Below are positions 1-64,000 of a stretch of DNA of 64,000 nucleotides, one piece after another. The stretch spans positions 124,001 to 188,000 of the forward strand of contig RXJR01000015.1 of assembly GCA_003963305.1 (NCBI GenBank). Direction: 5' to 3'. The translations under genes were made by a program, and so were the position numbers. The stretch comes from Candidatus Melainabacteria bacterium (lineage in GTDB: Bacteria; Cyanobacteriota; Vampirovibrionia; Obscuribacterales; Obscuribacteraceae). The notes beneath the pieces were generated by a model. The model ran no database searches, was not told where the DNA came from, and was given only the letters and a program-made list of their open reading frames with translations. The first letter of the stretch is position 1. Each line of letters starts with the position of its first letter.

Positions 1-1
1 C

Positions 2-907
2 TGGCTGTTTCCATTCACCAGAATCCATCGCATTCCAGTCTTCAAACGAGTCTGGTTATACCTTGCAGTCATGGCAATGTACGGTGCCGGCGTTGACTGG
101 ATAACCGACCACGAGTTGCGAGCCGCACAGGTCTTTAAGGAGATAGGAGCTGCCGCTTACACAAGCGTGATCCTTGGTCTACTCCTCGTTTTCCGTACCA
201 ATTCCGCCTATGAACGATGGTGGGAAGGTCGGAAACTTTGGGGACAACTCGTCAATGAATCACGCAATATGTGTCTTAAGGTGAAGATATTGGTCGGGGC
301 AAGCAAAGCCGATCGAAATCGATTTGGCGAGCTTTTGATTTCGTTCGCCTACGGCTTGAAGCACCATCTTCGCGACAGCCGTCCGACAAAAAATGTGCAT
401 GGTGTGGATCTCGACCCGACAGCGAACATTCCTGTAGCAATGGCCGGCGAGCTCTACAAAATGATGATGAAGTGGCAGAACGAAGGGATCATAGACGGTT
501 TCACACGCCTGCAGCTTGATGCCCACATCAAAACATTGATGGATATCACGGGCAGTTGCGAACGCATTAGAAGCGCACCACTAGCAGTATCTTATCGAGC
601 CTTCCTGCGGCAGGGTATAGCTCTGCAACTCCTGGCTCTGCCATGGTTTGTTCCACCAGACGTGCCATATATTTTCAGCATGCCTATTCTACTTATTGGT
701 TCCTACTTCTTGATCGGACTGGAGCTAATCGCAGAAGACATCGAAGATCCGTTCGGTGAAGATGGCGACGATCTTCCGCTCGACTACATCTGCGATAAGA
801 TTCAAGCCACCATAACCGAGATTTTGGAACTGCCGAAACAGCGCTTTACAGCGGCTTTCAAGGCGCCAAAACTGGACCCGCTCAAAGCCACAGAAAGCCC
901 CAAGTGA
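2..907 (+). CDS. Bestrophin-family chloride channel-like membrane protein (5' partial)
   Basis: The reading frame is open from base 2, so the N-terminus lies outside the window; the first internal ATG is at 71. About 301 residues are visible. The Y-E-R-W-W-E-G-R-K-L-W-G segment followed by a conserved N-x-S-R is the hallmark of bestrophin-like (UPF0187/YneE-type) anion channels. Hydrophobic segments follow near visible residues 50-65 and 205-245, with the acidic D-I-E-D-P-F-G stretch typical of the family after the last one. The expected role is passive anion transport across the inner membrane. A strong hairpin follows the stop codon. Family call is secure; substrate is unknown. Confidence 0.88.
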   Translation, partial: WLFPFTRIHRIPVFKRVWLYLAVMAMYGAGVDWITDHELRAAQVFKEIGAAAYTSVILGLLLVFRTNSAYERWWEGRKLWGQLVNESRNMCLKVKILVGASKADRNRFGELLISFAYGLKHHLRDSRPTKNVHGVDLDPTANIPVAMAGELYKMMMKWQNEGIIDGFTRLQLDAHIKTLMDITGSCERIRSAPLAVSYRAFLRQGIALQLLALPWFVPPDVPYIFSMPILLIGSYFLIGLELIAEDIEDPFGEDGDDLPLDYICDKIQATITEILELPKQRFTAAFKAPKLDPLKATESPK

Positions 908-963
908 AGCCACCGCAGGCAATGCCGTAGCAACATAGACGACCAGGAAAAACATCCACGTCA

Positions 964-991
964 AAAGCCATCGCCGCAGGGCGATGGCTTT
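964..991. terminator. Bidirectional hairpin terminator
   Basis: A perfect 12-bp inverted repeat (964-975 and 980-991) with a 4-base loop lies between two convergent genes. T-rich bases flank it on both sides (TTTCAGATTTT downstream on +, CTTTT on -), so it can end transcription from either gene. Confidence 0.8.
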
Positions 992-1010
992 CAGATTTTC
1001 AAACCGGTTG

Positions 1011-1658
1011 TTACCAGCGTCTGCCGCCACCGAATGAGTAGCCGTAGCCGCCACCCATGCCGTAACCGCCCACACTGTTGTATGTACCGTCAGTCGGTGG
1101 TCTACCCCACGATGCAGCCCCCATTTCACTTTGCAGTTCATTGAATTGATTGATGCGCATCATTTTATTGAAGTCGTCATCACTCTGGGCTGCAATCTGG
1201 CTTTCGCGCATGCCTTGAATTGCACTGTTCATATTACTGACGTTTGCATTTTCAGACTCGCGCAAATTAGCAATGGCTTGATTGAGCTGCTTGATTCGCG
1301 CCTGTTCAGTCGCACGAGTTTTATCGTCTGCTTGCAGCCAATTTTCGAGAGCATGCAAATCGCCAGTGCGATTGGCATAGCTGCGAGAAGGAGACCCCCC
1401 CGCCGCTTTCAGCTTAATCAGCTCGGCAATCCTTTTCTCCGCATACAAGCGATATGGCTCGTTCTTAGCGTCGTTTGCCGCCGCAGCTGCAGCATACTGC
1501 TGCTCCTGATTCGTCAAACCATTGAGTTTGGCCTGGTTGTCCAACTCCATCTGTCTTTCATCTTGAAAAATCGCCTGATTGCTGCCCTGGCTGTACGCCG
1601 GCATGGCGCTGAGCCCCATAGTACAGACAGCTATGGTCAGTATTGTTTTAAATCGCAT
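1011..1658 (-). CDS. Secreted protein with glycine/tyrosine-rich tail
   Basis: 215 residues. An N-terminal signal peptide (hydrophobic residues about 5-20, cleavage after A-Y-S or A-x-A-like) is followed by a charged, Gln/Asn/Ala-rich helical region likely to form coiled coils (about residues 30-185). The last 20 residues are Gly/Tyr/Arg-rich (GGYGMGG-like). A GGAG-type ribosome site lies before the ATG. No catalytic motif is visible. I do not recognise the family. A surface or periplasmic structural role is possible but not shown. Glycine-rich tails recur in other exported proteins of this window (20.3 kb and 55.7 kb). Confidence 0.75.
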   Translation of the reverse strand: MRFKTILTIAVCTMGLSAMPAYSQGSNQAIFQDERQMELDNQAKLNGLTNQEQQYAAAAAANDAKNEPYRLYAEKRIAELIKLKAAGGSPSRSYANRTGDLHALENWLQADDKTRATEQARIKQLNQAIANLRESENANVSNMNSAIQGMRESQIAAQSDDDFNKMMRINQFNELQSEMGAASWGRPPTDGTYNSVGGYGMGGGYGYSFGGGRRW

Positions 1659-1899
1659 CCTTACATCTCCAACACAGGTCTCGGAATCCTGCCTACCAAC
1701 AGTTAAAACATACCCAGGCGTTTTATGAGATAACCGAACCTCTCAGTAACGCTTGTTGAAGGCTGAAACGCCCAAATATGCCAGTTCCCGTTAGGTTACC
1801 ATGCCCCGAGCATGCTAAGTTTGGCACTCAATTGGGGCTGACGCAAACACATATTAAGGTTTGGACAAGTAGTCGTATCGACAAAAGGAAGAGAAATCG

Positions 1900-2871
1900 A
1901 TGAAAGGCATTGTTATTGAAAGAAACGGCGGTCCAGACGTTATGGAATTGACCGAGCTATCGCTGCAGAAACCCGGTCCTGGGCAGGCAAGAGTTAAGGT
2001 TATAGCCGCGGGTCTGAATTTCATCGACATTTATCAACGTCGCGGCGATTATCCAGTCAAGCTGCCCTACACTCCAGGTCTGGAAGGCGCGGGCATAGTC
2101 GAAGAAGTGGCAGCCGACGTTACCGCAGTCAAGCCGGGCGACCGGGTAGCCTACACATCACAGCCGGGAGCCTACGCCGAAGCAAGCCTGGTCAAGGCCG
2201 ACAGCCTGATTCCTTTGCCGGAAAGTTTCTCTTTCGAGCAAGGAGCAGCTTTCCCCTTGCAAGGAATGACCGCCCACTATCTGATCAATGAATATCGCCG
2301 CATCAAGCCGGGCAATGACGTTCTCATTCACGCCGCTGCCGGCGGCATGGGTCTTTTACTGGTGCAGTGGGCCAAACATCTGGGCGCTCGAGTTTTCGGA
2401 ACCGTCTCCAGTGAAGAAAAGGCACAGGCAGCAAAAGAAGCTGGCGCCGACGAAATCATTTTCTACAACAAAGAAAACTTCGCCGAGGCGACTAAACGAC
2501 TGACAAATGAGAAAGGTGTTGAACTGATTATCGACGGTGTCGGCAAAAGCACCTTTGCCAAAAATCTAGAGGCTGCGGCCAGACGTGGCACAGTAGTTAT
2601 TTTCGGCTCAGCCAGCGGACCAGCTGAACCAATCGCACCCAACAGCTTGCAAGCCAAATCGCTCACCGTAGCTGGTGGCTCACTGTTCAACTATCTGCTC
2701 GACAGAGAAGAACTTCTCTATCGTGCTAATGACGTGCTCAAAGGTATTCAAGAAGGTTGGCTGAAATTACGCATCGACAACGTATTGCCGCTTGCACAGG
2801 CGCAAGACGCACACACTCTGCTCGAGAATCGAAAGTCAATCGGCAAAATCATTCTTCGGTCTGATAACTAA
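1900..2871 (+). CDS. Zinc-free NADPH:quinone oxidoreductase (medium-chain dehydrogenase)
   Basis: 323 residues, the usual length of the QorA family. The N-terminal GroES-like domain has the G-L-N-F-I-D-x-Y-Q-R-R-G segment of quinone reductases and lacks the catalytic zinc ligands of alcohol dehydrogenases. The Rossmann domain starts at A-A-A-G-G-M-G near residue 145 and binds NADPH. The expected reaction is one-electron reduction of quinones or reduction of reactive enones in the cytoplasm. A clear AAAAGGAAGAG ribosome site lies before the ATG. It appears monocistronic, with about 240 bases of non-coding sequence upstream in which I see no gene. Confidence 0.9.
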   Translation: MKGIVIERNGGPDVMELTELSLQKPGPGQARVKVIAAGLNFIDIYQRRGDYPVKLPYTPGLEGAGIVEEVAADVTAVKPGDRVAYTSQPGAYAEASLVKADSLIPLPESFSFEQGAAFPLQGMTAHYLINEYRRIKPGNDVLIHAAAGGMGLLLVQWAKHLGARVFGTVSSEEKAQAAKEAGADEIIFYNKENFAEATKRLTNEKGVELIIDGVGKSTFAKNLEAAARRGTVVIFGSASGPAEPIAPNSLQAKSLTVAGGSLFNYLLDREELLYRANDVLKGIQEGWLKLRIDNVLPLAQAQDAHTLLENRKSIGKIILRSDN

Positions 2872-2898
2872 ATATGGTGGCATGAAGAAATGATTGAT

Positions 2899-2962
2899 TT
2901 CGGAAACCTCCCCTAATTATTTTCGTCGACCAGTATTAGGAACTACAGGGTTCCGAAAATAA
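2899..2962 (+). promoter_or_regulatory. Structured leader with two competing hairpins
   Basis: One fold pairs 2899-2908 with 2948-2957 (one mismatch) and encloses a second stem of 2912-2917 with 2935-2940. An alternative 9-bp stem pairs 2917-2925 with 2954-2962 and would exclude both. The element ends about 17 bases before the likely start codon (2980) of the next small gene. It could be an attenuator-like leader or the end of the upstream transcript. Confidence 0.35.
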
Positions 2963-2979
2963 CTAGAATGGAAGTGGAT

Positions 2980-3165
2980 ATGAAAGCTCTCAAGAAAAAG
3001 GTAAGACATCTGACAATCGTCGAAACCAACGACAAAGCATGGAGCAATCTCGATATAGAAGACTTCGAAGACCTTTTCGAGCTAGCCGACGATGCCTACA
3101 TGGCAACTCTGGATACTCATCTAGCCGAACTGGAATACACGCATTCAGAACATTCTGAAAGGTAG
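2980..3165 (+). CDS. Small acidic protein of unknown function
   Basis: 61 residues from the ATG at 2980, which has GGAAG at five bases' distance. An in-frame ATG at 2968 lacks a ribosome site. The N-terminus is basic (KALKKKVR) and the middle is strongly acidic (D-I-E-D-F-E-D-L-F-E-L). There is no signal peptide or cysteine. The gene sits between a structured leader and a strong terminator, which supports a real short transcription unit. I do not recognise the family. Confidence 0.55.
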   Translation: MKALKKKVRHLTIVETNDKAWSNLDIEDFEDLFELADDAYMATLDTHLAELEYTHSEHSER

Positions 3166-3234
3166 ATAACTGGAAAGGAAAGGACTGACGAAAACCAACG
3201 CAAGGTCTGCGCACAGTATATCGAATACAAACAG

Positions 3235-3260
3235 AAGGAGCGCCCCGTGAGGCGCTCCTT
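3235..3260 (+). terminator. Rho-independent terminator
   Basis: A perfect 10-bp GC-rich stem (3235-3244 with 3251-3260), a six-base loop and a T-rich 3' side (TTTGTGTG). It ends the unit of the small acidic protein gene. Confidence 0.8.
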
Positions 3261-3319
3261 TGTGTGTTAGCGTCGCTAGATGACAAAACCGTCGGTGCTT
3301 TGAGGCACCAAAAAGGGTT

Positions 3320-3595
3320 CTACACTGCGGTGTATTTGCGATTTCTGCTCTTTAAACAGCGGGCATCGGAACGGCATATGACGTCCATTTTTCGCTGTGC
3401 AATCATCTCGTTAACGGTGTTCTTTAAATAAGCGATGGCATTCGCGATCGCACGAGCAATCGAGAACTGCATCTTAGTTTGTGCATGTGCTTTTCTGCGC
3501 AAACTGCGAATATCAGAAACAGTCATTCGCTTGACTGGATTCAAGTCTTCAAGAGAGCCGAGCTCTGATGATGACGTTAGTCGAATAACATTCAC
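3320..3595 (-). CDS. Small basic protein, possible gene
   Basis: About 91 residues if it starts at the GTG at 3595, which has GAGG eight bases upstream. A longer frame reaches back to 3679. The product is rich in Arg, Lys, Ser and Ala, with a likely helix in the middle (Q-F-S-I-A-R-A-I-A-N-A-I-A-Y). There is no recognised domain. The opposite strand also has an open frame (3435-3740), so coding on this strand is not certain. Confidence 0.35.
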   Translation of the reverse strand: MNVIRLTSSSELGSLEDLNPVKRMTVSDIRSLRRKAHAQTKMQFSIARAIANAIAYLKNTVNEMIAQRKMDVICRSDARCLKSRNRKYTAV

Positions 3596-3750
3596 GTTTA
3601 CAACCTCAACACCTAAGACCAGCTTAATACTAAGTCTACTCGGCGCCAAACTCAAGCTAATTTTTTCTTGGCAACACATATACGAATCAGCAGAAGTGAT
3701 AGCAAAAGCTAGTAAAATACAGATGCTTAGTAGCCTCTAAAAGATATCGA

Positions 3751-4920
3751 ATGCCGCAACTGACCCGAAATGAATTAATCCAGCGTTCTCGCAGGGTGGT
3801 TGTCAAGCTCGGAACAGCGGTTCTGATGCGGGACGAGGGCGGTATTGCGTTAAGCCGTTTTTATGCATTTGTTGAAGGACTGGCGGCACTAAAAAAGAGC
3901 GGCCGCGAAGTTTTACTGGTCACTTCAGGGGCAGTAGGACTGGGAGCGCAAAAACTCGGCTTCAGCAGCAAACCCAAACTGCTACCGCAAAAACAGGCCT
4001 GTGCGGCAGTCGGACAGGGCCGACTGATGGCTCTCTACAGCGACGCCTTCGATCGTCTGGGCATCACAGCCGCTCAAATTTTGCTCACAGAAGAAGACTT
4101 TTCCAATCGCCAGCGTTATCTGAACTTGAGAAGCACGATAGCGGAGCTGGTCTCCATGGGCGCGATTCCAGTTTTCAATGAAAACGACACGGTGTCGACA
4201 GCAGAAATAGAACCGCTGCGAAACTCGGCCGACTTCAAAGTCAACTTCGGAGACAACGATAAACTCTCAGCGCTGGTGGCAAGCAAAATCGACGCCGATT
4301 TGCTGGTCATTTTGACTGATGTAGAGGGCTTATACACAGCCGATCCGCGCTCTGACCAGGGCGCTGATCTGATTTCAGTCGTAGAGAATATAACGCCCGA
4401 AATCGAAGCGCTGGCATCAGGTGAAAAATCCAAAGTGGGCCGCGGTGGAATGAAAACAAAGCTAGCCGCAGCACGGGTTGCTACTCAATCGGGATGCGCC
4501 ACCATCATCGCCGGCGGCAAAATTCCAAACGTTATTGAAAAGATATTTGCCGGCGAAGAGCTTGGCACTATCTTCCTCCCTCACGCCATGAGGAGCGGTA
4601 AAGAGAAGTGGATTGCATTTGCAACGACAGTCAAAGCAGCACTCGTGATCAACAAAGGTGCGCAAGAAGCTTTGCTGAAGAAAAAAGCTAGCTTGCTTCC
4701 AGCCGGAGTGACTGAAGTAAGAGGCGCCTTCGACAGAGGAGATGTTGTCAGCGTTCTGGACGAGTCTGGTTGCGAATTTGCTCGCGGCATTGTCAACTAC
4801 TCAAGCGCTGAAGCAAAGAAAATCTCCGGCATGCACTCGGATCACATTGATGAAGTTATCGAAAGCAGAAACTATGATGCGTTGATAACCCGTGATAATA
4901 TCGCTTTTCTGGAAGCCTAA
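3751..4920 (+). CDS. proB: Glutamate 5-kinase
   Basis: 389 residues. It phosphorylates L-glutamate with ATP, the first step of proline synthesis, in the cytoplasm. The amino-acid kinase domain (about residues 10-265) shows V-K-L-G-T-A, V-T-S-G-A-V-G-L-G, the N-E-N-D-T-V substrate loop, F-G-D-N-D-K-L-S-A and the V-G-R-G-G-M-x-T-K nucleotide region. A C-terminal PUA domain (about 295-375) is present, as in the E. coli enzyme. It is the first gene of a proB-proA-proC operon. Feedback control by proline is the family norm. Confidence 0.96.
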   Translation: MPQLTRNELIQRSRRVVVKLGTAVLMRDEGGIALSRFYAFVEGLAALKKSGREVLLVTSGAVGLGAQKLGFSSKPKLLPQKQACAAVGQGRLMALYSDAFDRLGITAAQILLTEEDFSNRQRYLNLRSTIAELVSMGAIPVFNENDTVSTAEIEPLRNSADFKVNFGDNDKLSALVASKIDADLLVILTDVEGLYTADPRSDQGADLISVVENITPEIEALASGEKSKVGRGGMKTKLAAARVATQSGCATIIAGGKIPNVIEKIFAGEELGTIFLPHAMRSGKEKWIAFATTVKAALVINKGAQEALLKKKASLLPAGVTEVRGAFDRGDVVSVLDESGCEFARGIVNYSSAEAKKISGMHSDHIDEVIESRNYDALITRDNIAFLEA

Positions 4921-4931
4921 CAGGTGGCGCT

Positions 4932-6314
4932 ATGACCGGCTCTGTCGAAAATCAGATGATGGGATCAACATCCTGCAAACAGGCTTCGGTCCTCGAACTG
5001 GCGCAGCGAGCAAAAACTGCCGCAAACACATTGGCTGGAATCACAGCCAGTCAACGCAATCTGGCTCTCAATTCTATTGCCGAGTCCATCGGCGCAAATG
5101 TAAAGGACATTCTGGAAGCCAACAAAGCAGATCTGAAAGCGGCAGAGATTCTTCTTGCCGAAGGCAAGATTTCTCAAACACTCGTTGATCGTTTGAAGCT
5201 CGACGAAAACAAGCTTTCTTCAGTGCTCAAGGGCATTCAGCAGCTCTCGAAAATGGCTGATCCCCTGGGAAAAATAGATCTCGATCGCGAACTTGATACA
5301 AATCTGGAACTGCAACGTGTGACGTGCCCGATCGGTCTGATTGCAGTTATCTTTGAAGCTCGCCCAGACGCGCTGCCGCAAATTGCCTCACTCTGCCTCA
5401 AGAGCGGCAACGCGATCATTTTAAAAGGTGGTGCCGAGGCGGAGCACTCCAACCGAGCTCTCTTCGCATGCCTGAAGAAAGCCGCTGTCACTGCCGGCTT
5501 GCCGGGTGACAGCCTGGTTCTTTTAGAAACGAGATCTGATGTGAATGAGTTGCTCAAAGCTGATCGTTTCGTCGACCTGGTCATCCCCAGAGGTTCCAAC
5601 GCGCTGGTTCGTTTTATTCAGGACAATACTCGCATTCCGGTTCTCGGGCACGCGGAAGGAGTATGCCATATCTACGTTGACGACTCGGCCGACACCGAAA
5701 AGGCGGTCTCGATAATACGCGATGCGAAAGTACAATACCCTTCAGCATGCAATGCGGTTGAGACAATTTTGATTCACCAGAACATAGCACCACAAGTGAT
5801 GCCGGTCCTGGCCAGGGCTCTGACTGAGCAGAAAGTCAGTATGCGCTGCGACCCGCTTTCACTGAAACTGGCAGGAGCTGAAACACTCACATCCCCGGCC
5901 AGAAAAGAAGACTGGGGCACCGAATACGGTGAGCTTATCCTCGCCGTCAAAGTTGTAAAAGACATAGACGAAGCTATCGAACACATCAATCGATACGGCT
6001 CGGGTCACACCGAAACGATGATCGGGTCAGATCAAAAAAGATTCGACAAGTTCTTCGCCCAGGTCAATTCTGCTGGAGTTTACTACAACGCCTCCACACG
6101 TTTCGCAGACGGCTATAGATACGGATTTGGAGCAGAGGTGGGAATAAGCACTGCTAAACAGCACCCACGCGGTCCGGTTGGCATAGAAGGTCTGGTTACT
6201 TACAAGTACAAACTGGTTGGCGATGGACACATTGTCGCTGACTACGTTGGCAGTAACGCTAAGCAATTTACACACACAGATTTGAACGAACAACAGAAAC
6301 AGGAAAAGAAGTAA
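4932..6314 (+). CDS. proA: Gamma-glutamyl phosphate reductase
   Basis: 460 residues, about 40 longer than the E. coli enzyme, with short extensions at both ends. It reduces gamma-glutamyl phosphate to glutamate semialdehyde with NADPH. The catalytic Cys is C273 in Y-P-S-A-C-N-A. The conserved F-E-A-R-P-D and I-L-K-G-G motifs lie upstream. It starts 11 bases after the proB stop with AGGTGG before the ATG, and its stop codon overlaps the proC start. ProA and ProB usually work together because the acyl phosphate is unstable. Confidence 0.96.
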   Translation: MTGSVENQMMGSTSCKQASVLELAQRAKTAANTLAGITASQRNLALNSIAESIGANVKDILEANKADLKAAEILLAEGKISQTLVDRLKLDENKLSSVLKGIQQLSKMADPLGKIDLDRELDTNLELQRVTCPIGLIAVIFEARPDALPQIASLCLKSGNAIILKGGAEAEHSNRALFACLKKAAVTAGLPGDSLVLLETRSDVNELLKADRFVDLVIPRGSNALVRFIQDNTRIPVLGHAEGVCHIYVDDSADTEKAVSIIRDAKVQYPSACNAVETILIHQNIAPQVMPVLARALTEQKVSMRCDPLSLKLAGAETLTSPARKEDWGTEYGELILAVKVVKDIDEAIEHINRYGSGHTETMIGSDQKRFDKFFAQVNSAGVYYNASTRFADGYRYGFGAEVGISTAKQHPRGPVGIEGLVTYKYKLVGDGHIVADYVGSNAKQFTHTDLNEQQKQEKK

Positions 6315-7144
6315 TGCTGAAGGGTAAGAAACTTGGTGTCGTCGGCGTCGGGAAACTGGGCGAAGCTCTGATTTCAGGACTGCTCAAACAAAGCGATTTA
6401 GACGTTTGTGATATCACAGGCAGTGTGCATCACGAAGCCTCGATCGAGCGGGTAAAAGATCGACTGGGCATCGAAACGACGCTGGACAATAGGGCGCTGG
6501 CTAAAGGCAAAGACATTATTCTGATTGCCGTTAAACCACAGAATATGGATAAGGTTTTGCGAGAAATAGGCGAGCACCTGACCTCTGACCAACTGCTGAT
6601 TTCGGTCGCCGCCTCGGTCACTACATCCTTCGTCGAAGAACGTTTGCCCAAGCCGATTCCGGTTGTTCGCGCCATGCCCAACACACCCAGTATCATGAAC
6701 GCAGGTATGACCGGGCTTTGCGTTGGACGTCATGCGAAACCGGAGCACAAGGAAATATCCGAAGCAATTTTCGACTGCGTCGGTAAAACCGTTTTCGTAG
6801 ACGAGAATCTTATGGATGGTGTGACAGCCCTGTCAGCAAGCGGACCGGCATACCTTTACGTTGTCATTGAATCGCTGGCTGAGGCAGGCGTTAAGATGGG
6901 TCTTTCCAGGGAAGTGTCGACATTGCTTGCAGCCCAAACCATGTACGGGGCATCACGAATGGTGCTGGAGTCGAAAGCACATCCAGCTCTCCTCAAAGAC
7001 ATGGTGACAACACCAGCAGGCTGCACAATCGACGGGCTGATGGAACTGGAAGAAGGAAAACTGAGAGTCACCTTGATCAAAGCCGTCGTCAAAGCATCCG
7101 AGCGCGCTCGAGAACTGGTCAACTATCAAAATTCGGCTAAATAG
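6314..7144 (+). CDS. proC: Pyrroline-5-carboxylate reductase
   Basis: 276 residues. It performs the last step of proline synthesis, NAD(P)H-dependent reduction of pyrroline-5-carboxylate. The N-terminal Rossmann motif is V-G-V-G-K-L-G-E-A. R-A-M-P-N-T-P near residue 120 and S-G-P-A-Y near 178 are the family signatures. The ATG overlaps the proA stop (TAATG), so translation is likely coupled. All three biosynthetic enzymes are therefore encoded together, which is less common than scattered proBA and proC. Confidence 0.96.
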   Translation: MLKGKKLGVVGVGKLGEALISGLLKQSDLDVCDITGSVHHEASIERVKDRLGIETTLDNRALAKGKDIILIAVKPQNMDKVLREIGEHLTSDQLLISVAASVTTSFVEERLPKPIPVVRAMPNTPSIMNAGMTGLCVGRHAKPEHKEISEAIFDCVGKTVFVDENLMDGVTALSASGPAYLYVVIESLAEAGVKMGLSREVSTLLAAQTMYGASRMVLESKAHPALLKDMVTTPAGCTIDGLMELEEGKLRVTLIKAVVKASERARELVNYQNSAK

Positions 7145-7151
7145 CTACGAG

Positions 7152-8498
7152 TTAAGAAGGGAAGAGCAAAATCGGCGTCGTCATCGTCTTCGCTGTCTCT
7201 TTAGCCTGACGAGCCGCCGCAATCAAAACTTCCGGATCGTCGCAAGTCTGCGGCATCGTCGCCATCCCTATAGCGGCAAGCACACTCTCATTGCGACTGC
7301 TTGACGACAACGGTTCACTCGTTAAGGCAGTATGCAAGGTCTGAGCCCAAGACGAGACTGCAGCACTATCCAGACCCGGTACTATTGCAGCGAATTCACC
7401 GCCGCTCAGATGAGTGACGATATCGAACTCGGTTGCCACTGTATTGATACGCTCGATAATAGTCGGCAGAGCGACAGCCGGTAAAGCGACGTTCTCATAA
7501 CCAATTCGCAAAGCGACCTCGAACACAACGACTGCAAACGGCGTCCTGGCGCGTTTATAGAGCGCCTGCTCTCTGAACAAGAAATAGACGAATGTCGCAA
7601 AAGAGTGCAAAGTGGTGTTCGGGTCGATCAAGCCCGAGCCGACCCTGTCGATCAGAGTCACATCCAGCTTGATTGGCGGAGGCAGTGGAACCCTTGGAGC
7701 GGTCGGCTCCGGAGCAACGACAGGAGCAGGTGCGCTAGCCTGTGGCTGCTGTGGATGCTGGTGGGCTGGTGCGGTCGGGGCTGCTTGAGAGGCGGCCGGG
7801 ACCTCATCGACAACCGGAACCTGATCATTCGGCAGGGGAGCTGCCGGCTTCGGTGAGCTGGCAACGGGCTGAGCCGTGCCTGGATGCAACGCCGGCATAT
7901 TGGTTTTGGATGCATTCGGATTGAAAACCGGAGGTTGAACCAGCCCATCGGCCCAGTTCTCACCAAAAGCTGGTGCTATCTGCGGTGGCGCCTGAAAGGC
8001 ATTGATTGCCTGTTGTTGAGATTGAGCAAAGAAAGTGTTGGCAGCCGGCGCAGCTACGCTCTCAGGTGAAGCGACGGCGCCCGGAGCAAGTGGATTGTCT
8101 ATGTCAGAGCCGCCGCCGATGTTGACCTGCAAAGACATGGGCTGAGACGGTATTACCGTCTCGGTTTCACCATCTTGCGGAACATATTGAGTATCGATCT
8201 TAATTTTGTTCTGCACCATCAACACATCTTCAGAGTTGCGATTCCACAACCTGGCTGCGTTTGGTCCATCGCCTCTCAACAAGGTCCAGGCTGGGGGATT
8301 TTTGTTGCCGACCGACAAAACGAGCTTCACAACAAACATTTGATGGTTGCTCGGATGTTCAAAAGGTAACTCAATCGTCTTGCCGATCCGTTTTTGCCCT
8401 TCAGCGATTGCGTAACGCAAGTCATCAGTTGTCGGCACCGAATTCATTTTCGGCAACCGAAAAACTTGTGAAGTGCTCAAGGAATCGTATAAAGGCAT
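7152..8498 (-). CDS. Unknown N-terminal domain, Pro-rich linker and degenerate GGDEF domain
   Basis: 448 residues. Residues about 14-105 form a domain shared with the protein at 13654-15120. Common features in order are R-L-P-x5-P, E-x-P-(F/W), Q-x-F-V and P-x-W-T-L. Residues about 130-270 are a Pro/Ala/Gln-rich linker. Residues about 280-445 align with a GGDEF domain: D-P-N-T in place of D-P-L-T, F-E-V where D-x-D is expected, and S-G-G-E-F at 365-369 instead of G-G-D/E-E-F. Metal-binding acidic residues are lost, so it is unlikely to make c-di-GMP and may act as a receptor or scaffold. It converges on proC with a 7-base gap. Confidence 0.75.
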   Translation of the reverse strand: MPLYDSLSTSQVFRLPKMNSVPTTDDLRYAIAEGQKRIGKTIELPFEHPSNHQMFVVKLVLSVGNKNPPAWTLLRGDGPNAARLWNRNSEDVLMVQNKIKIDTQYVPQDGETETVIPSQPMSLQVNIGGGSDIDNPLAPGAVASPESVAAPAANTFFAQSQQQAINAFQAPPQIAPAFGENWADGLVQPPVFNPNASKTNMPALHPGTAQPVASSPKPAAPLPNDQVPVVDEVPAASQAAPTAPAHQHPQQPQASAPAPVVAPEPTAPRVPLPPPIKLDVTLIDRVGSGLIDPNTTLHSFATFVYFLFREQALYKRARTPFAVVVFEVALRIGYENVALPAVALPTIIERINTVATEFDIVTHLSGGEFAAIVPGLDSAAVSSWAQTLHTALTSEPLSSSSRNESVLAAIGMATMPQTCDDPEVLIAAARQAKETAKTMTTPILLFPS

Positions 8499-8594
8499 GC
8501 GTTTTTAACCCTCACCGCAGAACCGCGCTCAGTCAATATACCCATATTAACGTACCACTCTTACGCGCCCTTACATCAATCCAGGACTAACATT

Positions 8595-10709
8595 TCAAGA
8601 TTTTCCCGACTCGATTTCCTTGATGCGTGTCTCCAGTTTGGCTGCTTCCTCGTTTTTGCCGAGTTTGCGCAATTCCTGAGCGTACATCTTCATAGTTCTG
8701 GCCACTTCAGGATTATCCGGTCCAAGCGCCACTTCTTTGATCTCAAGAGCCTGCTTGAAAAGAGGCGCGGACTCAGCTGTTTTTCCCTCAGCATCTTTAA
8801 GAACGGCGAGACAGGAAAGTATTTCCCCTGTGCGCAGATTTCGATATCCCAGAGACTGCTGCCTGATCTTCAAGGCTTGATTGAAAAGCTGCTCAGACTG
8901 ATCGAACTGATTCTGCAAGAAGGCAATACTACCCAGCCCAACCAGACTATCGGCAACCATCGGGTGGTCAGCACCAAGTGTCTTTACAAGAATCGCCTGT
9001 GCATCTTTGTACAAAGAGCGAGCACGATTCAAATCGCCTTTGATCTGGTAATCCATAGCGAGACTATTTTCAGCATCAGCAACTTCAGAACTACCGCTTC
9101 CTAACTGCTCCTTCCGAATCGACAGAGCCGTCTGCAACAACTTCAGGGCCTGGTCGATTCGCCCTGTCTTGTTGTACAGGGCAGCCATCGCTTTCAAACT
9201 GTCGGCATATTCAAGTGAATCGACGCCCGCACTCGCTTTCCGAATCGCCATCGCTTTGTTCAGCAAGGGCTCAGCCTGGGCAATTTTGTCTTCCGCGAAA
9301 TAGACCATAGCCAGATCGTTCATGCTGTCGGCGACAGGCAGTCCAGTTTTACCGAAAATTTCTTGACGAATAGCCAGTGCCTTCTTCAAAGACCGCTCTG
9401 CCTCAGGATAAAAATCTTCCTTAAAGTAGACATTGCCCAGATTATTCAAACTCGTGGCATAGCGAGGATCTTCGCTGTCGAATTCTTCTGCGGCTGTGCA
9501 GGCTTCTTTGAAAAATCTGCGAGCTGCCGGGTAGTGAGCACGATCGAACTCCTCCTCACCTTTGTCATTCAACTCTTTCCAGTCGGCGGTCTTTGCTGGT
9601 GCTGAACTGGTATGCTCGCGAGAATAGAAGAAGTACGCCATGGAAAGCCCTGCCACTACAAGCGATACCAGGGCAATCAGCGTTTGTAGTGGAAATCTCG
9701 TTTCCTTTGATTCTTTGTTTACAGAAATGGTGCGCAAAGGTCCAGACGATATCTCACCCACCTTCATAGCGGGAATGCAGGTTTGAGTAGCGTTCTTAGC
9801 CGGGCGCAGAGTGTTTCTGAACAGCTCGAGATCTGTCCAGAGCTCTAGAATCGATTGATAACGCTCGTCGGGGTCCGGGCGCAAGCATTTTAAGACGATA
9901 TTCTCGATTTGCTCGGGAATGGAAATAAGCTGGGGATCGACACTGGCAAAAGAACGGGGCTGCTCACTGATGTGCTTTTGAATAGTTTCTAAAATGTCAT
10001 TGCCCAGCAACGGCGGTTTGCCGGTCAGGGTCTCGTACATGACACAGCCGAGAGAATAAATATCAGAACGAGCATCCAGCCGTTTGCCCGTGCACTGCTC
10101 CGGACTCATATAGGCAGGGTCGCCGAGAAGCTGCCCGGGTTTAGTCAACTGCCCCGCCTCGGTTGAGGCAATACCCAGATGTTTAGCAATGCCGAAATCA
10201 ACCAATTTAACAACATCGTCTTGCTGCTCTTCGTCAACGAGCATAAAATTACTCGGCTTCAAATCGCGATGAATCAGCTCTCGTTTATGGGCGTAATTGA
10301 GGGCATCGCAGGCCTGGCAAAATATCCAGGTAGAACGAATCAGATCAAGTCGTTTCTCATTCTTGATCTCATCCCTGAGGTTGCTGCCTTCCAAGAAATC
10401 CATCACCAGATATGGTTGCCCTTTAGATGACACTCCAAAATCAAAGACGGTGACGATATTGTGGTGATTCAAGCTGCTTACAAGCTTTGCTTCCAGCTGA
10501 AATCGCTTCAGTGTCGGAACATCAGAAGCAGTCAAAACTTTCAGAGCCACCAGGCGGTCCATCAAAGTATGTTTGGCTTTATAAAGGCAGCTGGCACCGC
10601 CGCGTCCCAGCCTGTCCATGATTTGATAACGGTCTGCGAACAACGTCCCTATCAAAGGGTCAGAGCCTTTTGGCGCAGGTTTCTGGTTATGTTCCGACTC
10701 GGACGTCAC
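8595..10709 (-). CDS. Membrane Ser/Thr protein kinase with extracytoplasmic TPR domain
   Basis: The GTG at 10709 is a likely start; the frame is open to 10772, overlapping the upstream gene. The N-terminal Hanks-type kinase shows L-G-R-G-G-A-S, V-A-L-K-V, H-R-D-L-K-P-S-N, D-F-G-I-A-K and S-P-E-Q, so it should be active. One transmembrane helix follows (near residue 340-362), then about 300 residues of tetratricopeptide repeats of the kinesin-light-chain type (A-x-S-L-N-N-L-G, A-D-S-L-x-x-L-A). The kinase would face the cytoplasm and the TPRs the outside. It lies 26 bases after an LRR membrane protein gene, probably in one operon. Confidence 0.92.
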   Translation of the reverse strand: MTSESEHNQKPAPKGSDPLIGTLFADRYQIMDRLGRGGASCLYKAKHTLMDRLVALKVLTASDVPTLKRFQLEAKLVSSLNHHNIVTVFDFGVSSKGQPYLVMDFLEGSNLRDEIKNEKRLDLIRSTWIFCQACDALNYAHKRELIHRDLKPSNFMLVDEEQQDDVVKLVDFGIAKHLGIASTEAGQLTKPGQLLGDPAYMSPEQCTGKRLDARSDIYSLGCVMYETLTGKPPLLGNDILETIQKHISEQPRSFASVDPQLISIPEQIENIVLKCLRPDPDERYQSILELWTDLELFRNTLRPAKNATQTCIPAMKVGEISSGPLRTISVNKESKETRFPLQTLIALVSLVVAGLSMAYFFYSREHTSSAPAKTADWKELNDKGEEEFDRAHYPAARRFFKEACTAAEEFDSEDPRYATSLNNLGNVYFKEDFYPEAERSLKKALAIRQEIFGKTGLPVADSMNDLAMVYFAEDKIAQAEPLLNKAMAIRKASAGVDSLEYADSLKAMAALYNKTGRIDQALKLLQTALSIRKEQLGSGSSEVADAENSLAMDYQIKGDLNRARSLYKDAQAILVKTLGADHPMVADSLVGLGSIAFLQNQFDQSEQLFNQALKIRQQSLGYRNLRTGEILSCLAVLKDAEGKTAESAPLFKQALEIKEVALGPDNPEVARTMKMYAQELRKLGKNEEAAKLETRIKEIESGKS

Positions 10710-10735
10710 TATCACCACCGCCGCCCAGGCACTTG

Positions 10736-11623
10736 CTACGCCGGAATGCCACTCGCCATAATAATCTCGCAATTTTTTGGAAATGCATCTTTCAGTTCGC
10801 GAATTGTCGACTCAGCAACATCAGTGCCGGTCAGCGAGACCTTCGTCAATCCCTGCAATTTCTTCAAAGTTTCAAGCGACGCATCAGTGACTTTTGTATT
10901 ATCGAGCCAGATCTTTTTCAACGAATGGATCTGGGAAAGTTTCTCTACACCTTCGTCGCTGATTGACGTGTGCGACAGATCGATTTCGTAAAGCTTGCTG
11001 AAGTGCAACAAGTACTGCAGATCGTCGTCTTCTACTGCACTTTCGCTGCAGTCAATTGATTGCAGTGCGTGCGGATCCAGTTCTTTCAAGGAAGAAAGAT
11101 GCAGTGGTTTTTCTTTGCGCACTTCCAACTGCACATTGCTGCCCTTCGGAATCTTCACCACACCGCGGGCTTCACCAATACCTTCCCAGTAGTCAGGATC
11201 ATCCTGAGATTCGACAAGCACTTCGCCAAGCGAGGTATCGGGAAACTTGATTGATTTCGTTGCCACATTAGGTGATGACTTCGCATCCTGTTGAGCAGAA
11301 GACTTTTGCGCCGCATTCGTTACTGCCGATTGAGAGGCTTGCTGGTTCGACTCGTTTTTGGTAAGCGTGGCATCATTCGACCTGACTGCAGGTGCCTTCT
11401 GAGCAGAAATAACAAGCCCGAAAGTGACGACAGCAGCCATTACCCATTCAACCGACAAGCGCATGTAATCAAGCTTGACCTGCCCCGGTGGAGGTGCATA
11501 GAGAAAACCAAATGAAGTGGGAGTTTCAGTGATGAACTTCCAGGGCGGATAGAGCCCCATGGCAACGATGACCAGGATGCCCAGCCAGAGACAAAGTTTT
11601 TGATTTTCGTTCAAGTGATTCAT
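10736..11623 (-). CDS. Membrane protein with leucine-rich repeats
   Basis: 295 residues. There are two membrane segments, about residues 10-28 and 58-76. A Ser/Gln/Ala-rich linker follows. The last ~130 residues hold leucine-rich repeats of about 24 residues (L-x-x-I-D-L-S-H-T-x-I-S-D-x-G, L-x-K-I-W-L-D-N-T-x-V-T-D), ending in a short cap. LRRs of this kind bind proteins. It is the first gene of a likely operon with the TPR kinase, so it may present a ligand or partner to that kinase; this is inference. Confidence 0.82.
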   Translation of the reverse strand: MNHLNENQKLCLWLGILVIVAMGLYPPWKFITETPTSFGFLYAPPPGQVKLDYMRLSVEWVMAAVVTFGLVISAQKAPAVRSNDATLTKNESNQQASQSAVTNAAQKSSAQQDAKSSPNVATKSIKFPDTSLGEVLVESQDDPDYWEGIGEARGVVKIPKGSNVQLEVRKEKPLHLSSLKELDPHALQSIDCSESAVEDDDLQYLLHFSKLYEIDLSHTSISDEGVEKLSQIHSLKKIWLDNTKVTDASLETLKKLQGLTKVSLTGTDVAESTIRELKDAFPKNCEIIMASGIPA

Positions 11624-11744
11624 TTGTTAATTTCGTACTCTGAAGATTATTATCCAACACGACGCAGCTGTTTTCTAAACAGCGCCCTTGTATGCTTAGA
11701 GTACCTCGGTAGACCAATCATTGGAACCTTTGGAGGAACTCAAT

Positions 11745-12101
11745 ATGTGGGAACGATACAACTTGTCAGGGCAACAATCTATGTCTGCGGGGCGCGCCGC
11801 CGACGCTGAACAAGCATTCCGATTGGCTTTACAAGAAGCAGAGAAGCTGGGTTCGTGGGACCCGAAAGTTGCAGTCAGTTGCGTAAACCTGGCTAACTGC
11901 TTAAGGGCTCAAGGCCGCTTCGCAGAAGCAGAGGAACTTTACAAGAAGGCAATTACTGTCAAGGACAAAGCATTCGGGCCTTTGCATAAAGAATTGATCC
12001 CGGTGCTTGAGAACTACTCTAAAATGCTGCGTGCAGCCGGGCGAGCAGCTGAAGCCGACAAAATGGACAAACAAGCAAAAGCAATTTTTGTCAGACCATA
12101 A
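11745..12101 (+). CDS. Short TPR protein
   Basis: 118 residues from the ATG at 11745, which has GGAGG eight bases upstream; an earlier ATG at 11721 has no such site. Almost the whole protein is two to three kinesin-light-chain-type TPRs (V-A-V-S-C-V-N-L-A-N-C-L-R-A-Q-G), similar to those of the kinase encoded nearby. There is no signal peptide, so it is probably cytoplasmic. It is divergent from the LRR/kinase operon and 15 bases ahead of hmgA. Confidence 0.8.
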   Translation: MWERYNLSGQQSMSAGRAADAEQAFRLALQEAEKLGSWDPKVAVSCVNLANCLRAQGRFAEAEELYKKAITVKDKAFGPLHKELIPVLENYSKMLRAAGRAAEADKMDKQAKAIFVRP

Positions 12102-12116
12102 AACGGATGTAAGCAC

Positions 12117-13463
12117 GTGAAAAAAGTAGCTGAAAATATCAACAAAAATAATGGCTCTTCAAGACTCGACCAGTCTGCCTTGAAATACTTGAGCGGTTTT
12201 GCCAACCACTTCGAAAGTGAAGCAGAGCCAGGAACTTTGCCAGTCGGGCAGAACTCTCCGCAGCGCTGTGCTCGTGGACTTTATGCCGAACAATTGAGCG
12301 GAGCGGCATTTACAGCCAGTCGAGCCGAGAATCTGCGCAGCTGGTTATATCGCATCCGTCCTTCCGTGCTGCACTCTAAGTTCAAGAGTTATAAGCAAGG
12401 ATTATGGCGCGGCAAACCATTTTCAGACGCTTTCACCACACCAGAGCAGCTGCGCTGGGACCCAATGCCCACGCCTGACAAACCGACAGACTTCGTAGAC
12501 GGCGTGGCCACGATAGCAGGCAACGGTGACGCTGCCAGCTGGCGCGGCTGTGCAACCCATATCTACTCGATTAACCGCTCCATGACCGACCGTTTTTTTT
12601 ACGATGCTGATGGAGAGCTGCTTTTCGTTCCGGAGCGTGGCGCGCTGCGTATGCGCACCGAATTTGGTGACCTTGACGTAAAACCGGGAGAAATTGCCGT
12701 CATTCCACGCGGCGTCAAATTTCAAGTGCAGCTTCATGAAGATACCGCCCGTGGTTACATCTGCGAAAACTACGGACCACCTTTGCGCTTGCCTCCTCTC
12801 GGCGTAATCGGTGCCAACGGATTGGCCAACCCGAGAGACTTTCAATCACCGGTAGCGAAATATGAACAGATCGAAAAAGCGCACGAACTAATAGCCAAGT
12901 TCAACGGCAAATTGTGGGGCACCGAGCTGCGCCATTCGCCACTAGATGTGGTGGCATGGCACGGCAACTACGCTCCTTACAGATACGATTTGAATCACTT
13001 CCAGGCCGTTAACACGGTTACTTTCGACCATTCCGATCCGTCGATTTTTACAGTCTTGACTTCACCGTCTGAAGTGCCTGGGTTCGCCAACGTCGACTTT
13101 GTCATCTTCCCTCCACGCTGGATGGTTGCAGAACACACCTTCAGACCGCCCTACTACCATCGCAACATGATGAGCGAATACATGGGCTTGATTCTCGGCG
13201 TCTACGATGCCAAAGAAGAAGGTTTCGTACCGGGTGGAGGCAGCCTGCATAATTGCATGACCGCTCACGGTCCTGACACCGACACTTTCGAGAAAGCAAG
13301 TGCAGTTGAGCTGACCCCTAAATATCAAGGTGACACTCTCGCTTTCATGTTCGAGAGCTCCTTAATTTTTCACCCCACCGAATTTGCAGTCAAATCGGAA
13401 ATTTTGCAACCAGATTACCTGGATTGTTGGGCTGGCCTGAAAGCCAAGTTTTCTCCAGAGTAA
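12117..13463 (+). CDS. hmgA: Homogentisate 1,2-dioxygenase
   Basis: 448 residues with a GTG start, the normal family length. It opens the ring of homogentisate with O2 to give maleylacetoacetate in tyrosine and phenylalanine breakdown. The iron site is visible in R-P-P-Y-Y-H-R-N (His), M-M-S-E-Y-M-G (Glu) and H-N-C-M-T-A-H-G (His). The N-terminal Y-L-S-G-F-x-N-x-F-x-S-E-A is also typical. No maleylacetoacetate isomerase, fumarylacetoacetase or HPPD is in the window, so the pathway partners must lie elsewhere. It implies aerobic amino-acid catabolism. Confidence 0.96.
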
Positions 13464-13653
13464 TCGACGTTAGCTAATATCCTACCCGGGGAATAGACGG
13501 ATAGGCGGGGCAATCGTGAGCACTCAGCCACAGGCAACCTGCCGCCAAACCTGGTATTGTTCCGACTACTTGAACCAGATAGAAAGACAAACAGGCGAGA
13601 GTCTTAACTCGAGAATTTGACCGACTAGAATCCCTACTTTTCCGACAAACTGA

Positions 13654-15120
13654 ATGTATAAACCTAAAAAAGAAGAGAATAATAATCCCGTCGTCACCAA
13701 CCGCCAGAGACTGCCTGTAACGGCAGCGATGCCGGGACTGAAAGCCATTCAGGCACAATTCGATGCCGCCGTACACAGGCGCGGACTTATTGTCGAACAG
13801 CCATGGACGACCAGCGTTCCAAAACAACAGTTTGTTCTCATGGTGCAGTGGGATGCCAGCGCCGAATTTCCGCTCTGGACACTCTATGAAGAAAACGCCA
13901 ATGAATCGAAGATGCACTGGAGTCAGACATTTCCGCCCAGTGACGTGCAACTGATGTACGACGTTCTATCGATGTCGGTTGAGTCACAAGCTGGTCAGGG
14001 CAGCTTCAAGATACCCGACGAGCTGAAGCCAAAAGACGATTTTGATTTAGCCAGGCCCGAACCGATAGAGGCCAAACCCGCGGTGGCACCACCGCCGCCA
14101 CCGCCCCCTCCTCCACCGCCTCCGGCACCTGTAGCAGCTCCTGTTCAGCCGCCACCTCAGCCATATCCGGCTCCGGGAGGCTATCCGCAACCGCCACAGG
14201 GCTATCCTCAACCGCCTCAAGGATATCCTCAGGCAGCTCCAGGATATCCATCGCCGCAGGGTTACCCGCCAGGATATCCGCAGCCCGGTTATCCTCAACA
14301 AATGCCAGGCTATCCACCAGCCGGATATCCGCAATATCCACCCCAACAAGGCTACCCGGCGCAGGCTCCCGCACAGGCCCCGGCTCCGCAGCCGAGCCCA
14401 CGGCAAGACTCGATCTGGCAATCGGGTTATGCACCGACCTCACAACCGTCCCAGAGCGGCGCCTCGAAAAGTGCAGGCGACGACTTGAGACCGATCGACT
14501 ACAACATGATGGACAAACGAGCCAACGTCTTACTTGGCACGTTGCTTGTCGAAGCAGGTTTAGTCACTACACCTACATTAAACGCAGCTCTGAAAATTCA
14601 AGAGCTTGTACGCGATGAAAAGATGGACCAGGAACAAGCTTTTGATGCACTGAAACGCCTGCACTCAATGGGTGGGGCCATCGATAACTACCTGAGCCCA
14701 ACTGATTTCAAGTCAGGGAAAGTGAACAAACCGAGGCCGCCTCAAACCAGCGGTGGTGGCAGTGCGCCATCATCTGCAGGTCAGCCGCCACGATCAGGAG
14801 CAGTCGACCCGGAAAAACAGCGAGAGATGATGGCATCTTTCGACCTCTTACAAAAAGCCGGATTACTCAACGAAGCTGACCTGAAATCGGCGCAAGCAGT
14901 GCGTTCGAAACATGGCGGCGATATGGTGCAGATTCTCAAATCAGCCGGAAAATTGGAAATGAAGACATACGAAGCGGCTGTGACTTGCATTCGTCTGATA
15001 CACGTCGGCAAAATGAAAGTCGAACAATGCATTATCGCTTTGAACTACTGCAGCCGCAGCAGAGTGGGATTCGATGAAGCAATGGAAGAACTAAACTGGC
15101 CAAATCCGAAAAAGTCCTGA
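13654..15120 (+). CDS. Unknown N-terminal domain, GYPQ-rich linker and MshEN-like modules
   Basis: 488 residues. Residues about 19-110 are homologous to the N-terminal domain of the protein at 7152-8498 (R-L-P-x5-P, E-x-P-W, Q-x-F-V, P-x-W-T-L in the same order and spacing). Residues about 130-260 are a low-complexity linker with a poly-Pro run and repeated G-Y-P-Q. Residues 294-345 ([11 protein letters not shown]) and 396-485 resemble the repeat modules of the protein at 23152-24441 and the MshEN/GspE N-terminal fold. The second module is complete. No enzyme motif is present. It is probably a cytoplasmic signalling adaptor or nucleotide receptor. The EF-hand gene follows after 36 bases. Confidence 0.72.
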
Positions 15121-15156
15121 AGTTCAACTGACGCCCAATTTGAAGAGTGCCGGGTC

Positions 15157-15900
15157 ATGACAGATAGTTTGCAAGTCGACAACCCGTACAAGCACAGCCA
15201 GTTGGCGCAGCAATTTGAATCGGTTTCAGATCTTAGACGCGCCGAAATCGAATTCAAAGCAGCCATACAAGCTGCAGACGCGCTGCCATTGGCAGAGTAC
15301 AAACAACACTTTCAAAGCAATCTTGCCCAGGAGCACATAGTCAAACAAGCAGCCGAGAACTTTGACTCAGCGCCGCCCCGGATAGGCAGCCTGGAACAGA
15401 TCGCACAAGCCTATCACGAACTGATCGCTCTGCCATTTCTGACCCGCTTGCAATTAGCAGGCTTTTACGCACGGCATGAAGCCCTGCCGGAAGCGAAAGA
15501 AGCTTGTGATGAAGCTTTCCGGGTCGGTCTGGATGCACTCGTGGATGACGATAAATCCATTCAGGCGATGTACAAAAGAGCGGAAGAATTGCAACGCCAT
15601 CTTATAGAGATCCTCGGACCCGAAGACGTCGAAAAAATATTCCTCAAAAATTTCGACAAATTAGACGTAAACAAAGATGGTTTCGTGGACGAAGCAGAAT
15701 TGAGGCGAGCCCAGCTAGACATAACAATTAGCGCAGAGACTCAGCAAGTAGTTCGCTATTTACTGCACAACTATCTGGCTGTCGAAAAAGCAAGCAACGA
15801 TGAGTTTGGTCTGGAAATCAGAGGCATCACAAAAGCCGACGTGCATAAATACGAAGGCAATGCATCGGCGCGCTGGAAACGCGTCAAGAAGAAAAAGTAA
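15157..15900 (+). CDS. EF-hand and helical-repeat protein
   Basis: 247 residues without a signal peptide. The N-terminal half is helical and TPR-like (A-E-I-E-F-K-A-A-I-Q-A-A). A canonical EF-hand calcium loop sits at residues 170-181 (D-x-N-x-D-G-F-V-D-E-A-E) with flanking helices (F-L-K-N-F-D-K-L before, L-R-R-A-Q-L after). A second partner EF-hand is not obvious. The tail is basic (K-R-V-K-K-K-K). The position directly after the MshEN-like protein suggests the two are co-transcribed. A calcium-sensing role is inferred from the loop alone. Confidence 0.75.
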   Translation: MTDSLQVDNPYKHSQLAQQFESVSDLRRAEIEFKAAIQAADALPLAEYKQHFQSNLAQEHIVKQAAENFDSAPPRIGSLEQIAQAYHELIALPFLTRLQLAGFYARHEALPEAKEACDEAFRVGLDALVDDDKSIQAMYKRAEELQRHLIEILGPEDVEKIFLKNFDKLDVNKDGFVDEAELRRAQLDITISAETQQVVRYLLHNYLAVEKASNDEFGLEIRGITKADVHKYEGNASARWKRVKKKK

Positions 15901-15903
15901 CTA

Positions 15904-16179
15904 TCAGCCATCAAACTCCTCTACACGCCATTGGGCACCAGTTTTGGTTTTCAGTATCGTATGCCGTTGCCCGGGAATGAGCCGCGGATGCCGCGCTTTC
16001 AATTCTTCATAGGCACTATGCATGGTGCTGCATATCCATGATTCAGATTGGCGGTCGGAGCCGACGCACACCATCGTCATCACAGCCAGGTCATTGTTGA
16101 CCATCATTTCAACGTGCTCTGCGTGAATCTCATTTGGTTGATCCTCAACGACAGAAGCGCAAATGTTTTGAACTTTCAT
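15904..16179 (-). CDS. Small conserved-looking hypothetical protein
   Basis: 91 residues, with GAGG eight bases before the ATG. It is mixed alpha/beta in composition, with two Cys near residues 38 and 50 and H-P-R-L-I-P-G-Q near residue 65. No signal peptide is seen. The end converges with the EF-hand gene with a 3-base gap. I do not recognise the family. Confidence 0.6.
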   Translation of the reverse strand: MKVQNICASVVEDQPNEIHAEHVEMMVNNDLAVMTMVCVGSDRQSESWICSTMHSAYEELKARHPRLIPGQRHTILKTKTGAQWRVEEFDG

Positions 16180-16390
16180 CTAATTCCTCAACTGTAAAAC
16201 CCAGACTATTTACTGCACACTCTCACTCTAGCCAGTAATTTTGGCAATTTGCTGGCAGCGCCTCGGCCTGGTCAAATCAGATCGATTATCTGACGGAGCA
16301 AGTGCAAATATCGGTCAGCCCGTGCCTGAACCATAACTAGGCTTGTTCTTGGGTATACTGTTTGGAAAGGACGAGGCACACAGGCTTCTG

Positions 16391-18460
16391 ATGGGCAAAA
16401 ACATCCTACTTCTAGACGACGACAAGCAGTTTTGCAAACTGATGGCCTCGGTGCTAGAGGGGCGCGGGCACAAAGTCTTGCAAGCCGACAGCGGTGAAAA
16501 GGCCTGGGAAACTCTAAACAAAGAGAATCTCGACCTGGTTATCGTTTGCGGACCACTGCCAGACAAATCGGGCGTAGATTGGATAAGCGAGGTGCGTGCC
16601 AAGGGCAACGACATACGCTGTGTTTTTGTCGGGCAATCGCAGAAAGATGTGCAGATAAATAAATCCAAGCTTGAAAACGAGCTTGGCATCTCGCTTATCG
16701 TTCATAAGCCTGTGATTCCATTTGTCTTTGGCGCCCAGATAGAAGGTCAGTTCGCCGAGAGTGCCTCTGCTCAAGCGGGCAAACTGAAAGATTTCGAAAC
16801 GATGTTTCTGGCGCTCGTAACAAAATATGCTCACCTGTTGCCGACAAAATTGAATGACCTGTCTGCAGCAATTCAAAAAGCGAAAGCAGATCCGAATAAT
16901 AAAGATCTGGTTGGCGAAGTGCGCGCACAGGCTCACAAAATCAAAGGCACGGGAGGCTCGCTGGGTTTCAGAATGGTCGGGGAAGCAATGGCTTTCATCG
17001 AACAAGCAGCCGTGGCGATGCCAAGCAAATCTCACGAAGAACAACAGATTTCCTGGGCCGAAATCGACAGAAAGCTGATCGAAGCTCAGGCGGCAGGCGA
17101 AATGGAGGCACGCGAAGTTGCCTCGGTGGTAGCCGGTAAAGACGAAGGTTCAAGTGCCGAGCACGAACCAGCTATGGCGAGAATATTAGTCGTCGACAGC
17201 GATCAGGAATTTCTCAATCTGATCGAAGATCTCGGTCGCGAGAGGCTTGTGGAAATCGTTAAAGCACTGAACGTCACCGAAGCGCTAAACAAGGCGTGCC
17301 TGCTCCCTCTCGACGCGGCACTGGTAAATGTCGTGCAAGACTCAGCCGAAGAATCGTTCAAACTGGCGAGACAACTGCGAGAGCTGCCTGGTTACGAGAA
17401 CCTTCCTCTGGCTTTCATTTCAGGCGATGCAATCGGCAAAGACCGCGTTGAAGCCGCTCATGCCGGTGCTTCTCTATATCTCGACAAACCACTGCAATCA
17501 GATTCGCTCGAGACCGCTGTTCAGCATCTCGTCGCCATCAGACAGGGCGGTCGGCCGCGCATCTTAATCACTGATGACGACGAATTTTTCGCCAACACAG
17601 TCGCCCTCACCTTGCGCAACGAAGGCATGATTGTGCGCACCTTGCTCGACCCGACAAAAATTCTCGACGTCATGCAAGATTTTCCACCCGACATGCTGCT
17701 TCTCGACGTAATGATGCCAGGCATCACAGGCTTCGAAGTCTGCCGTATGCTCAGACAGGTACCGCGCTGGCAAGACCTGCCAATCATCTTCCTGACTGGA
17801 CAAACCGGTGTTGATGCTCGCGTCGAAGCCTTCAGATCTGGCGGAGACGACTATCTGCCAAAACCGGTAGTGAACGAGGAACTGCTTACCCGAGTCAAAG
17901 TAAGACTGGACCGCTCCAAACTTTTGAAAGAACGTTCAGACAAAGACACAATCACCGGTCTCTTGCTGAGACGGGCATTTTCAGAGCACCTCACCGGAAT
18001 GATCGCGGAAGCCCAGCGAACAAATTCTGGTTTCTCAGTTTGCTTGCTTGACGTCGATCACTTCAAAAAAGTGAACGATACGTACGGTCATCTTGCCGGC
18101 GACAAAGTACTGGCCGGGCTCGGACAGCTGCTTTCCCGCAGATTCCGAGTCGACGATCTACGCGGGCGCTGGGGCGGCGAAGAATTCATTCTCGCCTTTA
18201 GAAGAGAAGCAAAAGAGACGATGCATGCAGCCGTGCTGCGCGTTTTAGACGAATTCAGCGACATGACTTTCGTCAGTGATGAAGGTAAAGAATTTCACGT
18301 CAGCTTCAGCGGTGGTCTGGCTACTTTCCCGGAAGACGGCGAATCAGTCTACGACCTGCTTCAGACAGCAGACAGAAGACTCTATGAAGCGAAACGAGCC
18401 GGCAGACGTCGAATCGTTTTAAACGATCCGGATCCAGCGGCTGTTCCGACTACGACTTGA
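16391..18460 (+). CDS. Hybrid response regulator: REC-Hpt-REC-REC-GGDEF
   Basis: 689 residues from the ATG at 16391 (the frame is open to 16343). Receiver 1 keeps the acidic D-D-D pocket but has Cys where the phosphoacceptor Asp belongs (V-I-V-C-G-P). An Hpt domain has its His at H182 in H-K-I-K-G-T. Receiver 2 is degenerate (Asn at the acceptor position, V-N-V). Receiver 3 is intact with D439 in L-L-L-D-V-M. The GGDEF domain has G-G-E-E-F at 595-599 and an R-x-x-D inhibitory site at 586-589. The protein should make c-di-GMP, controlled by phosphorylation of receiver 3 and possibly by Hpt relay. No cognate kinase is adjacent. Confidence 0.93.
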   Translation: MGKNILLLDDDKQFCKLMASVLEGRGHKVLQADSGEKAWETLNKENLDLVIVCGPLPDKSGVDWISEVRAKGNDIRCVFVGQSQKDVQINKSKLENELGISLIVHKPVIPFVFGAQIEGQFAESASAQAGKLKDFETMFLALVTKYAHLLPTKLNDLSAAIQKAKADPNNKDLVGEVRAQAHKIKGTGGSLGFRMVGEAMAFIEQAAVAMPSKSHEEQQISWAEIDRKLIEAQAAGEMEAREVASVVAGKDEGSSAEHEPAMARILVVDSDQEFLNLIEDLGRERLVEIVKALNVTEALNKACLLPLDAALVNVVQDSAEESFKLARQLRELPGYENLPLAFISGDAIGKDRVEAAHAGASLYLDKPLQSDSLETAVQHLVAIRQGGRPRILITDDDEFFANTVALTLRNEGMIVRTLLDPTKILDVMQDFPPDMLLLDVMMPGITGFEVCRMLRQVPRWQDLPIIFLTGQTGVDARVEAFRSGGDDYLPKPVVNEELLTRVKVRLDRSKLLKERSDKDTITGLLLRRAFSEHLTGMIAEAQRTNSGFSVCLLDVDHFKKVNDTYGHLAGDKVLAGLGQLLSRRFRVDDLRGRWGGEEFILAFRREAKETMHAAVLRVLDEFSDMTFVSDEGKEFHVSFSGGLATFPEDGESVYDLLQTADRRLYEAKRAGRRRIVLNDPDPAAVPTTT

Positions 18461-18466
18461 TCTCGC

Positions 18467-18522
18467 AACTACTGACTTTCAGAGAACTGAATTTAAGCCT
18501 ATTTCGAACTACTGATTTTCAG
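18467..18522. repeat. Direct repeat of 16 bp across a gene end
   Basis: Positions 18467-18482 and 18507-18522 match at 15 of 16 bases. The second copy contains the stop codon of the following minus-strand gene, so this may be a small tandem duplication of its 3' end. Confidence 0.4.
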
Positions 18523-19018
18523 CTTGCTGCTTCTTATAGTTCTCGTAAGCCTCTTGCTGCTGCACATATTGTTGTGCGATTTGCAAAAGGGATTGCGGGC
18601 TTTGCGAGCCGGTTGCGCCGCCGATTTCTACGGCGCGACGGTAAGCTGCCACTGCACCCTTATAGTTCTTGTTGCGCATCAATGCATTGCCCAGACCAAT
18701 CTGGTAGTCAGCGTTGCGCGGCGCATTTTTAACAGCCAGTTGATACTGCCCGGCCGCACCATTTGCATTGCCGCCTCGCAGCAAGAAATTACCGTAGTCA
18801 AAGTGTAACTGCGCATCTGAAGGCTTCATGTTCAGCAGTGCTTGATACTCAGCGCCTGCTTCACTTTTGCGCTGCGACAAATAGATTTGCAGTAAGCATC
18901 TGTGAATATTTTCTCGCTTCTGAGCAGGCGTGTCAGCGATACTGGCTGTTGCTGAAACCGCCATGACCACAGCCGCTATGCCGAAAGAAAACACAGAGCG
19001 TGAAACCGTAGAAAACAT
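18509..19018 (-). CDS. Secreted TPR protein
   Basis: 169 residues from the ATG at 19018, which has GGAGG at six bases; an upstream start at 19036 lacks one. It has a signal peptide (about residues 1-28, A-S-I-A-D cleavage) and then three TPRs (A-E-Y-Q-A-L-L, A-A-G-Q-Y-Q-L-A-V, A-V-A-A-Y-R-R-A-V-E). The tail is Gln-rich. It follows the larger TPR gene at 19038 by 19 bases, so the two are probably co-expressed and exported together. Confidence 0.8.
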   Translation of the reverse strand: MFSTVSRSVFSFGIAAVVMAVSATASIADTPAQKRENIHRCLLQIYLSQRKSEAGAEYQALLNMKPSDAQLHFDYGNFLLRGGNANGAAGQYQLAVKNAPRNADYQIGLGNALMRNKNYKGAVAAYRRAVEIGGATGSQSPQSLLQIAQQYVQQQEAYENYKKQQAENQ

Positions 19019-19037
19019 CTCGGACCTCCAAATCATT

Positions 19038-20027
19038 TTAGCTGTTGGGATTGCGCATGTTGAATTTGTCGAGCAACTGATAGAGATTATTCAAATTGTC
19101 ATCAGTTGCCGGCTGGCGTCCATACGAGCCCTGGAAGGTCTCGAACATGCCGCGCTTAGGCACAGCGAACTCAATAAACAAAATCCAGCTGCTTCCTTTT
19201 TCAGGCAATGTTTTTTCGCTAAACTTCCACCCGGCTGGTTTAGCGGTGTTGACCAGATCGTGGAAGTCATACTTGAGCGGCAGCGCTTTGTTTAGAGGCG
19301 GTCCTTTCAAGTTCTTGGTGATGTGATAGTGAGCCATCGGTGGGTGGTTCCAGCTGGCGTCTTTCTCTGTGTTTTTTTCAAGCCCTTCGAATTCAGCGAT
19401 CACGATACATTCTGCCTTGACCGCATTTTCGAAACTGAGTGAATAAGTTTCGGGTGGACGCTCGGGCTCTTTAGGCTTCTCCGGCACCTTGGGCTCTTCC
19501 TTTGGTGGCGGTGGTGGCACGTACGGTGTTGAAGGAACGATGTCTATGTTCTTGATTTTAGGAACGAAAGCCACAGTGGGAGTATCGGCGTTGGCCAGAG
19601 CCTTTTTCAACCATGGCACCGCCTCATCATATTTGTTAAGGTGGAAAAGAGCCTGTCCATACTCATAAGACAGCGTGGGCTGTTTCTTAGGATCGAGCTC
19701 AAAAATCTTCTCAATCGCGAAGGCTACCTGGTCCCACTCGCCAGCCTTGATGGCCGAGTTGTAAAGCCCTTCATACAATTCAACAGATTTGGGGCTGAGA
19801 CCGATTGCAGTTCTATATTCGTCGCGAGCCCGACCATAGTCGCCGGCATTGTAGTAGTCAGCGGCTTTGTTCGAATGTCGAATCAGTGTTACAGACTCTT
19901 CTGCCAGAGCCCCAGGAGGCACTGCAGAGACCATTGCAAGCAACATCGCCGAACCAGCCAGGAGGAATCCGTTGCGTCTCATGCCATTCATCCTTGAAAT
20001 ATTAGAATCTGGGACCTTTCTGAACAT
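19038..20027 (-). CDS. Secreted TPR protein with proline-rich hinge and unknown C-terminal domain
   Basis: 329 residues. The ATG at 20027 has a strong AGGAG site, which favours it over internal ATGs. A signal peptide with a long basic n-region (cleavage near A-L-A-E) precedes about three TPRs (residues 50-165). A Pro/Lys/Glu hinge (about 180-215) leads to a C-terminal domain of ~120 residues rich in aromatic residues (S-S-W-I-L-F-I-E-F) that I do not recognise. It is first in an operon with the TPR gene at 18509. Confidence 0.78.
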   Translation of the reverse strand: MFRKVPDSNISRMNGMRRNGFLLAGSAMLLAMVSAVPPGALAEESVTLIRHSNKAADYYNAGDYGRARDEYRTAIGLSPKSVELYEGLYNSAIKAGEWDQVAFAIEKIFELDPKKQPTLSYEYGQALFHLNKYDEAVPWLKKALANADTPTVAFVPKIKNIDIVPSTPYVPPPPPKEEPKVPEKPKEPERPPETYSLSFENAVKAECIVIAEFEGLEKNTEKDASWNHPPMAHYHITKNLKGPPLNKALPLKYDFHDLVNTAKPAGWKFSEKTLPEKGSSWILFIEFAVPKRGMFETFQGSYGRQPATDDNLNNLYQLLDKFNMRNPNS

Positions 20028-20255
20028 TCAAAACTCCTCTCGCCAACATTCGCTTGCTGCACGAACAACCAGCCAGTGCACCATCATAATCTCATTTCTA
20101 CCACTTTGATGCTCGAACCCTAACCTTGAAGGTTTCTTTTTGTCTTGCAATTCTGGCTTTAGACCGGTTTTTCAGGGCTCTCAGGCAGACGAACGTTTTC
20201 AAGTACGGCGCAGGTTAAACCATCAGGTCGAGCTTCGGTCAATAGACCTGAATGC

Positions 20256-22010
20256 TTACCAGGACCCGCCGCCACCACCACCAAATCCGCCACCACTGTA
20301 GCCACCCGAGAAGCCGCTGCCTCCTGAGGAGGCGGAACTTCCACTGCTCGAGCTGCTTGTCTGCACTGGCATCGAAGCAAACGTGCTGCGCATGGTATTC
20401 ATTCCATAGCCCAGGTCATCGACAAAGTCAGTGACGGAAAAAATGCTGTTCGGTCCATACCCCATGGGCTGATACCAGTCGGGAGGGGTCGTCAACAGCC
20501 CCTCGAAGGCAGTAGCCCACTGGTCGGCAGCACCGAGCACCATGGCGTAAGGCAAAAGTCGCCCGAAAATAGTCGGATCATCTTTGGCCAGCACTCTAAT
20601 TCTTTCTTTTTCCGCCATACGCACAAAGCGTGCAAAACCGAGACACTCTCGCTTCGCCCTGGAACCAGCAGCGGAACGCGCCGGCATCGCTCTGGCAAAA
20701 AGAAAAATAATGCCGGCTGATGACAGTACCCCGATACCCCAAACAGCCGCATAGATCAGCAAATATACGCCGGCGAAGAGGAGGAGGACTGCCATGGCGT
20801 AATAGTTCGTGCGAACAAGATCGGGATTGGCCAGAAACAGTCCTTTGGTTGTCAGCGAGTCGTAAATAGATTTCTTTATGCCTGGCAAAAACGCATAAAA
20901 TTTTGCTTGCAAATTGCTCAAGGTATTAGTTGCATTTGCATGTAAATCGTAATTGAACAAGCCCTGCAAGAACGATAGTTCGTGAGGTGAGAGGCTCTCA
21001 CCAGCAGGTGGATCGAGCTTGACGAACAGGTAATCTTTCTTGGCGAAGAACAGCAACCCCGACCCCTTCTGCTGAACGATCTTCAAATGACCACGCACAG
21101 CCAGATCGACCAGTGTCGAAACTATGTCTTCCATGTCACAAGATTCATCAACAAGAGTGCCGACCTCCGCCGGTGACAGGTCTTTCGGAGGCGTCCACTC
21201 GACTGCGATGGGCAGATCACCATCTACATCTCGACCTGAATACCACCACAGCAACGACATCACGCTCAAAGTGCCAAGCGGCAAAACCCAGGCCGGCCAG
21301 CGCTCTTTGAGATATTGCAGGATCTCTTTCCACAAGGGCGGTGGCGTCACCGACCCGGCAGGCAGACCAACAACGATAGTCAAGCCTTCTCCAGCTTGCA
21401 GTGGTGCCGGGCTAGCGAAGCGAGCAACATCGCCGCTCACGGAACTAATTGCATTAGTTGTACTGCCAGGTGGTCCATAAAAGGAAGTAACGCGAATCTC
21501 TTCCGGTTTGACAGTCTTTGGCACGCGCACATTTGCACTGGCGTGAGCGATCGGATAAGGCCACTGATCCCCTGTGACATTCCAGTAGAACTCAGGCTGT
21601 TTGTCTTGATTGAAGAAATTAAGCGCCCGCTCTACTCTGTATTTGATTTGATAGAAGTGCACACCACTGACGGTGCGATCGGCGTCGCCGATCTTGATCA
21701 TCACTTCATTACCCTGATGACTGAAAATATAATTCGCAGATAATCCGGAATCGCTTACCACACTCTCCACCTTTAAGGGCAAAGAATACGTTGAGCCGTG
21801 CCGCTGGTAGATGACGGGGATGTGTCGATATATTCCGTGGCGCTGATTATTTTCGAAATCGACTGTGATAGCTTCCGTGATCTCGACGGAAGAATCTTCC
21901 TCAATGACAATGTCGGAACTGAAGTCCTGCACCACATCGGCAAATGCGGGAGCCGACGAGCCTAGTACCACATACAGTGCTATTGAAAATACGAAAGGGA
22001 AGACTTTCAT
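20256..22010 (-). CDS. DUF2207-family membrane protein with Gly-rich tail
   Basis: 584 residues from the ATG at 22010; a GTG at 22076 is an alternative. A signal peptide precedes an extracytoplasmic DUF2207 domain (V-V-Q-D-F-S-S-D-I, then R-H-G-I-Y-R-x-I-P). A single membrane helix lies near residue 240-262, then a cytoplasmic region and a helical pair near 400-445. The C-terminus ends in a Ser/Gly-rich stretch (GGGFGGGG). This layout matches DUF2207 (YciQ-like) proteins, whose function is not established. Confidence 0.88.
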   Translation of the reverse strand: MKVFPFVFSIALYVVLGSSAPAFADVVQDFSSDIVIEEDSSVEITEAITVDFENNQRHGIYRHIPVIYQRHGSTYSLPLKVESVVSDSGLSANYIFSHQGNEVMIKIGDADRTVSGVHFYQIKYRVERALNFFNQDKQPEFYWNVTGDQWPYPIAHASANVRVPKTVKPEEIRVTSFYGPPGSTTNAISSVSGDVARFASPAPLQAGEGLTIVVGLPAGSVTPPPLWKEILQYLKERWPAWVLPLGTLSVMSLLWWYSGRDVDGDLPIAVEWTPPKDLSPAEVGTLVDESCDMEDIVSTLVDLAVRGHLKIVQQKGSGLLFFAKKDYLFVKLDPPAGESLSPHELSFLQGLFNYDLHANATNTLSNLQAKFYAFLPGIKKSIYDSLTTKGLFLANPDLVRTNYYAMAVLLLFAGVYLLIYAAVWGIGVLSSAGIIFLFARAMPARSAAGSRAKRECLGFARFVRMAEKERIRVLAKDDPTIFGRLLPYAMVLGAADQWATAFEGLLTTPPDWYQPMGYGPNSIFSVTDFVDDLGYGMNTMRSTFASMPVQTSSSSSGSSASSGGSGFSGGYSGGGFGGGGGGSW

Positions 22011-22228
22011 CTTGAATACCCGCTTTAATCTGCGGCGCTCAGGCAAAATTCGAACTCGACCTAGATAAGAATACACATATTGGATTCAAATCACCCGTCC
22101 CAATCCCGGCTTGGCAAAAAAATCCTCCGCTTTTGGAAAATTTTGCATCGAAAAGCCTCGAAATCGTTGGAATAATTGGACGCCAGTTTTATACTGAAAC
22201 TATAGCCAAAGCTTTATACGAGGCATTA

Positions 22229-22783
22229 ATGGAATTACCGCCGCGCGAAGTTCCTGAGGGACTTTCAGCTCAAGAATATTACAAACTTGGCGTCCAATAT
22301 AAATCAATGGGTTGGACGGAACAGGCTCGCGACGCGCTCAATTTCGCACTTGAAGATACGTCAGACGCTGCGACCACCGCCTCAGCAAAGATTTTCTTGC
22401 GTACTAAGATTCCCCGCTATCCCGTGCCACTGCTGGCCGAGCAAAAGAATATCGAGGGATTCAACTTGATGGCAACCGGTGACGTTGACGCCGCTCGCAA
22501 TACATTCGAGGAATTGATCGCCCAATTTCCGGATTTCGAGTGGCCATACGGTAATCTGGCCGTGCTATGCCTTCATGACGGGCAGATTCCAAAGGCCAAA
22601 GATTTACTGGAACAAGCTCTCGAAATAAATCCCGACTATGTCAATGGCTGGTTGCACATGGCGACCGCGAAAGGACTGGAGTTAGACCTGGACGGTGCTC
22701 GCAAGTGCGTCGAACGGGCACTGCAGTCTGATCCCACAGACACGGCAGCAAAAGCAATGCGCGATGCGCTCAATGAGCTTTAG
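22229..22783 (+). CDS. Cytoplasmic TPR protein
   Basis: 184 residues from the ATG at 22229 (GAGG five bases upstream); the frame is open to a TTG at 22133. The Y-Y-K-L-G-V-Q-Y-K-S-M-G segment and A-R-N-T-F-E-E-L-I, A-K-D-L-L-E-Q-A-L-E-I-N-P mark at least four TPRs. There is no signal peptide. It is divergent from the DUF2207 gene. The partner is unknown. Confidence 0.78.
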   Translation: MELPPREVPEGLSAQEYYKLGVQYKSMGWTEQARDALNFALEDTSDAATTASAKIFLRTKIPRYPVPLLAEQKNIEGFNLMATGDVDAARNTFEELIAQFPDFEWPYGNLAVLCLHDGQIPKAKDLLEQALEINPDYVNGWLHMATAKGLELDLDGARKCVERALQSDPTDTAAKAMRDALNEL

Positions 22784-23151
22784 TACGGGCGCGAGTCTGA
22801 CAAACTGAAGGCGCATCACAAAATCGGGCGACTGATAAGTAGCATAATCCTCGCCTTATTACTCCTGGCAGCTGAACAGTCGCCTGTTTTTCGGCAATTT
22901 ATATGTGTTTTCCTATGTTCTATATAGTCGGTTTTAGCTGCAAGCCTGAACAATTGGGTGCATGATATTGGTGCGGAGGGCTCTCCGCCTCATGTGACTG
23001 TTACTACGTCCGAAAAGCGAAAACAATTCGCGTCGCACTTCGCGGCAAAAATTGAGTTGCAGCCGTCAGATCAAACTGGCGACCGGTGCGCTCATGTCTA
23101 TGCCAGGCCGCACTTGTGCCGGGCTTCAGTGTGCCAAAAAGGGTCAATCTT
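22784..23151. other. Intergenic region of about 370 bases
   Basis: No convincing gene. It holds a short hairpin (22973-22978 with 22983-22988, four-base loop) and an open frame from 23086 that merges with the next gene but has no ribosome site. I looked for a c-di-GMP riboswitch (GEMM-type) because of the downstream MshEN-like gene and found no match to its conserved sequence blocks. It may carry the promoter and a long 5' leader. Confidence 0.4.
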
Positions 23152-24441
23152 ATGAATACTTTGGGAAGCAGCATGCTAATTGGCGACCTTTTAAGGGGCG
23201 CCAAACTTATTCAAATTCACGATCTTACTAACGCAGTACAGGTAGCGAGCAAAACAGGGTTGCCTGTAGGAAGAGTGCTCGTCATGCTCGGGCTGGTGAC
23301 AAGCGAAACCGTTCATGCGGCGCTACAAGCTCAATCACTCGTGCGCGATCGGCTCATAACGATGGAAGTGGCTACCAAAGCAATTGGTATGGTGGCAAGC
23401 TATCGCATCGATCTGGAACGGGCGCTCGAATGCTTAGGCTCATTGCCAGGACGAGAATTTGAAACCAACAAGCTGGGCGACTTACTCGTGCTCGCCGGGC
23501 TGATTACTAATGATTGCCTGGTGGAATCTCTGAAAACCAGTCAACATCTCAATTTACCGCTTGGGCGTATCCTCGTGCTGAAGAACATCCTCAAGGAACA
23601 CACAGTCGAAGCAGCACTTAATGCTCAGGTGCTACTGCGCGATGGAGTTATCGACCGCAAAACAGCAGTGGCTGCATTGAAAAACGCCAGGAAAACACAT
23701 ACATCTCTGGAAAGCTGCTTGACTGCAGCCGGAGTAGACTCAGGCAACAAGCGCCAGACGATAAGGCTGGGAGAGCTCTTCGTACTCGCCGAAATAGTCA
23801 CCGAGCCAGACCTTCTGGCAGCCGTGGAAATAGGACTCAACGAAGGCACTCAAATAGGCCAGGTCCTGATGCAATTTGGTTTTATCAACAGCGATACACT
23901 AGAGACTTCACTAAAACTACAAGAGATGGTGCACAAACACTCGCTCTCAGTCTCACAAGCCGTGCAGGTGCTGAGACTATATCTCCAGGGTGTCGACATT
24001 CCTCATGCCATTGCCAGCATCGCCGAACCTGAAGTCAATCCGGTGCAGGCGGTAGGATTAGCTGAGGTCCTCTATCTATCAGGGTTGGTGCCTCAGGAAG
24101 ATACAGAAAAAGCTTTAGCAATCAGCTATGCCAGTCGCATTCCATTCAACAAAGTTTTGCTGCAATACAACATGATCAAAGAGGAAGCGTTGAATGTTGC
24201 CACCCGCTGTCTTCTTCTCATGGGAGAGAATCTGCTTACTGCCGAAGAAGCAATCGTAGCCATGCACCACTGCATATGGAGCGGCACTGAGTTAGTTGTG
24301 GTTCTTAGCAAAATGGGCTGGCTGGAAGAGCAACAACGCAAAGAAAATGAAGACGCGCTTCCAATCTTGCTTGGTGACACTCCAATAACATACACCCCTC
24401 CACCGACGCCTGAATTCAACCCAACCGCTTCGATCTGGTAA
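23152..24441 (+). CDS. Protein of four ~98-residue MshEN-like repeats
   Basis: 429 residues from the ATG at 23152 (AGGG nine bases upstream). The protein is built of four repeats starting near residues 10, 108, 206 and 303, a period of 97-98. Each has two L-G-x-L-L-x-x-A-G-L-I-x-x-x-x-L half-motifs followed by a helical tail (L-V-R-D-x-x-I, then A-x-x-A-L). The half-motifs match the two 24-residue halves of the MshEN/GspE-N fold, which binds c-di-GMP in MshE. The third repeat (R-L-G-E-L-F to S-L-K-L-Q) is closest to the binding consensus. There is no ATPase domain, signal peptide or membrane segment. Confidence 0.75.
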   Translation: MNTLGSSMLIGDLLRGAKLIQIHDLTNAVQVASKTGLPVGRVLVMLGLVTSETVHAALQAQSLVRDRLITMEVATKAIGMVASYRIDLERALECLGSLPGREFETNKLGDLLVLAGLITNDCLVESLKTSQHLNLPLGRILVLKNILKEHTVEAALNAQVLLRDGVIDRKTAVAALKNARKTHTSLESCLTAAGVDSGNKRQTIRLGELFVLAEIVTEPDLLAAVEIGLNEGTQIGQVLMQFGFINSDTLETSLKLQEMVHKHSLSVSQAVQVLRLYLQGVDIPHAIASIAEPEVNPVQAVGLAEVLYLSGLVPQEDTEKALAISYASRIPFNKVLLQYNMIKEEALNVATRCLLLMGENLLTAEEAIVAMHHCIWSGTELVVVLSKMGWLEEQQRKENEDALPILLGDTPITYTPPPTPEFNPTASIW

Positions 24442-24453
24442 ATCAAAGTCTAA

Positions 24454-26955
24454 CTAAGCAAGCCGGTTAGTTGGCACCCAGAGCAAAACAACCGAGTTGA
24501 CCTGAATATTAGTTTTCTTGGGCGCAATGGAAGTCGACTTGATTGAATCGAGATGCGACTGCATCTCTTGATTGAGCCGATTCACTTCGCCATCGAACTG
24601 ACTTTGCATGTCTTCGAACTGCTCTCTCAAGCTCTGCAAAGATTCAAGTGCTCGTTCCGAATCTGCTTGTTTTTGGGAGGCGCGACTCACTCTCCTTGCG
24701 GCCGTCGTCGCCTTGTTAATGGTGCCGCTTCCAAGCGGTCGACGTGAAACCATAGCACCAAAAATAGTGGCACCAACTGATATCATCGAATGCAGTTGTT
24801 CATCCCGTGATTCTTGCGCTTGCCGCTCTGAACGTTGCTGAGCGATTCGCATCCGCTCCTCCAGAGCATTCAGTTTGGGAGCATATTTAGTTCTCAACTT
24901 CTCCTTCAGCTGATCTCGCAGTTCGTTCAACTTCTGCTGCACTCGAACACTAAACGCTCCTGGCTGCTCATTTGGCAGCGAGTACATTTGCAACCCCGGA
25001 CAACACAGCAACTGATACTTTTGGGATTGACTCAGCCAGACGGCAAACGATTTAGACCAATTTTTGTAATTGACTTCTTGACAGAGAGCACTGGGAGGTT
25101 CAACAAAACTCGCGCCAGGTTCCGGCTCGGAATTGAACTTCTCGATTGTATACTTCACAGCCTGTGCATCACTCCAATTGAAGGTAGCACCATCACCGGT
25201 GACATTGGCGATGAAGGCTTTCGAAACAGTTTCATCAAGCTGCGTTTTCGAATCTGTAAACCGAATTGTTGCCGAGGCATACAGAAATGGCTTGTATACG
25301 ACCGATGCATCAGACAAAATGCTTTGCTTGGAAGGCAAAAAATACTGTTTAACGGCAGGAGGTAAAGCGGGCCGGATAGCCGATTGATTCAGCCCGGTCG
25401 GTTGATTGGGCGCGACGGACTGCGGATTCGCTCCGGTCGATTGATTCGTTGCGACGGACGGCGAATTCATTGCAACGGATCGATTTGTCACTGCATCCAC
25501 ACCTCCGCTCCCGTCTGGAAGCCGAGCTTGTTTACCAGCCATCAACGCCTTGATTTGCGCCTTCATCAGCGGTCCACGCAAATAAGACAAAGTCCAACGA
25601 GTTTGGAAAATTTCAGGGCGACTCTCATGCACATTATTCATCAAGAAAACTCGCCGACCAAGCCCGGACAAAATCTTTTCCATTTCCTGTCGATCGAATT
25701 TGCCACCGGTTTCTGCCGTTGCACCCTCAAGACCTTCCAAAACGCGCATCTTATCGCGCTCCGTCTGCAGTCTGCCAATAAACCAGGTGCCTGTATTTGC
25801 CAGACCTTTGTAATCAAGGTCAACCGGGTTTTGTGTAGCCAGTATCAAACCCAAACCGTATGCACGAGCTTGCTTAAGCAAAGTCAAAAGTGGCTGCTTC
25901 GATGGAGGATTGGCGACAGGAGGGAAATAACCAAAGATCTCATCCATGTACAAGATAGCGCGCAGGCTGCTTGTGCCAGATTGAGAACGCATCCAGGAAA
26001 CCATCTGACCGAGCAGGAGGGAGACAAAAAACATGCGTTCCGTGTCACTCAAATGAGCGATCGAAAAGATGCTCACCTGCGGTTTACCGCTCTCAGAGTG
26101 CAGCAACTTACTTATGTCGAGCGGTTCTCCAGAAAGCCAGGCATCGAAGCCCGGCGCCGCTAACAGATTATTGATCGTCATAGCCAATTCGAACCGGTCT
26201 TTAGAAGGAAAAAACGACTCGATGTCTATAGCACCAACTTGCGTCATCGGCGGTTTCTGAATTTGCAAAATGATTTCGGGCAAAGTCAGATCATCACCCT
26301 TGCGCCAGGCTCGGTCCAGAATATTCGAAAGCAAGATATGCTCTCGACTCTTCAACGGATCGACGTTACCGCCCAGCAAAGCCAACAAACAATTGGCAGT
26401 AGTAACGACACGATCTCGCATTGCTTCACTATCTTCGATGACTTCTCGAGGCGGAGATGAAAGTGACTGCAAAATCGAAATCGGAATTCCGGCAGTACTT
26501 CCCGGCGTATAAATCTTGAAATCAGCGGATGACTTAAGCAGCTTGATCCGCTCTGCACTCTGCCCCCATTCCGCCAGACCAGTTTTCCAAGCCATTGCTT
26601 GCTGCTCGGCAAATTGCCCGGGAGTGAGATTTTTCTGCCTCGCTTCATCAGCATTGACCCAGGGCTCAAACTCCTCAACACTCAGATTGGGAAAGGTCAA
26701 CAACAGATTCGATAAATCACCTTTGGGATCGATGGCGATCACAGGAATATTGTCGATTGCCGCCTCTTCAACGAGATCAAGGCAGAGACCTGTTTTGCCG
26801 CTACCAGTCATGCCAATGCATACAGCGTGGGTCAGCAAATCGCGACAGTCATACAAAACCAGCTCGTCTGTTGTTTTCTCGGCTCCTAGGTCGTATCGAC
26901 GACCAAGATAGAAGAGTCCCAGTTTCTCAAAATCCTGACTCAGCGCCACAGTCAC
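24454..26955 (-). CDS. HerA/VirB4-like ATPase with coiled-coil C-terminus
   Basis: 833 residues, GTG start with GAGG eight bases upstream. The Walker A motif is G-M-T-G-S-G-K-T near residue 48. Walker B is I-L-Y-M-D-E, and the A-T-Q-N-P sensor region follows, as in HerA-FtsK ATPases. A 13-residue repeated linker (around 25394-25471) separates the ATPase from a C-terminal domain with a long coiled coil (about residues 715-820). No NurA nuclease, secretion or conjugation gene is nearby, so its role (DNA translocation, repair or defence) is open. It follows a TPR lipoprotein gene by 13 bases. Confidence 0.85.
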   Translation of the reverse strand: MTVALSQDFEKLGLFYLGRRYDLGAEKTTDELVLYDCRDLLTHAVCIGMTGSGKTGLCLDLVEEAAIDNIPVIAIDPKGDLSNLLLTFPNLSVEEFEPWVNADEARQKNLTPGQFAEQQAMAWKTGLAEWGQSAERIKLLKSSADFKIYTPGSTAGIPISILQSLSSPPREVIEDSEAMRDRVVTTANCLLALLGGNVDPLKSREHILLSNILDRAWRKGDDLTLPEIILQIQKPPMTQVGAIDIESFFPSKDRFELAMTINNLLAAPGFDAWLSGEPLDISKLLHSESGKPQVSIFSIAHLSDTERMFFVSLLLGQMVSWMRSQSGTSSLRAILYMDEIFGYFPPVANPPSKQPLLTLLKQARAYGLGLILATQNPVDLDYKGLANTGTWFIGRLQTERDKMRVLEGLEGATAETGGKFDRQEMEKILSGLGRRVFLMNNVHESRPEIFQTRWTLSYLRGPLMKAQIKALMAGKQARLPDGSGGVDAVTNRSVAMNSPSVATNQSTGANPQSVAPNQPTGLNQSAIRPALPPAVKQYFLPSKQSILSDASVVYKPFLYASATIRFTDSKTQLDETVSKAFIANVTGDGATFNWSDAQAVKYTIEKFNSEPEPGASFVEPPSALCQEVNYKNWSKSFAVWLSQSQKYQLLCCPGLQMYSLPNEQPGAFSVRVQQKLNELRDQLKEKLRTKYAPKLNALEERMRIAQQRSERQAQESRDEQLHSMISVGATIFGAMVSRRPLGSGTINKATTAARRVSRASQKQADSERALESLQSLREQFEDMQSQFDGEVNRLNQEMQSHLDSIKSTSIAPKKTNIQVNSVVLLWVPTNRLA
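25394..25471. repeat. 39-bp tandem repeat in the ATPase linker
   Basis: Two units (25394-25432, 25433-25471) with a further partial copy. The unit is 13 codons, so the frame is kept and the product has two copies of an N-x-x-S-V-A-x-N-Q-x-T-G-x linker. Confidence 0.7.
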
Positions 26956-26968
26956 AGAGCATACCTCA

Positions 26969-27535
26969 CTAAGATTTCTCGGGCTTAGCCTTAACTAGTG
27001 ACTGCTTCTTTGCCTCTTCATACTCTTTTTTGACGTCGTCGATATCTTTTGACTTCAGCATCTCCATGTAGCGAATCGCCTCCGCATAAAGAGGCAACGA
27101 CTCAGCCCATTTACCTTGTTTCGTCAAAATTCGTGCTTCGTTGCGCTCAGTAACTGGAATGCTTTCATTCATGTCGCCGTATGCTTTGCGAAAAATTTTG
27201 CGCGCCTTTTGCAAATAACCGGCACATTGCGTATACATCTTCTTCTTTTCGTACAAAGAGGCAAGATTGTTCAAACTGACTGCCACACGAACATCTTCGG
27301 GACCACATTCCTCCGCCTCTTTGAGACCGGCGACGAGGTTTTTCTCGGCAGCATCCAGATCTCCGCTTGTCAAAGCCGCAAGCCCGGCTTTATTTTTCTG
27401 ATCCCAGTCCCTGGCATGCTCGGCTGCGATCTCTTTTGGATCGAGTTTCAAACTGCTCTCTTTCGGCGTACAACCGGCGATTGAGGCACAGACGATTACC
27501 AGCAAAGTAATTTCAAGCAGAGCAGAACTTTTCAT
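26969..27535 (-). CDS. TPR lipoprotein
   Basis: 188 residues from the ATG at 27535. The signal ends in the lipobox S-I-A-G-C near residue 22, so the mature protein is lipid-anchored. Two to three kinesin-light-chain-type TPRs follow (V-A-V-S-L-N-N-L-A-S-L-Y), then a Lys/Glu-rich tail. It is directly upstream of the HerA-like ATPase gene on the same strand. Confidence 0.82.
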   Translation of the reverse strand: MKSSALLEITLLVIVCASIAGCTPKESSLKLDPKEIAAEHARDWDQKNKAGLAALTSGDLDAAEKNLVAGLKEAEECGPEDVRVAVSLNNLASLYEKKKMYTQCAGYLQKARKIFRKAYGDMNESIPVTERNEARILTKQGKWAESLPLYAEAIRYMEMLKSKDIDDVKKEYEEAKKQSLVKAKPEKS

Positions 27536-27630
27536 CAACAGTTTCCAGGAGACGTGAAGTCATATTTTACCCGGTTACGAGCATCTCTGGCTCGATCTTA
27601 ACTGCGGTTACCGTGCTCAACCTTGAATCT

Positions 27631-28155
27631 TTACTGTTTCGATGCCACTTGAGGTCTGGTGGCAATTTCTCGCACTTCTTCCAATCTTCTGGTGATTGAT
27701 TTTGCAGTTCTACTTCTTGTGATTGTTCCTGCAAAAGGAATAGAAATACCTGCATCAGTGCGCGAACTGAGTTTCACCTCGGTCTGGTTGTCACCGGCTG
27801 GTCTCAGATTCCATTCACCATCAAACGCTTTTAACTTATCCGACTTGAGCAGAGAATACTGCAACTTTTGCATCGGGGTCTCATGCTCCTTATACGTGCA
27901 AACAGCAGACCCAATCACGGGTATACCATCGAACTTTTCCTCGACGACATAGTCGCCGGCTTTGCTGGACAAAATTTTGCGATGAGCGGGATCACTACGA
28001 CGCAGCGTTCGCATTGCTTCCCACACGGCTTTGACAGGCGCGTTGATCACCATCGTCTGCGATACCATCGCATTCGTGTCACATTCGGCCATAGCCGGAG
28101 ACGCACCAAAACCCAAGATCAAGCCGCACAAAATCCACCTACGCATGTTCGCCAT
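27631..28155 (-). CDS. Exported SRPBCC/START-like protein
   Basis: 174 residues. A signal peptide (cleavage at A-M-A-E) is followed by an SRPBCC fold: the opening strand T-M-V-I-N-A-P-V-K-A-V-W-E-A-M is the family signature, and the last helix (R-T-A-K-S-I-T-R-R-L-E-E-V) closes the pocket. Members bind hydrophobic ligands. The ribosome site of this gene lies inside a perfect 12-bp hairpin, so translation is likely regulated. It is downstream of the plsC-like gene on the same strand. Confidence 0.8.
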   Translation of the reverse strand: MANMRRWILCGLILGFGASPAMAECDTNAMVSQTMVINAPVKAVWEAMRTLRRSDPAHRKILSSKAGDYVVEEKFDGIPVIGSAVCTYKEHETPMQKLQYSLLKSDKLKAFDGEWNLRPAGDNQTEVKLSSRTDAGISIPFAGTITRSRTAKSITRRLEEVREIATRPQVASKQ

Positions 28156-28157
28156 GT

Positions 28158-28203
28158 GTATTCCCTCTCCCGTGACTGTATCTCCAGACGCGAGAGGGAA
28201 TAC
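28158..28203 (-). promoter_or_regulatory. Hairpin masking the ribosome-binding site
   Basis: A perfect 12-bp inverted repeat (28158-28169 with 28192-28203), with possible inner pairing of 28171-28173 with 28188-28190. On the minus strand its 3' arm contains the GAGAGGG Shine-Dalgarno sequence and ends two bases before the ATG at 28155. No T-run follows, so it does not look like a terminator. It could act as a translational switch or temperature sensor. Confidence 0.6.
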
Positions 28204-28214
28204 TTAGTTCCGCG

Positions 28215-28931
28215 TTATGCGCTCACCTGATCCTGAATTCGGGGAATCCATTCGCGTACTGGTTTGCCGACGTAGACTGTGCCTCTATCGTGCATCAGTC
28301 CCAAACCTAATTTCAGGTGACAGACTTCTCGATGCAATCTGTTACTCAAAGTTTTGATAGCGGCTGTAGAATCGACTTTGAAGTCTTCAACGTATTCGCT
28401 GACGTCGACCGCTTTCCCTATTGAAATTCGAGCAAACCTATCGTCACCATTTTCAACATATCTGATCGCCATGGGAACAACTGGAATATTGGTGCCCGTA
28501 GCCTGGCAATTCAAGGCGATGCGTGCCACACCAGGCTTGAAAGGATGAGTGGTTCCGTCGCGAAAAACATTGCCTTCCGGAAAAACGACAAGCACTTCTT
28601 TTTTGCGGAATTGATTGAGAATGAAATCGTAAGCAGCGCGGGAGGCAACGGCAGGAAAAGCTCCAATACCAGGAATAATCGCACCCTGCAAACCTTTCAT
28701 CTCATTTGGCGAAGCCATATAAATTGCCCGACGGCGCTCCAGCACTTTCTGTACAAGCGGTGGATCCCAGCGAGAATAGTGGTTGGATATCAAAATATAG
28801 GGACCATCGGCTGGGAGATTTTCTTGACCCGAAATTTCGATACTGTTGAAATGAACGTTCAAACAAATGTTATTGAGCACATTTAAAATGCCAACGCTCC
28901 ACCAACTTTTTCTGTCCACTAACTGGTTCAT
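28215..28931 (-). CDS. 1-acyl-glycerol-3-phosphate acyltransferase-like protein
   Basis: 238 residues from the ATG at 28931, with GAGGG six bases upstream; earlier starts to 29003 lack a site. The PlsC-type acyltransferase motifs are N-H-Y-S-R-W-D (H51, D56) and F-P-E-G-N near residue 120. It should transfer an acyl group to a lysolipid at the inner membrane face. Phospholipid synthesis is the default; other lipid acceptors are possible. Confidence 0.87.
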   Translation of the reverse strand: MNQLVDRKSWWSVGILNVLNNICLNVHFNSIEISGQENLPADGPYILISNHYSRWDPPLVQKVLERRRAIYMASPNEMKGLQGAIIPGIGAFPAVASRAAYDFILNQFRKKEVLVVFPEGNVFRDGTTHPFKPGVARIALNCQATGTNIPVVPMAIRYVENGDDRFARISIGKAVDVSEYVEDFKVDSTAAIKTLSNRLHREVCHLKLGLGLMHDRGTVYVGKPVREWIPRIQDQVSA

Positions 28932-29036
28932 GTCTTTACCCTCGAACTCCTGTTGCTGTAAACAACATACGCCCGCAGATAACCACCCTGGTCTTGCGAT
29001 CAACAGTTCGAAGAGTGTCAGGTTCTACAAAGGTGA

Positions 29037-30548
29037 TTATTTACTTGAAGCTGGCTGAGACGATTTGGACATGAGCGCCAGATAGATGATTGCAGATGTT
29101 GCAAAACCAACGAACCAGGCATAGTCGAAAAGTATTTTCAGCGGCGGATAGAACCATCCGACCCACGCTGCAGCGCAACCGACCAGGGTAGCCACAAGAG
29201 CGGCTGGATTCGATCCACCTCGATACTTATATATGCCATCGACCAGATAGAGGTCAGGCAAAGCGAGGGTCTTCTTCTTTACTATCCAATAATCGATGAT
29301 CAAAACTCCGGCAATCGAACCGAGACCGCCGGAATAACCGACCAGCCATTGAAAGATGTAACCGGATGGATCGGCGATAAGCTTCCACGGCTGCATAAGA
29401 ACACCCAGAATAGCCGTAATCAATCCACCTGTTCTGAAATCGATATAGCGCGGGAATGCATTTGAAAAATCATTGGCAGGTGATACCACATTCGCGGCAA
29501 TATTCATGGCAAGCGTGGCGACAGCGACCGTGAACATAGCAATGAAGACAGTAAGCGGGTCAGTGAAGAGTGAAATGAGCGAAATAGGGTCCCACAAAAC
29601 TTTGATGGAAGTGTTTGGATAAATCACCTGAGCAGCGGAAGTGACAATCACACCCATCATCGACAGCAGAGTCATTGCTGCAGGCAAAGCCACCACTTGA
29701 CCGATGGTTTGCTCTTTCTGACTGCGACCATAGCGGGTGAAGTCAGGCATATTGAGCGAAAGTGTCGCCCAGAAACCAATCATTCCCGTCAAAGATGGAA
29801 TAAATACGGCTATGAATGAAGGAAAATCTTTGAACTTACCCGGGTCTGAAAGCAACGTTCCTACGCCATGGGCACTCGAGACTGCCCAGACAACCAGCAA
29901 GCCGCACATCAGTAAAACAAACGGCGCAGCCAGCCCTTCTATCTTTTTCAAAAGGTCCATGCCGCGGTAAATAACCAGTACGTTCAGTGACCAGAAGATG
30001 GCGAAAGAGATCCATTCAGTCAGGGAGTGTTCAAGCAAGGTTGGACCGCCAAGCAGCGTCGGCCAGTCTTTGTATAAGGCAGTAAACAAAGTGTGCAGCG
30101 CTTTACCGCCCAACCAGCTCTGAATGCCAAACCATCCGCACGCGACGAGGGCGCGCATCAAAGCCGGCAAATTAGAGCCATACGTGCCATACGCGGCTCT
30201 TGCAAAAACTGGAAACGGTATACCGTATTTGGTGCCAGGATGCGAGTTCAACAGAATCGGAATCAAGACAATGATATTGCCAAGCATAATCGTGATGATC
30301 GCTTGCCACCAGTTCATACCGGAGGCAATCAAGCCGGAAGAGAGCATGTACGTGGGAATACAGGCAGCCATGCCGACCCACAACGCGGCAAAATTGTATG
30401 TGCTCCAGTTTCTCTTAGCCACCGCCACTGGTGCCAGATCATGATTATAGAGAGGGCTCGAACTGATAATACCTTCGTCGCGCAGTTCGACGCGTCCATC
30501 GGAATGCTCTTCGACTAAATTTGCGTCCATGCTGTTTCTTCCGTTCAT
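29037..30548 (-). CDS. NCS1-family nucleobase permease (probable cytosine uptake)
   Basis: 503 residues; an ATG at 30533 is an alternative start. The N-terminal P-V-A-V-A-K-R-N-W-S-T-Y-N-F-A-A-L-W-V-G segment and about twelve membrane helices mark the nucleobase:cation symporter-1 family (CodB, allantoin and hydantoin transporters). The divergent neighbour is a cytosine deaminase, so cytosine is the likely substrate. The shared 100-base intergenic region probably holds both promoters. Confidence 0.88.
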   Translation of the reverse strand: MNGRNSMDANLVEEHSDGRVELRDEGIISSSPLYNHDLAPVAVAKRNWSTYNFAALWVGMAACIPTYMLSSGLIASGMNWWQAIITIMLGNIIVLIPILLNSHPGTKYGIPFPVFARAAYGTYGSNLPALMRALVACGWFGIQSWLGGKALHTLFTALYKDWPTLLGGPTLLEHSLTEWISFAIFWSLNVLVIYRGMDLLKKIEGLAAPFVLLMCGLLVVWAVSSAHGVGTLLSDPGKFKDFPSFIAVFIPSLTGMIGFWATLSLNMPDFTRYGRSQKEQTIGQVVALPAAMTLLSMMGVIVTSAAQVIYPNTSIKVLWDPISLISLFTDPLTVFIAMFTVAVATLAMNIAANVVSPANDFSNAFPRYIDFRTGGLITAILGVLMQPWKLIADPSGYIFQWLVGYSGGLGSIAGVLIIDYWIVKKKTLALPDLYLVDGIYKYRGGSNPAALVATLVGCAAAWVGWFYPPLKILFDYAWFVGFATSAIIYLALMSKSSQPASSK

Positions 30549-30650
30549 GTTCGACGAATCCTACGGCATAATACTACTCGACAGTTTGTGATTGAACTGT
30601 TGATAACCTGCGGCACCGTTCCGCCACGATTAAGAGGCTCAAAACTACAA

Positions 30651-31121
30651 ATGTCCAATCCACACTCAAAAGAGGAAATGGAGCGTTTTCTGAAAGAAGC
30701 AATTGCTGAGGCTAGACTTGGCCTCAGCGAGGGCGGCATTCCAATTGGTTCTGTACTGGTACGAGACGGAAAAGTGATCGGGCGCGGTCACAACAGACGA
30801 GTCCAGCACAATAACCCTACTGCACATGCCGAGATTGATTGTCTGGCAAATGCTGGGCGAATCAACGATTATTCAGACACGGTCTTGTACTCAACCCTGA
30901 TGCCATGCGCGATGTGCGCGGGTGCTGCAGTGCAATTCAAAGTTCCGATTGTCGTCGCCGGTGAAAACAGAACCTTCAAAAGTGCCGGTGGATGGATGGA
31001 ATCGATGGGTACGAAAGTCATCGATATGGATTCAGATGAATGTTTCCAGATGCTCGCCGACTTCGCAAAGGCTTATCCAGACATCTGGAACGAGGATATA
31101 GGCATTCCGACAAAGAAATAG
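30651..31121 (+). CDS. Fungal-type (Fcy1-like) cytosine deaminase
   Basis: 156 residues from the ATG at 30651; the frame is open to 30588. It should hydrolyse cytosine to uracil and ammonia. Zinc and catalytic residues are H59-A-E61 and P-C86-A-M-C89. N48, the G-x-x-F-K-S segment and the terminal W-N-E-D-I-G match the yeast Fcy1 substrate site more closely than tRNA adenosine deaminase (TadA). The pairing with an NCS1 permease gives a complete cytosine salvage module. E. coli CodA is an unrelated amidohydrolase, so this is the other solution to the same task. Confidence 0.88.
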   Translation: MSNPHSKEEMERFLKEAIAEARLGLSEGGIPIGSVLVRDGKVIGRGHNRRVQHNNPTAHAEIDCLANAGRINDYSDTVLYSTLMPCAMCAGAAVQFKVPIVVAGENRTFKSAGGWMESMGTKVIDMDSDECFQMLADFAKAYPDIWNEDIGIPTKK

Positions 31122-31276
31122 TCGGCTAAAAACCCGCAATCGATTCACGATCGCAACACTCGCTATCCCGCTCAGGACAAGCATTCCCAACCTTTCATCT
31201 CGACCGATCGGTTAAAAAACTCGTCGGATTGGGCATTTAGTGGTAGAACAGAGTAGGGGAATAAAGGAGAGCTTGT

Positions 31277-31480
31277 ATGAAAGCGCCTACAATCGAAAAG
31301 AAACCCGCAGCTCAAAAGAAAAAAGCGTCAACAAAGAAAGCCAGTGCCGCTCTTGCGACCTGCCCGGTGAACGGAGCCGGCTGGTGCCCCTATCCTTTCA
31401 CTGTTGAACAACTTGAAAGAAGGCTTAGAGAGAAAGCTGAAGCGGCAGCGGAAAAGAAAAGCCGCACAAAAGGCGTGTGA
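31277..31480 (+). CDS. Small Lys/Ala-rich protein with a Cys pair
   Basis: 67 residues with AGGAGAG before the ATG. A basic N-terminus rich in Lys/Ala resembles a nucleic-acid-binding tail. The centre has C-P-V-N-G-A-G-W-C-P-Y-P, then a charged helix (L-E-R-R-L-R-E-K-A). The two Cys could bind metal only with a partner. It converges on another small Cys-pair protein with a 9-base gap. Family not recognised. Confidence 0.62.
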   Translation: MKAPTIEKKPAAQKKKASTKKASAALATCPVNGAGWCPYPFTVEQLERRLREKAEAAAEKKSRTKGV

Positions 31481-31489
31481 GCGAGAGAT

Positions 31490-31663
31490 TCAGGCTGCAG
31501 CCGGTCTTTGAGGCTTCCAGCTAACCAGGCAGACACCATTTTTGCAAACCGGGGCGTTCGCATTCTCTTGCGATTCGGTTGCCTTGTCTCGATTTTCACC
31601 GACGTTTGTGGATTCGGTACGATTCGTTGCTTCGTCGTTCTTTAAAATCTGGTGCGTATTCAT
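31490..31663 (-). CDS. Small polar protein with C-K-N-G-V-C motif
   Basis: 57 residues from the ATG at 31663, which has GGAG seven bases upstream. Most of it is polar and probably disordered (N/E/T-rich), ending in A-P-V-C-K-N-G-V-C-L-V-S-W-K-P. No signal peptide. The Cys pair near the end is the only notable motif. Family not recognised. Confidence 0.5.
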   Translation of the reverse strand: MNTHQILKNDEATNRTESTNVGENRDKATESQENANAPVCKNGVCLVSWKPQRPAAA

Positions 31664-31809
31664 CGTGGGCTCCGTCATATTGATCGGGTTTCTTCATCCG
31701 TGCCAGGATAATAGTCCTTTCATCTGCTATGGTCGATTGGGGAAATTACTAAGTAGTGCGTAAAAATCCCATGAAAAATACCGTTTCGAACGACGGCGAG
31801 AACTCAAAA

Positions 31810-32574
31810 ATGTCATATCGAACGCTTATCTTGCGCCTGATAATTCTGGCAGCATTCCTGCTCAATTGCTCAAAAGCCTCAATAGCTGAGCCTTTGCAGG
31901 GAAAGATCGAACACAGTCGAAAAATGCCGTCAGTCAATAAAATGCTCAAGCCAGGCATCCACTACGACGAAACCGCCGATAAACCTATGTCGAACGCCTG
32001 GGTCCGCATTCCTCACTGGCTGGCTGGTATCTGGTCGATCAAAGAAGAGACGACTGTTTTTCAGGAAGACCTGAAAACCGGGCGGCGAGACAGAGAGCAG
32101 CACAGCTTCACGGCTAAAAGCAAGTTTGGCTATGGCAAACAAACGGACAGAACTGGTCAAATCTGGCACTATGTGGGCGTTCCCTATACCTCAGACACAA
32201 CCATGTCGGGGCTTATTGAATATCACCAGGTCCTGGAAAAGGACGTGTCAATCCAATCCACAAACAAAGTCAGCGTCAAAACCAGGGTGATCGTGGTGAA
32301 AGTGCGCAAGCCGAGCGGCGATATCAAAGAAACATACCAGCAAGAAAGCATCAATACCTATACCTACGATCCAGCCCAAGACGTGATAGCGATGGAATCT
32401 TCCACCAAAGCATTCAATGCGGATGGCACGCCCGTAAGCCTCACATGCAACAAGGCGACAATTCACAGACAGAACAAGTACTCAGTAATCAATGAGGAAT
32501 ACGGCAGAGACCTGAAGTCACTCTTCCATCAGTTCTTGTTGTCGCAGGGACTGGCTACGTTAGTTCCTAATTGA
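31810..32574 (+). CDS. Exported protein of unknown function
   Basis: 254 residues from the ATG at 31810, which best places the signal peptide; the frame is open to a GTG at 31756. The signal (I-L-R-L-I-I-L-A-A-F-L-L) ends at A-S-I-A-E. The mature part has W-V-R-I-P-H-W-L-A-G-I-W near residue 60 and beta-rich sequence. No catalytic motif or known domain is visible. Confidence 0.7.
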   Translation: MSYRTLILRLIILAAFLLNCSKASIAEPLQGKIEHSRKMPSVNKMLKPGIHYDETADKPMSNAWVRIPHWLAGIWSIKEETTVFQEDLKTGRRDREQHSFTAKSKFGYGKQTDRTGQIWHYVGVPYTSDTTMSGLIEYHQVLEKDVSIQSTNKVSVKTRVIVVKVRKPSGDIKETYQQESINTYTYDPAQDVIAMESSTKAFNADGTPVSLTCNKATIHRQNKYSVINEEYGRDLKSLFHQFLLSQGLATLVPN

Positions 32575-32587
32575 AATCGCCCGCGGG

Positions 32588-32941
32588 TCAAACCCGAGCA
32601 GCCGGTTTGTAGGGCTGGAAACCGAGAAAAGATGAGCCTTGCCAGCTTCCGGCCGTGACCACAAGTGGTCCGATTCCATCCAATTCCAGCTTTACCACAG
32701 GACCGTGCACTGTTATGGATTTGAGCTGGGACTTGTAGATCCAGCTCCAGTCCACGGCACAAACTGCTTCGGTCGGAACAGGCAAGTCGTTGTTAGGAAC
32801 AACTTTTGCGGAAATTCGCGGACCTTCGTGAGAGTCCATCTGAAGCCCGTGTTCTCCCTCGAAGTGAATGGAAAAATTCTTCAAGCTACTCGTTGCTTTG
32901 CTGATCCGTTTACCAATCAAAGTTGTGACTTCGTCGCTCAT
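32588..32941 (-). CDS. Small cytoplasmic protein of unknown function
   Basis: 117 residues with AGAGG seven bases before the ATG. The composition suggests a compact beta-rich fold (S-I-H-F-E-G-E-H-G-L, V-V-K-L-E-L-D-G-I-G-P-L-V-V). No signal peptide and no known motif. It is convergent with the gene at 31810. Confidence 0.6.
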   Translation of the reverse strand: MSDEVTTLIGKRISKATSSLKNFSIHFEGEHGLQMDSHEGPRISAKVVPNNDLPVPTEAVCAVDWSWIYKSQLKSITVHGPVVKLELDGIGPLVVTAGSWQGSSFLGFQPYKPAARV

Positions 32942-33025
32942 ACTCGACCTCTGCAGTTAATCCAATCGCGGCGTGATTTCGCTGCGATGATTGTACCGCG
33001 GACAGAGGAAACGAATAAAACGATT

Positions 33026-33424
33026 CTATCGACTTGCGGATTTCGCAGATTCTTCGATGTTCTTCTTTGCCGCGTTGGCATTGGCATCCACGACCGCCTT
33101 ATCTGCTTTCACCTGACGATCTAAATCTTTCTTTTCCAGATCATGAGTCTTATCCGCATTTGCCTTGGCGGCGTCGAGGCTCTTCTTAGCCAGATCAAGC
33201 TCTTGCTTTTTGTTGTCAATCGCTTGCTCAGTTGCTTCATGCTTTACGTCTGATGCGGCTTTCAGCTCACTAGCCTTCTGATCGATCAATGCTTTCTGCT
33301 CGTCTTTTTGAGCATCAATATCCTTCTTCTGTTCTGCAACTTCGTGCGCCCGTTCGCTGCAAGAGCAAAGCAACAACGTCATCCCACACGCCACAAACAA
33401 AGACTTTGCTTTTCCGTCTACCAT
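33026..33424 (-). CDS. Coiled-coil lipoprotein
   Basis: 132 residues from the ATG at 33424 (AGAGG upstream); the longer frame to 33526 is not needed. A short signal ends in L-L-L-C-S-C, a plausible lipobox. The rest is one long Lys/Ala/Asp/Glu coiled coil with near-heptad spacing (A-E-Q-K-K-D-I-D-A-Q-K-D). It could be a periplasmic structural lipoprotein, in the manner of Lpp, but the length and sequence differ. Confidence 0.75.
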   Translation of the reverse strand: MVDGKAKSLFVACGMTLLLCSCSERAHEVAEQKKDIDAQKDEQKALIDQKASELKAASDVKHEATEQAIDNKKQELDLAKKSLDAAKANADKTHDLEKKDLDRQVKADKAVVDANANAAKKNIEESAKSASR

Positions 33425-33539
33425 TTTCAATTCCTCTGTGATGAGATACCGCCGATACGTTGATGTGGGACCAACTGAGCTGCTGAAAAGTTCCCGCAGG
33501 AATGCTCCGGCGAATATTGTTGACAATCAATTGCGATAT

Positions 33540-33601
33540 CATGGAGCGCACCCGTCCAGGGATCAGCGAACGTCTCACATGGAGCGCACCCGTCCCGGGT
33601 G
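33540..33601. repeat. Short direct repeat with GC palindrome
   Basis: An 18-base sequence occurs at 33540-33557 and 33578-33595. The second copy continues into a perfect hairpin (GCACCCG-TCC-CGGGTGC, ending at 33601). It lies between divergent genes and looks like a REP-type interspersed element. Confidence 0.5.
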
Positions 33602-33661
33602 CACGATGCTAACATTCAAATGCTCTCTCGTATTTACGAGCGCAATTACTAGAGAAACATA

Positions 33662-35236
33662 GTGTCGCCAAACGTTTTATCGCCAGAAGATGCGTCGCCA
33701 AAGAAGCCAATCGAATTGCTGGCTGTAGCGATCCTGCTTTTGCTTATCGGCACCGGCGCGTTCATGCGTTTCGAAAAACTGGATGACAAAGAATTCTGGC
33801 ACGACGAGTCATTCACAGCGCTGGTTCTATCTGGTCGCACGACATCTGAGATGAAATCAGAACTATCGACCAAACCCTGTCAGATTTCCGATTTAACAAA
33901 ATATCGAACCATCAATGATTCTACGAGCGCCGGTTCCATACTCCACTCTCTAGGCGAGGACGAACCTGGACACGCACCACTGTTCTACTTTATCGAGTGG
34001 GCGTTTTGCAGTGTTCTCGGCACGACACCACTGACGATGCGATTAACTTGTGCACTGATCAGTCTCCTCACTCTGCCGGTCTTCTATTGGTTAGCGCTGG
34101 AAACTTACCAATCAAAACAAATAGCTCTGCTCACAACTGCATTTGCCAGCCTGTCACCTCTGCTCATCTACTATGCACAGGAAGCGCGCGACTATTCACT
34201 TGGCGTACTCCTGATGACACTGTCGAGTGCACTACTTCTAGCCGGCCTGAGAACCGGCAAAAAGGCGATGTGGATCGGCTATACAGCAGCTCTAGCGATC
34301 GGACTTTACAGCTGGCTTTTCACTACAATTATCGTTGCTGCCCACATACTTTATGTCGCAATCACGCAACCGCGTGGCAAGACAGTCTGGCTTCCATTCG
34401 CGATTTCAATTGCAGTTGCCTGTCTGACATTCACACCCTGGCTCATTTTTCTCTCCGCACATTCCAACGACTTCAAACGAGCATACGATTGGGTGCAAGC
34501 ACCAATTACAAAGTCGGAGTTACTGAGCGTCTGGCTGGCAATTCCATACAAAGCTTTTGCTCTGTTTGGCTTCAAGACGGCAAAATTATCCGCCCCCCTC
34601 TTGCTTGTTACCATGCTGCAGACGGCAGCGGTCGCACTAGCTGCAATACCATTCCGAAACACTAAATACATTCACATCGCTGTCATCGTCACTTGGTTAG
34701 TAGTTTTTGCCGGACAGGATGTGCTGACGGAAGGCGCTCGTTCAGCAGTTTTCAGATATCAGACGGCAATCATCGTGAGTATACTCTTTCTTTTTTCTGC
34801 CCTGATTGAGTTTCTATGGAAGAAAACTAGATTATTGAAAGGTTTGGCTCTGCTCGTCGTCACGTTCACTTTCGGAATCGAACTACTCTCCGATAATTAC
34901 ATGTTAAATTGCAAAATCTGGCCAGACAAGGCAATAAACTTACGCTTTACTTTGCCGGTCGCGGAACACTTGAACAAAGAGCCGTCTGCTGTGTTGGTTG
35001 TCGAAGAGCAAACCATAAATCCAACTGAACTACTGGATTTGAGCTTTCAAACTCATCCTGACTGCCCAATCATTTTCTTAAGTGCCGACAAACCTCAGAC
35101 AATCCCTGCTCACAGCGAGATTTTGTATTTGCTGAATCCGTCGGAGCGTCTCACAACTGAACTCTCATCAAAATACGAAATCAGCGACAGCGTAGACAAG
35201 TTTCCATATCTCAAACGAGCGCAGAAACAGCAATGA
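33662..35236 (+). CDS. GT-C membrane glycosyltransferase (ArnT/PMT-like, family 39)
   Basis: 524 residues, GTG start. A first membrane helix (about 17-37) is followed by the periplasmic H-D-E-S motif at 47-50, with the Asp-Glu pair typical of GT-C enzymes that use lipid-linked sugars. Around eleven further hydrophobic segments follow up to residue ~420, then a soluble C-terminal domain. The expected role is transfer of a sugar from a polyprenyl phosphate to a protein or envelope glycan on the outside of the inner membrane. Acceptor unknown. Confidence 0.85.
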   Translation: MSPNVLSPEDASPKKPIELLAVAILLLLIGTGAFMRFEKLDDKEFWHDESFTALVLSGRTTSEMKSELSTKPCQISDLTKYRTINDSTSAGSILHSLGEDEPGHAPLFYFIEWAFCSVLGTTPLTMRLTCALISLLTLPVFYWLALETYQSKQIALLTTAFASLSPLLIYYAQEARDYSLGVLLMTLSSALLLAGLRTGKKAMWIGYTAALAIGLYSWLFTTIIVAAHILYVAITQPRGKTVWLPFAISIAVACLTFTPWLIFLSAHSNDFKRAYDWVQAPITKSELLSVWLAIPYKAFALFGFKTAKLSAPLLLVTMLQTAAVALAAIPFRNTKYIHIAVIVTWLVVFAGQDVLTEGARSAVFRYQTAIIVSILFLFSALIEFLWKKTRLLKGLALLVVTFTFGIELLSDNYMLNCKIWPDKAINLRFTLPVAEHLNKEPSAVLVVEEQTINPTELLDLSFQTHPDCPIIFLSADKPQTIPAHSEILYLLNPSERLTTELSSKYEISDSVDKFPYLKRAQKQQ

Positions 35237-35245
35237 GTTAGACAG

Positions 35246-36946
35246 TCACTTTGCAGAATCGCTTTTGTAGACTGGTTGACCTTTGAAATACGTCCGCAGT
35301 ACATGCACACTGTGTATCGTCGATGGATCAATCTCGAACAAATTTTTATCGAGAATCAGGAAATCGGCATCTTTTCCAACTTCGATAGAACCGGTCTCTT
35401 TTTCCTGATGGTTAACGAAAGCACCATCAATGGTGTAGGCGGCAATTATCTGTGGCAAAGAAACACACTCTTCGGGGTTAAAAGACGGCCCAGATGCGTC
35501 AGTCAAAGACCTTCTGGTAACCGCAACCTGGATGGCATCGAGCGGGTTCATCGTAGTCACAGACCAGTCACTGCCGGCTGCGACGACAGCACCAGTCTTA
35601 ATAATCGAATTAATTTGATAGAGACGCCCGGTGCGTTCAGGTCCCAGCAAGGGCTCAGTACACTGAGTTATGTACGCATCACGATAGGCCCAGAATGGTT
35701 GAAAATTCGCCACCACATTCAACTTTCGAAAGCGTGGAATATCAGCTGGCTGTATCAGCTCGAGGTGCGCGACATGATGGCGATTGTCATTTTGACCGTT
35801 CGTAGACCTGGCCAGTTCCAAGGCATCTAGAGCCTGATGTACAGCCGCGTCACCTATAGCATGTGTATGTACCTGAAAGTTGTTCTTATCCAATTCTTGA
35901 ACGATGCTATTAAGTCGCTCAGTGGAGAAATTAAGCAATCCAGAAGTGTCATGTTTGTCGGTATACGGTGAAGAAAGCGCGGCAGTATGCGTTTCAACAA
36001 CACCATCAGCAAATATTTTAGCCGAGGTCGGACGAACAAATGGCGACAAATATTTGTCGCGCAGCACAACAAAATCTTTCACCTGCTCAGGACCACGCTG
36101 CGGGTCAACATGCAGCGCAGCTACCAGCCGCACCGTCAAACGGCGCCAGTTAGCCACTTCAGTGTAAGTTTTCAGAGAGTCTTCATCTGCACATGCATCT
36201 TGCAGCGATGTGATTCCAAAACTATTTGCCATTCTCAAAGCGCGCATCAGCCCCTCTTGCCGCTCTTCCCTCGTGGGTTTTGGAACGAGTCTGCTGACCA
36301 GCTCAGTTGCCGATTCACGCAAGGTTCCTGCCGGTTCACCCCCTGCGGTTCGCTCGATTATTCCCAGAGGCGGATTCGGAGTAGAGCTGGTGATGTGTGC
36401 AAGTTGTAGAGCCTTTGAATTCACCCATGCAGAATGAGCGTCTTGTGAGACAAAATAGGCCGGCCGGTCGGGAATTAAGGCATCTAGATCTTGCCTGGTA
36501 GGACAAGCATCAGGAAACAATGGCAGGCTCCAACCGCTGCCTGTTATCCATGCCGACTGTCGGTGATCTTTGACGTATTTCTTGATAATGTCGAGCACCT
36601 CAGCCCTCGATCCCGCGTCATCAAGCCTGCAGTGAGCAAGTTCTATTCCGCTATCGATAGGGTGAACATGACTGTCATGAAAACCCGGTAGAACCATTTC
36701 GCCATGAAGCGAAATCCGTTCAGTCCCCGGTCCGACAAAATCGCCCACCGCCCGATCGTCTCCGACAAAAATGATCTTGCCGTCTTTGACAGCCATGGAA
36801 TGCGCCCAGCTCCTCGCGCCGTCAACCGTATATATGTCGGCTCCTGTTACGACCAGGTCAGCATTATGAGGACCATCCGCCAGACAGGCAGGGAGACAGC
36901 CGAGAAGGCTGAGCACGAGTGCCATCTTGGCAATGCTTCGGTACAT
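35246..36946 (-). CDS. Exported amidohydrolase (YtcJ-like)
   Basis: 566 residues with GAGG before the ATG. An N-terminal signal with L-P-A-C suggests a lipoprotein. The metal-dependent hydrolase core has H-D-S-H-V-H near residue 90, H-T-H-A-I-G-D and H-x-E-L further on, and G-S-D-W-S-V near 470. The layout is that of the Amidohydro_3 family (D-aminoacylase/YtcJ). Substrate cannot be told from sequence. It is convergent with the glycosyltransferase gene with a 9-base gap. Confidence 0.87.
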   Translation of the reverse strand: MYRSIAKMALVLSLLGCLPACLADGPHNADLVVTGADIYTVDGARSWAHSMAVKDGKIIFVGDDRAVGDFVGPGTERISLHGEMVLPGFHDSHVHPIDSGIELAHCRLDDAGSRAEVLDIIKKYVKDHRQSAWITGSGWSLPLFPDACPTRQDLDALIPDRPAYFVSQDAHSAWVNSKALQLAHITSSTPNPPLGIIERTAGGEPAGTLRESATELVSRLVPKPTREERQEGLMRALRMANSFGITSLQDACADEDSLKTYTEVANWRRLTVRLVAALHVDPQRGPEQVKDFVVLRDKYLSPFVRPTSAKIFADGVVETHTAALSSPYTDKHDTSGLLNFSTERLNSIVQELDKNNFQVHTHAIGDAAVHQALDALELARSTNGQNDNRHHVAHLELIQPADIPRFRKLNVVANFQPFWAYRDAYITQCTEPLLGPERTGRLYQINSIIKTGAVVAAGSDWSVTTMNPLDAIQVAVTRRSLTDASGPSFNPEECVSLPQIIAAYTIDGAFVNHQEKETGSIEVGKDADFLILDKNLFEIDPSTIHSVHVLRTYFKGQPVYKSDSAK

Positions 36947-37033
36947 TTCATACCTCGCGACGAATGAAATCGAGAGTGGACTGAATTATTCTAGAATACA
37001 TGCGAAGATTGTTGCGTTAACAGGTTTGTTGAA

Positions 37034-38221
37034 ATGGCGTTGGAAAGAGACTTTGACGTTGTCATCATCGGCGCAGGCGGTGCGGGAATGATGTGTGCTC
37101 GCACAGCAGCAGGTCGCGGACGCAAAGTGATTCTTCTAGATCACTCCACCAAAATCGGCAGGAAGATTCTCATATCCGGCGGTGGTCGCTGCAACTTTAC
37201 CAACACCGGTGCCACCGCAGACTCTTTTGTTTCGAAAAACCCCCACTTCTGCAAATCCGCACTTTCAAAATTTACGCCTCAAGATTTTATTGCTCTGGTC
37301 AAAAAGCACAAAATAGGATTCCACGAAAAGAAGCTGGGACAGCTATTCTGCGACGATTCAGCCTCGCAAATTGTAGACATGCTCGTCGAGGAATGCGACG
37401 ACGCCGGAGCACGATTTCAAATGGATTGCAAAATATTTGCAATTGAAAAGAAAGACAGATTTATCATTTCCACAAGTGAAGGAGATTTCCGGTGCGAATC
37501 GCTAGTTGTGGCTACGGGCGGACTATCCATTCCACAAATCGGTGCCACTGGATTTGGTTATGACATCGCCAGACAGTTCGGTCTGAAGATTGTAGAAACA
37601 GCGCCGGCCTTAGATGGCTTTAACTTCAGCAAAGCAGACGCAGAGCACTTCAAAGACTTACCTGGCATTTCCTTAGACACAACAGTAACCTGCAATAAAG
37701 CTGCTTTTAGAGAAAACATACTCTTCACCCATACAGGCTTAAGTGGACCAGCGAGCTTGCAGGCATCGCTTTACTGGCACAAAGGAGATGCCATAAAAAT
37801 AGATTTGCTGCCCCAATTCGACGCAGAGAAATGGCTAACCCGCATAAAAAACTCCAACAACAACAAAGTAGAAGTAAAAAACGTTCTCAGTGAGAAGCTG
37901 CCAAAACGATTTGCCGAAAAATTTACTCAGATGATCAATTTGAATCGACCGATTAATCAACTAAACGAGAAGCAAATCAATTCTCTGGCTCAAAATTTAC
38001 ATAGTTGGTCGCTCTTCCCGGCGGGCACTGTGGGTTACAGAAAAGCTGAGGTGACGCGAGGCGGAGTGGACACACAAGAGCTTTCCTCACAATCAATGGA
38101 GTCGAAAAAAGTCCCCGGACTTTACTTTATAGGCGAAGTCGTGGACGTTACTGGTCAACTGGGCGGATATAATTTTCAATGGGCTTGGGCTTCCGGCTAT
38201 GCAGCGGGAATGCATTGTTAG
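37034..38221 (+). CDS. YhiN/HI0933-family flavoprotein
   Basis: 395 residues. The FAD-binding Rossmann motif is V-I-I-G-A-G-G-A-G near residue 10, and I-S-G-G-G-R-C-N-F-T-N is the family signature. The C-terminal G-E-V-V-D-V-T-G-Q-L-G-G-Y-N-F-Q-W-A closes the FAD site. Members are annotated as NAD(P)/FAD-dependent (aminoacetone-oxidase-like) oxidoreductases; physiological role is unclear. A TPR gene follows after 21 bases. Confidence 0.92.
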   Translation: MALERDFDVVIIGAGGAGMMCARTAAGRGRKVILLDHSTKIGRKILISGGGRCNFTNTGATADSFVSKNPHFCKSALSKFTPQDFIALVKKHKIGFHEKKLGQLFCDDSASQIVDMLVEECDDAGARFQMDCKIFAIEKKDRFIISTSEGDFRCESLVVATGGLSIPQIGATGFGYDIARQFGLKIVETAPALDGFNFSKADAEHFKDLPGISLDTTVTCNKAAFRENILFTHTGLSGPASLQASLYWHKGDAIKIDLLPQFDAEKWLTRIKNSNNNKVEVKNVLSEKLPKRFAEKFTQMINLNRPINQLNEKQINSLAQNLHSWSLFPAGTVGYRKAEVTRGGVDTQELSSQSMESKKVPGLYFIGEVVDVTGQLGGYNFQWAWASGYAAGMHC

Positions 38222-38242
38222 CCGGGCAACAGCTGGTATCCG

Positions 38243-39940
38243 ATGGAAACAGATTCGAAATTGAGAAAAGCAATAGCTGCAATATTCTTATGCACTCTTG
38301 CAGGCATTACACCCGAGCCAGCCTTCTGCAGAAAACTGACGACCTACGAACAAGCACTTGGAGATATAGATAATAAGCGCTTTGAGAGTGCTCAGCTGAA
38401 ACTGCTGAATATTCTTGCAAAAAATCCCTCTGACGCAGATGCACACGCTGAACTCTCCAGAACTTATATGGATACCAATCAGATCGATAAAGCGTTCATC
38501 GAAGCAAACAAAGCTATTCAGTATGATCCTCGAATGTTTCGAGCGTACGCGACGAAGGCATACTGCGAATTTCGCCAGAATCATATGAAAGAGGGCTTCA
38601 ATGATTCCGCAACGGTGTTGAAACTGTACACGGTAAATCCGCTGGATTGGACAGCCTGGTACACTCATAAAAATCTCTCCCATGCATACCAAATGACGCA
38701 CCGCGCAAAAGAGTTTGCGGAAGTACAGACTAACGTCTACATTTGTGATCTGCTCACGGCCGCCGATGAAGCTCGCAATGCAGGTCAACTCAACGAATCT
38801 TTGCAAAAAATCGATTCTGCCCTGAAAGTCGATTCCAGAATTCCTGACTTGTGGTTTTTCAGAGGCGTGATTTATCAAAATCAAGGTCAGAACGCTCAAG
38901 CTCTAGCGGATTTCAGTAAAGCAATTGCGCTGACCCCCACTGCTGTGCCCATGCTCTACTATTTTCGAGGCGACACTTACCAGCAGCTCGGAAAGCATCA
39001 ACAAGCAATCGCTGATTTCACTAAAATAATTCAAGCCAAGCCTAAATTAGTGGCGTACCGTTTTGTCTGCGAAACAGGTCGGTTCCGAAGTGAAGGTATG
39101 CGTGAAGATTTAGCTCCGGTGTCGCTTGGCGATATCTATGTGCTGCGCGCACAGTCTTACGCTATTCTGAAAGATAAGGTCCGAGCCCGCAAAGATCTTG
39201 AAACAGCAAGCCAGCTGGACCCCACTGACGATAAGGCTATTGCCAAGAAAGCGGAGCTCCACCTGGAAGCAGGAATGCCTGAACAGGCAATCAAAGATTA
39301 CTCGAAATCGGTCGCCGCGAATCCAAATGATTGGACAAGGTATAAAGAGCGCGCTGATGCTTACATGCAACTTGGCAAAAACAAAGAAGCACTTGATGAT
39401 TACACGCAGGTGATCAAACTCACTCCCAATGAACCTGGTGCATACATGTTGCGGGCAGTCGCTCTTAAATCGATGAAAAAATATGCCCAGGCAATTGCTG
39501 ATTTTTCAAAAGTATTGCAGCTGCGCAACGATGATGATGACGCATACATGGAGCGAGCTGAGTGCTACAGACTGATGCACCGTTACAACGATGCGCTCGC
39601 GGATCTCGACAAAGCAACGAACCTGGCGCACGCCAGCAAGACATTTATCAACGAAGAGCGCTCAAAGATCCGTGCAGAGATGAAAGAATCTAACTATAGC
39701 GACGGTTCACAAACAAGTTTAGAAAGCGGTTCACAAACGAGTCTAGCTGACATTTCAAAAACGAGTTCGACAGACAGTGCACAAACAGTCTCAACAGACA
39801 TCTCACAACCGAAGAAGAACAAAACAGAGCATTCCGGCAAAGAGGAAAACTGGCTGGCGCTGGCACTTGCAGCAGCGCTCGGTGTCATGGTGATTGGTTT
39901 GCTTGCTGCACATCTCATGCGTTCTAAGAACAAGCGCTAG
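38243..39940 (+). CDS. Exported TPR protein with C-terminal membrane anchor
   Basis: 565 residues. A signal or membrane helix at the N-terminus (A-I-A-A-I-F-L-C-T-L-A-G) is followed by at least nine TPRs (A-L-A-D-F-S-K-A-I-A-L-T-P, A-I-K-D-Y-S-K-S-V-A-A-N-P). A Ser/Thr/Gln-rich linker with imperfect repeats (S-Q-T-S-L) precedes a C-terminal membrane helix (about 540-560) and a basic end. This suggests a membrane-tethered extracytoplasmic scaffold. Confidence 0.82.
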   Translation: METDSKLRKAIAAIFLCTLAGITPEPAFCRKLTTYEQALGDIDNKRFESAQLKLLNILAKNPSDADAHAELSRTYMDTNQIDKAFIEANKAIQYDPRMFRAYATKAYCEFRQNHMKEGFNDSATVLKLYTVNPLDWTAWYTHKNLSHAYQMTHRAKEFAEVQTNVYICDLLTAADEARNAGQLNESLQKIDSALKVDSRIPDLWFFRGVIYQNQGQNAQALADFSKAIALTPTAVPMLYYFRGDTYQQLGKHQQAIADFTKIIQAKPKLVAYRFVCETGRFRSEGMREDLAPVSLGDIYVLRAQSYAILKDKVRARKDLETASQLDPTDDKAIAKKAELHLEAGMPEQAIKDYSKSVAANPNDWTRYKERADAYMQLGKNKEALDDYTQVIKLTPNEPGAYMLRAVALKSMKKYAQAIADFSKVLQLRNDDDDAYMERAECYRLMHRYNDALADLDKATNLAHASKTFINEERSKIRAEMKESNYSDGSQTSLESGSQTSLADISKTSSTDSAQTVSTDISQPKKNKTEHSGKEENWLALALAAALGVMVIGLLAAHLMRSKNKR

Positions 39941-39944
39941 CAAT

Positions 39945-41216
39945 TCAGATGTTGAATTTTTTCCTCGCTGCCGCAACTGAAGCATCCGCCTTTGGTGGAT
40001 TTTTCAAATCTTCCAAAATCGCAGGCAGTGCCTTTCGCGCTGCCAGTTCGCCAGACAATTCGGCTTTCTTTGCATAGAAAGTCTTCTTTGTCAGAACTGG
40101 AATCGTCGTCACATCCGGATTGATCACAACATCCGCAAATTGCAGTTGGCGCTCATCAGCGATGGCAAGCACGATGTCGGCCATACGTGATGCGATTCCT
40201 TTATATGATTTGAATTTTCGAGCCGGAATCTGTTGCATCGGCTCATCGACGAGCACTGCGATTACTATGTCCGCCCCGGTGTCACGAGCAGCAGAAGCAG
40301 GAAGATTGGCTCGAACACCGCCATCAATATAGATTTTGTCATCAATAGGAACTGGTTTGATCAACGGCGAAATAGCAGAACTCGCCTGAATAGCGATAGC
40401 TAGCGGACCATCGGAGATTCGATAAGCCTGCCCATCAACCAAATTGGTGGCAACAGCCGAAAAAGGAATCTTTGTGTCTTGCACTTGCATATCAGGTCGA
40501 GGCAATTTCTTAGTCAAGTATTTTCGGAACGATTTCCCGGTAAACAAACCAGCATAAGGATTGCTTCCCTTGAAGGGCCACAGCTTTTGCAAACCGGCCA
40601 AAACCACTTTCGGAGCGAGAGGCATGGGCGTATAAGCTTTCCTCATCGAACCATCCTGAATCATGCGCCGGATGTCATCCAGCGGTACGCCTGCCGCATA
40701 AAAACCGCCTATGATGGCACCCATACTGTTTCCAACGATATAGTCAATAGGGATATTGTTCTCTTTCAAAACCTTCAGCACACCAATATGCGCACCGCCG
40801 CGAGCACCACCCCCACCCAGCGCGAGAGCTACAGTCGGACGGCGTTTCGGTGCCCCGGCAGCTTCGGGCAGAGTGGGCGACTTTCCGGGCTCATGTTCAT
40901 GAATGAGAGTTGCTTCTGAGGCTTTTTCTGCGGTCTCGGCAGGAGTACTCAGTACAGCTCCCGTCGTCATGGGCTTTGTGGCTGGGTCCAACCCATCCGG
41001 AGCAGCCTGGACCTGAGGCGGAAGTCCATTACCGGTCGTCACCTTGCTTTCGAGAGTATCACCAGGCTTTGCATTCTCCTTATTCGGGTCACCCTTCATT
41101 AACTCGCCGGGCGGAATCGGAGCACCTGCATCATCGGCATAGACGGGACAGCCAACCGTCATCATCATTGAAAGGCTCAGGACTGCGCTTAACGATAGGA
41201 AGTTCTTTCTAGTCAT
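39945..41216 (-). CDS. Patatin-like phospholipase (RssA-type)
   Basis: 423 residues with a signal peptide (V-G-C-P-V-Y-A-D). After a Pro/Thr-rich linker, the patatin domain (about 130-350) has the oxyanion loop G-G-G-G-A-R-G, the serine motif G-N-S-M-G and the catalytic Asp in I-D-G-G-V. It should hydrolyse acyl lipids outside the cytoplasm. It is convergent with the TPR gene, with a 4-base gap. Confidence 0.9.
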   Translation of the reverse strand: MTRKNFLSLSAVLSLSMMMTVGCPVYADDAGAPIPPGELMKGDPNKENAKPGDTLESKVTTGNGLPPQVQAAPDGLDPATKPMTTGAVLSTPAETAEKASEATLIHEHEPGKSPTLPEAAGAPKRRPTVALALGGGGARGGAHIGVLKVLKENNIPIDYIVGNSMGAIIGGFYAAGVPLDDIRRMIQDGSMRKAYTPMPLAPKVVLAGLQKLWPFKGSNPYAGLFTGKSFRKYLTKKLPRPDMQVQDTKIPFSAVATNLVDGQAYRISDGPLAIAIQASSAISPLIKPVPIDDKIYIDGGVRANLPASAARDTGADIVIAVLVDEPMQQIPARKFKSYKGIASRMADIVLAIADERQLQFADVVINPDVTTIPVLTKKTFYAKKAELSGELAARKALPAILEDLKNPPKADASVAAARKKFNI

Positions 41217-41298
41217 TTTTCAAGCTCGCTCGGTAGGACCCGGAGGGGTGACGGTGCGAACTCGACAGACGTTCCCTTCAAACCGAAGAACAAATAGA

Positions 41299-41325
41299 AA
41301 ACCTCGCAAGGACATCGCGAGGTTT
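41299..41325 (-). terminator. Probable terminator of the 41356-41598 gene
   Basis: A perfect 9-bp stem (41299-41307 with 41317-41325) and nine-base loop, followed on the minus strand by TTTTCTATTTG. It lies about 30 bases after the stop codon of the small secreted protein gene. Confidence 0.65.
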
Positions 41326-41355
41326 CCTGAATATTCAACAATAGCTGAGCTTGAA

Positions 41356-41598
41356 TTATTTCGTTTCAGTAGTCGTTTTAGTGCTGTTCTCAGTTTCAGT
41401 TTTGTTGCCCGAAGTTTTTGTATCTACTTTGTGACGGGTAACAGTCTTTTTTGTTTTCGGCTTGACGTTGCCTTTCTTTGTCTCAACGGTAGTTTTAACT
41501 GTTTCTTTGCCGGTTTCGTCTGCAGCCAAAACAGATGTGGCACCCACACCAGCGAAACTCACAGCTAACATCATCGCAACTAGATTCTTCATTTTCAC
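41356..41598 (-). CDS. Small secreted Thr/Lys-rich protein
   Basis: 80 residues with GGAGAG before the ATG region. A clear signal peptide (M-L-A-V-S-F-A-G-V-G-A, cleavage at V-L-A-A-D) precedes a mature part almost entirely of Thr, Lys, Glu and Val, in short imperfect repeats (T-V-E-T-K-K, T-T-T-E-T-K). It is likely disordered. Function unknown. Its own terminator suggests an independent transcript. Confidence 0.7.
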   Translation of the reverse strand: MKMKNLVAMMLAVSFAGVGATSVLAADETGKETVKTTVETKKGNVKPKTKKTVTRHKVDTKTSGNKTETENSTKTTTETK

Positions 41599-41798
41599 TC
41601 TCCAAATTTGATACTAAGGTCTGTCTCACATACTACTCACCAAATTCGAAAAAAGGAGAACAATTCGAAATTGCAACACAGCCTGAAACGCTTCGCCTGG
41701 ACCCAGTTTACAGACAGGGCGATCTAATTTAACTCTAAAGCAATACAGACTGTAGACTTCACGAATTCTGCACAGGTCGTAGCCTATAAGTCACAACC

Positions 41799-42818
41799 TC
41801 AAGATTTGATATCTATTCTGTGATGAGTTTCTTCGTTTAAAACCTTGATGTCAACATCAAGAAATTTCTTGATCGTTTCTATATTGGTTTCTGTATGCGG
41901 AGAAATCTCGTCGGCTGTGTAAGAACCTGAGCCAGCCAGCGCAAACGGAATGATAATTTGATCGGCAAGGAATTCTCCAACCGCCGCCGTACTCTCCGTG
42001 TATTTACGAGCATATGAAACAGCATTCTCTGCCACTTTCTCTGCTGGTAAACCACGTGTGCCCACCGCTGTAAATGTCTCGGTTATGTACTCACACTCGA
42101 ACTGTATAGAAAGAGCGTTACCCGGGCTGATTGCATTATCGGAAACGTCCAGCCGCAATTCGCCACCGCCCCAATCAGGCATGTTATTGCGAACATAATC
42201 AAGTTCCTTCTGCCCGATGCGCTGGGAAAGCCGCACAAGCAGCGCCCGAGCACATCGCCTCAGTGTCTTACCACGTCGAAGCAATTCTACAGTCGCCAAC
42301 TTCTCTGCTGGTTTAACGGTTGCAGAAAAACTGCCACCACCAGGAGGATAAAATCCGAGCCGACCCAATTCCAATTTTACAACTGGTCCAAACTGTTCGA
42401 GTGTTGGTACGTATGTCTCCTTAACGTAGTCAAATGGCGGTGCATGCGGGTTATGCGTGCCGCCGCTAAAGGAGAGTTCGCTTTTCTCGGAGCACAACAT
42501 TAGAGGCGGTAGTATCGTTTGAAAAACCAGAGTGGTACTGCCTGCAGTGCCAATATCAAATTCGTACTTACCAGGTTTAACTTTTCCTGGTTCAAATATC
42601 AATGACTGAGATGTCTTGGAGTCACCTTGAACGGTGGCATCACCAACAGTCGCCGCTGCTCGCACAGCAGTCAGATGCTGCTGCTGCAAACCAGGATTAG
42701 TACGATTGGCGCGAATGTTAATCAGCTTGAACGGTTTACCCGTAACAAGAGACAAAGCCAGTGACGTGCGAAGTATCTGCCCGCCGCCTTCGCCAAAAGA
42801 TCCATCAATAGTTAACAT
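41799..42818 (-). CDS. rtcA: RNA 3'-terminal phosphate cyclase
   Basis: 339 residues, the family length. It converts RNA 3'-phosphate to 2',3'-cyclic phosphate with ATP. The N-terminal I-D-G-S-x-G-E-G-G-G-Q-I-L-R-T signature is intact, with R-x-N-R-x-x-P-G-L-Q-x-Q-H next and a late H-T-E-T-N region consistent with the adenylated His. RtcB and RtcR are not beside it, unlike in E. coli. A GGGG-containing ribosome site precedes the ATG. Confidence 0.94.
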   Translation of the reverse strand: MLTIDGSFGEGGGQILRTSLALSLVTGKPFKLINIRANRTNPGLQQQHLTAVRAAATVGDATVQGDSKTSQSLIFEPGKVKPGKYEFDIGTAGSTTLVFQTILPPLMLCSEKSELSFSGGTHNPHAPPFDYVKETYVPTLEQFGPVVKLELGRLGFYPPGGGSFSATVKPAEKLATVELLRRGKTLRRCARALLVRLSQRIGQKELDYVRNNMPDWGGGELRLDVSDNAISPGNALSIQFECEYITETFTAVGTRGLPAEKVAENAVSYARKYTESTAAVGEFLADQIIIPFALAGSGSYTADEISPHTETNIETIKKFLDVDIKVLNEETHHRIDIKS

Positions 42819-42843
42819 TCATCCCCACCCAAAGTCTCCGCGC

Positions 42844-43755
42844 CTAGTTGCCCTCATCGAAATTGATGTGATGTGGAATCGTAGGGTCGAGACTCTGCGC
42901 TTTCTCCACATCAGCTTGTGACAACTCAAGCTTATTTTGTTCATGATACAACCGGGCGCGAGCCAAATAAAATCTTGATTTCGTCGAGTCGAGCTTTATC
43001 GCCTCGTTGAAATCAGCCAGTGCCTTGTCAGCCTCGCCCAGGCGCTTATAGGTCTTACCCCGGCGAAAAATCTCTGCGGCATCGGTCGGGTTGTCTTTTA
43101 TATACTCATTTTGTTTGTTCAGCAATTCCTGCAAATCTTCTTTCGAACTATGAGTAGTTTGAGTCGACGCGGATGAGTCAGCGGTCTTAGGCTCGTTCAA
43201 CTCGGGATGCTCGACGAGATACTTTGCTACCGCTTTCTCGTAAGCCGTAACGGCGCCCTGGTTTTTCGGATTGACGGTCTGAGTTTTCGCCTTTCCCTGA
43301 TCCTTGAGGAACTGCTTAACAAGTTGCGGATTAAGCTTAAATGCCTGCAGGTAGTTCTCTACCGCCTTATCGTCATTGCCTTGCTTAGCCTCGATAGTGC
43401 CGATCCAAAGAACAGGCTGGCAGTCGTAGGGGGCAGCTTGCATCACTCTTTCAAAGTCGGAACGAGCCTCGGCAAATTTGTTCTGATAGTAGTAGCATTG
43501 CCCGCGCTCGAACAGGGCATCCGTATTGTTCATATTCAGCCCCAGCGCTTCAGTGAAGGATGAAATCGCGCCATCGAAGTCTCTGTGTGACTTCTCGAGT
43601 TTCCCCCTCTCCATGAGCGGCATCGGCGCCTCGGCTCGTCTGGGGCCCGTCTCAGTCAGAGTAATCGGCTGCTGAGCCCCGGCTGTTGGCTGCAGCGAAA
43701 CGAAACAAACGAGCGCAGTCGGTAGAGAAACCTTCAACAAAACTGAAATTGTCAT
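42844..43755 (-). CDS. Secreted TPR protein
   Basis: 303 residues with GAGG eight bases before the ATG. A signal peptide (cleavage at T-A-G-A-Q) is followed by TPRs at about 50-150 (A-I-S-S-F-T-E-A-L-G-L-N, A-R-S-D-F-E-R-V-M) and again at 230-295 (A-L-A-D-F-N-E-A-I-K-L-D), separated by a polar linker. It lies upstream of rtcA on the same strand, with a 25-base gap; a shared transcript is possible. Confidence 0.82.
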   Translation of the reverse strand: MTISVLLKVSLPTALVCFVSLQPTAGAQQPITLTETGPRRAEAPMPLMERGKLEKSHRDFDGAISSFTEALGLNMNNTDALFERGQCYYYQNKFAEARSDFERVMQAAPYDCQPVLWIGTIEAKQGNDDKAVENYLQAFKLNPQLVKQFLKDQGKAKTQTVNPKNQGAVTAYEKAVAKYLVEHPELNEPKTADSSASTQTTHSSKEDLQELLNKQNEYIKDNPTDAAEIFRRGKTYKRLGEADKALADFNEAIKLDSTKSRFYLARARLYHEQNKLELSQADVEKAQSLDPTIPHHINFDEGN

Positions 43756-43916
43756 GAATTATCCTCGCCTTGCCCAAACCGCCTGCCCATTCAGCCCTAA
43801 CATTGATTTAGTTAAGTAAATGTTCGAACTGCAGACCAAACGCCATTCTACGTTGTGGCGATATGATAGAGCTTCGGTTTTAGCCGGTAACGTCCACAGA
43901 TACGGGGTTTAACAAA

Positions 43917-45104
43917 ATGGAAGTATCCCACAGATTGAAAGCGATTCCTCCCTACGTTTTCGCGGAGATCGACAAGAAACGACAAGCTGTCGTTGCTCGA
44001 GGCGTAGACGTAATCAATCTCGGTATCGGCGACCCCGATCAACCAACACCGCGCCACATCGTCGATGCGATGCATGAAGCGCTGGAAAAACCGATCAATC
44101 ACCACTATCCGCCGTTCGGTGGCATGAAGGAATACAAAGAAGCAGCTGCTGAATGGATCAAGAAGCGCTTTGGAGTAACTGTCGACCCAGCCACAGAGGT
44201 CACCTCGCTGATCGGCTCGAAGGAAGGTCTCCACAACACCATCATGGCGTTCATCGACAGCGGCGACGTCGGGCTCATCCCTGATCCGGGATATCCGGTC
44301 TACCAGACATCAATCTTGCTGGCCGGCGGAACTCCGTATTTCATGCCGCTTAAACCAGAAAACAAGTTTCTGCCAGACCTGGACGCCATTCCAGAGGAAG
44401 TCTGCAAAAAAGCCAAGTTGATTCTGTTCAACTATCCAAACAATCCGACTGCCGGAGTCGCTGATATGGCGTTCTTCGAGAAGGCTGTTGCTTTCGCCAA
44501 GAAGCATGACATTTTGCTCTGTCACGACCTCTCGTACTCCGAAATGACATTCGACGGCTACAAAGCTCCATCGATTCTCCAGGTGCCAGGCGCCAAAGAC
44601 ATCGCTATCGAGCTGCACACGCTCTCCAAAACATACAACATGACGGGATGGAGAATTGGTTTTGCCATCGGCAATGCGCAGGCAATCAAGGCTCTAGCCA
44701 GCTTGAAATCAAACGTCGACACCGATGTCTTCAAAGCGATTCAAGTTGCTGCAGTAGCCGCTTTCACCGGACCAACAGACTTCATCGACCACTGCAACAA
44801 ACTGTATGTGGAGCGCCGCGACCTCGCCATCAAGTGCCTGGGCGAATTGGGTTGGAATATCCCACCGCAAAAGGCGACATTCTACATGTGGCTGCCCACA
44901 CCCAAAGGCGTCAGCTCTGCCGACTTCTGCACGCAAATGCTGGAAGTAGCAGGCATCGTCGTGCCGCCTGGCACAGCCTACGGCCCCAACGGCGAAGGAT
45001 TCTTCCGCATGTCGTTGTGCACAGACGTAGTGCGCTTGCAGGAAGCGTTCGATCGCATGAAGAAGCACTCGATCACTTTCGACATGGGCAAAGCACCTGT
45101 CTAA
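43917..45104 (+). CDS. dapL: LL-diaminopimelate aminotransferase
   Basis: 395 residues. This PLP enzyme converts tetrahydrodipicolinate to LL-diaminopimelate with glutamate in one step, feeding lysine and peptidoglycan. The PLP lysine is K238 in L-S-K-T-Y-N-M-T-G-W-R-I-G. The N-terminal I-N-L-G-I-G-D-P-D-x-P-T and F-N-Y-P-N-N-P-T are typical of the DapL group and close aminotransferases. The DapL pathway is used by Cyanobacteria, Chlamydiae and some others. Other class-I aminotransferase activities cannot be fully excluded. A terminator follows. Confidence 0.87.
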   Translation: MEVSHRLKAIPPYVFAEIDKKRQAVVARGVDVINLGIGDPDQPTPRHIVDAMHEALEKPINHHYPPFGGMKEYKEAAAEWIKKRFGVTVDPATEVTSLIGSKEGLHNTIMAFIDSGDVGLIPDPGYPVYQTSILLAGGTPYFMPLKPENKFLPDLDAIPEEVCKKAKLILFNYPNNPTAGVADMAFFEKAVAFAKKHDILLCHDLSYSEMTFDGYKAPSILQVPGAKDIAIELHTLSKTYNMTGWRIGFAIGNAQAIKALASLKSNVDTDVFKAIQVAAVAAFTGPTDFIDHCNKLYVERRDLAIKCLGELGWNIPPQKATFYMWLPTPKGVSSADFCTQMLEVAGIVVPPGTAYGPNGEGFFRMSLCTDVVRLQEAFDRMKKHSITFDMGKAPV

Positions 45105-45125
45105 GTAGCGATAATATTCGAAAAG

Positions 45126-45154
45126 AAGTCCCTCCTCGCCGGGGGACTTTTTTT
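45126..45154 (+). terminator. Rho-independent terminator after dapL
   Basis: A 7-bp stem (45126-45132 with 45143-45149) followed by a run of seven Ts. It separates dapL from the next operon. Confidence 0.85.
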
Positions 45155-45157
45155 GTG

Positions 45158-45193
45158 TTCAAATGCCGGGGAGTCCGTCATATAATACGGACT
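45158..45193 (+). promoter_or_regulatory. Promoter with operator-like dyad over the -10 box
   Basis: TTCAAA (45158-45163) and a perfect TATAAT (45181-45186) are 17 bases apart. A perfect 7-bp inverted repeat (45172-45178 with 45187-45193) brackets the -10 box. The start codon is the GTG at 45213. The dyad is well placed for a repressor of the MFS/hydrolase/methyltransferase operon. Confidence 0.55.
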
Positions 45194-45212
45194 TCCGCTC
45201 CTGCAGGTACTC

Positions 45213-46820
45213 GTGACCACCGACACAAGAACAGTCGCATCTATCTGGGCACCGCTGCGCCGGCCGGTTTTTCGCGCTTTGTGGTGGACCAGTGTGGTCT
45301 CGTCCGTCGGGCTATGGATGCAAGACATAGCACAATCATGGCTCATAACATCGCTCGCACCATCACCGGTGATGGTGTCACTCGTACAGACCGCGACATA
45401 TTTACCATTTTTCCTGCTTGCCATACCGGCAGGTGCAGTTGCAGATGTAGTCGACAGACGCATTTTGTTGCTTACATCAATGCTGTGGATCTGCACGGCA
45501 GTAGTCACACTGGGGCTGCTCACAATCAGCGGCTCGATGACAGCATGGCTGTTGATTGTGCTGATCTTCGTTTCAGGTCTGGGCTCGGCAATGAATTCAC
45601 CAGCATGGAATTCACTGACACCAGAATTAGTGCCAAAATCCGAATTGGAATCAGCTGTTGCCCTGGGCGGTGCCGGGTTCAACTGCGCCCGCGGAGTAGG
45701 CGCCGCACTGGGAGGTTTGTTGGTGGCACAGCTCGGTGCAGGCTGGGTGCTGCTCATAAATGCCATGCTCATGAGCCTCGTGTGGACAGCAATTTTCAGA
45801 TGGAAGCGAGAGCCGGTAGTAAACGAAGTGCCTGAGAGGGTGCTTGGCGCAATGCGCGCCGGAATTCGCTACGTGCGGCATTCCAAGCCACTTCGTCACG
45901 TCCTGGCTCGTACCGGAATTTTTGTCTTCAGCGCCAGCTGTCTCTGGGCGCTGCTACCATTACTGGCTCGAAAAATCATGAATCTGGATTCGACGCAGTA
46001 CGGTCTCATCATCAGTATGTTCGGATTGGGCACCCTATCTGGTGCAACACTCCTGCCGCAGTTCCGAAAGTCCGTGTCACTAGATGTTCTGGCAGCCACA
46101 GGCACTGCACTCTTCGCGGTAGGAATGGCAAGCGTTGCGTTTTTCAGCTCTTATCACGTGGCATTAATAGCGATGCTGCTCAGCGGCGCTGGTTGGATAT
46201 TTGCATGCAATGCCATTAATTCAGCAATGCTGATGGCATCACCTTCATGGGTGAGAGCGCGCTCTGTAGCCATGTATTTGCTAGTCTTTCAAGGCTGCCT
46301 GGCTTTTGGCAGTCTGTGCTGGGGATTTGTGGCGCAAAAATTCGACATGCCACATGCGATGTTGGGTGCAAGCCTGGGACTTGTGGCGAGTCTCGCCATC
46401 GGCATCAAGTATAAGTTGACGGCAGTGGAAAAGCTGGACATGCGAATGTCCGGACCCTGGCCGAAGGTTGAGACTACAGTCACCCCGCACCCAGACCACG
46501 GTCCCGTTTTAATAACCATCGAATATCACGTCGACCAGGAGAGTATCAATGAGTTTTTCGATGCTATCGGAGCTCTGGAAAAGCAAAGACGCAGAAATGG
46601 TGCCTTCCAATGGCACCTCTTCATCGATCTGTCTACACCAGGAGTCTACGTCGAATCTTACTTCGTAGAGACCTGGGCCGAGCATCTGCGCCTGCGAGAC
46701 CGGGCTACTCTTGATGACATCACCGCGGAAAAACGAGTCTATGCCTGCCATACAGGCGACTGCGAACCAAGGGTAAAACATATGGTGACAGAACGACGAC
46801 GAAAAAAAACGAAGGAGTAA
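45213..46820 (+). CDS. MFS exporter (EntS-like) with C-terminal ABM-like domain
   Basis: 535 residues, GTG start. Twelve membrane helices of the MFS_3 type span about 15-410 (S-S-V-G-L-W-M-Q-D-I-A-Q-S-W-L, A-G-A-V-A-D-V-V-D-R-R). A soluble cytoplasmic domain of ~100 residues at the C-terminus (I-T-I-E-Y-H-V, then E-T-W-A-E-H-L-R-L) resembles an antibiotic-biosynthesis-monooxygenase/dimeric alpha-beta-barrel fold. This fusion is known in some MFS efflux proteins. Substrate unknown. It is first in an operon with the hydrolase (2-base gap). Confidence 0.88.
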   Translation: MTTDTRTVASIWAPLRRPVFRALWWTSVVSSVGLWMQDIAQSWLITSLAPSPVMVSLVQTATYLPFFLLAIPAGAVADVVDRRILLLTSMLWICTAVVTLGLLTISGSMTAWLLIVLIFVSGLGSAMNSPAWNSLTPELVPKSELESAVALGGAGFNCARGVGAALGGLLVAQLGAGWVLLINAMLMSLVWTAIFRWKREPVVNEVPERVLGAMRAGIRYVRHSKPLRHVLARTGIFVFSASCLWALLPLLARKIMNLDSTQYGLIISMFGLGTLSGATLLPQFRKSVSLDVLAATGTALFAVGMASVAFFSSYHVALIAMLLSGAGWIFACNAINSAMLMASPSWVRARSVAMYLLVFQGCLAFGSLCWGFVAQKFDMPHAMLGASLGLVASLAIGIKYKLTAVEKLDMRMSGPWPKVETTVTPHPDHGPVLITIEYHVDQESINEFFDAIGALEKQRRRNGAFQWHLFIDLSTPGVYVESYFVETWAEHLRLRDRATLDDITAEKRVYACHTGDCEPRVKHMVTERRRKKTKE

Positions 46821-46822
46821 AA

Positions 46823-47593
46823 ATGAGCGGCATAGTTACTTTGCGAGAACAAAATTTCAAAGTAGACCTCAAACCTGGCTCAATGCCTGTCTTTTGTGCC
46901 GAGCCAGACAACAGCACCAGGCTGCCTGGATTGATCCTGATTCACGAAATCTTCGGCGTCAACGATCACATACGAGACCTGGCAAGAAGATTCGCCGAAC
47001 ATGGAATCAGAGTTTATGCACCGGACCTTTTTGCACGCTCGGAACTGTTTCCCGCAAGCGAAGCGGATCGAGACAATCTTGATGTGATGCGACAGGCGTG
47101 GAACTCAATTCCGGACAGTCAAATCATGGCCGACCTCGATGCCCTGTTCACGCACATCCAATCACAAGAAAACATCAACGGAAAGACAGGAGCAATAGGC
47201 TTTTGCATGGGCGGAGCGATAGCACTTTTACTCGCTTGCCACGAGCCCAAGCTGGCATACGTCGTCGATTTCTATGGACGAATTCGATACGGTTTCACGT
47301 CTAAAACAAAGCCGAAAGATCCAATCGAGTATCTCGTCCCGCTCAAGGCTCCTCTTCTTGGATTGTTCGCGGGCAAAGACGAGTTGATTACAGCAGACCA
47401 TATAGAAGAGTTTTCACAGCGACTGCAAAAGCTGGAAAAATCATATCAGCTCAAAGTCTACGAAAACGCACCGCACGCCTTCTTCAACGATCGAAGACCG
47501 CATTACAATAGAGAAGCCAGCGAAGACGCATGGCAGCTAACTCTGGCATTTATAAAGAAACATAGTAAAGAGGAACGACTCGGCCCATTGTGA
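46823..47593 (+). CDS. Dienelactone hydrolase family protein
   Basis: 256 residues. The alpha/beta-hydrolase has a Cys nucleophile, C128 in G-F-C-M-G-G, with H-E-I-F-G near residue 42, the acidic residue in A-G-K-D-E and the catalytic His in A-P-H-A-F-F. This Cys-Asp-His triad is diagnostic of the family. It may hydrolyse lactones or esters; neighbours do not form a catechol pathway. It sits between an exporter and a methyltransferase in one operon. Confidence 0.9.
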   Translation: MSGIVTLREQNFKVDLKPGSMPVFCAEPDNSTRLPGLILIHEIFGVNDHIRDLARRFAEHGIRVYAPDLFARSELFPASEADRDNLDVMRQAWNSIPDSQIMADLDALFTHIQSQENINGKTGAIGFCMGGAIALLLACHEPKLAYVVDFYGRIRYGFTSKTKPKDPIEYLVPLKAPLLGLFAGKDELITADHIEEFSQRLQKLEKSYQLKVYENAPHAFFNDRRPHYNREASEDAWQLTLAFIKKHSKEERLGPL

Positions 47594-47626
47594 ATCGTTC
47601 CTATTTTAATGGAAGTGCTATAGCCA

Positions 47627-49951
47627 GTGAAATCTAGCCACACGTTCAGAACTTTTAAAAGAAGTGTCGAGGCATCACTGAAGGCTCTGGCACCTGCAGG
47701 GTCGATATCGTCAGTCTTCCCATCTACCGAATTCATCACCTGCATTATCCTTGTAGCACTGAAGGTACTCGAGGCACGCAATCAACTGGATCGGTTGAAT
47801 TGTGTCGAGTCACAGCTCTCAAAAGTCGGTTCACTTCGCCCGATGATCGACCAGTTGTGCCAGACCGTTAACATGACCGCCCCGAATGAAATTCGCCTAT
47901 CTACAACCGAAAACGACTTTCCTTCGGAATCTCAAATAGCAGAGGCGCTGAGACATCTTGAACAAACACCGTCGGAAACATGGCAAAACGATCTGACCAT
48001 AGGCTATGCATATCAGTTTCTTTCAATGCAAGCAAGAAAGAACGCACAGGCAAATATCCAGACGGCCAATAAGGAATTCTCAAAAACAGACATGATTGCC
48101 TTCACTCAGTTGTATACACCAGACTGGGTCGTCGACTTTCTCCTTGCCAATTGCGCTCTGCCGCAGCTTGAGCCGGCGTTTGCGAATCAGGCACCGAACG
48201 CTTATAGAATCTGGCAAGTGAACGCTCCTATCAACACGCACAGCATAACAAAGAGCCGAAAAGAGACGGCTCACCGAACTGCTTCGGATCTCACCATCCT
48301 TGACCCCGCATGTGGTGCCGGTAACTTCCTGGTGCGTGCGCTCGATTTATCAATCAACCTTCATCTAAAAGCTGGACTCTCGGCAGAGAAAAGCGTGCAA
48401 CTGGCTCAGAAACGTAACGTCTACGGTGCTGATATCGACATAGCTGCATTGTGGATTACTTGTCTTTCTCTTTTGATCAAGTGTTTTCAGTATTCGAAAA
48501 ATGCACCCTCTGATTTCTTCAATGTAGCAATTGCGAAAAGCCAACAGTCTCCAGACGGTGACCACAGAAACGATTTGCTGGGCAGCCTGGCGCGAGATTT
48601 TGAAGCTCCCCATGTTCTGTCCCAGAAATATGCCGTCGTGCTTATGAATCCGCCGTATATTGGCCGCAAGTTGATGAGCAGACAGCTCAAGTCAGCATTG
48701 AAAAGTGAATATCCAGATAGTCACAGCGATATCAGCGCAGCATTCATAGAACGTTCTTTGGAATTGCTGGAAGATTGTGGCAGCCTGGGCACCATAACCC
48801 AGGCATCTGTCTTGACACTGCCAAGCTACGGCAAACTGCGCAAAACCATACTGACTAAATATCACATATTTTCTTGTGCAGATGCCGGTTCAGGCGTATT
48901 TCCGCTACAAGGTGGAGACAAAGTAAACAGCGCTCTTTTAGTAATCGAAAACAAGGCGCAACCGTCAACAACTTCGAATTTTTTCGATTTGCGCCTGCAC
49001 AAAGACAAGCCACAAGAGCTACTCTGCCAGCTTAAGTTGCTCAACGATCAAAAAAACGGATCTTACTTCCGTCACGATCAAAGAATGTTTCTCGAAGAGC
49101 ATGAAAATGCCATCAAATACGCCTGCCCTGGAGTCATTCTCGCACTATCAAGACAAGTGCCGACACTGTCGGAAATCGCCGAAATTCGCCAGGGTCTAGC
49201 TACGTCTGACAACGAGCGCTTTATCAAAAAAATCGACGATGTTCCTGCGGAGCTAATCGGCAGCACCTGGGTCCCATACGTAAAAGGTGCTGGTGCAGAT
49301 CGGTGGTTCAGCCCGGTCGTGCATGTGGTGAACTGGGAAAATGACGGCAGAGAGATCAAAGAAGCAGTGAGCGCAGCGTATCCATACTTAAATGGAAACA
49401 TCAAATGGGTCGTAAAAAATGAACAGTTTTATTTCCGCTCCGGACTCTGTTTTTCTTTTGTAAATACAGGTAATCTGGCGGTGCGAAAACTGCCTGCCGG
49501 CTGTATCTTCGACGTAGGCGCCTCTGCTGTCTTCGTAAATGAAGGCGTTGACGAAGACTTTCTTCTTGCTTACCTGAATTCTTCACTGATTGCGGCGATT
49601 GCCAAATCAATCAATCCCACAATCAACTTTCAAGTAGGCGACCTTAAGCGGTTGCCTTTATTTCCGCTCGATCTGGAGCAGCGGCAAAAACTGTCTGACA
49701 TTTCAAAAGAATGCCAACGATTAGCCAGACGATTGCATGATAAATTACAAGCAGATCCGGTGACGGCTGGGCGCACGCACCAGGCGCAGCAATATGTCGC
49801 ACCGGACAGGGGCGAAGCACAATTGACTGATTTGGAAAAGCAGAACGACGAAATCGTCTTGAGCGCATTCGTGAAAGCTTTCGCATTGACCTCAGACCAA
49901 CAAGCAGAAGTAGAGTCATGGGTGCGCCGTGTTACCGGCAAGACAAAATAA
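47627..49951 (+). CDS. Solitary N6-adenine DNA methyltransferase, PglX/Eco57I-like
   Basis: 774 residues, GTG start. Motif I is D-P-A-C-G-A-G-N-F at 226-234, motif IV is N-P-P-Y at 341-344, so it should methylate adenine with SAM. Residues about 520-690 look like the target-recognition part of PglX and type IIG enzymes (I-R-Q-G-L-A-T-S-D-N-E-R-F, V-N-W-E-N, I-N-P-T-I-N-F-Q-V-G-D). It is shorter than BREX PglX (about 1,200 residues). No endonuclease or BREX gene (PglZ, BrxC, BrxL) is nearby. It follows the hydrolase by 33 bases. Confidence 0.87.
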   Translation: MKSSHTFRTFKRSVEASLKALAPAGSISSVFPSTEFITCIILVALKVLEARNQLDRLNCVESQLSKVGSLRPMIDQLCQTVNMTAPNEIRLSTTENDFPSESQIAEALRHLEQTPSETWQNDLTIGYAYQFLSMQARKNAQANIQTANKEFSKTDMIAFTQLYTPDWVVDFLLANCALPQLEPAFANQAPNAYRIWQVNAPINTHSITKSRKETAHRTASDLTILDPACGAGNFLVRALDLSINLHLKAGLSAEKSVQLAQKRNVYGADIDIAALWITCLSLLIKCFQYSKNAPSDFFNVAIAKSQQSPDGDHRNDLLGSLARDFEAPHVLSQKYAVVLMNPPYIGRKLMSRQLKSALKSEYPDSHSDISAAFIERSLELLEDCGSLGTITQASVLTLPSYGKLRKTILTKYHIFSCADAGSGVFPLQGGDKVNSALLVIENKAQPSTTSNFFDLRLHKDKPQELLCQLKLLNDQKNGSYFRHDQRMFLEEHENAIKYACPGVILALSRQVPTLSEIAEIRQGLATSDNERFIKKIDDVPAELIGSTWVPYVKGAGADRWFSPVVHVVNWENDGREIKEAVSAAYPYLNGNIKWVVKNEQFYFRSGLCFSFVNTGNLAVRKLPAGCIFDVGASAVFVNEGVDEDFLLAYLNSSLIAAIAKSINPTINFQVGDLKRLPLFPLDLEQRQKLSDISKECQRLARRLHDKLQADPVTAGRTHQAQQYVAPDRGEAQLTDLEKQNDEIVLSAFVKAFALTSDQQAEVESWVRRVTGKTK

Positions 49952-50111
49952 TCTGTTCGTCTGACACACCTTTGACATAACTTTGCAGTAAGTTCATCTA
50001 GTCCACCCCAATTACTAGAAATAAGGCAGTCCTACATCCGCAGATTCGGAACACGATGTCCAGCTGGGTCAACCAGCTGTGCAAATCGGCGCGTTCAATA
50101 GATCTGGTCTA

Positions 50112-50153
50112 ATCGACGTGATCATATCGACGTGTTCATATCAACGTTGTTCT
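50112..50153. repeat. Three 14-bp tandem repeats
   Basis: Units at 50112-50125, 50126-50139 and 50140-50153 share A-T-C-(G/A)-A-C-G-T-(G/T)-x-T-C. They lie 54-95 bases before the ATG of the next gene and could be binding sites. The rest of the 255-base gap shows no gene. Confidence 0.5.
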
Positions 50154-50206
50154 GCATGCGCGGGATGATAGCGCGCTGCCTTGATTCTAATAACCCGAGA
50201 TAACCT

Positions 50207-50971
50207 ATGAAGAAAATTCCGCGCAAGATTCTATTTATATGCAGGCAGGAACAATTACCAATCCATGCTGTTCTAAACCATGCAGCGACCTTACTCATCA
50301 TCGCTTTATCAACTTTCTACTCCCCAGCCCTGGCCGCCACTTCATCAATCAACGATACTGAGAGCCTCTGCCCAAAGACTGACAACAGTATCCGCGTGCT
50401 CATAGCAAATTCACTACCAATGCAAGCAGTGGCTGAAAGTGATGATGTTGTGAATGGAAACAATAATTCCATCGATGCAGCCGATACATCAGATACATCA
50501 GATACAGCGGATACCTCAGATACAGTCGACACTGTCGGTACCGTTAGTCCTGTAGCTCCTGGGGTGCAAGGCAATACCGGAGCCAGAGCTCGTATTGCTT
50601 CTTCACTACCAATTACGGCAACACCGAAAATTGACATGACAGCGAGACAGAACGTAGTTCGGCCCGACTTCATTCCAATTTCAGCCTTTACTAATGATGA
50701 AATGGTGGCACCTTACCACGAACTCACAAGTAGCGCGACCGCGTCTCAAGAATTACCGAAGCGCATCAAACTGGATCCGAAAGTGGCGCGACACTGGACC
50801 GGCACGAAAGTGGAGCCATTCTGGGTCACAACCACTCCTGACAAAAGTCACCCGGGCACGTATTCATTTTGCAGCGAGACGGAAGGTGGACCCAGAGGTT
50901 GGTTGCAGCACACTGGTGAATGCAGCGCCTGGGGACATCCGGAATACAGATACTGGTTCGATCCAGGCTAA
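50207..50971 (+). CDS. Exported protein with S-D-T repeats
   Basis: 254 residues. A signal-like N-terminus (hydrophobic 27-40, cleavage at A-L-A-A) precedes a region of Ser-Asp-Thr tandem repeats (about residues 90-110, encoded by 9-bp units). The C-terminal ~70 residues contain H-W-T-G-T-K-V-E-P-F-W-V-T and two Cys near the end in a W/H/Y-rich stretch. I do not recognise the domain. The acidic repeat could act as a flexible spacer. Confidence 0.7.
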   Translation: MKKIPRKILFICRQEQLPIHAVLNHAATLLIIALSTFYSPALAATSSINDTESLCPKTDNSIRVLIANSLPMQAVAESDDVVNGNNNSIDAADTSDTSDTADTSDTVDTVGTVSPVAPGVQGNTGARARIASSLPITATPKIDMTARQNVVRPDFIPISAFTNDEMVAPYHELTSSATASQELPKRIKLDPKVARHWTGTKVEPFWVTTTPDKSHPGTYSFCSETEGGPRGWLQHTGECSAWGHPEYRYWFDPG

Positions 50972-51077
50972 GTCAGAACCTTCAGCGCCCCTTCCACCAT
51001 AAAAGGACCAGTTGTCGAGGTGCATATGATTTGCCAGACGCCTTAAAATGGAATGGTAAACGTAACGGCGCCTGAAA

Positions 51078-51755
51078 GTGAACCGAATTAGACAGAAAAC
51101 ACAAACCAAAATCGTCCTGGCGGTGGCAGTTTTTGCAACACTAACAGGCACGTTGTCGGCAGAGGGCGCACCCCCATCTAAAGCAGACAATCAGGCAGCG
51201 ATTCGACAAATAATTGCTCAATATGCCAATGATGCAAATCAGGATATTGAGGATCCTCTTCACACACCAGATCCCAAAAGTCGTTCTAGAGAACTTGTGA
51301 AGTTGGGATGGGAGTTTTTAAAAGTTGGAGACGTTAAAAGTGCCATGAAGAAATTTCTTCTGGCTGTGAAGATGGACGAAGATAACGCCTCGGCATATTT
51401 TGCCGCCGGTTTCGAGTGCAGCATCGAAGATTGTCTGGATGAGGCAATCACTTTCTACCGGCTGGCCTTAAAACGCGACAACACCTCTGCTCCGACGTAC
51501 GCAAACTTAGCCAAAGCACTACTACTGCAAGATAAATATTCGAAAGAGGCTCCACAACTTTTAGACGCGGCAATACAAGCTGACCCAAAGTATCCGGAAT
51601 CATACGTTACTTATGCACGCTATCTTGCGGATCGTGATGACTGGACCGACGCCGGCTCAAAAATGGAACAAGCTATTGCGTTGGGTCATCAAGTTGATTC
51701 ATCGGTTAGAAAGGACTTCAAAAAGCACGGCATCTATCTGAGCGGCAGCCACTAG
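51078..51755 (+). CDS. Secreted TPR protein
   Basis: 225 residues, GTG start. A signal peptide (V-L-A-V-A-V-F-A-T-L, cleavage near L-S-A-E) is followed by about four TPRs (A-M-K-K-F-L-L-A-V-K-M-D, A-I-T-F-Y-R-L-A-L-K-R-D, A-P-Q-L-L-D-A-A-I-Q-A-D-P). Start is supported by placement of the signal peptide; the ribosome site is weak. Confidence 0.78.
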   Translation: MNRIRQKTQTKIVLAVAVFATLTGTLSAEGAPPSKADNQAAIRQIIAQYANDANQDIEDPLHTPDPKSRSRELVKLGWEFLKVGDVKSAMKKFLLAVKMDEDNASAYFAAGFECSIEDCLDEAITFYRLALKRDNTSAPTYANLAKALLLQDKYSKEAPQLLDAAIQADPKYPESYVTYARYLADRDDWTDAGSKMEQAIALGHQVDSSVRKDFKKHGIYLSGSH

Positions 51756-51822
51756 ATGGCCTTGTCTCATCAATAGTCGGCGAACTTGAAGCTTAGCCGA
51801 AGAGTGTATATATTGTTCAACC

Positions 51823-52677
51823 ATGGAAACATTTTTCGACGGCGTTTTGATCATCGGCGGCAGCCTCGCCCTTGCGCTGGGAGGCATGTGGATTGTCAGG
51901 ACCAAAATAGCTCGCGAGAGTTTATTGGAAAACCACGAAGTAGCCGGTTACATGCTGTCGATCGTGGGAACCCTATACGCCATTCTTCTGGGCTTGATTG
52001 TAGTCAACGTGCAAACAAAGTTTGAAGTTGCGAACCAGATGGCGGTCACGGAAGCAAACTGTCTGTCAGATTTAGCCCATCTCGCCGCTCTTTACTCAGA
52101 ATCGACACGCAAACAAATTCACAAACATCTTTACGATTATGCATCCGCCGCACGAGACCAGGACTGGTCTGCAGTTTCCACCGGCAAAGCAAAGGAAGCG
52201 ACAATTCCCTCTTACCGGGCACTATGGAAAACAATCAACAAGATGGAGTTGTCGGGAAACAAACAGGAAAGCGGCTTTTCCAATATTCTCACTACAATGG
52301 CGCAACTTTCCGATGCCCGCCGATTCCGCATGGTGGCAAGCCAGAACGGATTGTCTCCGATACTATGGGCGGTGCTGATTATCGGAGAGGTCTTGATCGT
52401 CTGGTTCACCTATTTCTTTTTCGTAGAAAACATCAAAGCCCAGGTGATTATGACAAGTTTCGTCGTCGTGTTTTTGTCACTCAACTTGCTTTTGGTTTTT
52501 CTCTACGACAATCCCTATAGAAGCGAATTAGGGGCACGAAATGCCGGTGTGACGTTTCATCCCGAATGGTTTCTAGAAAATCCGGAACCAGCAAAAGCTG
52601 GCGGAGACACTTTACCCTCGGCTGAACACACAAAATCTGACGTCGACTCCAGGCCAACGGATGAACCATCAAGATAG
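51823..52677 (+). CDS. DUF4239 membrane protein
   Basis: 284 residues. Four membrane helices occur in two pairs (about 6-26 and 42-64; 182-202 and 206-228), with a helical loop between them. The segment L-S-I-V-G-T-L-Y-A-I-L-L-G-L after the first helix is the mark of the DUF4239 (bestrophin-like) family. The C-terminal tail is polar. Function of the family is unknown. The bestrophin at the start of the window is distantly similar in design only. Confidence 0.85.
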   Translation: METFFDGVLIIGGSLALALGGMWIVRTKIARESLLENHEVAGYMLSIVGTLYAILLGLIVVNVQTKFEVANQMAVTEANCLSDLAHLAALYSESTRKQIHKHLYDYASAARDQDWSAVSTGKAKEATIPSYRALWKTINKMELSGNKQESGFSNILTTMAQLSDARRFRMVASQNGLSPILWAVLIIGEVLIVWFTYFFFVENIKAQVIMTSFVVVFLSLNLLLVFLYDNPYRSELGARNAGVTFHPEWFLENPEPAKAGGDTLPSAEHTKSDVDSRPTDEPSR

Positions 52678-52718
52678 GCAAGCTAAGAATCTTGAATTCC
52701 AACAAAGGCATAACTAAT

Positions 52719-53927
52719 ATGAGACTAAATATGCAGAAAGAAGTTTTCGCAATTGCACTTTCTACGGTATTGATGATGGCGCTGCAGGGAACGCCGAGCC
52801 TCGCGCAAGCGCAAACACTTGCGCCAACGGCTACGCCAGATTCGGTGCCTGGTCCCACGCCAGCAACTGACGCAGAGTCACTTGCAATCGCTAAGTCCGT
52901 CGACCAACTCGTGCTGAGCGAACTGAGTCAACAGAATATTCCCGGATATGCGCTTGCCGTAATCAAAGACGGCAAATTGATTGTACACCGCGGCTATGGC
53001 GTCATGGACCTGCAAACGCAACAACCAGTGACACCGCAGACGGTGTTCGGATTAGCGTCTCTGACCAAAACCTTTACAGCATTAACTCTGCTCACCCTTG
53101 TTGACCAGGGTAAAGTGGGTCTTGATGATACGCTCGATATGTACGTCTCTGACCTGACCAAGCCGTATCAAAAGCTGACGATACGCCAGTTAGCTTCAAT
53201 GACGGCCGGAGTGCCAAAAGAACTCGCACAAGAAGTCGAATGGAAAAACCAATTGCCGATTCTGGTTAACACTCCGCTGGTATCCGAACCGGGTACGGCA
53301 TTTTTATATTCCAATTTCAGCTACAGACTGCTGGGCGATGTAATCCAGAAAGCCTCGAGCAGGCCGTATTTCGAGTTGGTTCGAGAACGAATCTTTACCC
53401 CGTTGCAAATGACTTCAAGCGGCACCACGGTGGAGTTTCAATCAAGCGGTTTGCTTGCCTCACCATATGGCGACAATAATGGGCAAGCACAGGTGCACCC
53501 TGTTCAATACAAGAGCCCGGCAATTTCTTTTTCAGCAGGAATGCTTGCCAGCACTGTCGATGATTTACTCAAATATTCACAAGCATTATTGAGCAGGCAG
53601 TTACTTTCACCAGCATCCTATCAAACCCTCTGGTATCAACGTCCTCCCCTACCAGGAGGCGCACCATCGCCCTGGGCCTTCGGCTGGTCATCGAAAGTCG
53701 ATCCTAAGTACGGCACTCGCATAGTAGCAATGAATGGTGGCACGCCCGGTGTCGCATCGACAATAATTCTATTGCCCGAAAAAAATTGTGCAGTGGTTTC
53801 GCTGTGTAATTTGAGAAAGCCAGCGGTGCCAGCCATTGCAAGAAAAGTAGCGAGTCTCGTATTTTCGGTGGAGCCCGCATCGAGCACCTCCCAAACACCA
53901 CCATCAGAAGAACAAACTGGCGAATAA
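52719..53927 (+). CDS. Serine beta-lactamase-like hydrolase
   Basis: 402 residues from the ATG at 52719; a TTG at 52692 is an alternative. A signal peptide (cleavage at S-L-A-Q) leads to a class-C-like beta-lactamase/D-aminopeptidase domain. Catalytic residues are S114 and K117 (S-L-T-K) and the Y-S-N motif in F-L-Y-S-N-F; the third motif is probably M-N-G-G. Such proteins are usually esterases or peptidases rather than true beta-lactamases. Confidence 0.88.
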   Translation: MRLNMQKEVFAIALSTVLMMALQGTPSLAQAQTLAPTATPDSVPGPTPATDAESLAIAKSVDQLVLSELSQQNIPGYALAVIKDGKLIVHRGYGVMDLQTQQPVTPQTVFGLASLTKTFTALTLLTLVDQGKVGLDDTLDMYVSDLTKPYQKLTIRQLASMTAGVPKELAQEVEWKNQLPILVNTPLVSEPGTAFLYSNFSYRLLGDVIQKASSRPYFELVRERIFTPLQMTSSGTTVEFQSSGLLASPYGDNNGQAQVHPVQYKSPAISFSAGMLASTVDDLLKYSQALLSRQLLSPASYQTLWYQRPPLPGGAPSPWAFGWSSKVDPKYGTRIVAMNGGTPGVASTIILLPEKNCAVVSLCNLRKPAVPAIARKVASLVFSVEPASSTSQTPPSEEQTGE

Positions 53928-54091
53928 AGACCTGCCATATCACTTCATTTGATTAGATATTACTTCTCAGTTTATCTATCACAGTGTGGTCGAAAGCCCA
54001 CATGCCTGACCAACAAATCATTATCCGAAAGCTCTATCATATTCATGAGCGTGTATAGTGGATACATGGTCGATCGGTTATTGGAGAAATT

Positions 54092-54892
54092 ATGCCGAGC
54101 AGTTTCCAGGACGACAAAATCAAGTTAGCAGAAGAAGCAAAATCCAGTCTGGACATGGCTAGAGAACTAGCGGATTCTGGCAAGTACTATGAGACTCTTG
54201 AATGTTATCTATTTGCCTTCGACAATAGCTGGGCGGTCGATGAATGGGATGGAGCCAGGCTTTCAATAATCCCAGCCGAGATCATGTTATTGAGTGAGCA
54301 CTTCCCCGCTGCGCGTCGAGCACTGCAAATCAGACGAGACGCAACGGAAAATCAAATCAGAAACGGTAATCGAGATGAAGCTGTAGTAGCAGAGTGGTCT
54401 TCACTAAACCACCATCTAGAAGAACAAGAGCGCGAGATCGCCCTTTTAAATGAACTAGAAGATAAGAGCACCGAAACAGAAGCACTCAAGAAGACTATCG
54501 TCAGATCAAACTATGACAAGCTTCTGGACGAAGAAAACTACGCGATTCTATCTGAACATTTTGACGAACTCAGGCATCGCTTAGAATCCACAATATCGCA
54601 TTACCAAACGCTTCTTCAAAAGCCACCTTATTGGGCATCTCAGCATGAAATGTGGAGAGCTACAATGTGCGCACAAGGTTCAAAATTGTACCAGGTGGCA
54701 CTATCGACAAACCGACAAGCGCAAGCGGAAGAAATCTGTGAGCAAGTGTTCCGGTACTGCAATAATGCGCTCGCATTCAATCTGTTTATCACAGCCGCTC
54801 TCAAGGTCGGAAATCAGAGTAAAGCAGCCGAATTACAGCAACAAGCGAAAAAATCACTCAGCACCGACGAGGCGAGTAAAGTGGTCTGCTAG
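54092..54892 (+). CDS. Helical-repeat protein of unknown function
   Basis: 266 residues with GGAGAA before the ATG. No signal peptide. The sequence is almost all helical and TPR-like (A-R-E-L-A-D-S-G-K-Y-Y-E-T-L-E-C-Y near residue 25, A-A-R-R-A-L-Q-I-R near 85), with an acidic coiled coil in the middle. Its 3' end lies within a 33-bp tandem repeat. Partner unknown. Confidence 0.72.
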   Translation: MPSSFQDDKIKLAEEAKSSLDMARELADSGKYYETLECYLFAFDNSWAVDEWDGARLSIIPAEIMLLSEHFPAARRALQIRRDATENQIRNGNRDEAVVAEWSSLNHHLEEQEREIALLNELEDKSTETEALKKTIVRSNYDKLLDEENYAILSEHFDELRHRLESTISHYQTLLQKPPYWASQHEMWRATMCAQGSKLYQVALSTNRQAQAEEICEQVFRYCNNALAFNLFITAALKVGNQSKAAELQQQAKKSLSTDEASKVVC

Positions 54893-54946
54893 TTCTGTGC
54901 TATCCGTGTGCTAGTGGTCTGCTAGTTCTGTGCTATCTGTGTGCTA
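54881..54946. repeat. 33-bp tandem duplication at a gene end
   Basis: Units 54881-54913 and 54914-54946 differ at one base, and a degenerate third copy follows. The first unit contains the V-V-C-stop end of the preceding gene, so its coding end has been duplicated into the spacer. Confidence 0.75.
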
Positions 54947-54966
54947 GTGATGTGCGAACCACTGTG

Positions 54967-55692
54967 CTAGTAGCTGTGTTGAATTCGCTCGTAGTCGTTT
55001 TTCACCCAGTTGTAGCCTGGTTTGATGTCTGTAGCAGCGACATAGTCCGCTTCAAAACTAACGCTTTGCCTCTCTGACTGGCCTGGGAAAGTGAGTCCTG
55101 GATTGCCGTTCAAGGCATTAACTGCGGCGAGTAATCCACGGTCAAATTCATAATTACCGCTGGAACGAACCATGCGTGGTGTAATCTGATGATCGCGAGT
55201 AACAGTGATACTCAAAGTAGCTTCACCAGGCACAGAGGCAATATTGCTCCAGGTTTGATAAATTGCAGCACTGAGCTGTTTATGCCAGGCTTCCCAGGCT
55301 AGTGTCAATTCTTTCGAACCTCGCTCAGCACCCAGGTCGAATTTCGAATTTGGAATGCTGCCGAATTGCGCTGGTTGAAGAAGTCCCAGCTTTCCATCGC
55401 TTCTAACAGCTGAACCAATCAGCGGTTTGAACGCTGAGGTGTCAACAAGACCTGTAATTGTCTTCCCACGGAAATCAGGCGCCGGCATTGGGCGAACTAA
55501 ACGCAATGGAGCGGTATTCGAAACTCCGCCCGACTGGGAATTGTCCGGGCGACCCAGTCGCAAAATCTCATCGTCTTTAGAGGCGGAGCCATGCAACAAT
55601 TCGCACTCGCCCGGAACAGCGACGTTAGAGACGATGAACAATACAACAGCAAACAGACTGGTGCTCACAGACTTTCTTTTTACCGTGCCCAT
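54967..55692 (-). CDS. TonB C-terminal-like secreted protein
   Basis: 241 residues from the ATG at 55692; a GTG at 55701 is an alternative. A signal peptide (A-V-V-L-F-I-V-S-N-V) is followed by an unstructured region and a C-terminal TonB/TolA-like domain (W-x-x-W-x-x-Q-L-S-A-A-I-Y-x-x-W, then A-T-L-S-I-T-V-T-R-D). It is exported rather than anchored like TonB. It follows the TPR/Gly-rich gene at 55709, probably in one operon. Confidence 0.75.
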   Translation of the reverse strand: MGTVKRKSVSTSLFAVVLFIVSNVAVPGECELLHGSASKDDEILRLGRPDNSQSGGVSNTAPLRLVRPMPAPDFRGKTITGLVDTSAFKPLIGSAVRSDGKLGLLQPAQFGSIPNSKFDLGAERGSKELTLAWEAWHKQLSAAIYQTWSNIASVPGEATLSITVTRDHQITPRMVRSSGNYEFDRGLLAAVNALNGNPGLTFPGQSERQSVSFEADYVAATDIKPGYNWVKNDYERIQHSY

Positions 55693-55708
55693 AGTCTTCA
55701 CCCCGACT

Positions 55709-57328
55709 CTAATATCCGCCCATGAATAATCCCAGTGCAGCTCCCATCAAGGCGCCTTTCATTGCCGAACTTTTCATATTGCCACTGTGCCCCATGCCAC
55801 TGTACATGGCACCAGCGGCGGCACCAGCCAGTCCACCGATCGCAGCACGTTTGATTCTGGTGCTGGAGCCTCCGTAACGTCCACCGTACATTGAGTTGTA
55901 GCCACTGTAGCGAACGCCGCCGCCAAGCATCGAGCCCATGGAACCAGCTCCCAGCAAACCAATGCCCAGCCCGCCGAGACTACCAAGCCCACCGAGTCCG
56001 CCCAGACCTCCTAACATGCTGGAGCTTCCCGTCGAACTTATGTTGCCATACTGGATGCCACCAGGAGTGTTGTTGCTGAACTCATCGTCAAAGTTGGTGC
56101 TCTGACCGTTGGCAATGCCGGAAAATGGAGTCAACTGTCCGGCAGAATTTCCATTGCCTGAGCTTGCGCCCGAGTTTCCACTATTGCTGCCGTAGGAACC
56201 AGTGCCACCACTATTGTTGCCGTAGGATGATCCGGAACTTGCTCCGCCTGTAAATCCAGTCAGCTGCCCGGCACGTCCACGATGGCGATCGGGCGCGGCG
56301 GCAGGAAAACCGTCATCAGAAGAATTTTGACTCGAGCCGCTATTCGCAATCTGATTTAAACTTGCCAGCGCATCTTTGTAGAGAGAATTGCCTGGGTCGC
56401 TCGCAATCGCATTATTGTATGCAGCTCGTGCTCTTGCGTAGTCCCCCTTCCCTTTATAGGCTTGACCAAGAGCGTACAGTACGTCACCGTCATTTGGTGC
56501 TTGCTGCGAAACATATTGTAAATTGGAAATTGCCCTGTCGTAATCATGATTCTTGTAAGCCGTTGCAGCACTGTCAATCATTTGCTTCAAGCTTGCTTGC
56601 TTGCGTTGTTCTTGTTGTTCGAGAGCAGCTTGTTGGGCGACCTGCTGCTGACGCTGTTGTGCGCTGGCTTTGTCTTGCAACTTAGTTTCAATGCTTGAAA
56701 TCGCACTGGCGAGGTCGGTGTCTGAGGGATTGATACGCGCAGCCGCTTTATAGTTACTCAACGCGGATTGCAAGTCACCCCGCCCCTCAGCTATTACGGC
56801 CAGGTTGTAATAGGCATCTGCACTGTTTTTATTGATACTGAGCGCTTTGCGAAATTGTTTTTCTGCTTCGTCAGTTTTTCCTTGAGAATATAAACGCATG
56901 GCATTACGGAGAGTCTCTTTCTCTGCATCACCAGCGGCGGTGATAGACGGTGCATCACTGCTATAAGAATCAGGCGCAGGAGAAGGAGAAGAATCAGCTC
57001 GCCTCCCGTTGGAAGTATCTAGTTGTGGAGCCATGGCGGGCAAAAGCAAATTGTCATTTTTGGAACCACCCAGAGCTTTCGAAATCTCAGACTCACGGTA
57101 AGCGGTGCTGCCTGAATGCACCTTTCCAAACAAATTCATCTCCAGGTCTTTCAAGCGGGCGTTTTCGCTCAGCTTCGGATGTGTCTCGCCGAACACCACC
57201 TTTTCGAAGTTATCCAAGGAGCTATTGCCCTGGGCAGCGGCATAGACCATCGTCACATTACCGGCCAAAAGCAGCAAGCTTTGTGAAAGACAGATTACAG
57301 ATCGACTGAAGCGACTTCGAAAGTTCAT
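55709..57328 (-). CDS. Secreted TPR protein with long glycine-rich C-terminus
   Basis: 539 residues. A signal peptide (cleavage at V-Y-A-A) precedes a short motif region (F-E-K-V-V-F-G, L-E-M-N-L-F-G). TPRs occupy about 135-335 (A-E-K-Q-F-R-K-A-L-S-I-N, A-R-A-A-Y-N-N-A-I-A-S-D-P). The rest is Gly/Ser/Asn-rich, with a G-G-L-G-G-L-G stretch and a G-A-A-A-G-A-M-Y glycine-zipper-like end (about 495-535). The zipper could insert in or associate with a membrane. It is first in an operon with the TonB-like gene. Confidence 0.8.
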   Translation of the reverse strand: MNFRSRFSRSVICLSQSLLLLAGNVTMVYAAAQGNSSLDNFEKVVFGETHPKLSENARLKDLEMNLFGKVHSGSTAYRESEISKALGGSKNDNLLLPAMAPQLDTSNGRRADSSPSPAPDSYSSDAPSITAAGDAEKETLRNAMRLYSQGKTDEAEKQFRKALSINKNSADAYYNLAVIAEGRGDLQSALSNYKAAARINPSDTDLASAISSIETKLQDKASAQQRQQQVAQQAALEQQEQRKQASLKQMIDSAATAYKNHDYDRAISNLQYVSQQAPNDGDVLYALGQAYKGKGDYARARAAYNNAIASDPGNSLYKDALASLNQIANSGSSQNSSDDGFPAAAPDRHRGRAGQLTGFTGGASSGSSYGNNSGGTGSYGSNSGNSGASSGNGNSAGQLTPFSGIANGQSTNFDDEFSNNTPGGIQYGNISSTGSSSMLGGLGGLGGLGSLGGLGIGLLGAGSMGSMLGGGVRYSGYNSMYGGRYGGSSTRIKRAAIGGLAGAAAGAMYSGMGHSGNMKSSAMKGALMGAALGLFMGGY

Positions 57329-57439
57329 TCCTACCTGCCCGTAGTAGCGGCCATTGCCATGGGCACACAGCCCGGCGCCGATAAATTTTGAGACGCTACG
57401 GCCGATGCGATGTTCCGCTGGCAGAGGCTGAAGACAGAA

Positions 57440-58921
57440 CTAGCGGGTTGTGAGCACTTCCTGGCGCTTTTCATCAGTTGGTTGGGTTTCCGGAGAAGGC
57501 GGGACAGGAAAAACGATTCTCACACTCGCACCGTGACCACCGGGTCCTTCACCAACGATGACTTCGGCACGATGAATATTGGCAATTTCTCGTACGATAG
57601 CTAGACCAAGACCGCTACCGCTCGCACTGGCACTACGATCGCTCAAACGATAAAACCGCTCGAAGACTCTTTCACGCTCATCAGCGGGGATACCTGGTCC
57701 ATCGTCTTCAATAATGAGTTCTGGATTTCTCTTCTCGCCATTCTCACGACGAGGCTCGATTCGCACAGTAACATGACCGCCGGGCGGAGTGTAAAGCACA
57801 GCATTGTCAATCAAATTCGCAGCCAGTTCGTGCAAGCTCGATTGATCGCCAAGAACGTGTAGAGGTTGTGAAGTCCCTTCAAACCCTAAATCAATGTTTT
57901 TGCGAATTGCCTCAGGAACAAACTCTTTAGTGGCATTGCGCGCAATAACATTTAGGTCCACCGGCTGAAACATCTCAAGGTTTGCTGCGCCCGGCTCAGA
58001 CCGAGCCAGAGCAAGTAATTGATTCGCCAGGCGAGCAGCTCGTTCAGCCCCCGTGCGAATCAATGCAAGCGCATGCTGAACATCAGCCGGGTCAGTCTGT
58101 CGCAGCGCCAACTCGGTTTGCGTTTTCAGCCCGGCAATTGGCGTGCGCAACTGATGCGCAGCATTTGCTACGAAACGGCGCTGCGCCTGCATGTCATCTT
58201 GCAGGCGTTGAAGTAACTCGTTGATAGCTGTTACTAGCGGTCGAACCTCTTTAGGCACATCTTCGACAGCAATTGGTCCGAGGTCGACAGGCGTTCGGCT
58301 AGCGACAGCGTCTCTCAATTTGTTCAGCGGTCGCAAACCACGACGCACACCGAGCAGCACAACCAGACCCGAAAGCGTGACAATTACAAACTGGGTGGTG
58401 AGAGTGCCAATCAAAATTTCGTCAGCAATTTGCTCTCTACCATGCAGCGTTTCAGCGACTTGAATGTAGAGATAGGTTCCCGGGTTTGCCGGCAGTTGAT
58501 ACCTGATGCTGGCGACACGAATCGGCTCTCCTTCGATCGTGGCATCGCGATAGTCAGCGGAATGATCGTTTTCATCGGCTTCTTCGAAGTTGGGCAGCGG
58601 CAGGTTCGCGTCGCCCGCAACGATGCGATGGTGCTCGTCCAAAACCTGGTACATAACCCGGTCTTTCATGTTGTCTTTGAGAATTGCCAGAGCTGCAGGA
58701 GGAATATCTACAGTTAAACGTCCGTCCTGCTTCTTAACGCATCCCGCGATTGAATAAACCGAGTCGAGCAAGGCTTTGTCGTAAGCATCTGTGGCCATGC
58801 GGATTGCCAACCCATATGTCAACGCCGCACCAACCAACAAAAGCACCAGAATTGGTACCACAAGCCAGGCGAGAAGCTGGGTCCGAATAGAAGGGTTCAA
58901 TCGCCGTGTGTATAGCTTCAT
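57440..58921 (-). CDS. Sensor histidine kinase (TctE/QseC-like)
   Basis: 493 residues. Two membrane helices (about 17-37 and 175-195) flank a periplasmic sensor domain. HAMP and HisKA domains follow, with the phospho-His at H256 in A-A-H-Q-L-R-T-P, and a HATPase with N-L-I-D-N-A, D-D-G-P-G-I-P and G-S-G-L-G-L-A. Its ATG overlaps the stop of the response regulator gene (ATGA), so the pair is translationally coupled. Signal unknown; TctE-like kinases often respond to carboxylates. Confidence 0.93.
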   Translation of the reverse strand: MKLYTRRLNPSIRTQLLAWLVVPILVLLLVGAALTYGLAIRMATDAYDKALLDSVYSIAGCVKKQDGRLTVDIPPAALAILKDNMKDRVMYQVLDEHHRIVAGDANLPLPNFEEADENDHSADYRDATIEGEPIRVASIRYQLPANPGTYLYIQVAETLHGREQIADEILIGTLTTQFVIVTLSGLVVLLGVRRGLRPLNKLRDAVASRTPVDLGPIAVEDVPKEVRPLVTAINELLQRLQDDMQAQRRFVANAAHQLRTPIAGLKTQTELALRQTDPADVQHALALIRTGAERAARLANQLLALARSEPGAANLEMFQPVDLNVIARNATKEFVPEAIRKNIDLGFEGTSQPLHVLGDQSSLHELAANLIDNAVLYTPPGGHVTVRIEPRRENGEKRNPELIIEDDGPGIPADERERVFERFYRLSDRSASASGSGLGLAIVREIANIHRAEVIVGEGPGGHGASVRIVFPVPPSPETQPTDEKRQEVLTTR

Positions 58922-59586
58922 GACTGACTTTCCAACAAATATCCGAGACCACGAATAGTTCGTATGTTGACACCGGCAGGTTCCAACTTCTTGCGCAATC
59001 GATGCACATTTACTTCCATCGCATTATGACTGACTTCTTCGTCCCAGCCGTACATGTGCTCGATCAACTGCTCTTTGCTGACAATGCTGCCGCCACGTTG
59101 CAATAAAACTTCCAGGACGGCAAGCTCACGTGCCGATAGTTCAATTTGTTGATCGCCCACAGTGACACGGCGTCCAACCGTATCAAAGCGCAAAGGACCG
59201 TACACGACCTCAACGTTTTGATTAGTCCGTCCCCGTCTGAGCAGGGCTCTCACACGCGCTTCCAATTCCGGCAAATCGAACGGTTTAGTCATATAGTCGT
59301 CGGCGCCGAAGTCCAGACCGGTGACACGGTCTTCCAGGCGGTCGCGAGCGGTGAGAATCAAAACCGGAAGCATCTGATTTCGTGCTCTCAGACGACGCAA
59401 GACCTCCAGTCCATCGACTCGCGGAAGACCGAGGTCGAGAATGAGTAAATCGAAAGCAATCGTTTCCAACGCATGATCTGCATCTAATCCCGAACTGGTG
59501 TGATCTAGAGCATAGCCAGCCAGCCGCATTGCCCGAGCAATGCCGTCTGACAAAATCTCATCGTCTTCAACTAAAAGAATGCGCAT
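58918..59586 (-). CDS. OmpR-family response regulator
   Basis: 222 residues. The receiver has the phosphoacceptor Asp in L-L-I-L-D-L-G-L-P and conserved Lys in Y-M-T-K-P-F. The C-terminal winged helix (about 125-220) ends in R-T-I-R-G-L-G-Y-L-L. It should bind DNA after phosphorylation by the adjacent histidine kinase. It is first in the pair. Confidence 0.94.
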   Translation of the reverse strand: MRILLVEDDEILSDGIARAMRLAGYALDHTSSGLDADHALETIAFDLLILDLGLPRVDGLEVLRRLRARNQMLPVLILTARDRLEDRVTGLDFGADDYMTKPFDLPELEARVRALLRRGRTNQNVEVVYGPLRFDTVGRRVTVGDQQIELSARELAVLEVLLQRGGSIVSKEQLIEHMYGWDEEVSHNAMEVNVHRLRKKLEPAGVNIRTIRGLGYLLESQS

Positions 59587-59776
59587 GTCGAAAAATCCAG
59601 AATCGGCGCCAGAACAAAGGTATCACGCCGTTCTTTACAAGTGTCATTCATAAGGAGATCTTATCGATCAATGTTACCAGGCAGGCGACAACCCAGCCAC
59701 CAGATACATTCACGGTAAGGCAGGAGTAAGTTTAGCTCGTACAATGATATTCGGCGCTGCCCACAACCGGAAACAC

Positions 59777-60646
59777 ATGACTGATTCCAATTCAACAGAC
59801 GATCAAACTCTCGCCCCAAGCTTGAAAACGGGCGTTTTGCTGTTGCATGGGCTGACCGGGATGCCGTCTGAGATGCGCCCGATTGAGAAACATTTGACTC
59901 AGCAGGGGTGCATCGTATCCTGTCCGATGCTGGCTGGACATGGCGGCGACCACAACGAACTACTGGCAACCGGCTGGAAAGATTGGCTTGCCAGCGCAAA
60001 AACGGCACTTGACGAGCTTTTGAAACAATGCGACCACGTCGTTGTCGGCGGTCTTTCAATGGGTGCGCTGCTGTCGCTTATGCTGGCGATTGATGAACCG
60101 CGTGTAAGCGGGATAGTCATGCTTTCTACGACTATTAGTTACGACGGCATGACCTCAACACGTTTTAAAATATTTCTTCCTTTTGTCGATTTGATTCCAT
60201 GGCTGGGACGCAACTGCTACTGGACGGAGTCACCGCCGTATGGATTGAAAGATCTGCGCCTGCAAAAACAAATTACCAAACAAGTAGAAGCGGCGAAGCG
60301 CGGCGAAAGCACCACATTTGGTTTATTCCGTACTTATGCAGGATCTCTGCGTCAAATGGATCATCTCGTGGCGCAGGTAAAAAAGCAGGCGAAAAAAGTA
60401 CGCTGCCCTGCTCTCGTAATTCACGCGCTGGAAGACACGATCACCACAACAAAAAACGCCGAAACCATTTGTAAGTTGATGGTGGCTAACGACAAGACTC
60501 TCGTTCTGCTCGGTGGATGCGACCATGTGTTAACGCTGGATCTGAGACGGAAAGATGTTGCTGCTTACATAGCCAGATTTGCCGCAAAAGCAAGTTGGGA
60601 ATTCAGCAAGAGCAATGCAGACAGAGTAGTCGCTGTGCGAAGCTGA
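59777..60646 (+). CDS. Alpha/beta hydrolase, carboxylesterase-like
   Basis: 289 residues from the ATG at 59777 (GGA just upstream); the frame is open to 59744. The oxyanion segment is L-L-H-G-L-T-G, the nucleophile lies in G-L-S-M-G, and the Asp and His are in H-A-L-E-D and G-C-D-H-V. This is the pattern of Est30/monoacylglycerol-lipase-type esterases. Substrate unknown. It is divergent from the two-component genes. Confidence 0.9.
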   Translation: MTDSNSTDDQTLAPSLKTGVLLLHGLTGMPSEMRPIEKHLTQQGCIVSCPMLAGHGGDHNELLATGWKDWLASAKTALDELLKQCDHVVVGGLSMGALLSLMLAIDEPRVSGIVMLSTTISYDGMTSTRFKIFLPFVDLIPWLGRNCYWTESPPYGLKDLRLQKQITKQVEAAKRGESTTFGLFRTYAGSLRQMDHLVAQVKKQAKKVRCPALVIHALEDTITTTKNAETICKLMVANDKTLVLLGGCDHVLTLDLRRKDVAAYIARFAAKASWEFSKSNADRVVAVRS

Positions 60647-60742
60647 CAAGATCGGGTCAACTGGTGCTGGTATGAAAAAATCCATATGAAGAAACCAGCA
60701 ACAGGATTGAAGTTCTAACGCGCGGCTATTGCAAGACTGAAA

Positions 60743-61978
60743 CTAAACCGACGTTTTTTCTTTTTCAGTCAACTTCGCAGCGCTCTTGATTGTTCGAGCA
60801 TTGAGTGGGTTGCCGTCGGCGAAAGCTTCCTCAGGATGAGCTTCGATGTACACTTTCAAGTCATCATCCAGAGTTGACCATGTCACGTCGCGCGTCGCAA
60901 TTGTGTAGAGCTTATGCATAATCGGGTTACTGTGCTTGCAATAGTTGGTCAGCGGAACAAGCGAATGTCCTACATCGATCTTGGCTCGATAGCCAGTCTG
61001 TCCGCTCTGAAATTCGCTTGCACCCGTCGTTAAAACCCAGTCAAGCGCGCCTTCCCAGAGCCTGAAATAAAGTAACCATTCAGATGGTAGGTGGTAGTTG
61101 AAACCGATGAATTTATTAATTACACGTTTACCAAGCTGGAAACAAAGCATGAAAGCTACCAATTCCTGGTTATCAGCCTTGCGAATCAAGATAAAGTAAG
61201 ACTCGTCTAGGTCGGCTATCAAAGAGAAGAATTTGCGATTCAATTTCTCGAATTTCGTTTTGCCTTTCTCATATGTTTGCCAGAAAAGAGCAAAGGCATC
61301 ATCAAGCGTTTTCGAATCAGGACGATTAACAACTTCAGTAGTCAACTCAATGAGCTGCTTGCTCTTCTTCAACTTCTTCTTCAAGTTGTGACGGCGAGAA
61401 CTCTTCAAATTTGCGAAATAAGTTTCCTTCTTATTATCGTGCAACTCAATCATGGTGCCGGGAAAACTTACCAGTTCAAACATATTTTGCTGCTTTGCGA
61501 GCCTTGAAAGAGCATTGCGATAGCTGTCAGGGAAATCCTTCCAGACAATGAATGGTGCCTTCACCTGCCTCGCCCGGCGCTCGAATGCTGCTTGTAAAAA
61601 TGGTGCCACCTCTTCGATCGTGGTTTCAGAAAGAAGCCCGACGGTTCCTTCATCAGTGCAAGGCGAACCGATAAACAGGGTGCGCTGATAAAGAAGTGAC
61701 GGAACAATCTTGCCAATCACCTTCAGAATCGGCACTACTTCCGGTGGCGCTACTAATTCAATCGGAACATCCATCAAAAACGTGGGAGCTATACCAACAT
61801 CTTTTCCATCTTTGACAATGATGGCATACGCAAATTTGAACTGATCTTGGATATCACAATTTTCCAGGGTTCGATACCACCAGCGACCTTCCACCGGTGG
61901 CGCAAAACAAGCCGTCCAGAGATGATCGTCGATTTGAGCCTCGCTATCGACCCAACGAATAGACACCCCGGACGTCAT
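60743..61978 (-). CDS. FemAB/GNAT-like acyltransferase
   Basis: 411 residues from the ATG at 61978, which overlaps the stop of the upstream DMT gene (ATGA). The C-terminal half has the GNAT_6/FemAB-like core: F-A-N-L-K-S-S-R-R-H-N-L-K-K-K-L-K near residue 195, A-F-M-L-C-F-Q-L-G and S-G-Q-T-G-Y-R-A-K-I. Members transfer acyl or aminoacyl groups, often in the envelope. Its tight coupling to two lipid-type transporters hints at modification of a translocated substrate (inference). Confidence 0.82.
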   Translation of the reverse strand: MTSGVSIRWVDSEAQIDDHLWTACFAPPVEGRWWYRTLENCDIQDQFKFAYAIIVKDGKDVGIAPTFLMDVPIELVAPPEVVPILKVIGKIVPSLLYQRTLFIGSPCTDEGTVGLLSETTIEEVAPFLQAAFERRARQVKAPFIVWKDFPDSYRNALSRLAKQQNMFELVSFPGTMIELHDNKKETYFANLKSSRRHNLKKKLKKSKQLIELTTEVVNRPDSKTLDDAFALFWQTYEKGKTKFEKLNRKFFSLIADLDESYFILIRKADNQELVAFMLCFQLGKRVINKFIGFNYHLPSEWLLYFRLWEGALDWVLTTGASEFQSGQTGYRAKIDVGHSLVPLTNYCKHSNPIMHKLYTIATRDVTWSTLDDDLKVYIEAHPEEAFADGNPLNARTIKSAAKLTEKEKTSV

Positions 61979-62331
61979 GAGTGTTGTCCTGTTGAATTCA
62001 GTCCCAGCAACACGGTCCCGCACAGAATTAGCACTACCCCTATCCATCGTTCTCTTTGCACACGCTCCTTGAGAAATACACGAGACATCAACAGCACCAT
62101 TACGAAACTCAAGCTGCCCATCGGATAAGCAATGCTTACATTCAGATTCTGCAGCACAACCGTCCAGACAACAGCTTCAATCGACATACAGGCAATTCCA
62201 CCGGCAAGCCAGAGGCGGCTGCCCAGGTCGCCATCTTCGCTTCGCGTGGACTTCTTCTTGAAACACAGTTGTCCACCCGCTTCAATAGTAGTGGCACATA
62301 CAACAAGAAGAATGGCGACCAATTGATTCAT
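61975..62331 (-). CDS. Half-size DMT/EamA transporter, subunit B
   Basis: 118 residues with four membrane helices. An acidic residue sits in the first (T-T-I-E-A-G-G-Q), as in small multidrug resistance proteins, and the A-Y-P-M-G-S-L-S-F-V motif in the third is typical of SMR/ArnE-like units. It overlaps the genes on both sides by four bases, and with the next gene upstream makes a likely heteromeric pair. Confidence 0.85.
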   Translation of the reverse strand: MNQLVAILLVVCATTIEAGGQLCFKKKSTRSEDGDLGSRLWLAGGIACMSIEAVVWTVVLQNLNVSIAYPMGSLSFVMVLLMSRVFLKERVQRERWIGVVLILCGTVLLGLNSTGQHS

Positions 62332-62813
62332 AAAATGGCACCACTTTTTGATTGTGCATCAGCACCGATGGCACCATTGACGGTGTTGTGATCGGTTTTA
62401 CTTATAAACCAAACCCCGACAAGTACCAGCGAAATTCCTAGTATTTGCAGAAGAGTAATCTGCTCATGCAAGATCGCTGCAGAAAGAATGCCCACTGAGA
62501 TGTAACTAAGCGACGTGATCGGTTGCGAGTAACTCAGGTCAGCATGTTCGAGCACTTTGAGCCAATTAGCAAGTTGCAACAGAAACAGAGTGACAACCAG
62601 CCAGAAGAGCGGATGTTCAAACGTAGCAATCAAAGGGGAAGGTGCATGCTCAGTCGCTTGAACAGCCATCTTCCAAAACACCTGAACGCCGGTATCCAAA
62701 ATAATTGCAATCGAGAGCCCCAGACAGATATGCAACGGCACTCGCTTGAACAACGGCAGCGATTCAACTTGCTGGTATAAAGGCAGTTTTCGAAGTTTCT
62801 GCAGAAGACTCAT
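62328..62813 (-). CDS. Half-size DMT/EamA transporter, subunit A
   Basis: 161 residues. A basic N-terminal extension (~30 residues) precedes four membrane helices with the S-Y-S-Q-P-I-T-S-L-S-Y motif of the family, and a hydrophilic tail. Paired small units of this kind form dimers such as ArnE/ArnF, which flip lipid-linked sugars. The pair could move a lipid or drug-like molecule. It is 9 bases after the dehydrogenase gene. Confidence 0.85.
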   Translation of the reverse strand: MSLLQKLRKLPLYQQVESLPLFKRVPLHICLGLSIAIILDTGVQVFWKMAVQATEHAPSPLIATFEHPLFWLVVTLFLLQLANWLKVLEHADLSYSQPITSLSYISVGILSAAILHEQITLLQILGISLVLVGVWFISKTDHNTVNGAIGADAQSKSGAIL

Positions 62814-62822
62814 TGTCGTACT

Positions 62823-64000
62823 CTACAAAACCGAAGTTCGTTTCGCCCAGACATATCGCTTCAGCAACGGAGCTGGTCTGAATCGCTCTCCATAGACTTG
62901 ATTGAGGTTTTCGATCTTCTTCAAACATTCCGCCAGACCGATCTCGCTAGCCAGTGCCAGAGGTCCGCGCCTCATTCCCAGCCCGGCCATCATGGCAGGG
63001 TCGAGATCTTGCACATCGCAGACTTTTTCTTGCAGCACGAGAAAAGCTTCGTTGATCATTGGTAAGAAGAGCCGCTCGGCATTGAACGGCGGCGCATTCT
63101 CTTTGACTCCACCAATCTTCACCAGAATCTCGGCAATTTTTGCTGAGTTTGGACCGGTGCGCTTACGAGTATTCTCGTCGTATTTGTAAAAGCCTTCTCG
63201 CGTTTTTTGCCCCAATAGATTCAACTTGACCATTTCTTCCAAAATAGGAGCGGGCAAGAATCTATCGCCGTATTCCTGGAAATTGAATCGCGCAACAGCC
63301 AGCCCGACGTCAGATCCATTCATGTCACGCAGGGCCAGCGGTCCTATTGGCATGACGTAATCGCAGGCAGCTTTATCGATCTCCTCGACCGGTGCCACTC
63401 CTTCTTGCAAACAGTAGAGCGATTCATTGATGTAACGACCCAACAAACGATTTACCAGGAAAGAGGCGCACTCCTCGACACGCACGGCGAGTTTTCCCAG
63501 GGAAACGCCTAAATCAATAGCGCTGTTCACGGTGTCATGCGAAGTTTCCAAACCAGGAATGACTTCCACTAGCTTCATTAGATGTGCAGGATTGAAGAAG
63601 TGCAAACCGACGACTTTATCGGGGCGGCGGGTGAACGCACCGATTTGTGTGATGGATAAGCTGGATGTGTTGCTGCCGAAGATTGCATCGACGTTGCACC
63701 ATTCGTCCAGGTCCTGGAAAACCTTCTTTTTCAATTCAATAGATTCAGGCACAGCCTCGATTACAAAATCGACATCGGCGAACGTTCCGTAATCCGTGGT
63801 CGGCAAGATCAAGGCGCGCTGGGCTTCAGCTTCTTTGGGGCTGAGACCTTTGTCGACCCTGGATTTCAAGAGTCGGTCGATATTGTTCAAACCAGCCTGG
63901 ACACTCTTGTCATCTATGTCTTTCAGAATAGTTGGATATCCGCGCGAGATCAAAGCAACAGCTATGGACGAACCCATCGTTCCAGCGCCCACGACTGCGA
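62823..64000 (-). CDS. 3-hydroxyacyl-CoA dehydrogenase (5' partial)
   Basis: At least 392 residues; the frame is open to the window end, and the Rossmann motif V-V-G-A-G-T-M-G starts two codons in, so the true start is outside. It oxidises 3-hydroxyacyl-CoA with NAD+. H-F-F-N-P-A-H-L-M-K-L holds the catalytic His region and is followed by E-V-I-P. Two consecutive 3HCDH C-terminal domains are present, as in FadB/FadJ. An N-terminal enoyl-CoA hydratase part upstream cannot be excluded. It is first of four closely packed genes. Confidence 0.92.
   Translation of the reverse strand, partial: AVVGAGTMGSSIAVALISRGYPTILKDIDDKSVQAGLNNIDRLLKSRVDKGLSPKEAEAQRALILPTTDYGTFADVDFVIEAVPESIELKKKVFQDLDEWCNVDAIFGSNTSSLSITQIGAFTRRPDKVVGLHFFNPAHLMKLVEVIPGLETSHDTVNSAIDLGVSLGKLAVRVEECASFLVNRLLGRYINESLYCLQEGVAPVEEIDKAACDYVMPIGPLALRDMNGSDVGLAVARFNFQEYGDRFLPAPILEEMVKLNLLGQKTREGFYKYDENTRKRTGPNSAKIAEILVKIGGVKENAPPFNAERLFLPMINEAFLVLQEKVCDVQDLDPAMMAGLGMRRGPLALASEIGLAECLKKIENLNQVYGERFRPAPLLKRYVWAKRTSVL

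Follow-up and report, generated by a model that had tools for sequence, protein, structure and literature searches.

A small N-terminal domain heading pseudo-GGDEF, MshEN-type and kinase proteins, found in a single order of Vampirovibrionia

The proteins described here come closest to a handful of known systems. The PATAN domain, which we take to be the same as DUF4388 (PF14332), occurs in cyanobacterial regulators, and degenerate GGDEF domains form an effector or pseudo-enzyme type. The pilus is the supposed target of PATAN response regulators, and PixE hypothetically acts through binding of PilB1 (PMC7690835). The MshEN domain (PF05157) serves pilus and secretion ATPases as a c-di-GMP receptor, and its binding of c-di-GMP is described with two 24-residue motifs (PMC5013675). 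The small stand-alone protein YkuJ (DUF1797, PF08796) was found to co-elute with the RNA polymerase binders NusA and GreA after crosslinking (PMC10090944).

In the window, that is, the whole stretch of 64,000 nucleotides analysed here, two genes encode proteins (P0001 and P0002) in which a shared N-terminal region, hereafter ND, is joined through a linker to different C-terminal parts (Table 1). An earlier note, made from the sequence alone, had reported both open reading frames, and their coordinates are confirmed. The four motifs it had listed do occur in the same order in P0001/P0002, as RLPKMNSVP/RLPVTAAMP, ELPF/EQPW, QMFV/QQFV and PAWTL/PLWTL; their spacing is near-identical, as claimed, but instead of one gap the local alignment has two small ones, of 1 and 2 residues. 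The proline-rich character of both linkers was read correctly, and so was the "dead GGDEF" of P0001, for which the Pfam match is real (32 bits against a cut-off of 23.8) and the motif degenerate. As for the "MshEN-like units" ascribed to P0002, one half-motif is clear, but NF053729 reaches 28.4 bits, below its cut-off of 38, and there is no Pfam MshEN match. Judged by sequence, "MshEN-like" is for P0002 a resemblance and not a membership. The description of a pair of proteins with a pair of outputs is right for the window and too low in scale, as the genome has 20 such proteins in four architectures.

Table 1. Positions of the features of P0001 and P0002 in the window. The profile behind the two ND E-values includes both of these sequences themselves.
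Feature	Position	Strand	Length or evidence
P0001: ND, proline-rich linker and degenerate GGDEF-like domain	7152..8498	-	448 aa
ND of P0001 (about residues 13-103)	8190..8462	-	profile match E 5.1e-27; predicted alpha-beta4-alpha, pLDDT 93.6
Low-complexity linker of P0001, 184 residues, 19% proline	7641..8189	-	
GGDEF-like domain of P0001, SGGEF replacing GG(D/E)EF	7158..7640	-	Pfam PF00990, 32 bits, and alignment
P0002: ND, proline-rich linker and MshEN-half-motif module	13654..15120	+	488 aa
ND of P0002 (about residues 19-109)	13708..13980	+	profile match E 1.6e-26; predicted alpha-beta4-alpha, pLDDT 91.3
Low-complexity P/Y/Q/G linker of P0002, 179 residues, 31% proline	13981..14517	+	
Single MshEN-type 24-residue half-motif of P0002 (residues 293-316)	14530..14601	+	10/11 positions; first Arg replaced by Leu
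C-terminal unit of P0002, common to ND-Msh and ND-kinase-Msh proteins	14890..15108	+	profile from own-genome members, P0002 included

Aligned pairwise, the N-terminal regions of P0001 and P0002 score 49, compared with a mean of 26.5 (SD 4.8) over 2000 shuffles, of which three reach 49. Given that this score is moderate and only suggestive, family profiles were used to decide on homology, each of them built without the sequence that it finds. A profile of MshEN-type ND sequences only (n=37, some of them near-copies) recovers P0001 at E 1.1e-11, and one of GGDEF-type sequences only (n=67) recovers P0002 at E 1.3e-15, both at Z = 6000, with E-values of 830 and 140 in the reversed-sequence controls. 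These cross-architecture profiles rule out chance similarity of the two regions. On this evidence residues ~14-103 of P0001 and ~19-109 of P0002 are homologous and belong to one domain family of ~90 residues.

The region falls into no Pfam or NCBIfam family. When 14 members were compared with Pfam at E 10, only two matched, once each and to different families (E 0.044 and 0.087), and both matches were taken as chance. Against PDB sequences the ND profile stayed at chance level (best E 0.28) and a profile of the MshEN-type NDs returned nothing, while one ND sequence matched none of the plasmid records at E 1. Nor was a description of ND found among the open-licence papers listed for this lineage, for PATAN/DUF4388 or for MshEN with kinase, and with neither a Pfam or NCBIfam model nor a description among those papers, "undescribed domain" is an apt name for it. 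Across 36 diverse members (out of 41 sequences remaining after clustering), Trp58 alone is invariant, with Pro10 and Asp78 nearly so; from the alignment and the predicted secondary structure, these residues are judged to be structural. Identity of the paralogues to P0001 is just 19-25% in a 14-row alignment.

A first single-sequence search of the window's own genome gave 14 matches, one of them false: the reading frame at C28:41889 encodes an unrelated protein, and the profile does not return it. With a 14-sequence profile, 20 copies were identified, spread over 13 contigs, and the "local signalling network" proposed earlier is therefore unsupported as worded. The profile search for further homologues that the note had called for finds them in 50 of the 53 genomes of the order (own included, E 0.01); the copy number of a positive genome runs from 1 to 22, and the 53 genomes have 546 matches in total. 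The three genomes without ND all belong to one genus, g119. Among the 289 genomes of the class draw, all 50 positives lie inside the order and none of the 236 genomes outside it has a match. Of the phylum draws, which overlap with one another and with the class draw, one gave matches in 0 of 193 other genomes and another, searched with a wider profile (36 sequences, E 0.001), in 0 of 385. Within the class and phylum draws searched, ND is found only in this one order, which belongs to the non-photosynthetic Cyanobacteriota, and the range suggested at first ("Vampirovibrionia/Cyanobacteria") is too wide. In addition, two peptide patterns taken from the MshEN subfamily, in place of the ND profile, were run against named contigs and yielded 21 loci. 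Twelve are titled Melainabacteria, Obscuribacterales or Obscuribacter, three Cyanobacteria or Cyanobacteriota, four "bacterium", and one each Proteobacteria and Actinobacteria, the last two being suspected to be wrongly titled bins. A domain that has no name and reaches 22 copies in a genome points to a large unread part of the regulation of these bacteria, and a single model of it would suffice to annotate hundreds of proteins.

Four genomes supplied 57 proteins long enough for an output to be seen (20 from the window's genome, 16 from G209, 15 from G226 and 6 from G195, with two further frames ending behind ND). In all of them the domain is N-terminal and present in a single copy, and it heads four architectures only: DUF4388 with a GGDEF-like domain (37), a GGDEF-like domain (8), an Msh module (8), and a Ser/Thr kinase with an Msh module (4). 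When 29 genomes are represented by their best locus each, 22 loci are of the first type, 5 have the Msh module and 2 are cut off behind ND; G209 and G195 count in both sets. Since the architecture profiles were built from own-genome members, the assignments lean towards these four architectures. ND clearly exemplifies a single N-terminal module placed in front of pseudo-enzymes and kinases alike.

Besides the window pair, the own genome has 18 members, in which Pfam identifies DUF4388 in 11 (one of them carrying TPRs too) and protein kinase domains in 2. Eleven of the 20 ND proteins thus resemble the PATAN regulators in having DUF4388 behind ND, whereas neither P0001 nor P0002 has a Pfam match to it, and the genome holds 20 DUF4388 matches, 11 of them with ND. 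The likeness to degenerate GGDEF domains consists in Pfam GGDEF matches above the cut-off for P0001 and six paralogues. The difference is that GG(D/E)EF is missing from all 15 ND-linked GGDEF-like domains of the own genome as aligned, while the response regulator at 16343-18460 retains it in the same alignment. At E 0.01, Pfam GGDEF finds 10 of the 15, including three weaker matches; it finds none in L018, L019, L075, L076 and L077, for which the name is given by the alignment. Given the absence of the motif, c-di-GMP synthesis is not the output of these 15 domains. The idea that ND tracks c-di-GMP synthesis was discarded, as intact-motif GGDEF proteins exist both with and without ND: among 68 matches listed in three genomes, 30 GGDEF loci were examined on both strands, 10 per genome, and GG(D/E)EF occurs in a long frame in 7 (G000), 5 (G195) and 6 (G244, which has no ND).

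The Msh module is like the MshEN receptor in that most members match the published 24-residue motif (PMC5013675) at 8-10 of 11 positions, the rest more weakly. It differs in that the first Arg is mostly lost and that, in members with two good motifs, these lie 70-75 residues apart and not 29, P0002 having one motif only; as an example, the paralogue at C15:116655 has two half-motifs 73 residues apart. The MshEN arrangement, a pair of 24-residue motifs separated by a 5-residue spacer, is found neither in P0002 nor in the two-motif paralogues, and Pfam MshEN at E 0.001 matches only two other places in the own genome. Single or stretched motifs of this kind are a question about c-di-GMP in their own right. 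The linkers between ND and output range from 34 to 209 residues in the own genome. In nine of the 20 members, both window proteins included, they measure 95-209 residues, with 17-39% proline in eight of the nine; in the other 11 they measure 34-65 residues, with 5-13% proline in ten.

The ND tree comprises the 57 proteins of the four genomes over 92 columns; it leaves aside the 29 loci taken singly from other genomes as well as the two cut-off frames. It has 15 open forks, and the joining of two long rows, OWN_L076 and L116, calls for caution. Eight architecture changes are needed on it, compared with a minimum of 3 and a shuffled-label mean of 19, which indicates that architecture is mostly inherited and swapping occasional; the "modular swap" of the earlier note is accordingly supported in part. 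The ND-Msh proteins form one group (support 92/41). From the branches with good support, a minimum of two changes follows for kinase with Msh module and of three for GGDEF-only; loss of DUF4388 alone may account for some of the latter. Orthologous NDs are 36-60% identical (mean 0.48 in 18 hand-picked pairs), and the mean identity of orthologous outputs is 0.54 for both DUF4388 (9 pairs) and GGDEF-like domains (12 pairs), and 0.56-0.62 for the parts of the Msh module (6 pairs). P0001 reverses the trend, its ND being kept better than its GGDEF-like domain (0.58 vs 0.34; 0.41 vs 0.24).

The reading that we favour, at somewhat short of even chances, is that ND serves as a tethered module for paralogue-specific docking (recruitment) or oligomerisation. 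Placed at the extreme N-terminus and joined by the linker to one of a few outputs, each copy would bind its own partner, or another ND; this binding would place the output at a chosen complex, where it could then answer c-di-GMP, another ligand or phosphorylation. The different outputs behind ND, together with the two or more separate pairings with kinase and Msh module, suggest a role that is independent of any one output. The small number of invariant residues and an identity of ND below that of the outputs fit a diversifying recognition module, and the long proline-rich linkers would argue against rigid coupling in the nine members that have them. Taken together, the constant N-terminal place, the varied outputs, the diversifying sequence and the long linkers of half the family tentatively fit docking or oligomerisation best. 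A bolder version, which we consider doubtful, is that a small fold, which one order invented or captured and then multiplied to up to 22 copies in one genome, constitutes a private docking code. As a common plug it would direct pseudo-diguanylate-cyclases, PATAN regulators and Ser/Thr kinases to different partners, and it would be joined to MshEN-type c-di-GMP sites, stretched or split, that are maybe complete only on pairing. The mostly inherited architecture, with its occasional swapping, sits less easily with docking.

An N-terminal input position, lineage-specific expansion and several outputs are typical of sensor domains, such as PAS and GAF in other lineages. ND shares its N-terminal position, its expansion to 20-22 copies and its several output types with them, and a close rival to docking, although on the unlikely side, is that it is a ligand-sensing input domain, every paralogue binding some small molecule and passing the signal on to its output. 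The low identity of the paralogues to P0001 and the 11 of 20 linkers with at most 65 residues are consistent with such a relay, whereas a few ND residues only are nearly invariant and the longest linkers would suit tethering more than relay. A diversifying surface would fit a ligand sensor and a docking module equally well, and the linker argument for docking covers only half of the family.

AlphaFold2 models of the two NDs were based on alignments of window and genome-contig sequences, with 23 (P0002) and 19 (P0001) of 25 unique rows. They reach pLDDT 91.3 and pTM 0.82 for P0002 and pLDDT 93.6 and pTM 0.84 for P0001, and both consist of a short strand, a helix, four strands and a helix in the same order. 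The two alignments consist largely of the same rows, MshEN-type NDs, so that neither prediction is an independent check on the other. The likeness of the folds, a comparison that had been proposed along with the domain, was judged by element order and common top PDB chain: the topology is the same, and both models rank the same chain first over residues 12-96/97. Foldseek against the PDB returned many weak matches for both models, none with E < 0.001. In a VIA-align comparison of the Foldseek list, this chain, Bacillus subtilis YkuJ (2ffg_A; 87 residues with its tag, 79 matched), comes first with Z 8.1, rmsd 3.1 and 75/80 residues for one model and Z 7.7, rmsd 2.8 and 76/80 for the other. The best non-YkuJ entries have Z 4.9 and 5.8, and a YkuJ-NusA model entry ranks second for the P0001 ND (Z 6.9).

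These ranks raise the reading that ND is distantly related to YkuJ (DUF1797) and tethers regulators to the transcription machinery, with which the co-elution with NusA and GreA would agree, as would the position of ykuJ in Bacillus velezensis, where it follows a gene annotated as an EAL-associated domain protein. We consider it improbable. A Z near 8 can reflect a common arrangement, and Foldseek gave no match with E < 0.001. The profile-profile comparison with three YkuJ sequences scores 14.9, above all of 100 column shuffles (maximum 14.2), but this hhalign match spans 11 columns at 1.8% probability, or 0.2% when forced end to end. DUF1797 matches none of the 14 ND members at E 10, and its one match in the own genome lies elsewhere at 13.2 bits, below the cut-off of 27. 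The arrangement predicted for ND, a helix, four strands and a helix, is similar to that of YkuJ; unlike YkuJ, ND is always fused to an output in the complete proteins read, and there is no sequence-family match. As far as the models go, YkuJ appears to be the nearest known arrangement to ND and not a demonstrated relative.

Somewhat less probable still is that ND serves mainly for homo- or heterodimerisation of the 20 paralogues with one another, as a mixed network that has no outside partner. It would be consistent with the single ND copy in each of the 57 proteins and with P0002, whose one half-motif stands against the two of described MshEN, so that pairing could complete a site. Docking of the outputs on the type IV pilus motor is very improbable: PATAN and MshEN are linked to pilus control in cyanobacteria and elsewhere, but across the seven genomes searched the presence of ND is not tied to that of the pilus machinery, as the three g119 genomes without ND carry 5 T2SSE ATPase and 2 MshEN matches each and G195 has 8 ND matches, no MshEN match and two lower-scoring T2SSE matches, which leaves this link unsupported.

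Returning to docking of ND on partners of its own, gene neighbourhoods offer no consistent partner, which counts against it. A kinase gene lies near P0001 in the window and near its orthologues in G229, G230 and G209, with a different gene order around the orthologue in G209; no kinase was found in the 11 kb read around the orthologue in G226. We treat the kinase as a lead for a partner of P0001. At four loci of other genera (L091, L094, L096 and L098) a relative of P0002 adjoins hgmA, and at the first three a second ND-Msh gene lies beyond proC. The window keeps the order proC - hgmA - P0002 with four genes interposed: P0001, a kinase-TPR gene, another whose leucine-rich-repeat match is weak, and a small TPR gene. 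A conserved ND-Msh/proC/hgmA/ND-Msh cluster seems to have taken in the P0001 gene at a later point, and the closeness of the two window genes would partly reflect that cluster. In two genomes of the same genus, the order of the window is preserved from proA through the response regulator.

MshEN-type motifs of 24 residues recur at a spacing of 70-75 residues in L011:2660-4276 (C15:116655) and in the loci L078, L080, L082, L084 and L091, whereas in the published MshEN receptor (PMC5013675) the motifs are 29 residues apart. The first Arg of the motif is retained in four loci (L080, L082, L084 and L086). Such widely spaced motifs would represent either a stretched variant of a candidate c-di-GMP site or a site that has been lost. 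The constant neighbours of the genes encoding these regulators (ND-Msh, in which the N-terminal domain ND accompanies the MshEN-half-motif module) are amino-acid metabolism genes: besides window 6314-15120, hgmA adjoins them in L091, L094, L096 and L098, loci that belong to different genera of Obscuribacterales, and proC is likewise found beside them in three of these four loci.

Further genes in the window, and their relation to P0001, the ND protein with a degenerate GGDEF-like region

Position	Strand	Feature	Relation to P0001
8595-11623	-	TPR-containing Ser/Thr kinase; protein weakly matching leucine-rich repeats	upstream neighbours, same strand
16343-18460	+	three receiver domains, Hpt domain and intact GGDEF in a single protein	

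There are 96 bases between the kinase-TPR gene and the P0001 gene. Kinase and weak leucine-rich-repeat genes also lie close to the P0001 orthologue in genome G209, and no kinase gene was found within the 11 kb inspected near that in G226. The multi-receiver protein is 90-94% identical in two same-genus genomes; its neighbouring proteins are at 59-88%.

The ND profile search did not find the domain in G243, G244 and G245 (genus g119, same family), a pattern probably due to loss. These genomes do carry pilus-type ATPases, and each has 2-3 DUF4388 matches versus 19-20 in G000, G209 and G226. A weak ND match with two stop codons (G226:C5:3918-4091, E 0.00128) is probably a decayed copy. ND genes resembling those of Obscuribacterales occur on MAG contigs titled Proteobacteria and Actinobacteria (L087 and L091), which are probably wrongly titled bins.

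On a Bacillus velezensis plasmid (L101, 1-1240), one gene bears the annotation EAL-associated domain protein, and after it comes the gene for DUF1797 (YkuJ), which ranks first in the structural comparison of both ND models, at a score that may reflect a common arrangement. Through this adjacency, the YkuJ-type fold may possibly be linked to c-di-GMP outside the order.

Follow-up and report, generated by a model that had tools for sequence, protein, structure and literature searches.

MshEN_N is a domain by which bacteria sense c-di-GMP, and in many bacteria the GGDEF proteins far outnumber the known c-di-GMP receptors. The window analysed here, a stretch of 64,000 nucleotides from a Candidatus Melainabacteria genome, encodes a standalone protein (P0001) of four MshEN_N-type units (Table 1), which raises the question of whether such an array still reads a nucleotide and what it does with the signal.

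Table 1. Features of P0001 and of its surroundings in the window.
Feature	Position in window	Strand	Description
P0001 ORF	23152-24441	+	429 aa, standalone, four MshEN_N-type units
Unit 1	23176..23469	+	residues 9-106; core 9-61 (L9, G11, A32, P38, G40, R41, Q61), tail 62-106
Unit 2	23470..23763	+	residues 107-204; core 107-159 (K107, G109, S130, P136, G138, R139, Q159); conserved R163 in tail
Unit 3	23764..24054	+	residues 205-301; core 205-257 (R205, G207, G228, Q234, G236, Q237, Q257)
Unit 4	24055..24351	+	residues 302-400; ligand positions gone (A304, N333, L354); predicted fold like units 1-3
C-terminal extension	24352..24438	+	residues 401-429; predicted disordered (pLDDT ~40); least conserved part of P0001
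Second family member	13654..15120	+	488 aa; MshEN-like units confined to residues 286-480
Hpt / three receiver / GGDEF protein	16343..18460	+	GGEEF intact; in the conserved block of P0001, two genera
TPR protein directly upstream of P0001	22133..22783	+	adjoins P0001 in two genera; candidate partner

The NCBIfam model NF053729 (c-di-GMP motif, MshE-related) matched P0001 in five stretches with 108.7 bits (cut-off 38, E = 8.6e-32), and a profile of the unit retrieved PilF (5e-24), MshE (3e-9) and PilB among solved structures. A Pfam search of P0001 matched neither the T2SSE ATPase nor the full-length MshEN, PF05157 giving zero matches at E <= 10, and a Walker A motif was sought in the protein and found absent, which bears out the first-pass annotation of four MshEN-like repeats of ~98 residues with no ATPase. 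The NfrB models PRK11234 and PRK15489 were matched in part, with 27.1 bits against a cut-off of 1170 and 56.1 against 537. The published relaxed motif was passed by motif II of unit 1 and motif I of unit 2 and failed by the other six half-motifs, partly because it disallows Ala and Gly at position 24.

Possible alternative in-frame starts of the gene lie at GTG 23086 and ATG 23173. Comparison with an orthologue of 90% identity showed saturated synonymous sites and a pN of 0.07; by this measure, strong purifying selection acts on P0001. A fragment or pseudogene of a T2SS/pilus ATPase was ruled out by the intact ORF, the purifying selection and the absence of an ATPase relic. The downstream HerA-like ATPase gene is convergent with P0001, with 12 bp separating the stop codons (window 24441-24454), and no terminator-like hairpin was found between the two.

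Self-identity of P0001 peaked at lag 98 (0.19), and the four 53-residue cores shared a mean pairwise identity of 0.267, compared with a mean of 0.073 and a maximum of 0.126 in shuffles (n=2000). All four cores have the same layout in register, 24+5+24, that is, two 24-residue motifs joined by a 5-residue spacer. The 98-residue units start at residues 9, 107, 205 and 302, confirming the period read at first pass from starts at 10, 108, 206 and 303. Two half-motifs per unit, also claimed there, are seen in units 1-3; unit 4 is degenerate, with both key glycines gone.

In the full-length AlphaFold2 model each unit folds into six helices, and the pLDDT inside the units is mostly 75-88; the pTM of 0.32 yields no packing of the units against each other. 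Unit 2 modelled alone reached a pLDDT of 77.9 and a pTM of 0.63, and in the structure ranking its top eight matches were all MshEN or GSPII (Z 8.3 to 6.6), with Z falling to 5.0 at the first unrelated entry. The best single-unit matches include MshE and PilF domains with c-di-GMP bound, and comparison with 5htl_B gave an rmsd of 2.2 over 60 in the ranking and 0.8 over 53 columns in a Foldseek superposition. In the models, the four-helix bundle of MshEN_N is predicted for the P0001 units, and the alpha/beta MshEN_C subdomain (three strands after the bundle) is not, as neither the full-length nor the single-unit model contains a strand. As helical bundles go, a Z close to 8 is a modest value, and the assignment rests on the structure ranking together with the sequence evidence; both support the MshEN fold, for which structure prediction and comparison had been named as the test.

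The helical tail described at first pass as lying beyond the basic MshEN fold is present, but it is related to the rest of the unit. Helices 5-6 aligned with helices 2-3 at an offset of exactly 49 residues (hhalign probability 92, E = 5.7e-7 for a single comparison), lag 49 ranked top among lags 30-69 across 79 family proteins (z 4.1), and in the model the helix pairs 120-133/169-182 and 137-143/186-192 lie in register at this offset. Judged by alignment and model, the tail is a copy of helices 2-3 that has diverged.

Foldseek with the full-length model placed designed alpha/alpha toroids first, and toroid packing was set aside since a TM of ~0.16 and an rmsd of ~20 are uninformative. A further likeness links the bundle (P0001 residues 104-166, window 23461-23649, and 296-361, window 24037-24234) to the class II fumarase/aspartase C-terminal domain (Z ~5.4-7.2), and several paralogues show weak Pfam FumaraseC_C matches. 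The fumarase/aspartase structures rank below the MshEN structures and are missing from the single-unit structure list; the likeness may reflect either distant kinship or just a common way of arranging helices.

P0001 is far from alone. The search for a family of standalone repeat proteins, suggested at first pass, revealed it as one of dozens of paralogues per genome. In the source genome (7.48 Mb, 44 contigs), NF053729 marked 82 places and the unit profile 41 proteins with 112 units, at least 16 of these proteins having four recognisable units; the count of 41 takes in a few ordinary MshEN proteins, such as the T2SSE-type L046. Family units are fused to TPR (L038, L040, L041), Ser/Thr kinase (L048, L071), DnaJ (L052), LRV repeats (L069) and GGDEF (L045). 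L048 and L071 are Ser/Thr protein kinases with the MshEN-like units C-terminal, and L045, combining a GGDEF domain with an MshEN motif (residues 272-390 and 499-555), is a possible self-sensing diguanylate cyclase.

Matches to P0001 at E <= 1e-5 were found in 51 of the 53 genomes of the order, with up to at least 36 per genome, and every genome of the order among those listed in the class sample matched the family profile. A scan of the genome collection with P0001 added one near relative, MAG SZAS-4, whose NCBI lineage gives the phylum Cyanobacteriota and nothing lower. Outside the order, family matches were mostly single and weak, nearly all unit-profile matches ended at about position 58-80, mostly within proteins of ~670-800 residues, and no complete 98-residue unit was found in the phylum sample. 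Within that sample, the family is restricted to one order.

The four units do not descend from a recent expansion. In the four-unit proteins, the nearest relative of a unit stood at the same position in another protein in 313 of 315 cases and in the same protein in none, and units 2, 3 and 4 each form nearly one single split in the unit tree; therefore, one ancestral four-unit protein was duplicated whole. A recent or homogenising repeat array was ruled out by the same pattern, no unit having its closest relative in its own protein. On this phylogenetic footing, the four units are old, specialised and non-equivalent.

Pocket conservation, followed in 79 four-unit proteins (316 units), divides the array in two. 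In units 1-3, G3 and G32 account for at least 94% of aligned residues and Q53 for 94-96%, while unit 4 has G3 in 28/79, G32 in 42/79, Q53 in 30/79 and both glycines in 26/79. P0001 follows the family, with the third-position glycines of both motifs in units 1-3 (G11/G40, G109/G138, G207/G236) and A304 and N333 in unit 4. Units 1-3 exceed unit 4 in conservation by 1.44 bits at pocket positions and by 0.27 bits elsewhere (P = 5e-6), and the three positions with the largest excess are 3, 53 and 32. Unit 4 is nonetheless conserved between orthologues and keeps its predicted fold despite the loss of its pocket residues; because it has the same predicted fold without them, the glycines and Gln-53 appear unneeded for folding.

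The remaining ligand positions have changed in a fixed manner. The first Gln, at position 24, is replaced by Ala/Ser, Ser and Gly in units 1, 2 and 3 (A32, S130 and G228 in P0001), the second Arg, at position 30, is Pro in 91%, 94% and 62% (P, P and Q in P0001), and position 33 is Arg in units 1 and 2 (78% and 95%) and Gln in unit 3. With alignment ends filled in, position 1 is Arg/Lys in 51/79, 65/79 and 74/79 of units 1, 2 and 3, and Leu in 20 copies of unit 1, P0001 among them, which reads L, K and R in its units 1-3. Arg/Lys/Leu at the first position is thus present in motif I of these units and absent from motif II, and the last-position Gln is kept in motif II and lost in motif I. Family-wide, the canonical set Arg/Lys-Gln-Arg/Lys-Gln occurs in 0/316 units. 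The prospect raised at first pass that the Arg/Gln ligand positions might be absent from all units has not been borne out: position-1 Arg/Lys/Leu and Gln-53 persist in units 1-3, although Gln-24 and Arg-30 are lost.

Published binding data show how such changes may be read. In MshE, the glycine and leucine contacts are the most important for c-di-GMP binding, and glycine changes abolish it, whereas changes of Arg9, Asp12 or Gln32 cost at most 5-fold (PMC5013675). PilF GSPII-B, in which the two Arg are replaced by Lys and Leu, binds at 6 nM (PMC11731258); in a PilF GSPII-A construct, binding of c-di-GMP was abolished when position 30 carried Ser rather than Arg (PMC12002112). XpsE has lost both glycines and retains the fold (PMC5013675). 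The reading we prefer, and to which we give about even weight, is that P0001 is a non-catalytic receptor-adaptor of the c-di-GMP pathway in which three pockets are re-tuned and the fourth unit is structural. The binding of several ligands, proposed at first pass, is possible for units 1-3, because their position-1 Arg/Lys/Leu and Gln-53 are kept with Gln-24 and Arg-30 lost, and is unlikely for unit 4, as far as residues can tell.

The same substitutions could be read as a farewell to the ligand: the MshEN fold would be kept as a helical protein-binding surface, and the array would be a ligand-free scaffold gathering partner proteins. The loss of Gln-24 and Arg-30 throughout, the non-binding precedents PilF GSPII-A and XpsE, the PilB N-terminal domain of the MshEN kind in complex with a PilZ protein (7lko, 7lkm) and the fusion of some family members to TPR and DnaJ all speak for this. 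It leaves unaccounted, however, why the glycines and Gln-53 are maintained in units 1-3 but not in unit 4, whose shared fold indicates that folding does not need them; XpsE likewise folds without both glycines (PMC5013675). We regard this scaffold as a serious competitor, though an unlikely one.

Which nucleotide the pockets would read is suggested by the genomic setting. The source genome contains 37 GGDEF domains and one PilZ. Over 53 genomes, family copy number (among the matches listed, with at most ~33 scored per genome) followed the number of GGDEF domains with a Spearman coefficient of 0.82, or 0.70 as a partial value given genome size; over 25 genus means the partial value was 0.73, and these statistics ignore kinship. 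Receiver-domain counts, which are first-look candidates among the matches listed (<=70), also correlate with copy number but more weakly (partial 0.39 and 0.48). Counted over four genomes, 13 family genes have a GGDEF domain no more than 2 kb away, where 3.1 would be expected. The domains nearest to family genes are in part degenerate, lacking the GGDEF residues, and the proximity therefore shows a linkage of the systems rather than a direct supply of c-di-GMP.

In the window, the second family member is two genes upstream of the Hpt/receiver/GGDEF protein. The block around P0001 is kept in a second genus (L114) as GGDEF protein (intact GGEEF)/TPR/TPR/DUF2207/TPR/P0001/HerA-like ATPase, with 43% identity for P0001. 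Elsewhere, at L057, near C9:327505-327972, a GGDEF-like domain without the GGDEF residues (FDGNT) lies 76-79 bp from a convergent four-unit gene, and G209 and G232 have pairs of this kind at similarly short distance. Several half-GGDEF proteins are encoded in the source genome, some adjoining MshEN-like genes, and a weak match to the C-terminal GGDEF half only was seen at window 7185-7469 on the minus strand, in the ORF 7152-8498.

A receptor re-tuned to another nucleotide, such as cGAMP or a single guanine nucleotide, would also explain an asymmetric pocket with a small residue at 24 and Pro-30/Arg-33, and the substitutions are indeed position-fixed and non-random (Ala/Ser, Ser and Gly at 24; Pro at 30; Arg, Arg and Gln at 33). 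Canonical MshEN binds cGAMP weakly, but it does not bind GMP, GDP or GTP (PMC5013675), and both copy number and neighbourhood indicate the GGDEF system, which makes this reading improbable. A c-di-GMP sink, in which dozens of proteins with three sites each would buffer rather than transmit the signal, can point to the number of units in one genome but is very improbable, since the old non-equivalent units, the dozens of paralogues and the diverse fused domains of output type argue for specific partners and favour a sensor or adaptor.

Returning to the receptor-adaptor, as to c-di-GMP binding, ligand identity and the output step we infer that the re-tuned pockets of units 1-3 would most likely bind a guanine dinucleotide, c-di-GMP foremost, and that unit 4, the duplicated tail helices and the upstream TPR protein would most likely relay the state to a target protein. 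Paralogues with TPR, kinase or DnaJ would be variants with built-in output. By multiplying the family, the order would have responded to its wealth of GGDEF proteins, and the family may be its main set of c-di-GMP-pathway receptors. Counted against the receptor-adaptor are the lack of any canonical unit, the degenerate nearby GGDEF domains, the low pTM of the full-length model and the Arg-to-Ser change at position 30 of GSPII-A (PMC12002112), where P0001 has Pro or Gln. A bolder version, which we consider rather doubtful, makes the family the order's own receptor class, whose fixed four-unit array would read c-di-GMP or another guanine dinucleotide in parallel through three asymmetric pockets and whose paralogues would distribute the signal among different targets, for the most part in place of PilZ.

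The order as a whole pairs dozens of GGDEF domains with multiplied, lineage-restricted MshEN-type proteins. For Myxococcus xanthus, 22 MshEN genes were quoted in 2016 (PMC5013675), compared with the 41 proteins here, the two counts having been made by different methods. The four units control for one another, a conserved pocket being present in three and absent from the fourth, and the ligand question is directly testable on single units, which would show the range over which the MshEN pocket can be re-tuned. In the open-access literature searched, no description of the four-unit family in this order was found.

Among known systems, MshEN_N of Vibrio cholerae MshE (PDB 5HTL) shares the 24+5+24 motif and the four-helix bundle with P0001, and both glycines, the hydrophobic pocket positions and the last Gln with units 1-3. 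Different from MshE, P0001 has neither the ATPase nor the alpha/beta MshEN_C, its first Gln and second Arg are replaced, and it bears the extra helices 5-6 and four units per chain. PilF of Thermus thermophilus has three tandem GSPII domains, of which B and C bind and A does not; it too strings MshEN-type domains in tandem, and it tolerates Lys at position 1 and Leu at position 30, but it is a traffic ATPase and its domains form no 98-residue all-helical array. NF053729 covers the 53-residue core only, the 98-residue unit and the four-unit array lying beyond the model, and NfrB contains an MshEN domain together with a glycosyltransferase that P0001 lacks.

Further parallels in architecture are L031 and L036, from cyanobacteria outside the order but in the same phylum, which are standalone proteins of ~208 aa with tandem MshEN-type motifs and no ATPase. 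They differ in having three 53-residue motifs spaced ~57 residues apart, with Arg at every position 1 and no tail helices. MshEN domains, the tandem GSPII domains of PilF and the occurrence of standalone tandem motifs in other cyanobacteria are already known. The novelty lies in a unit of 98 residues, in a fixed array of four such units whose positions are not equivalent, in a pocket re-tuned in a fixed manner and in how far the family has expanded.
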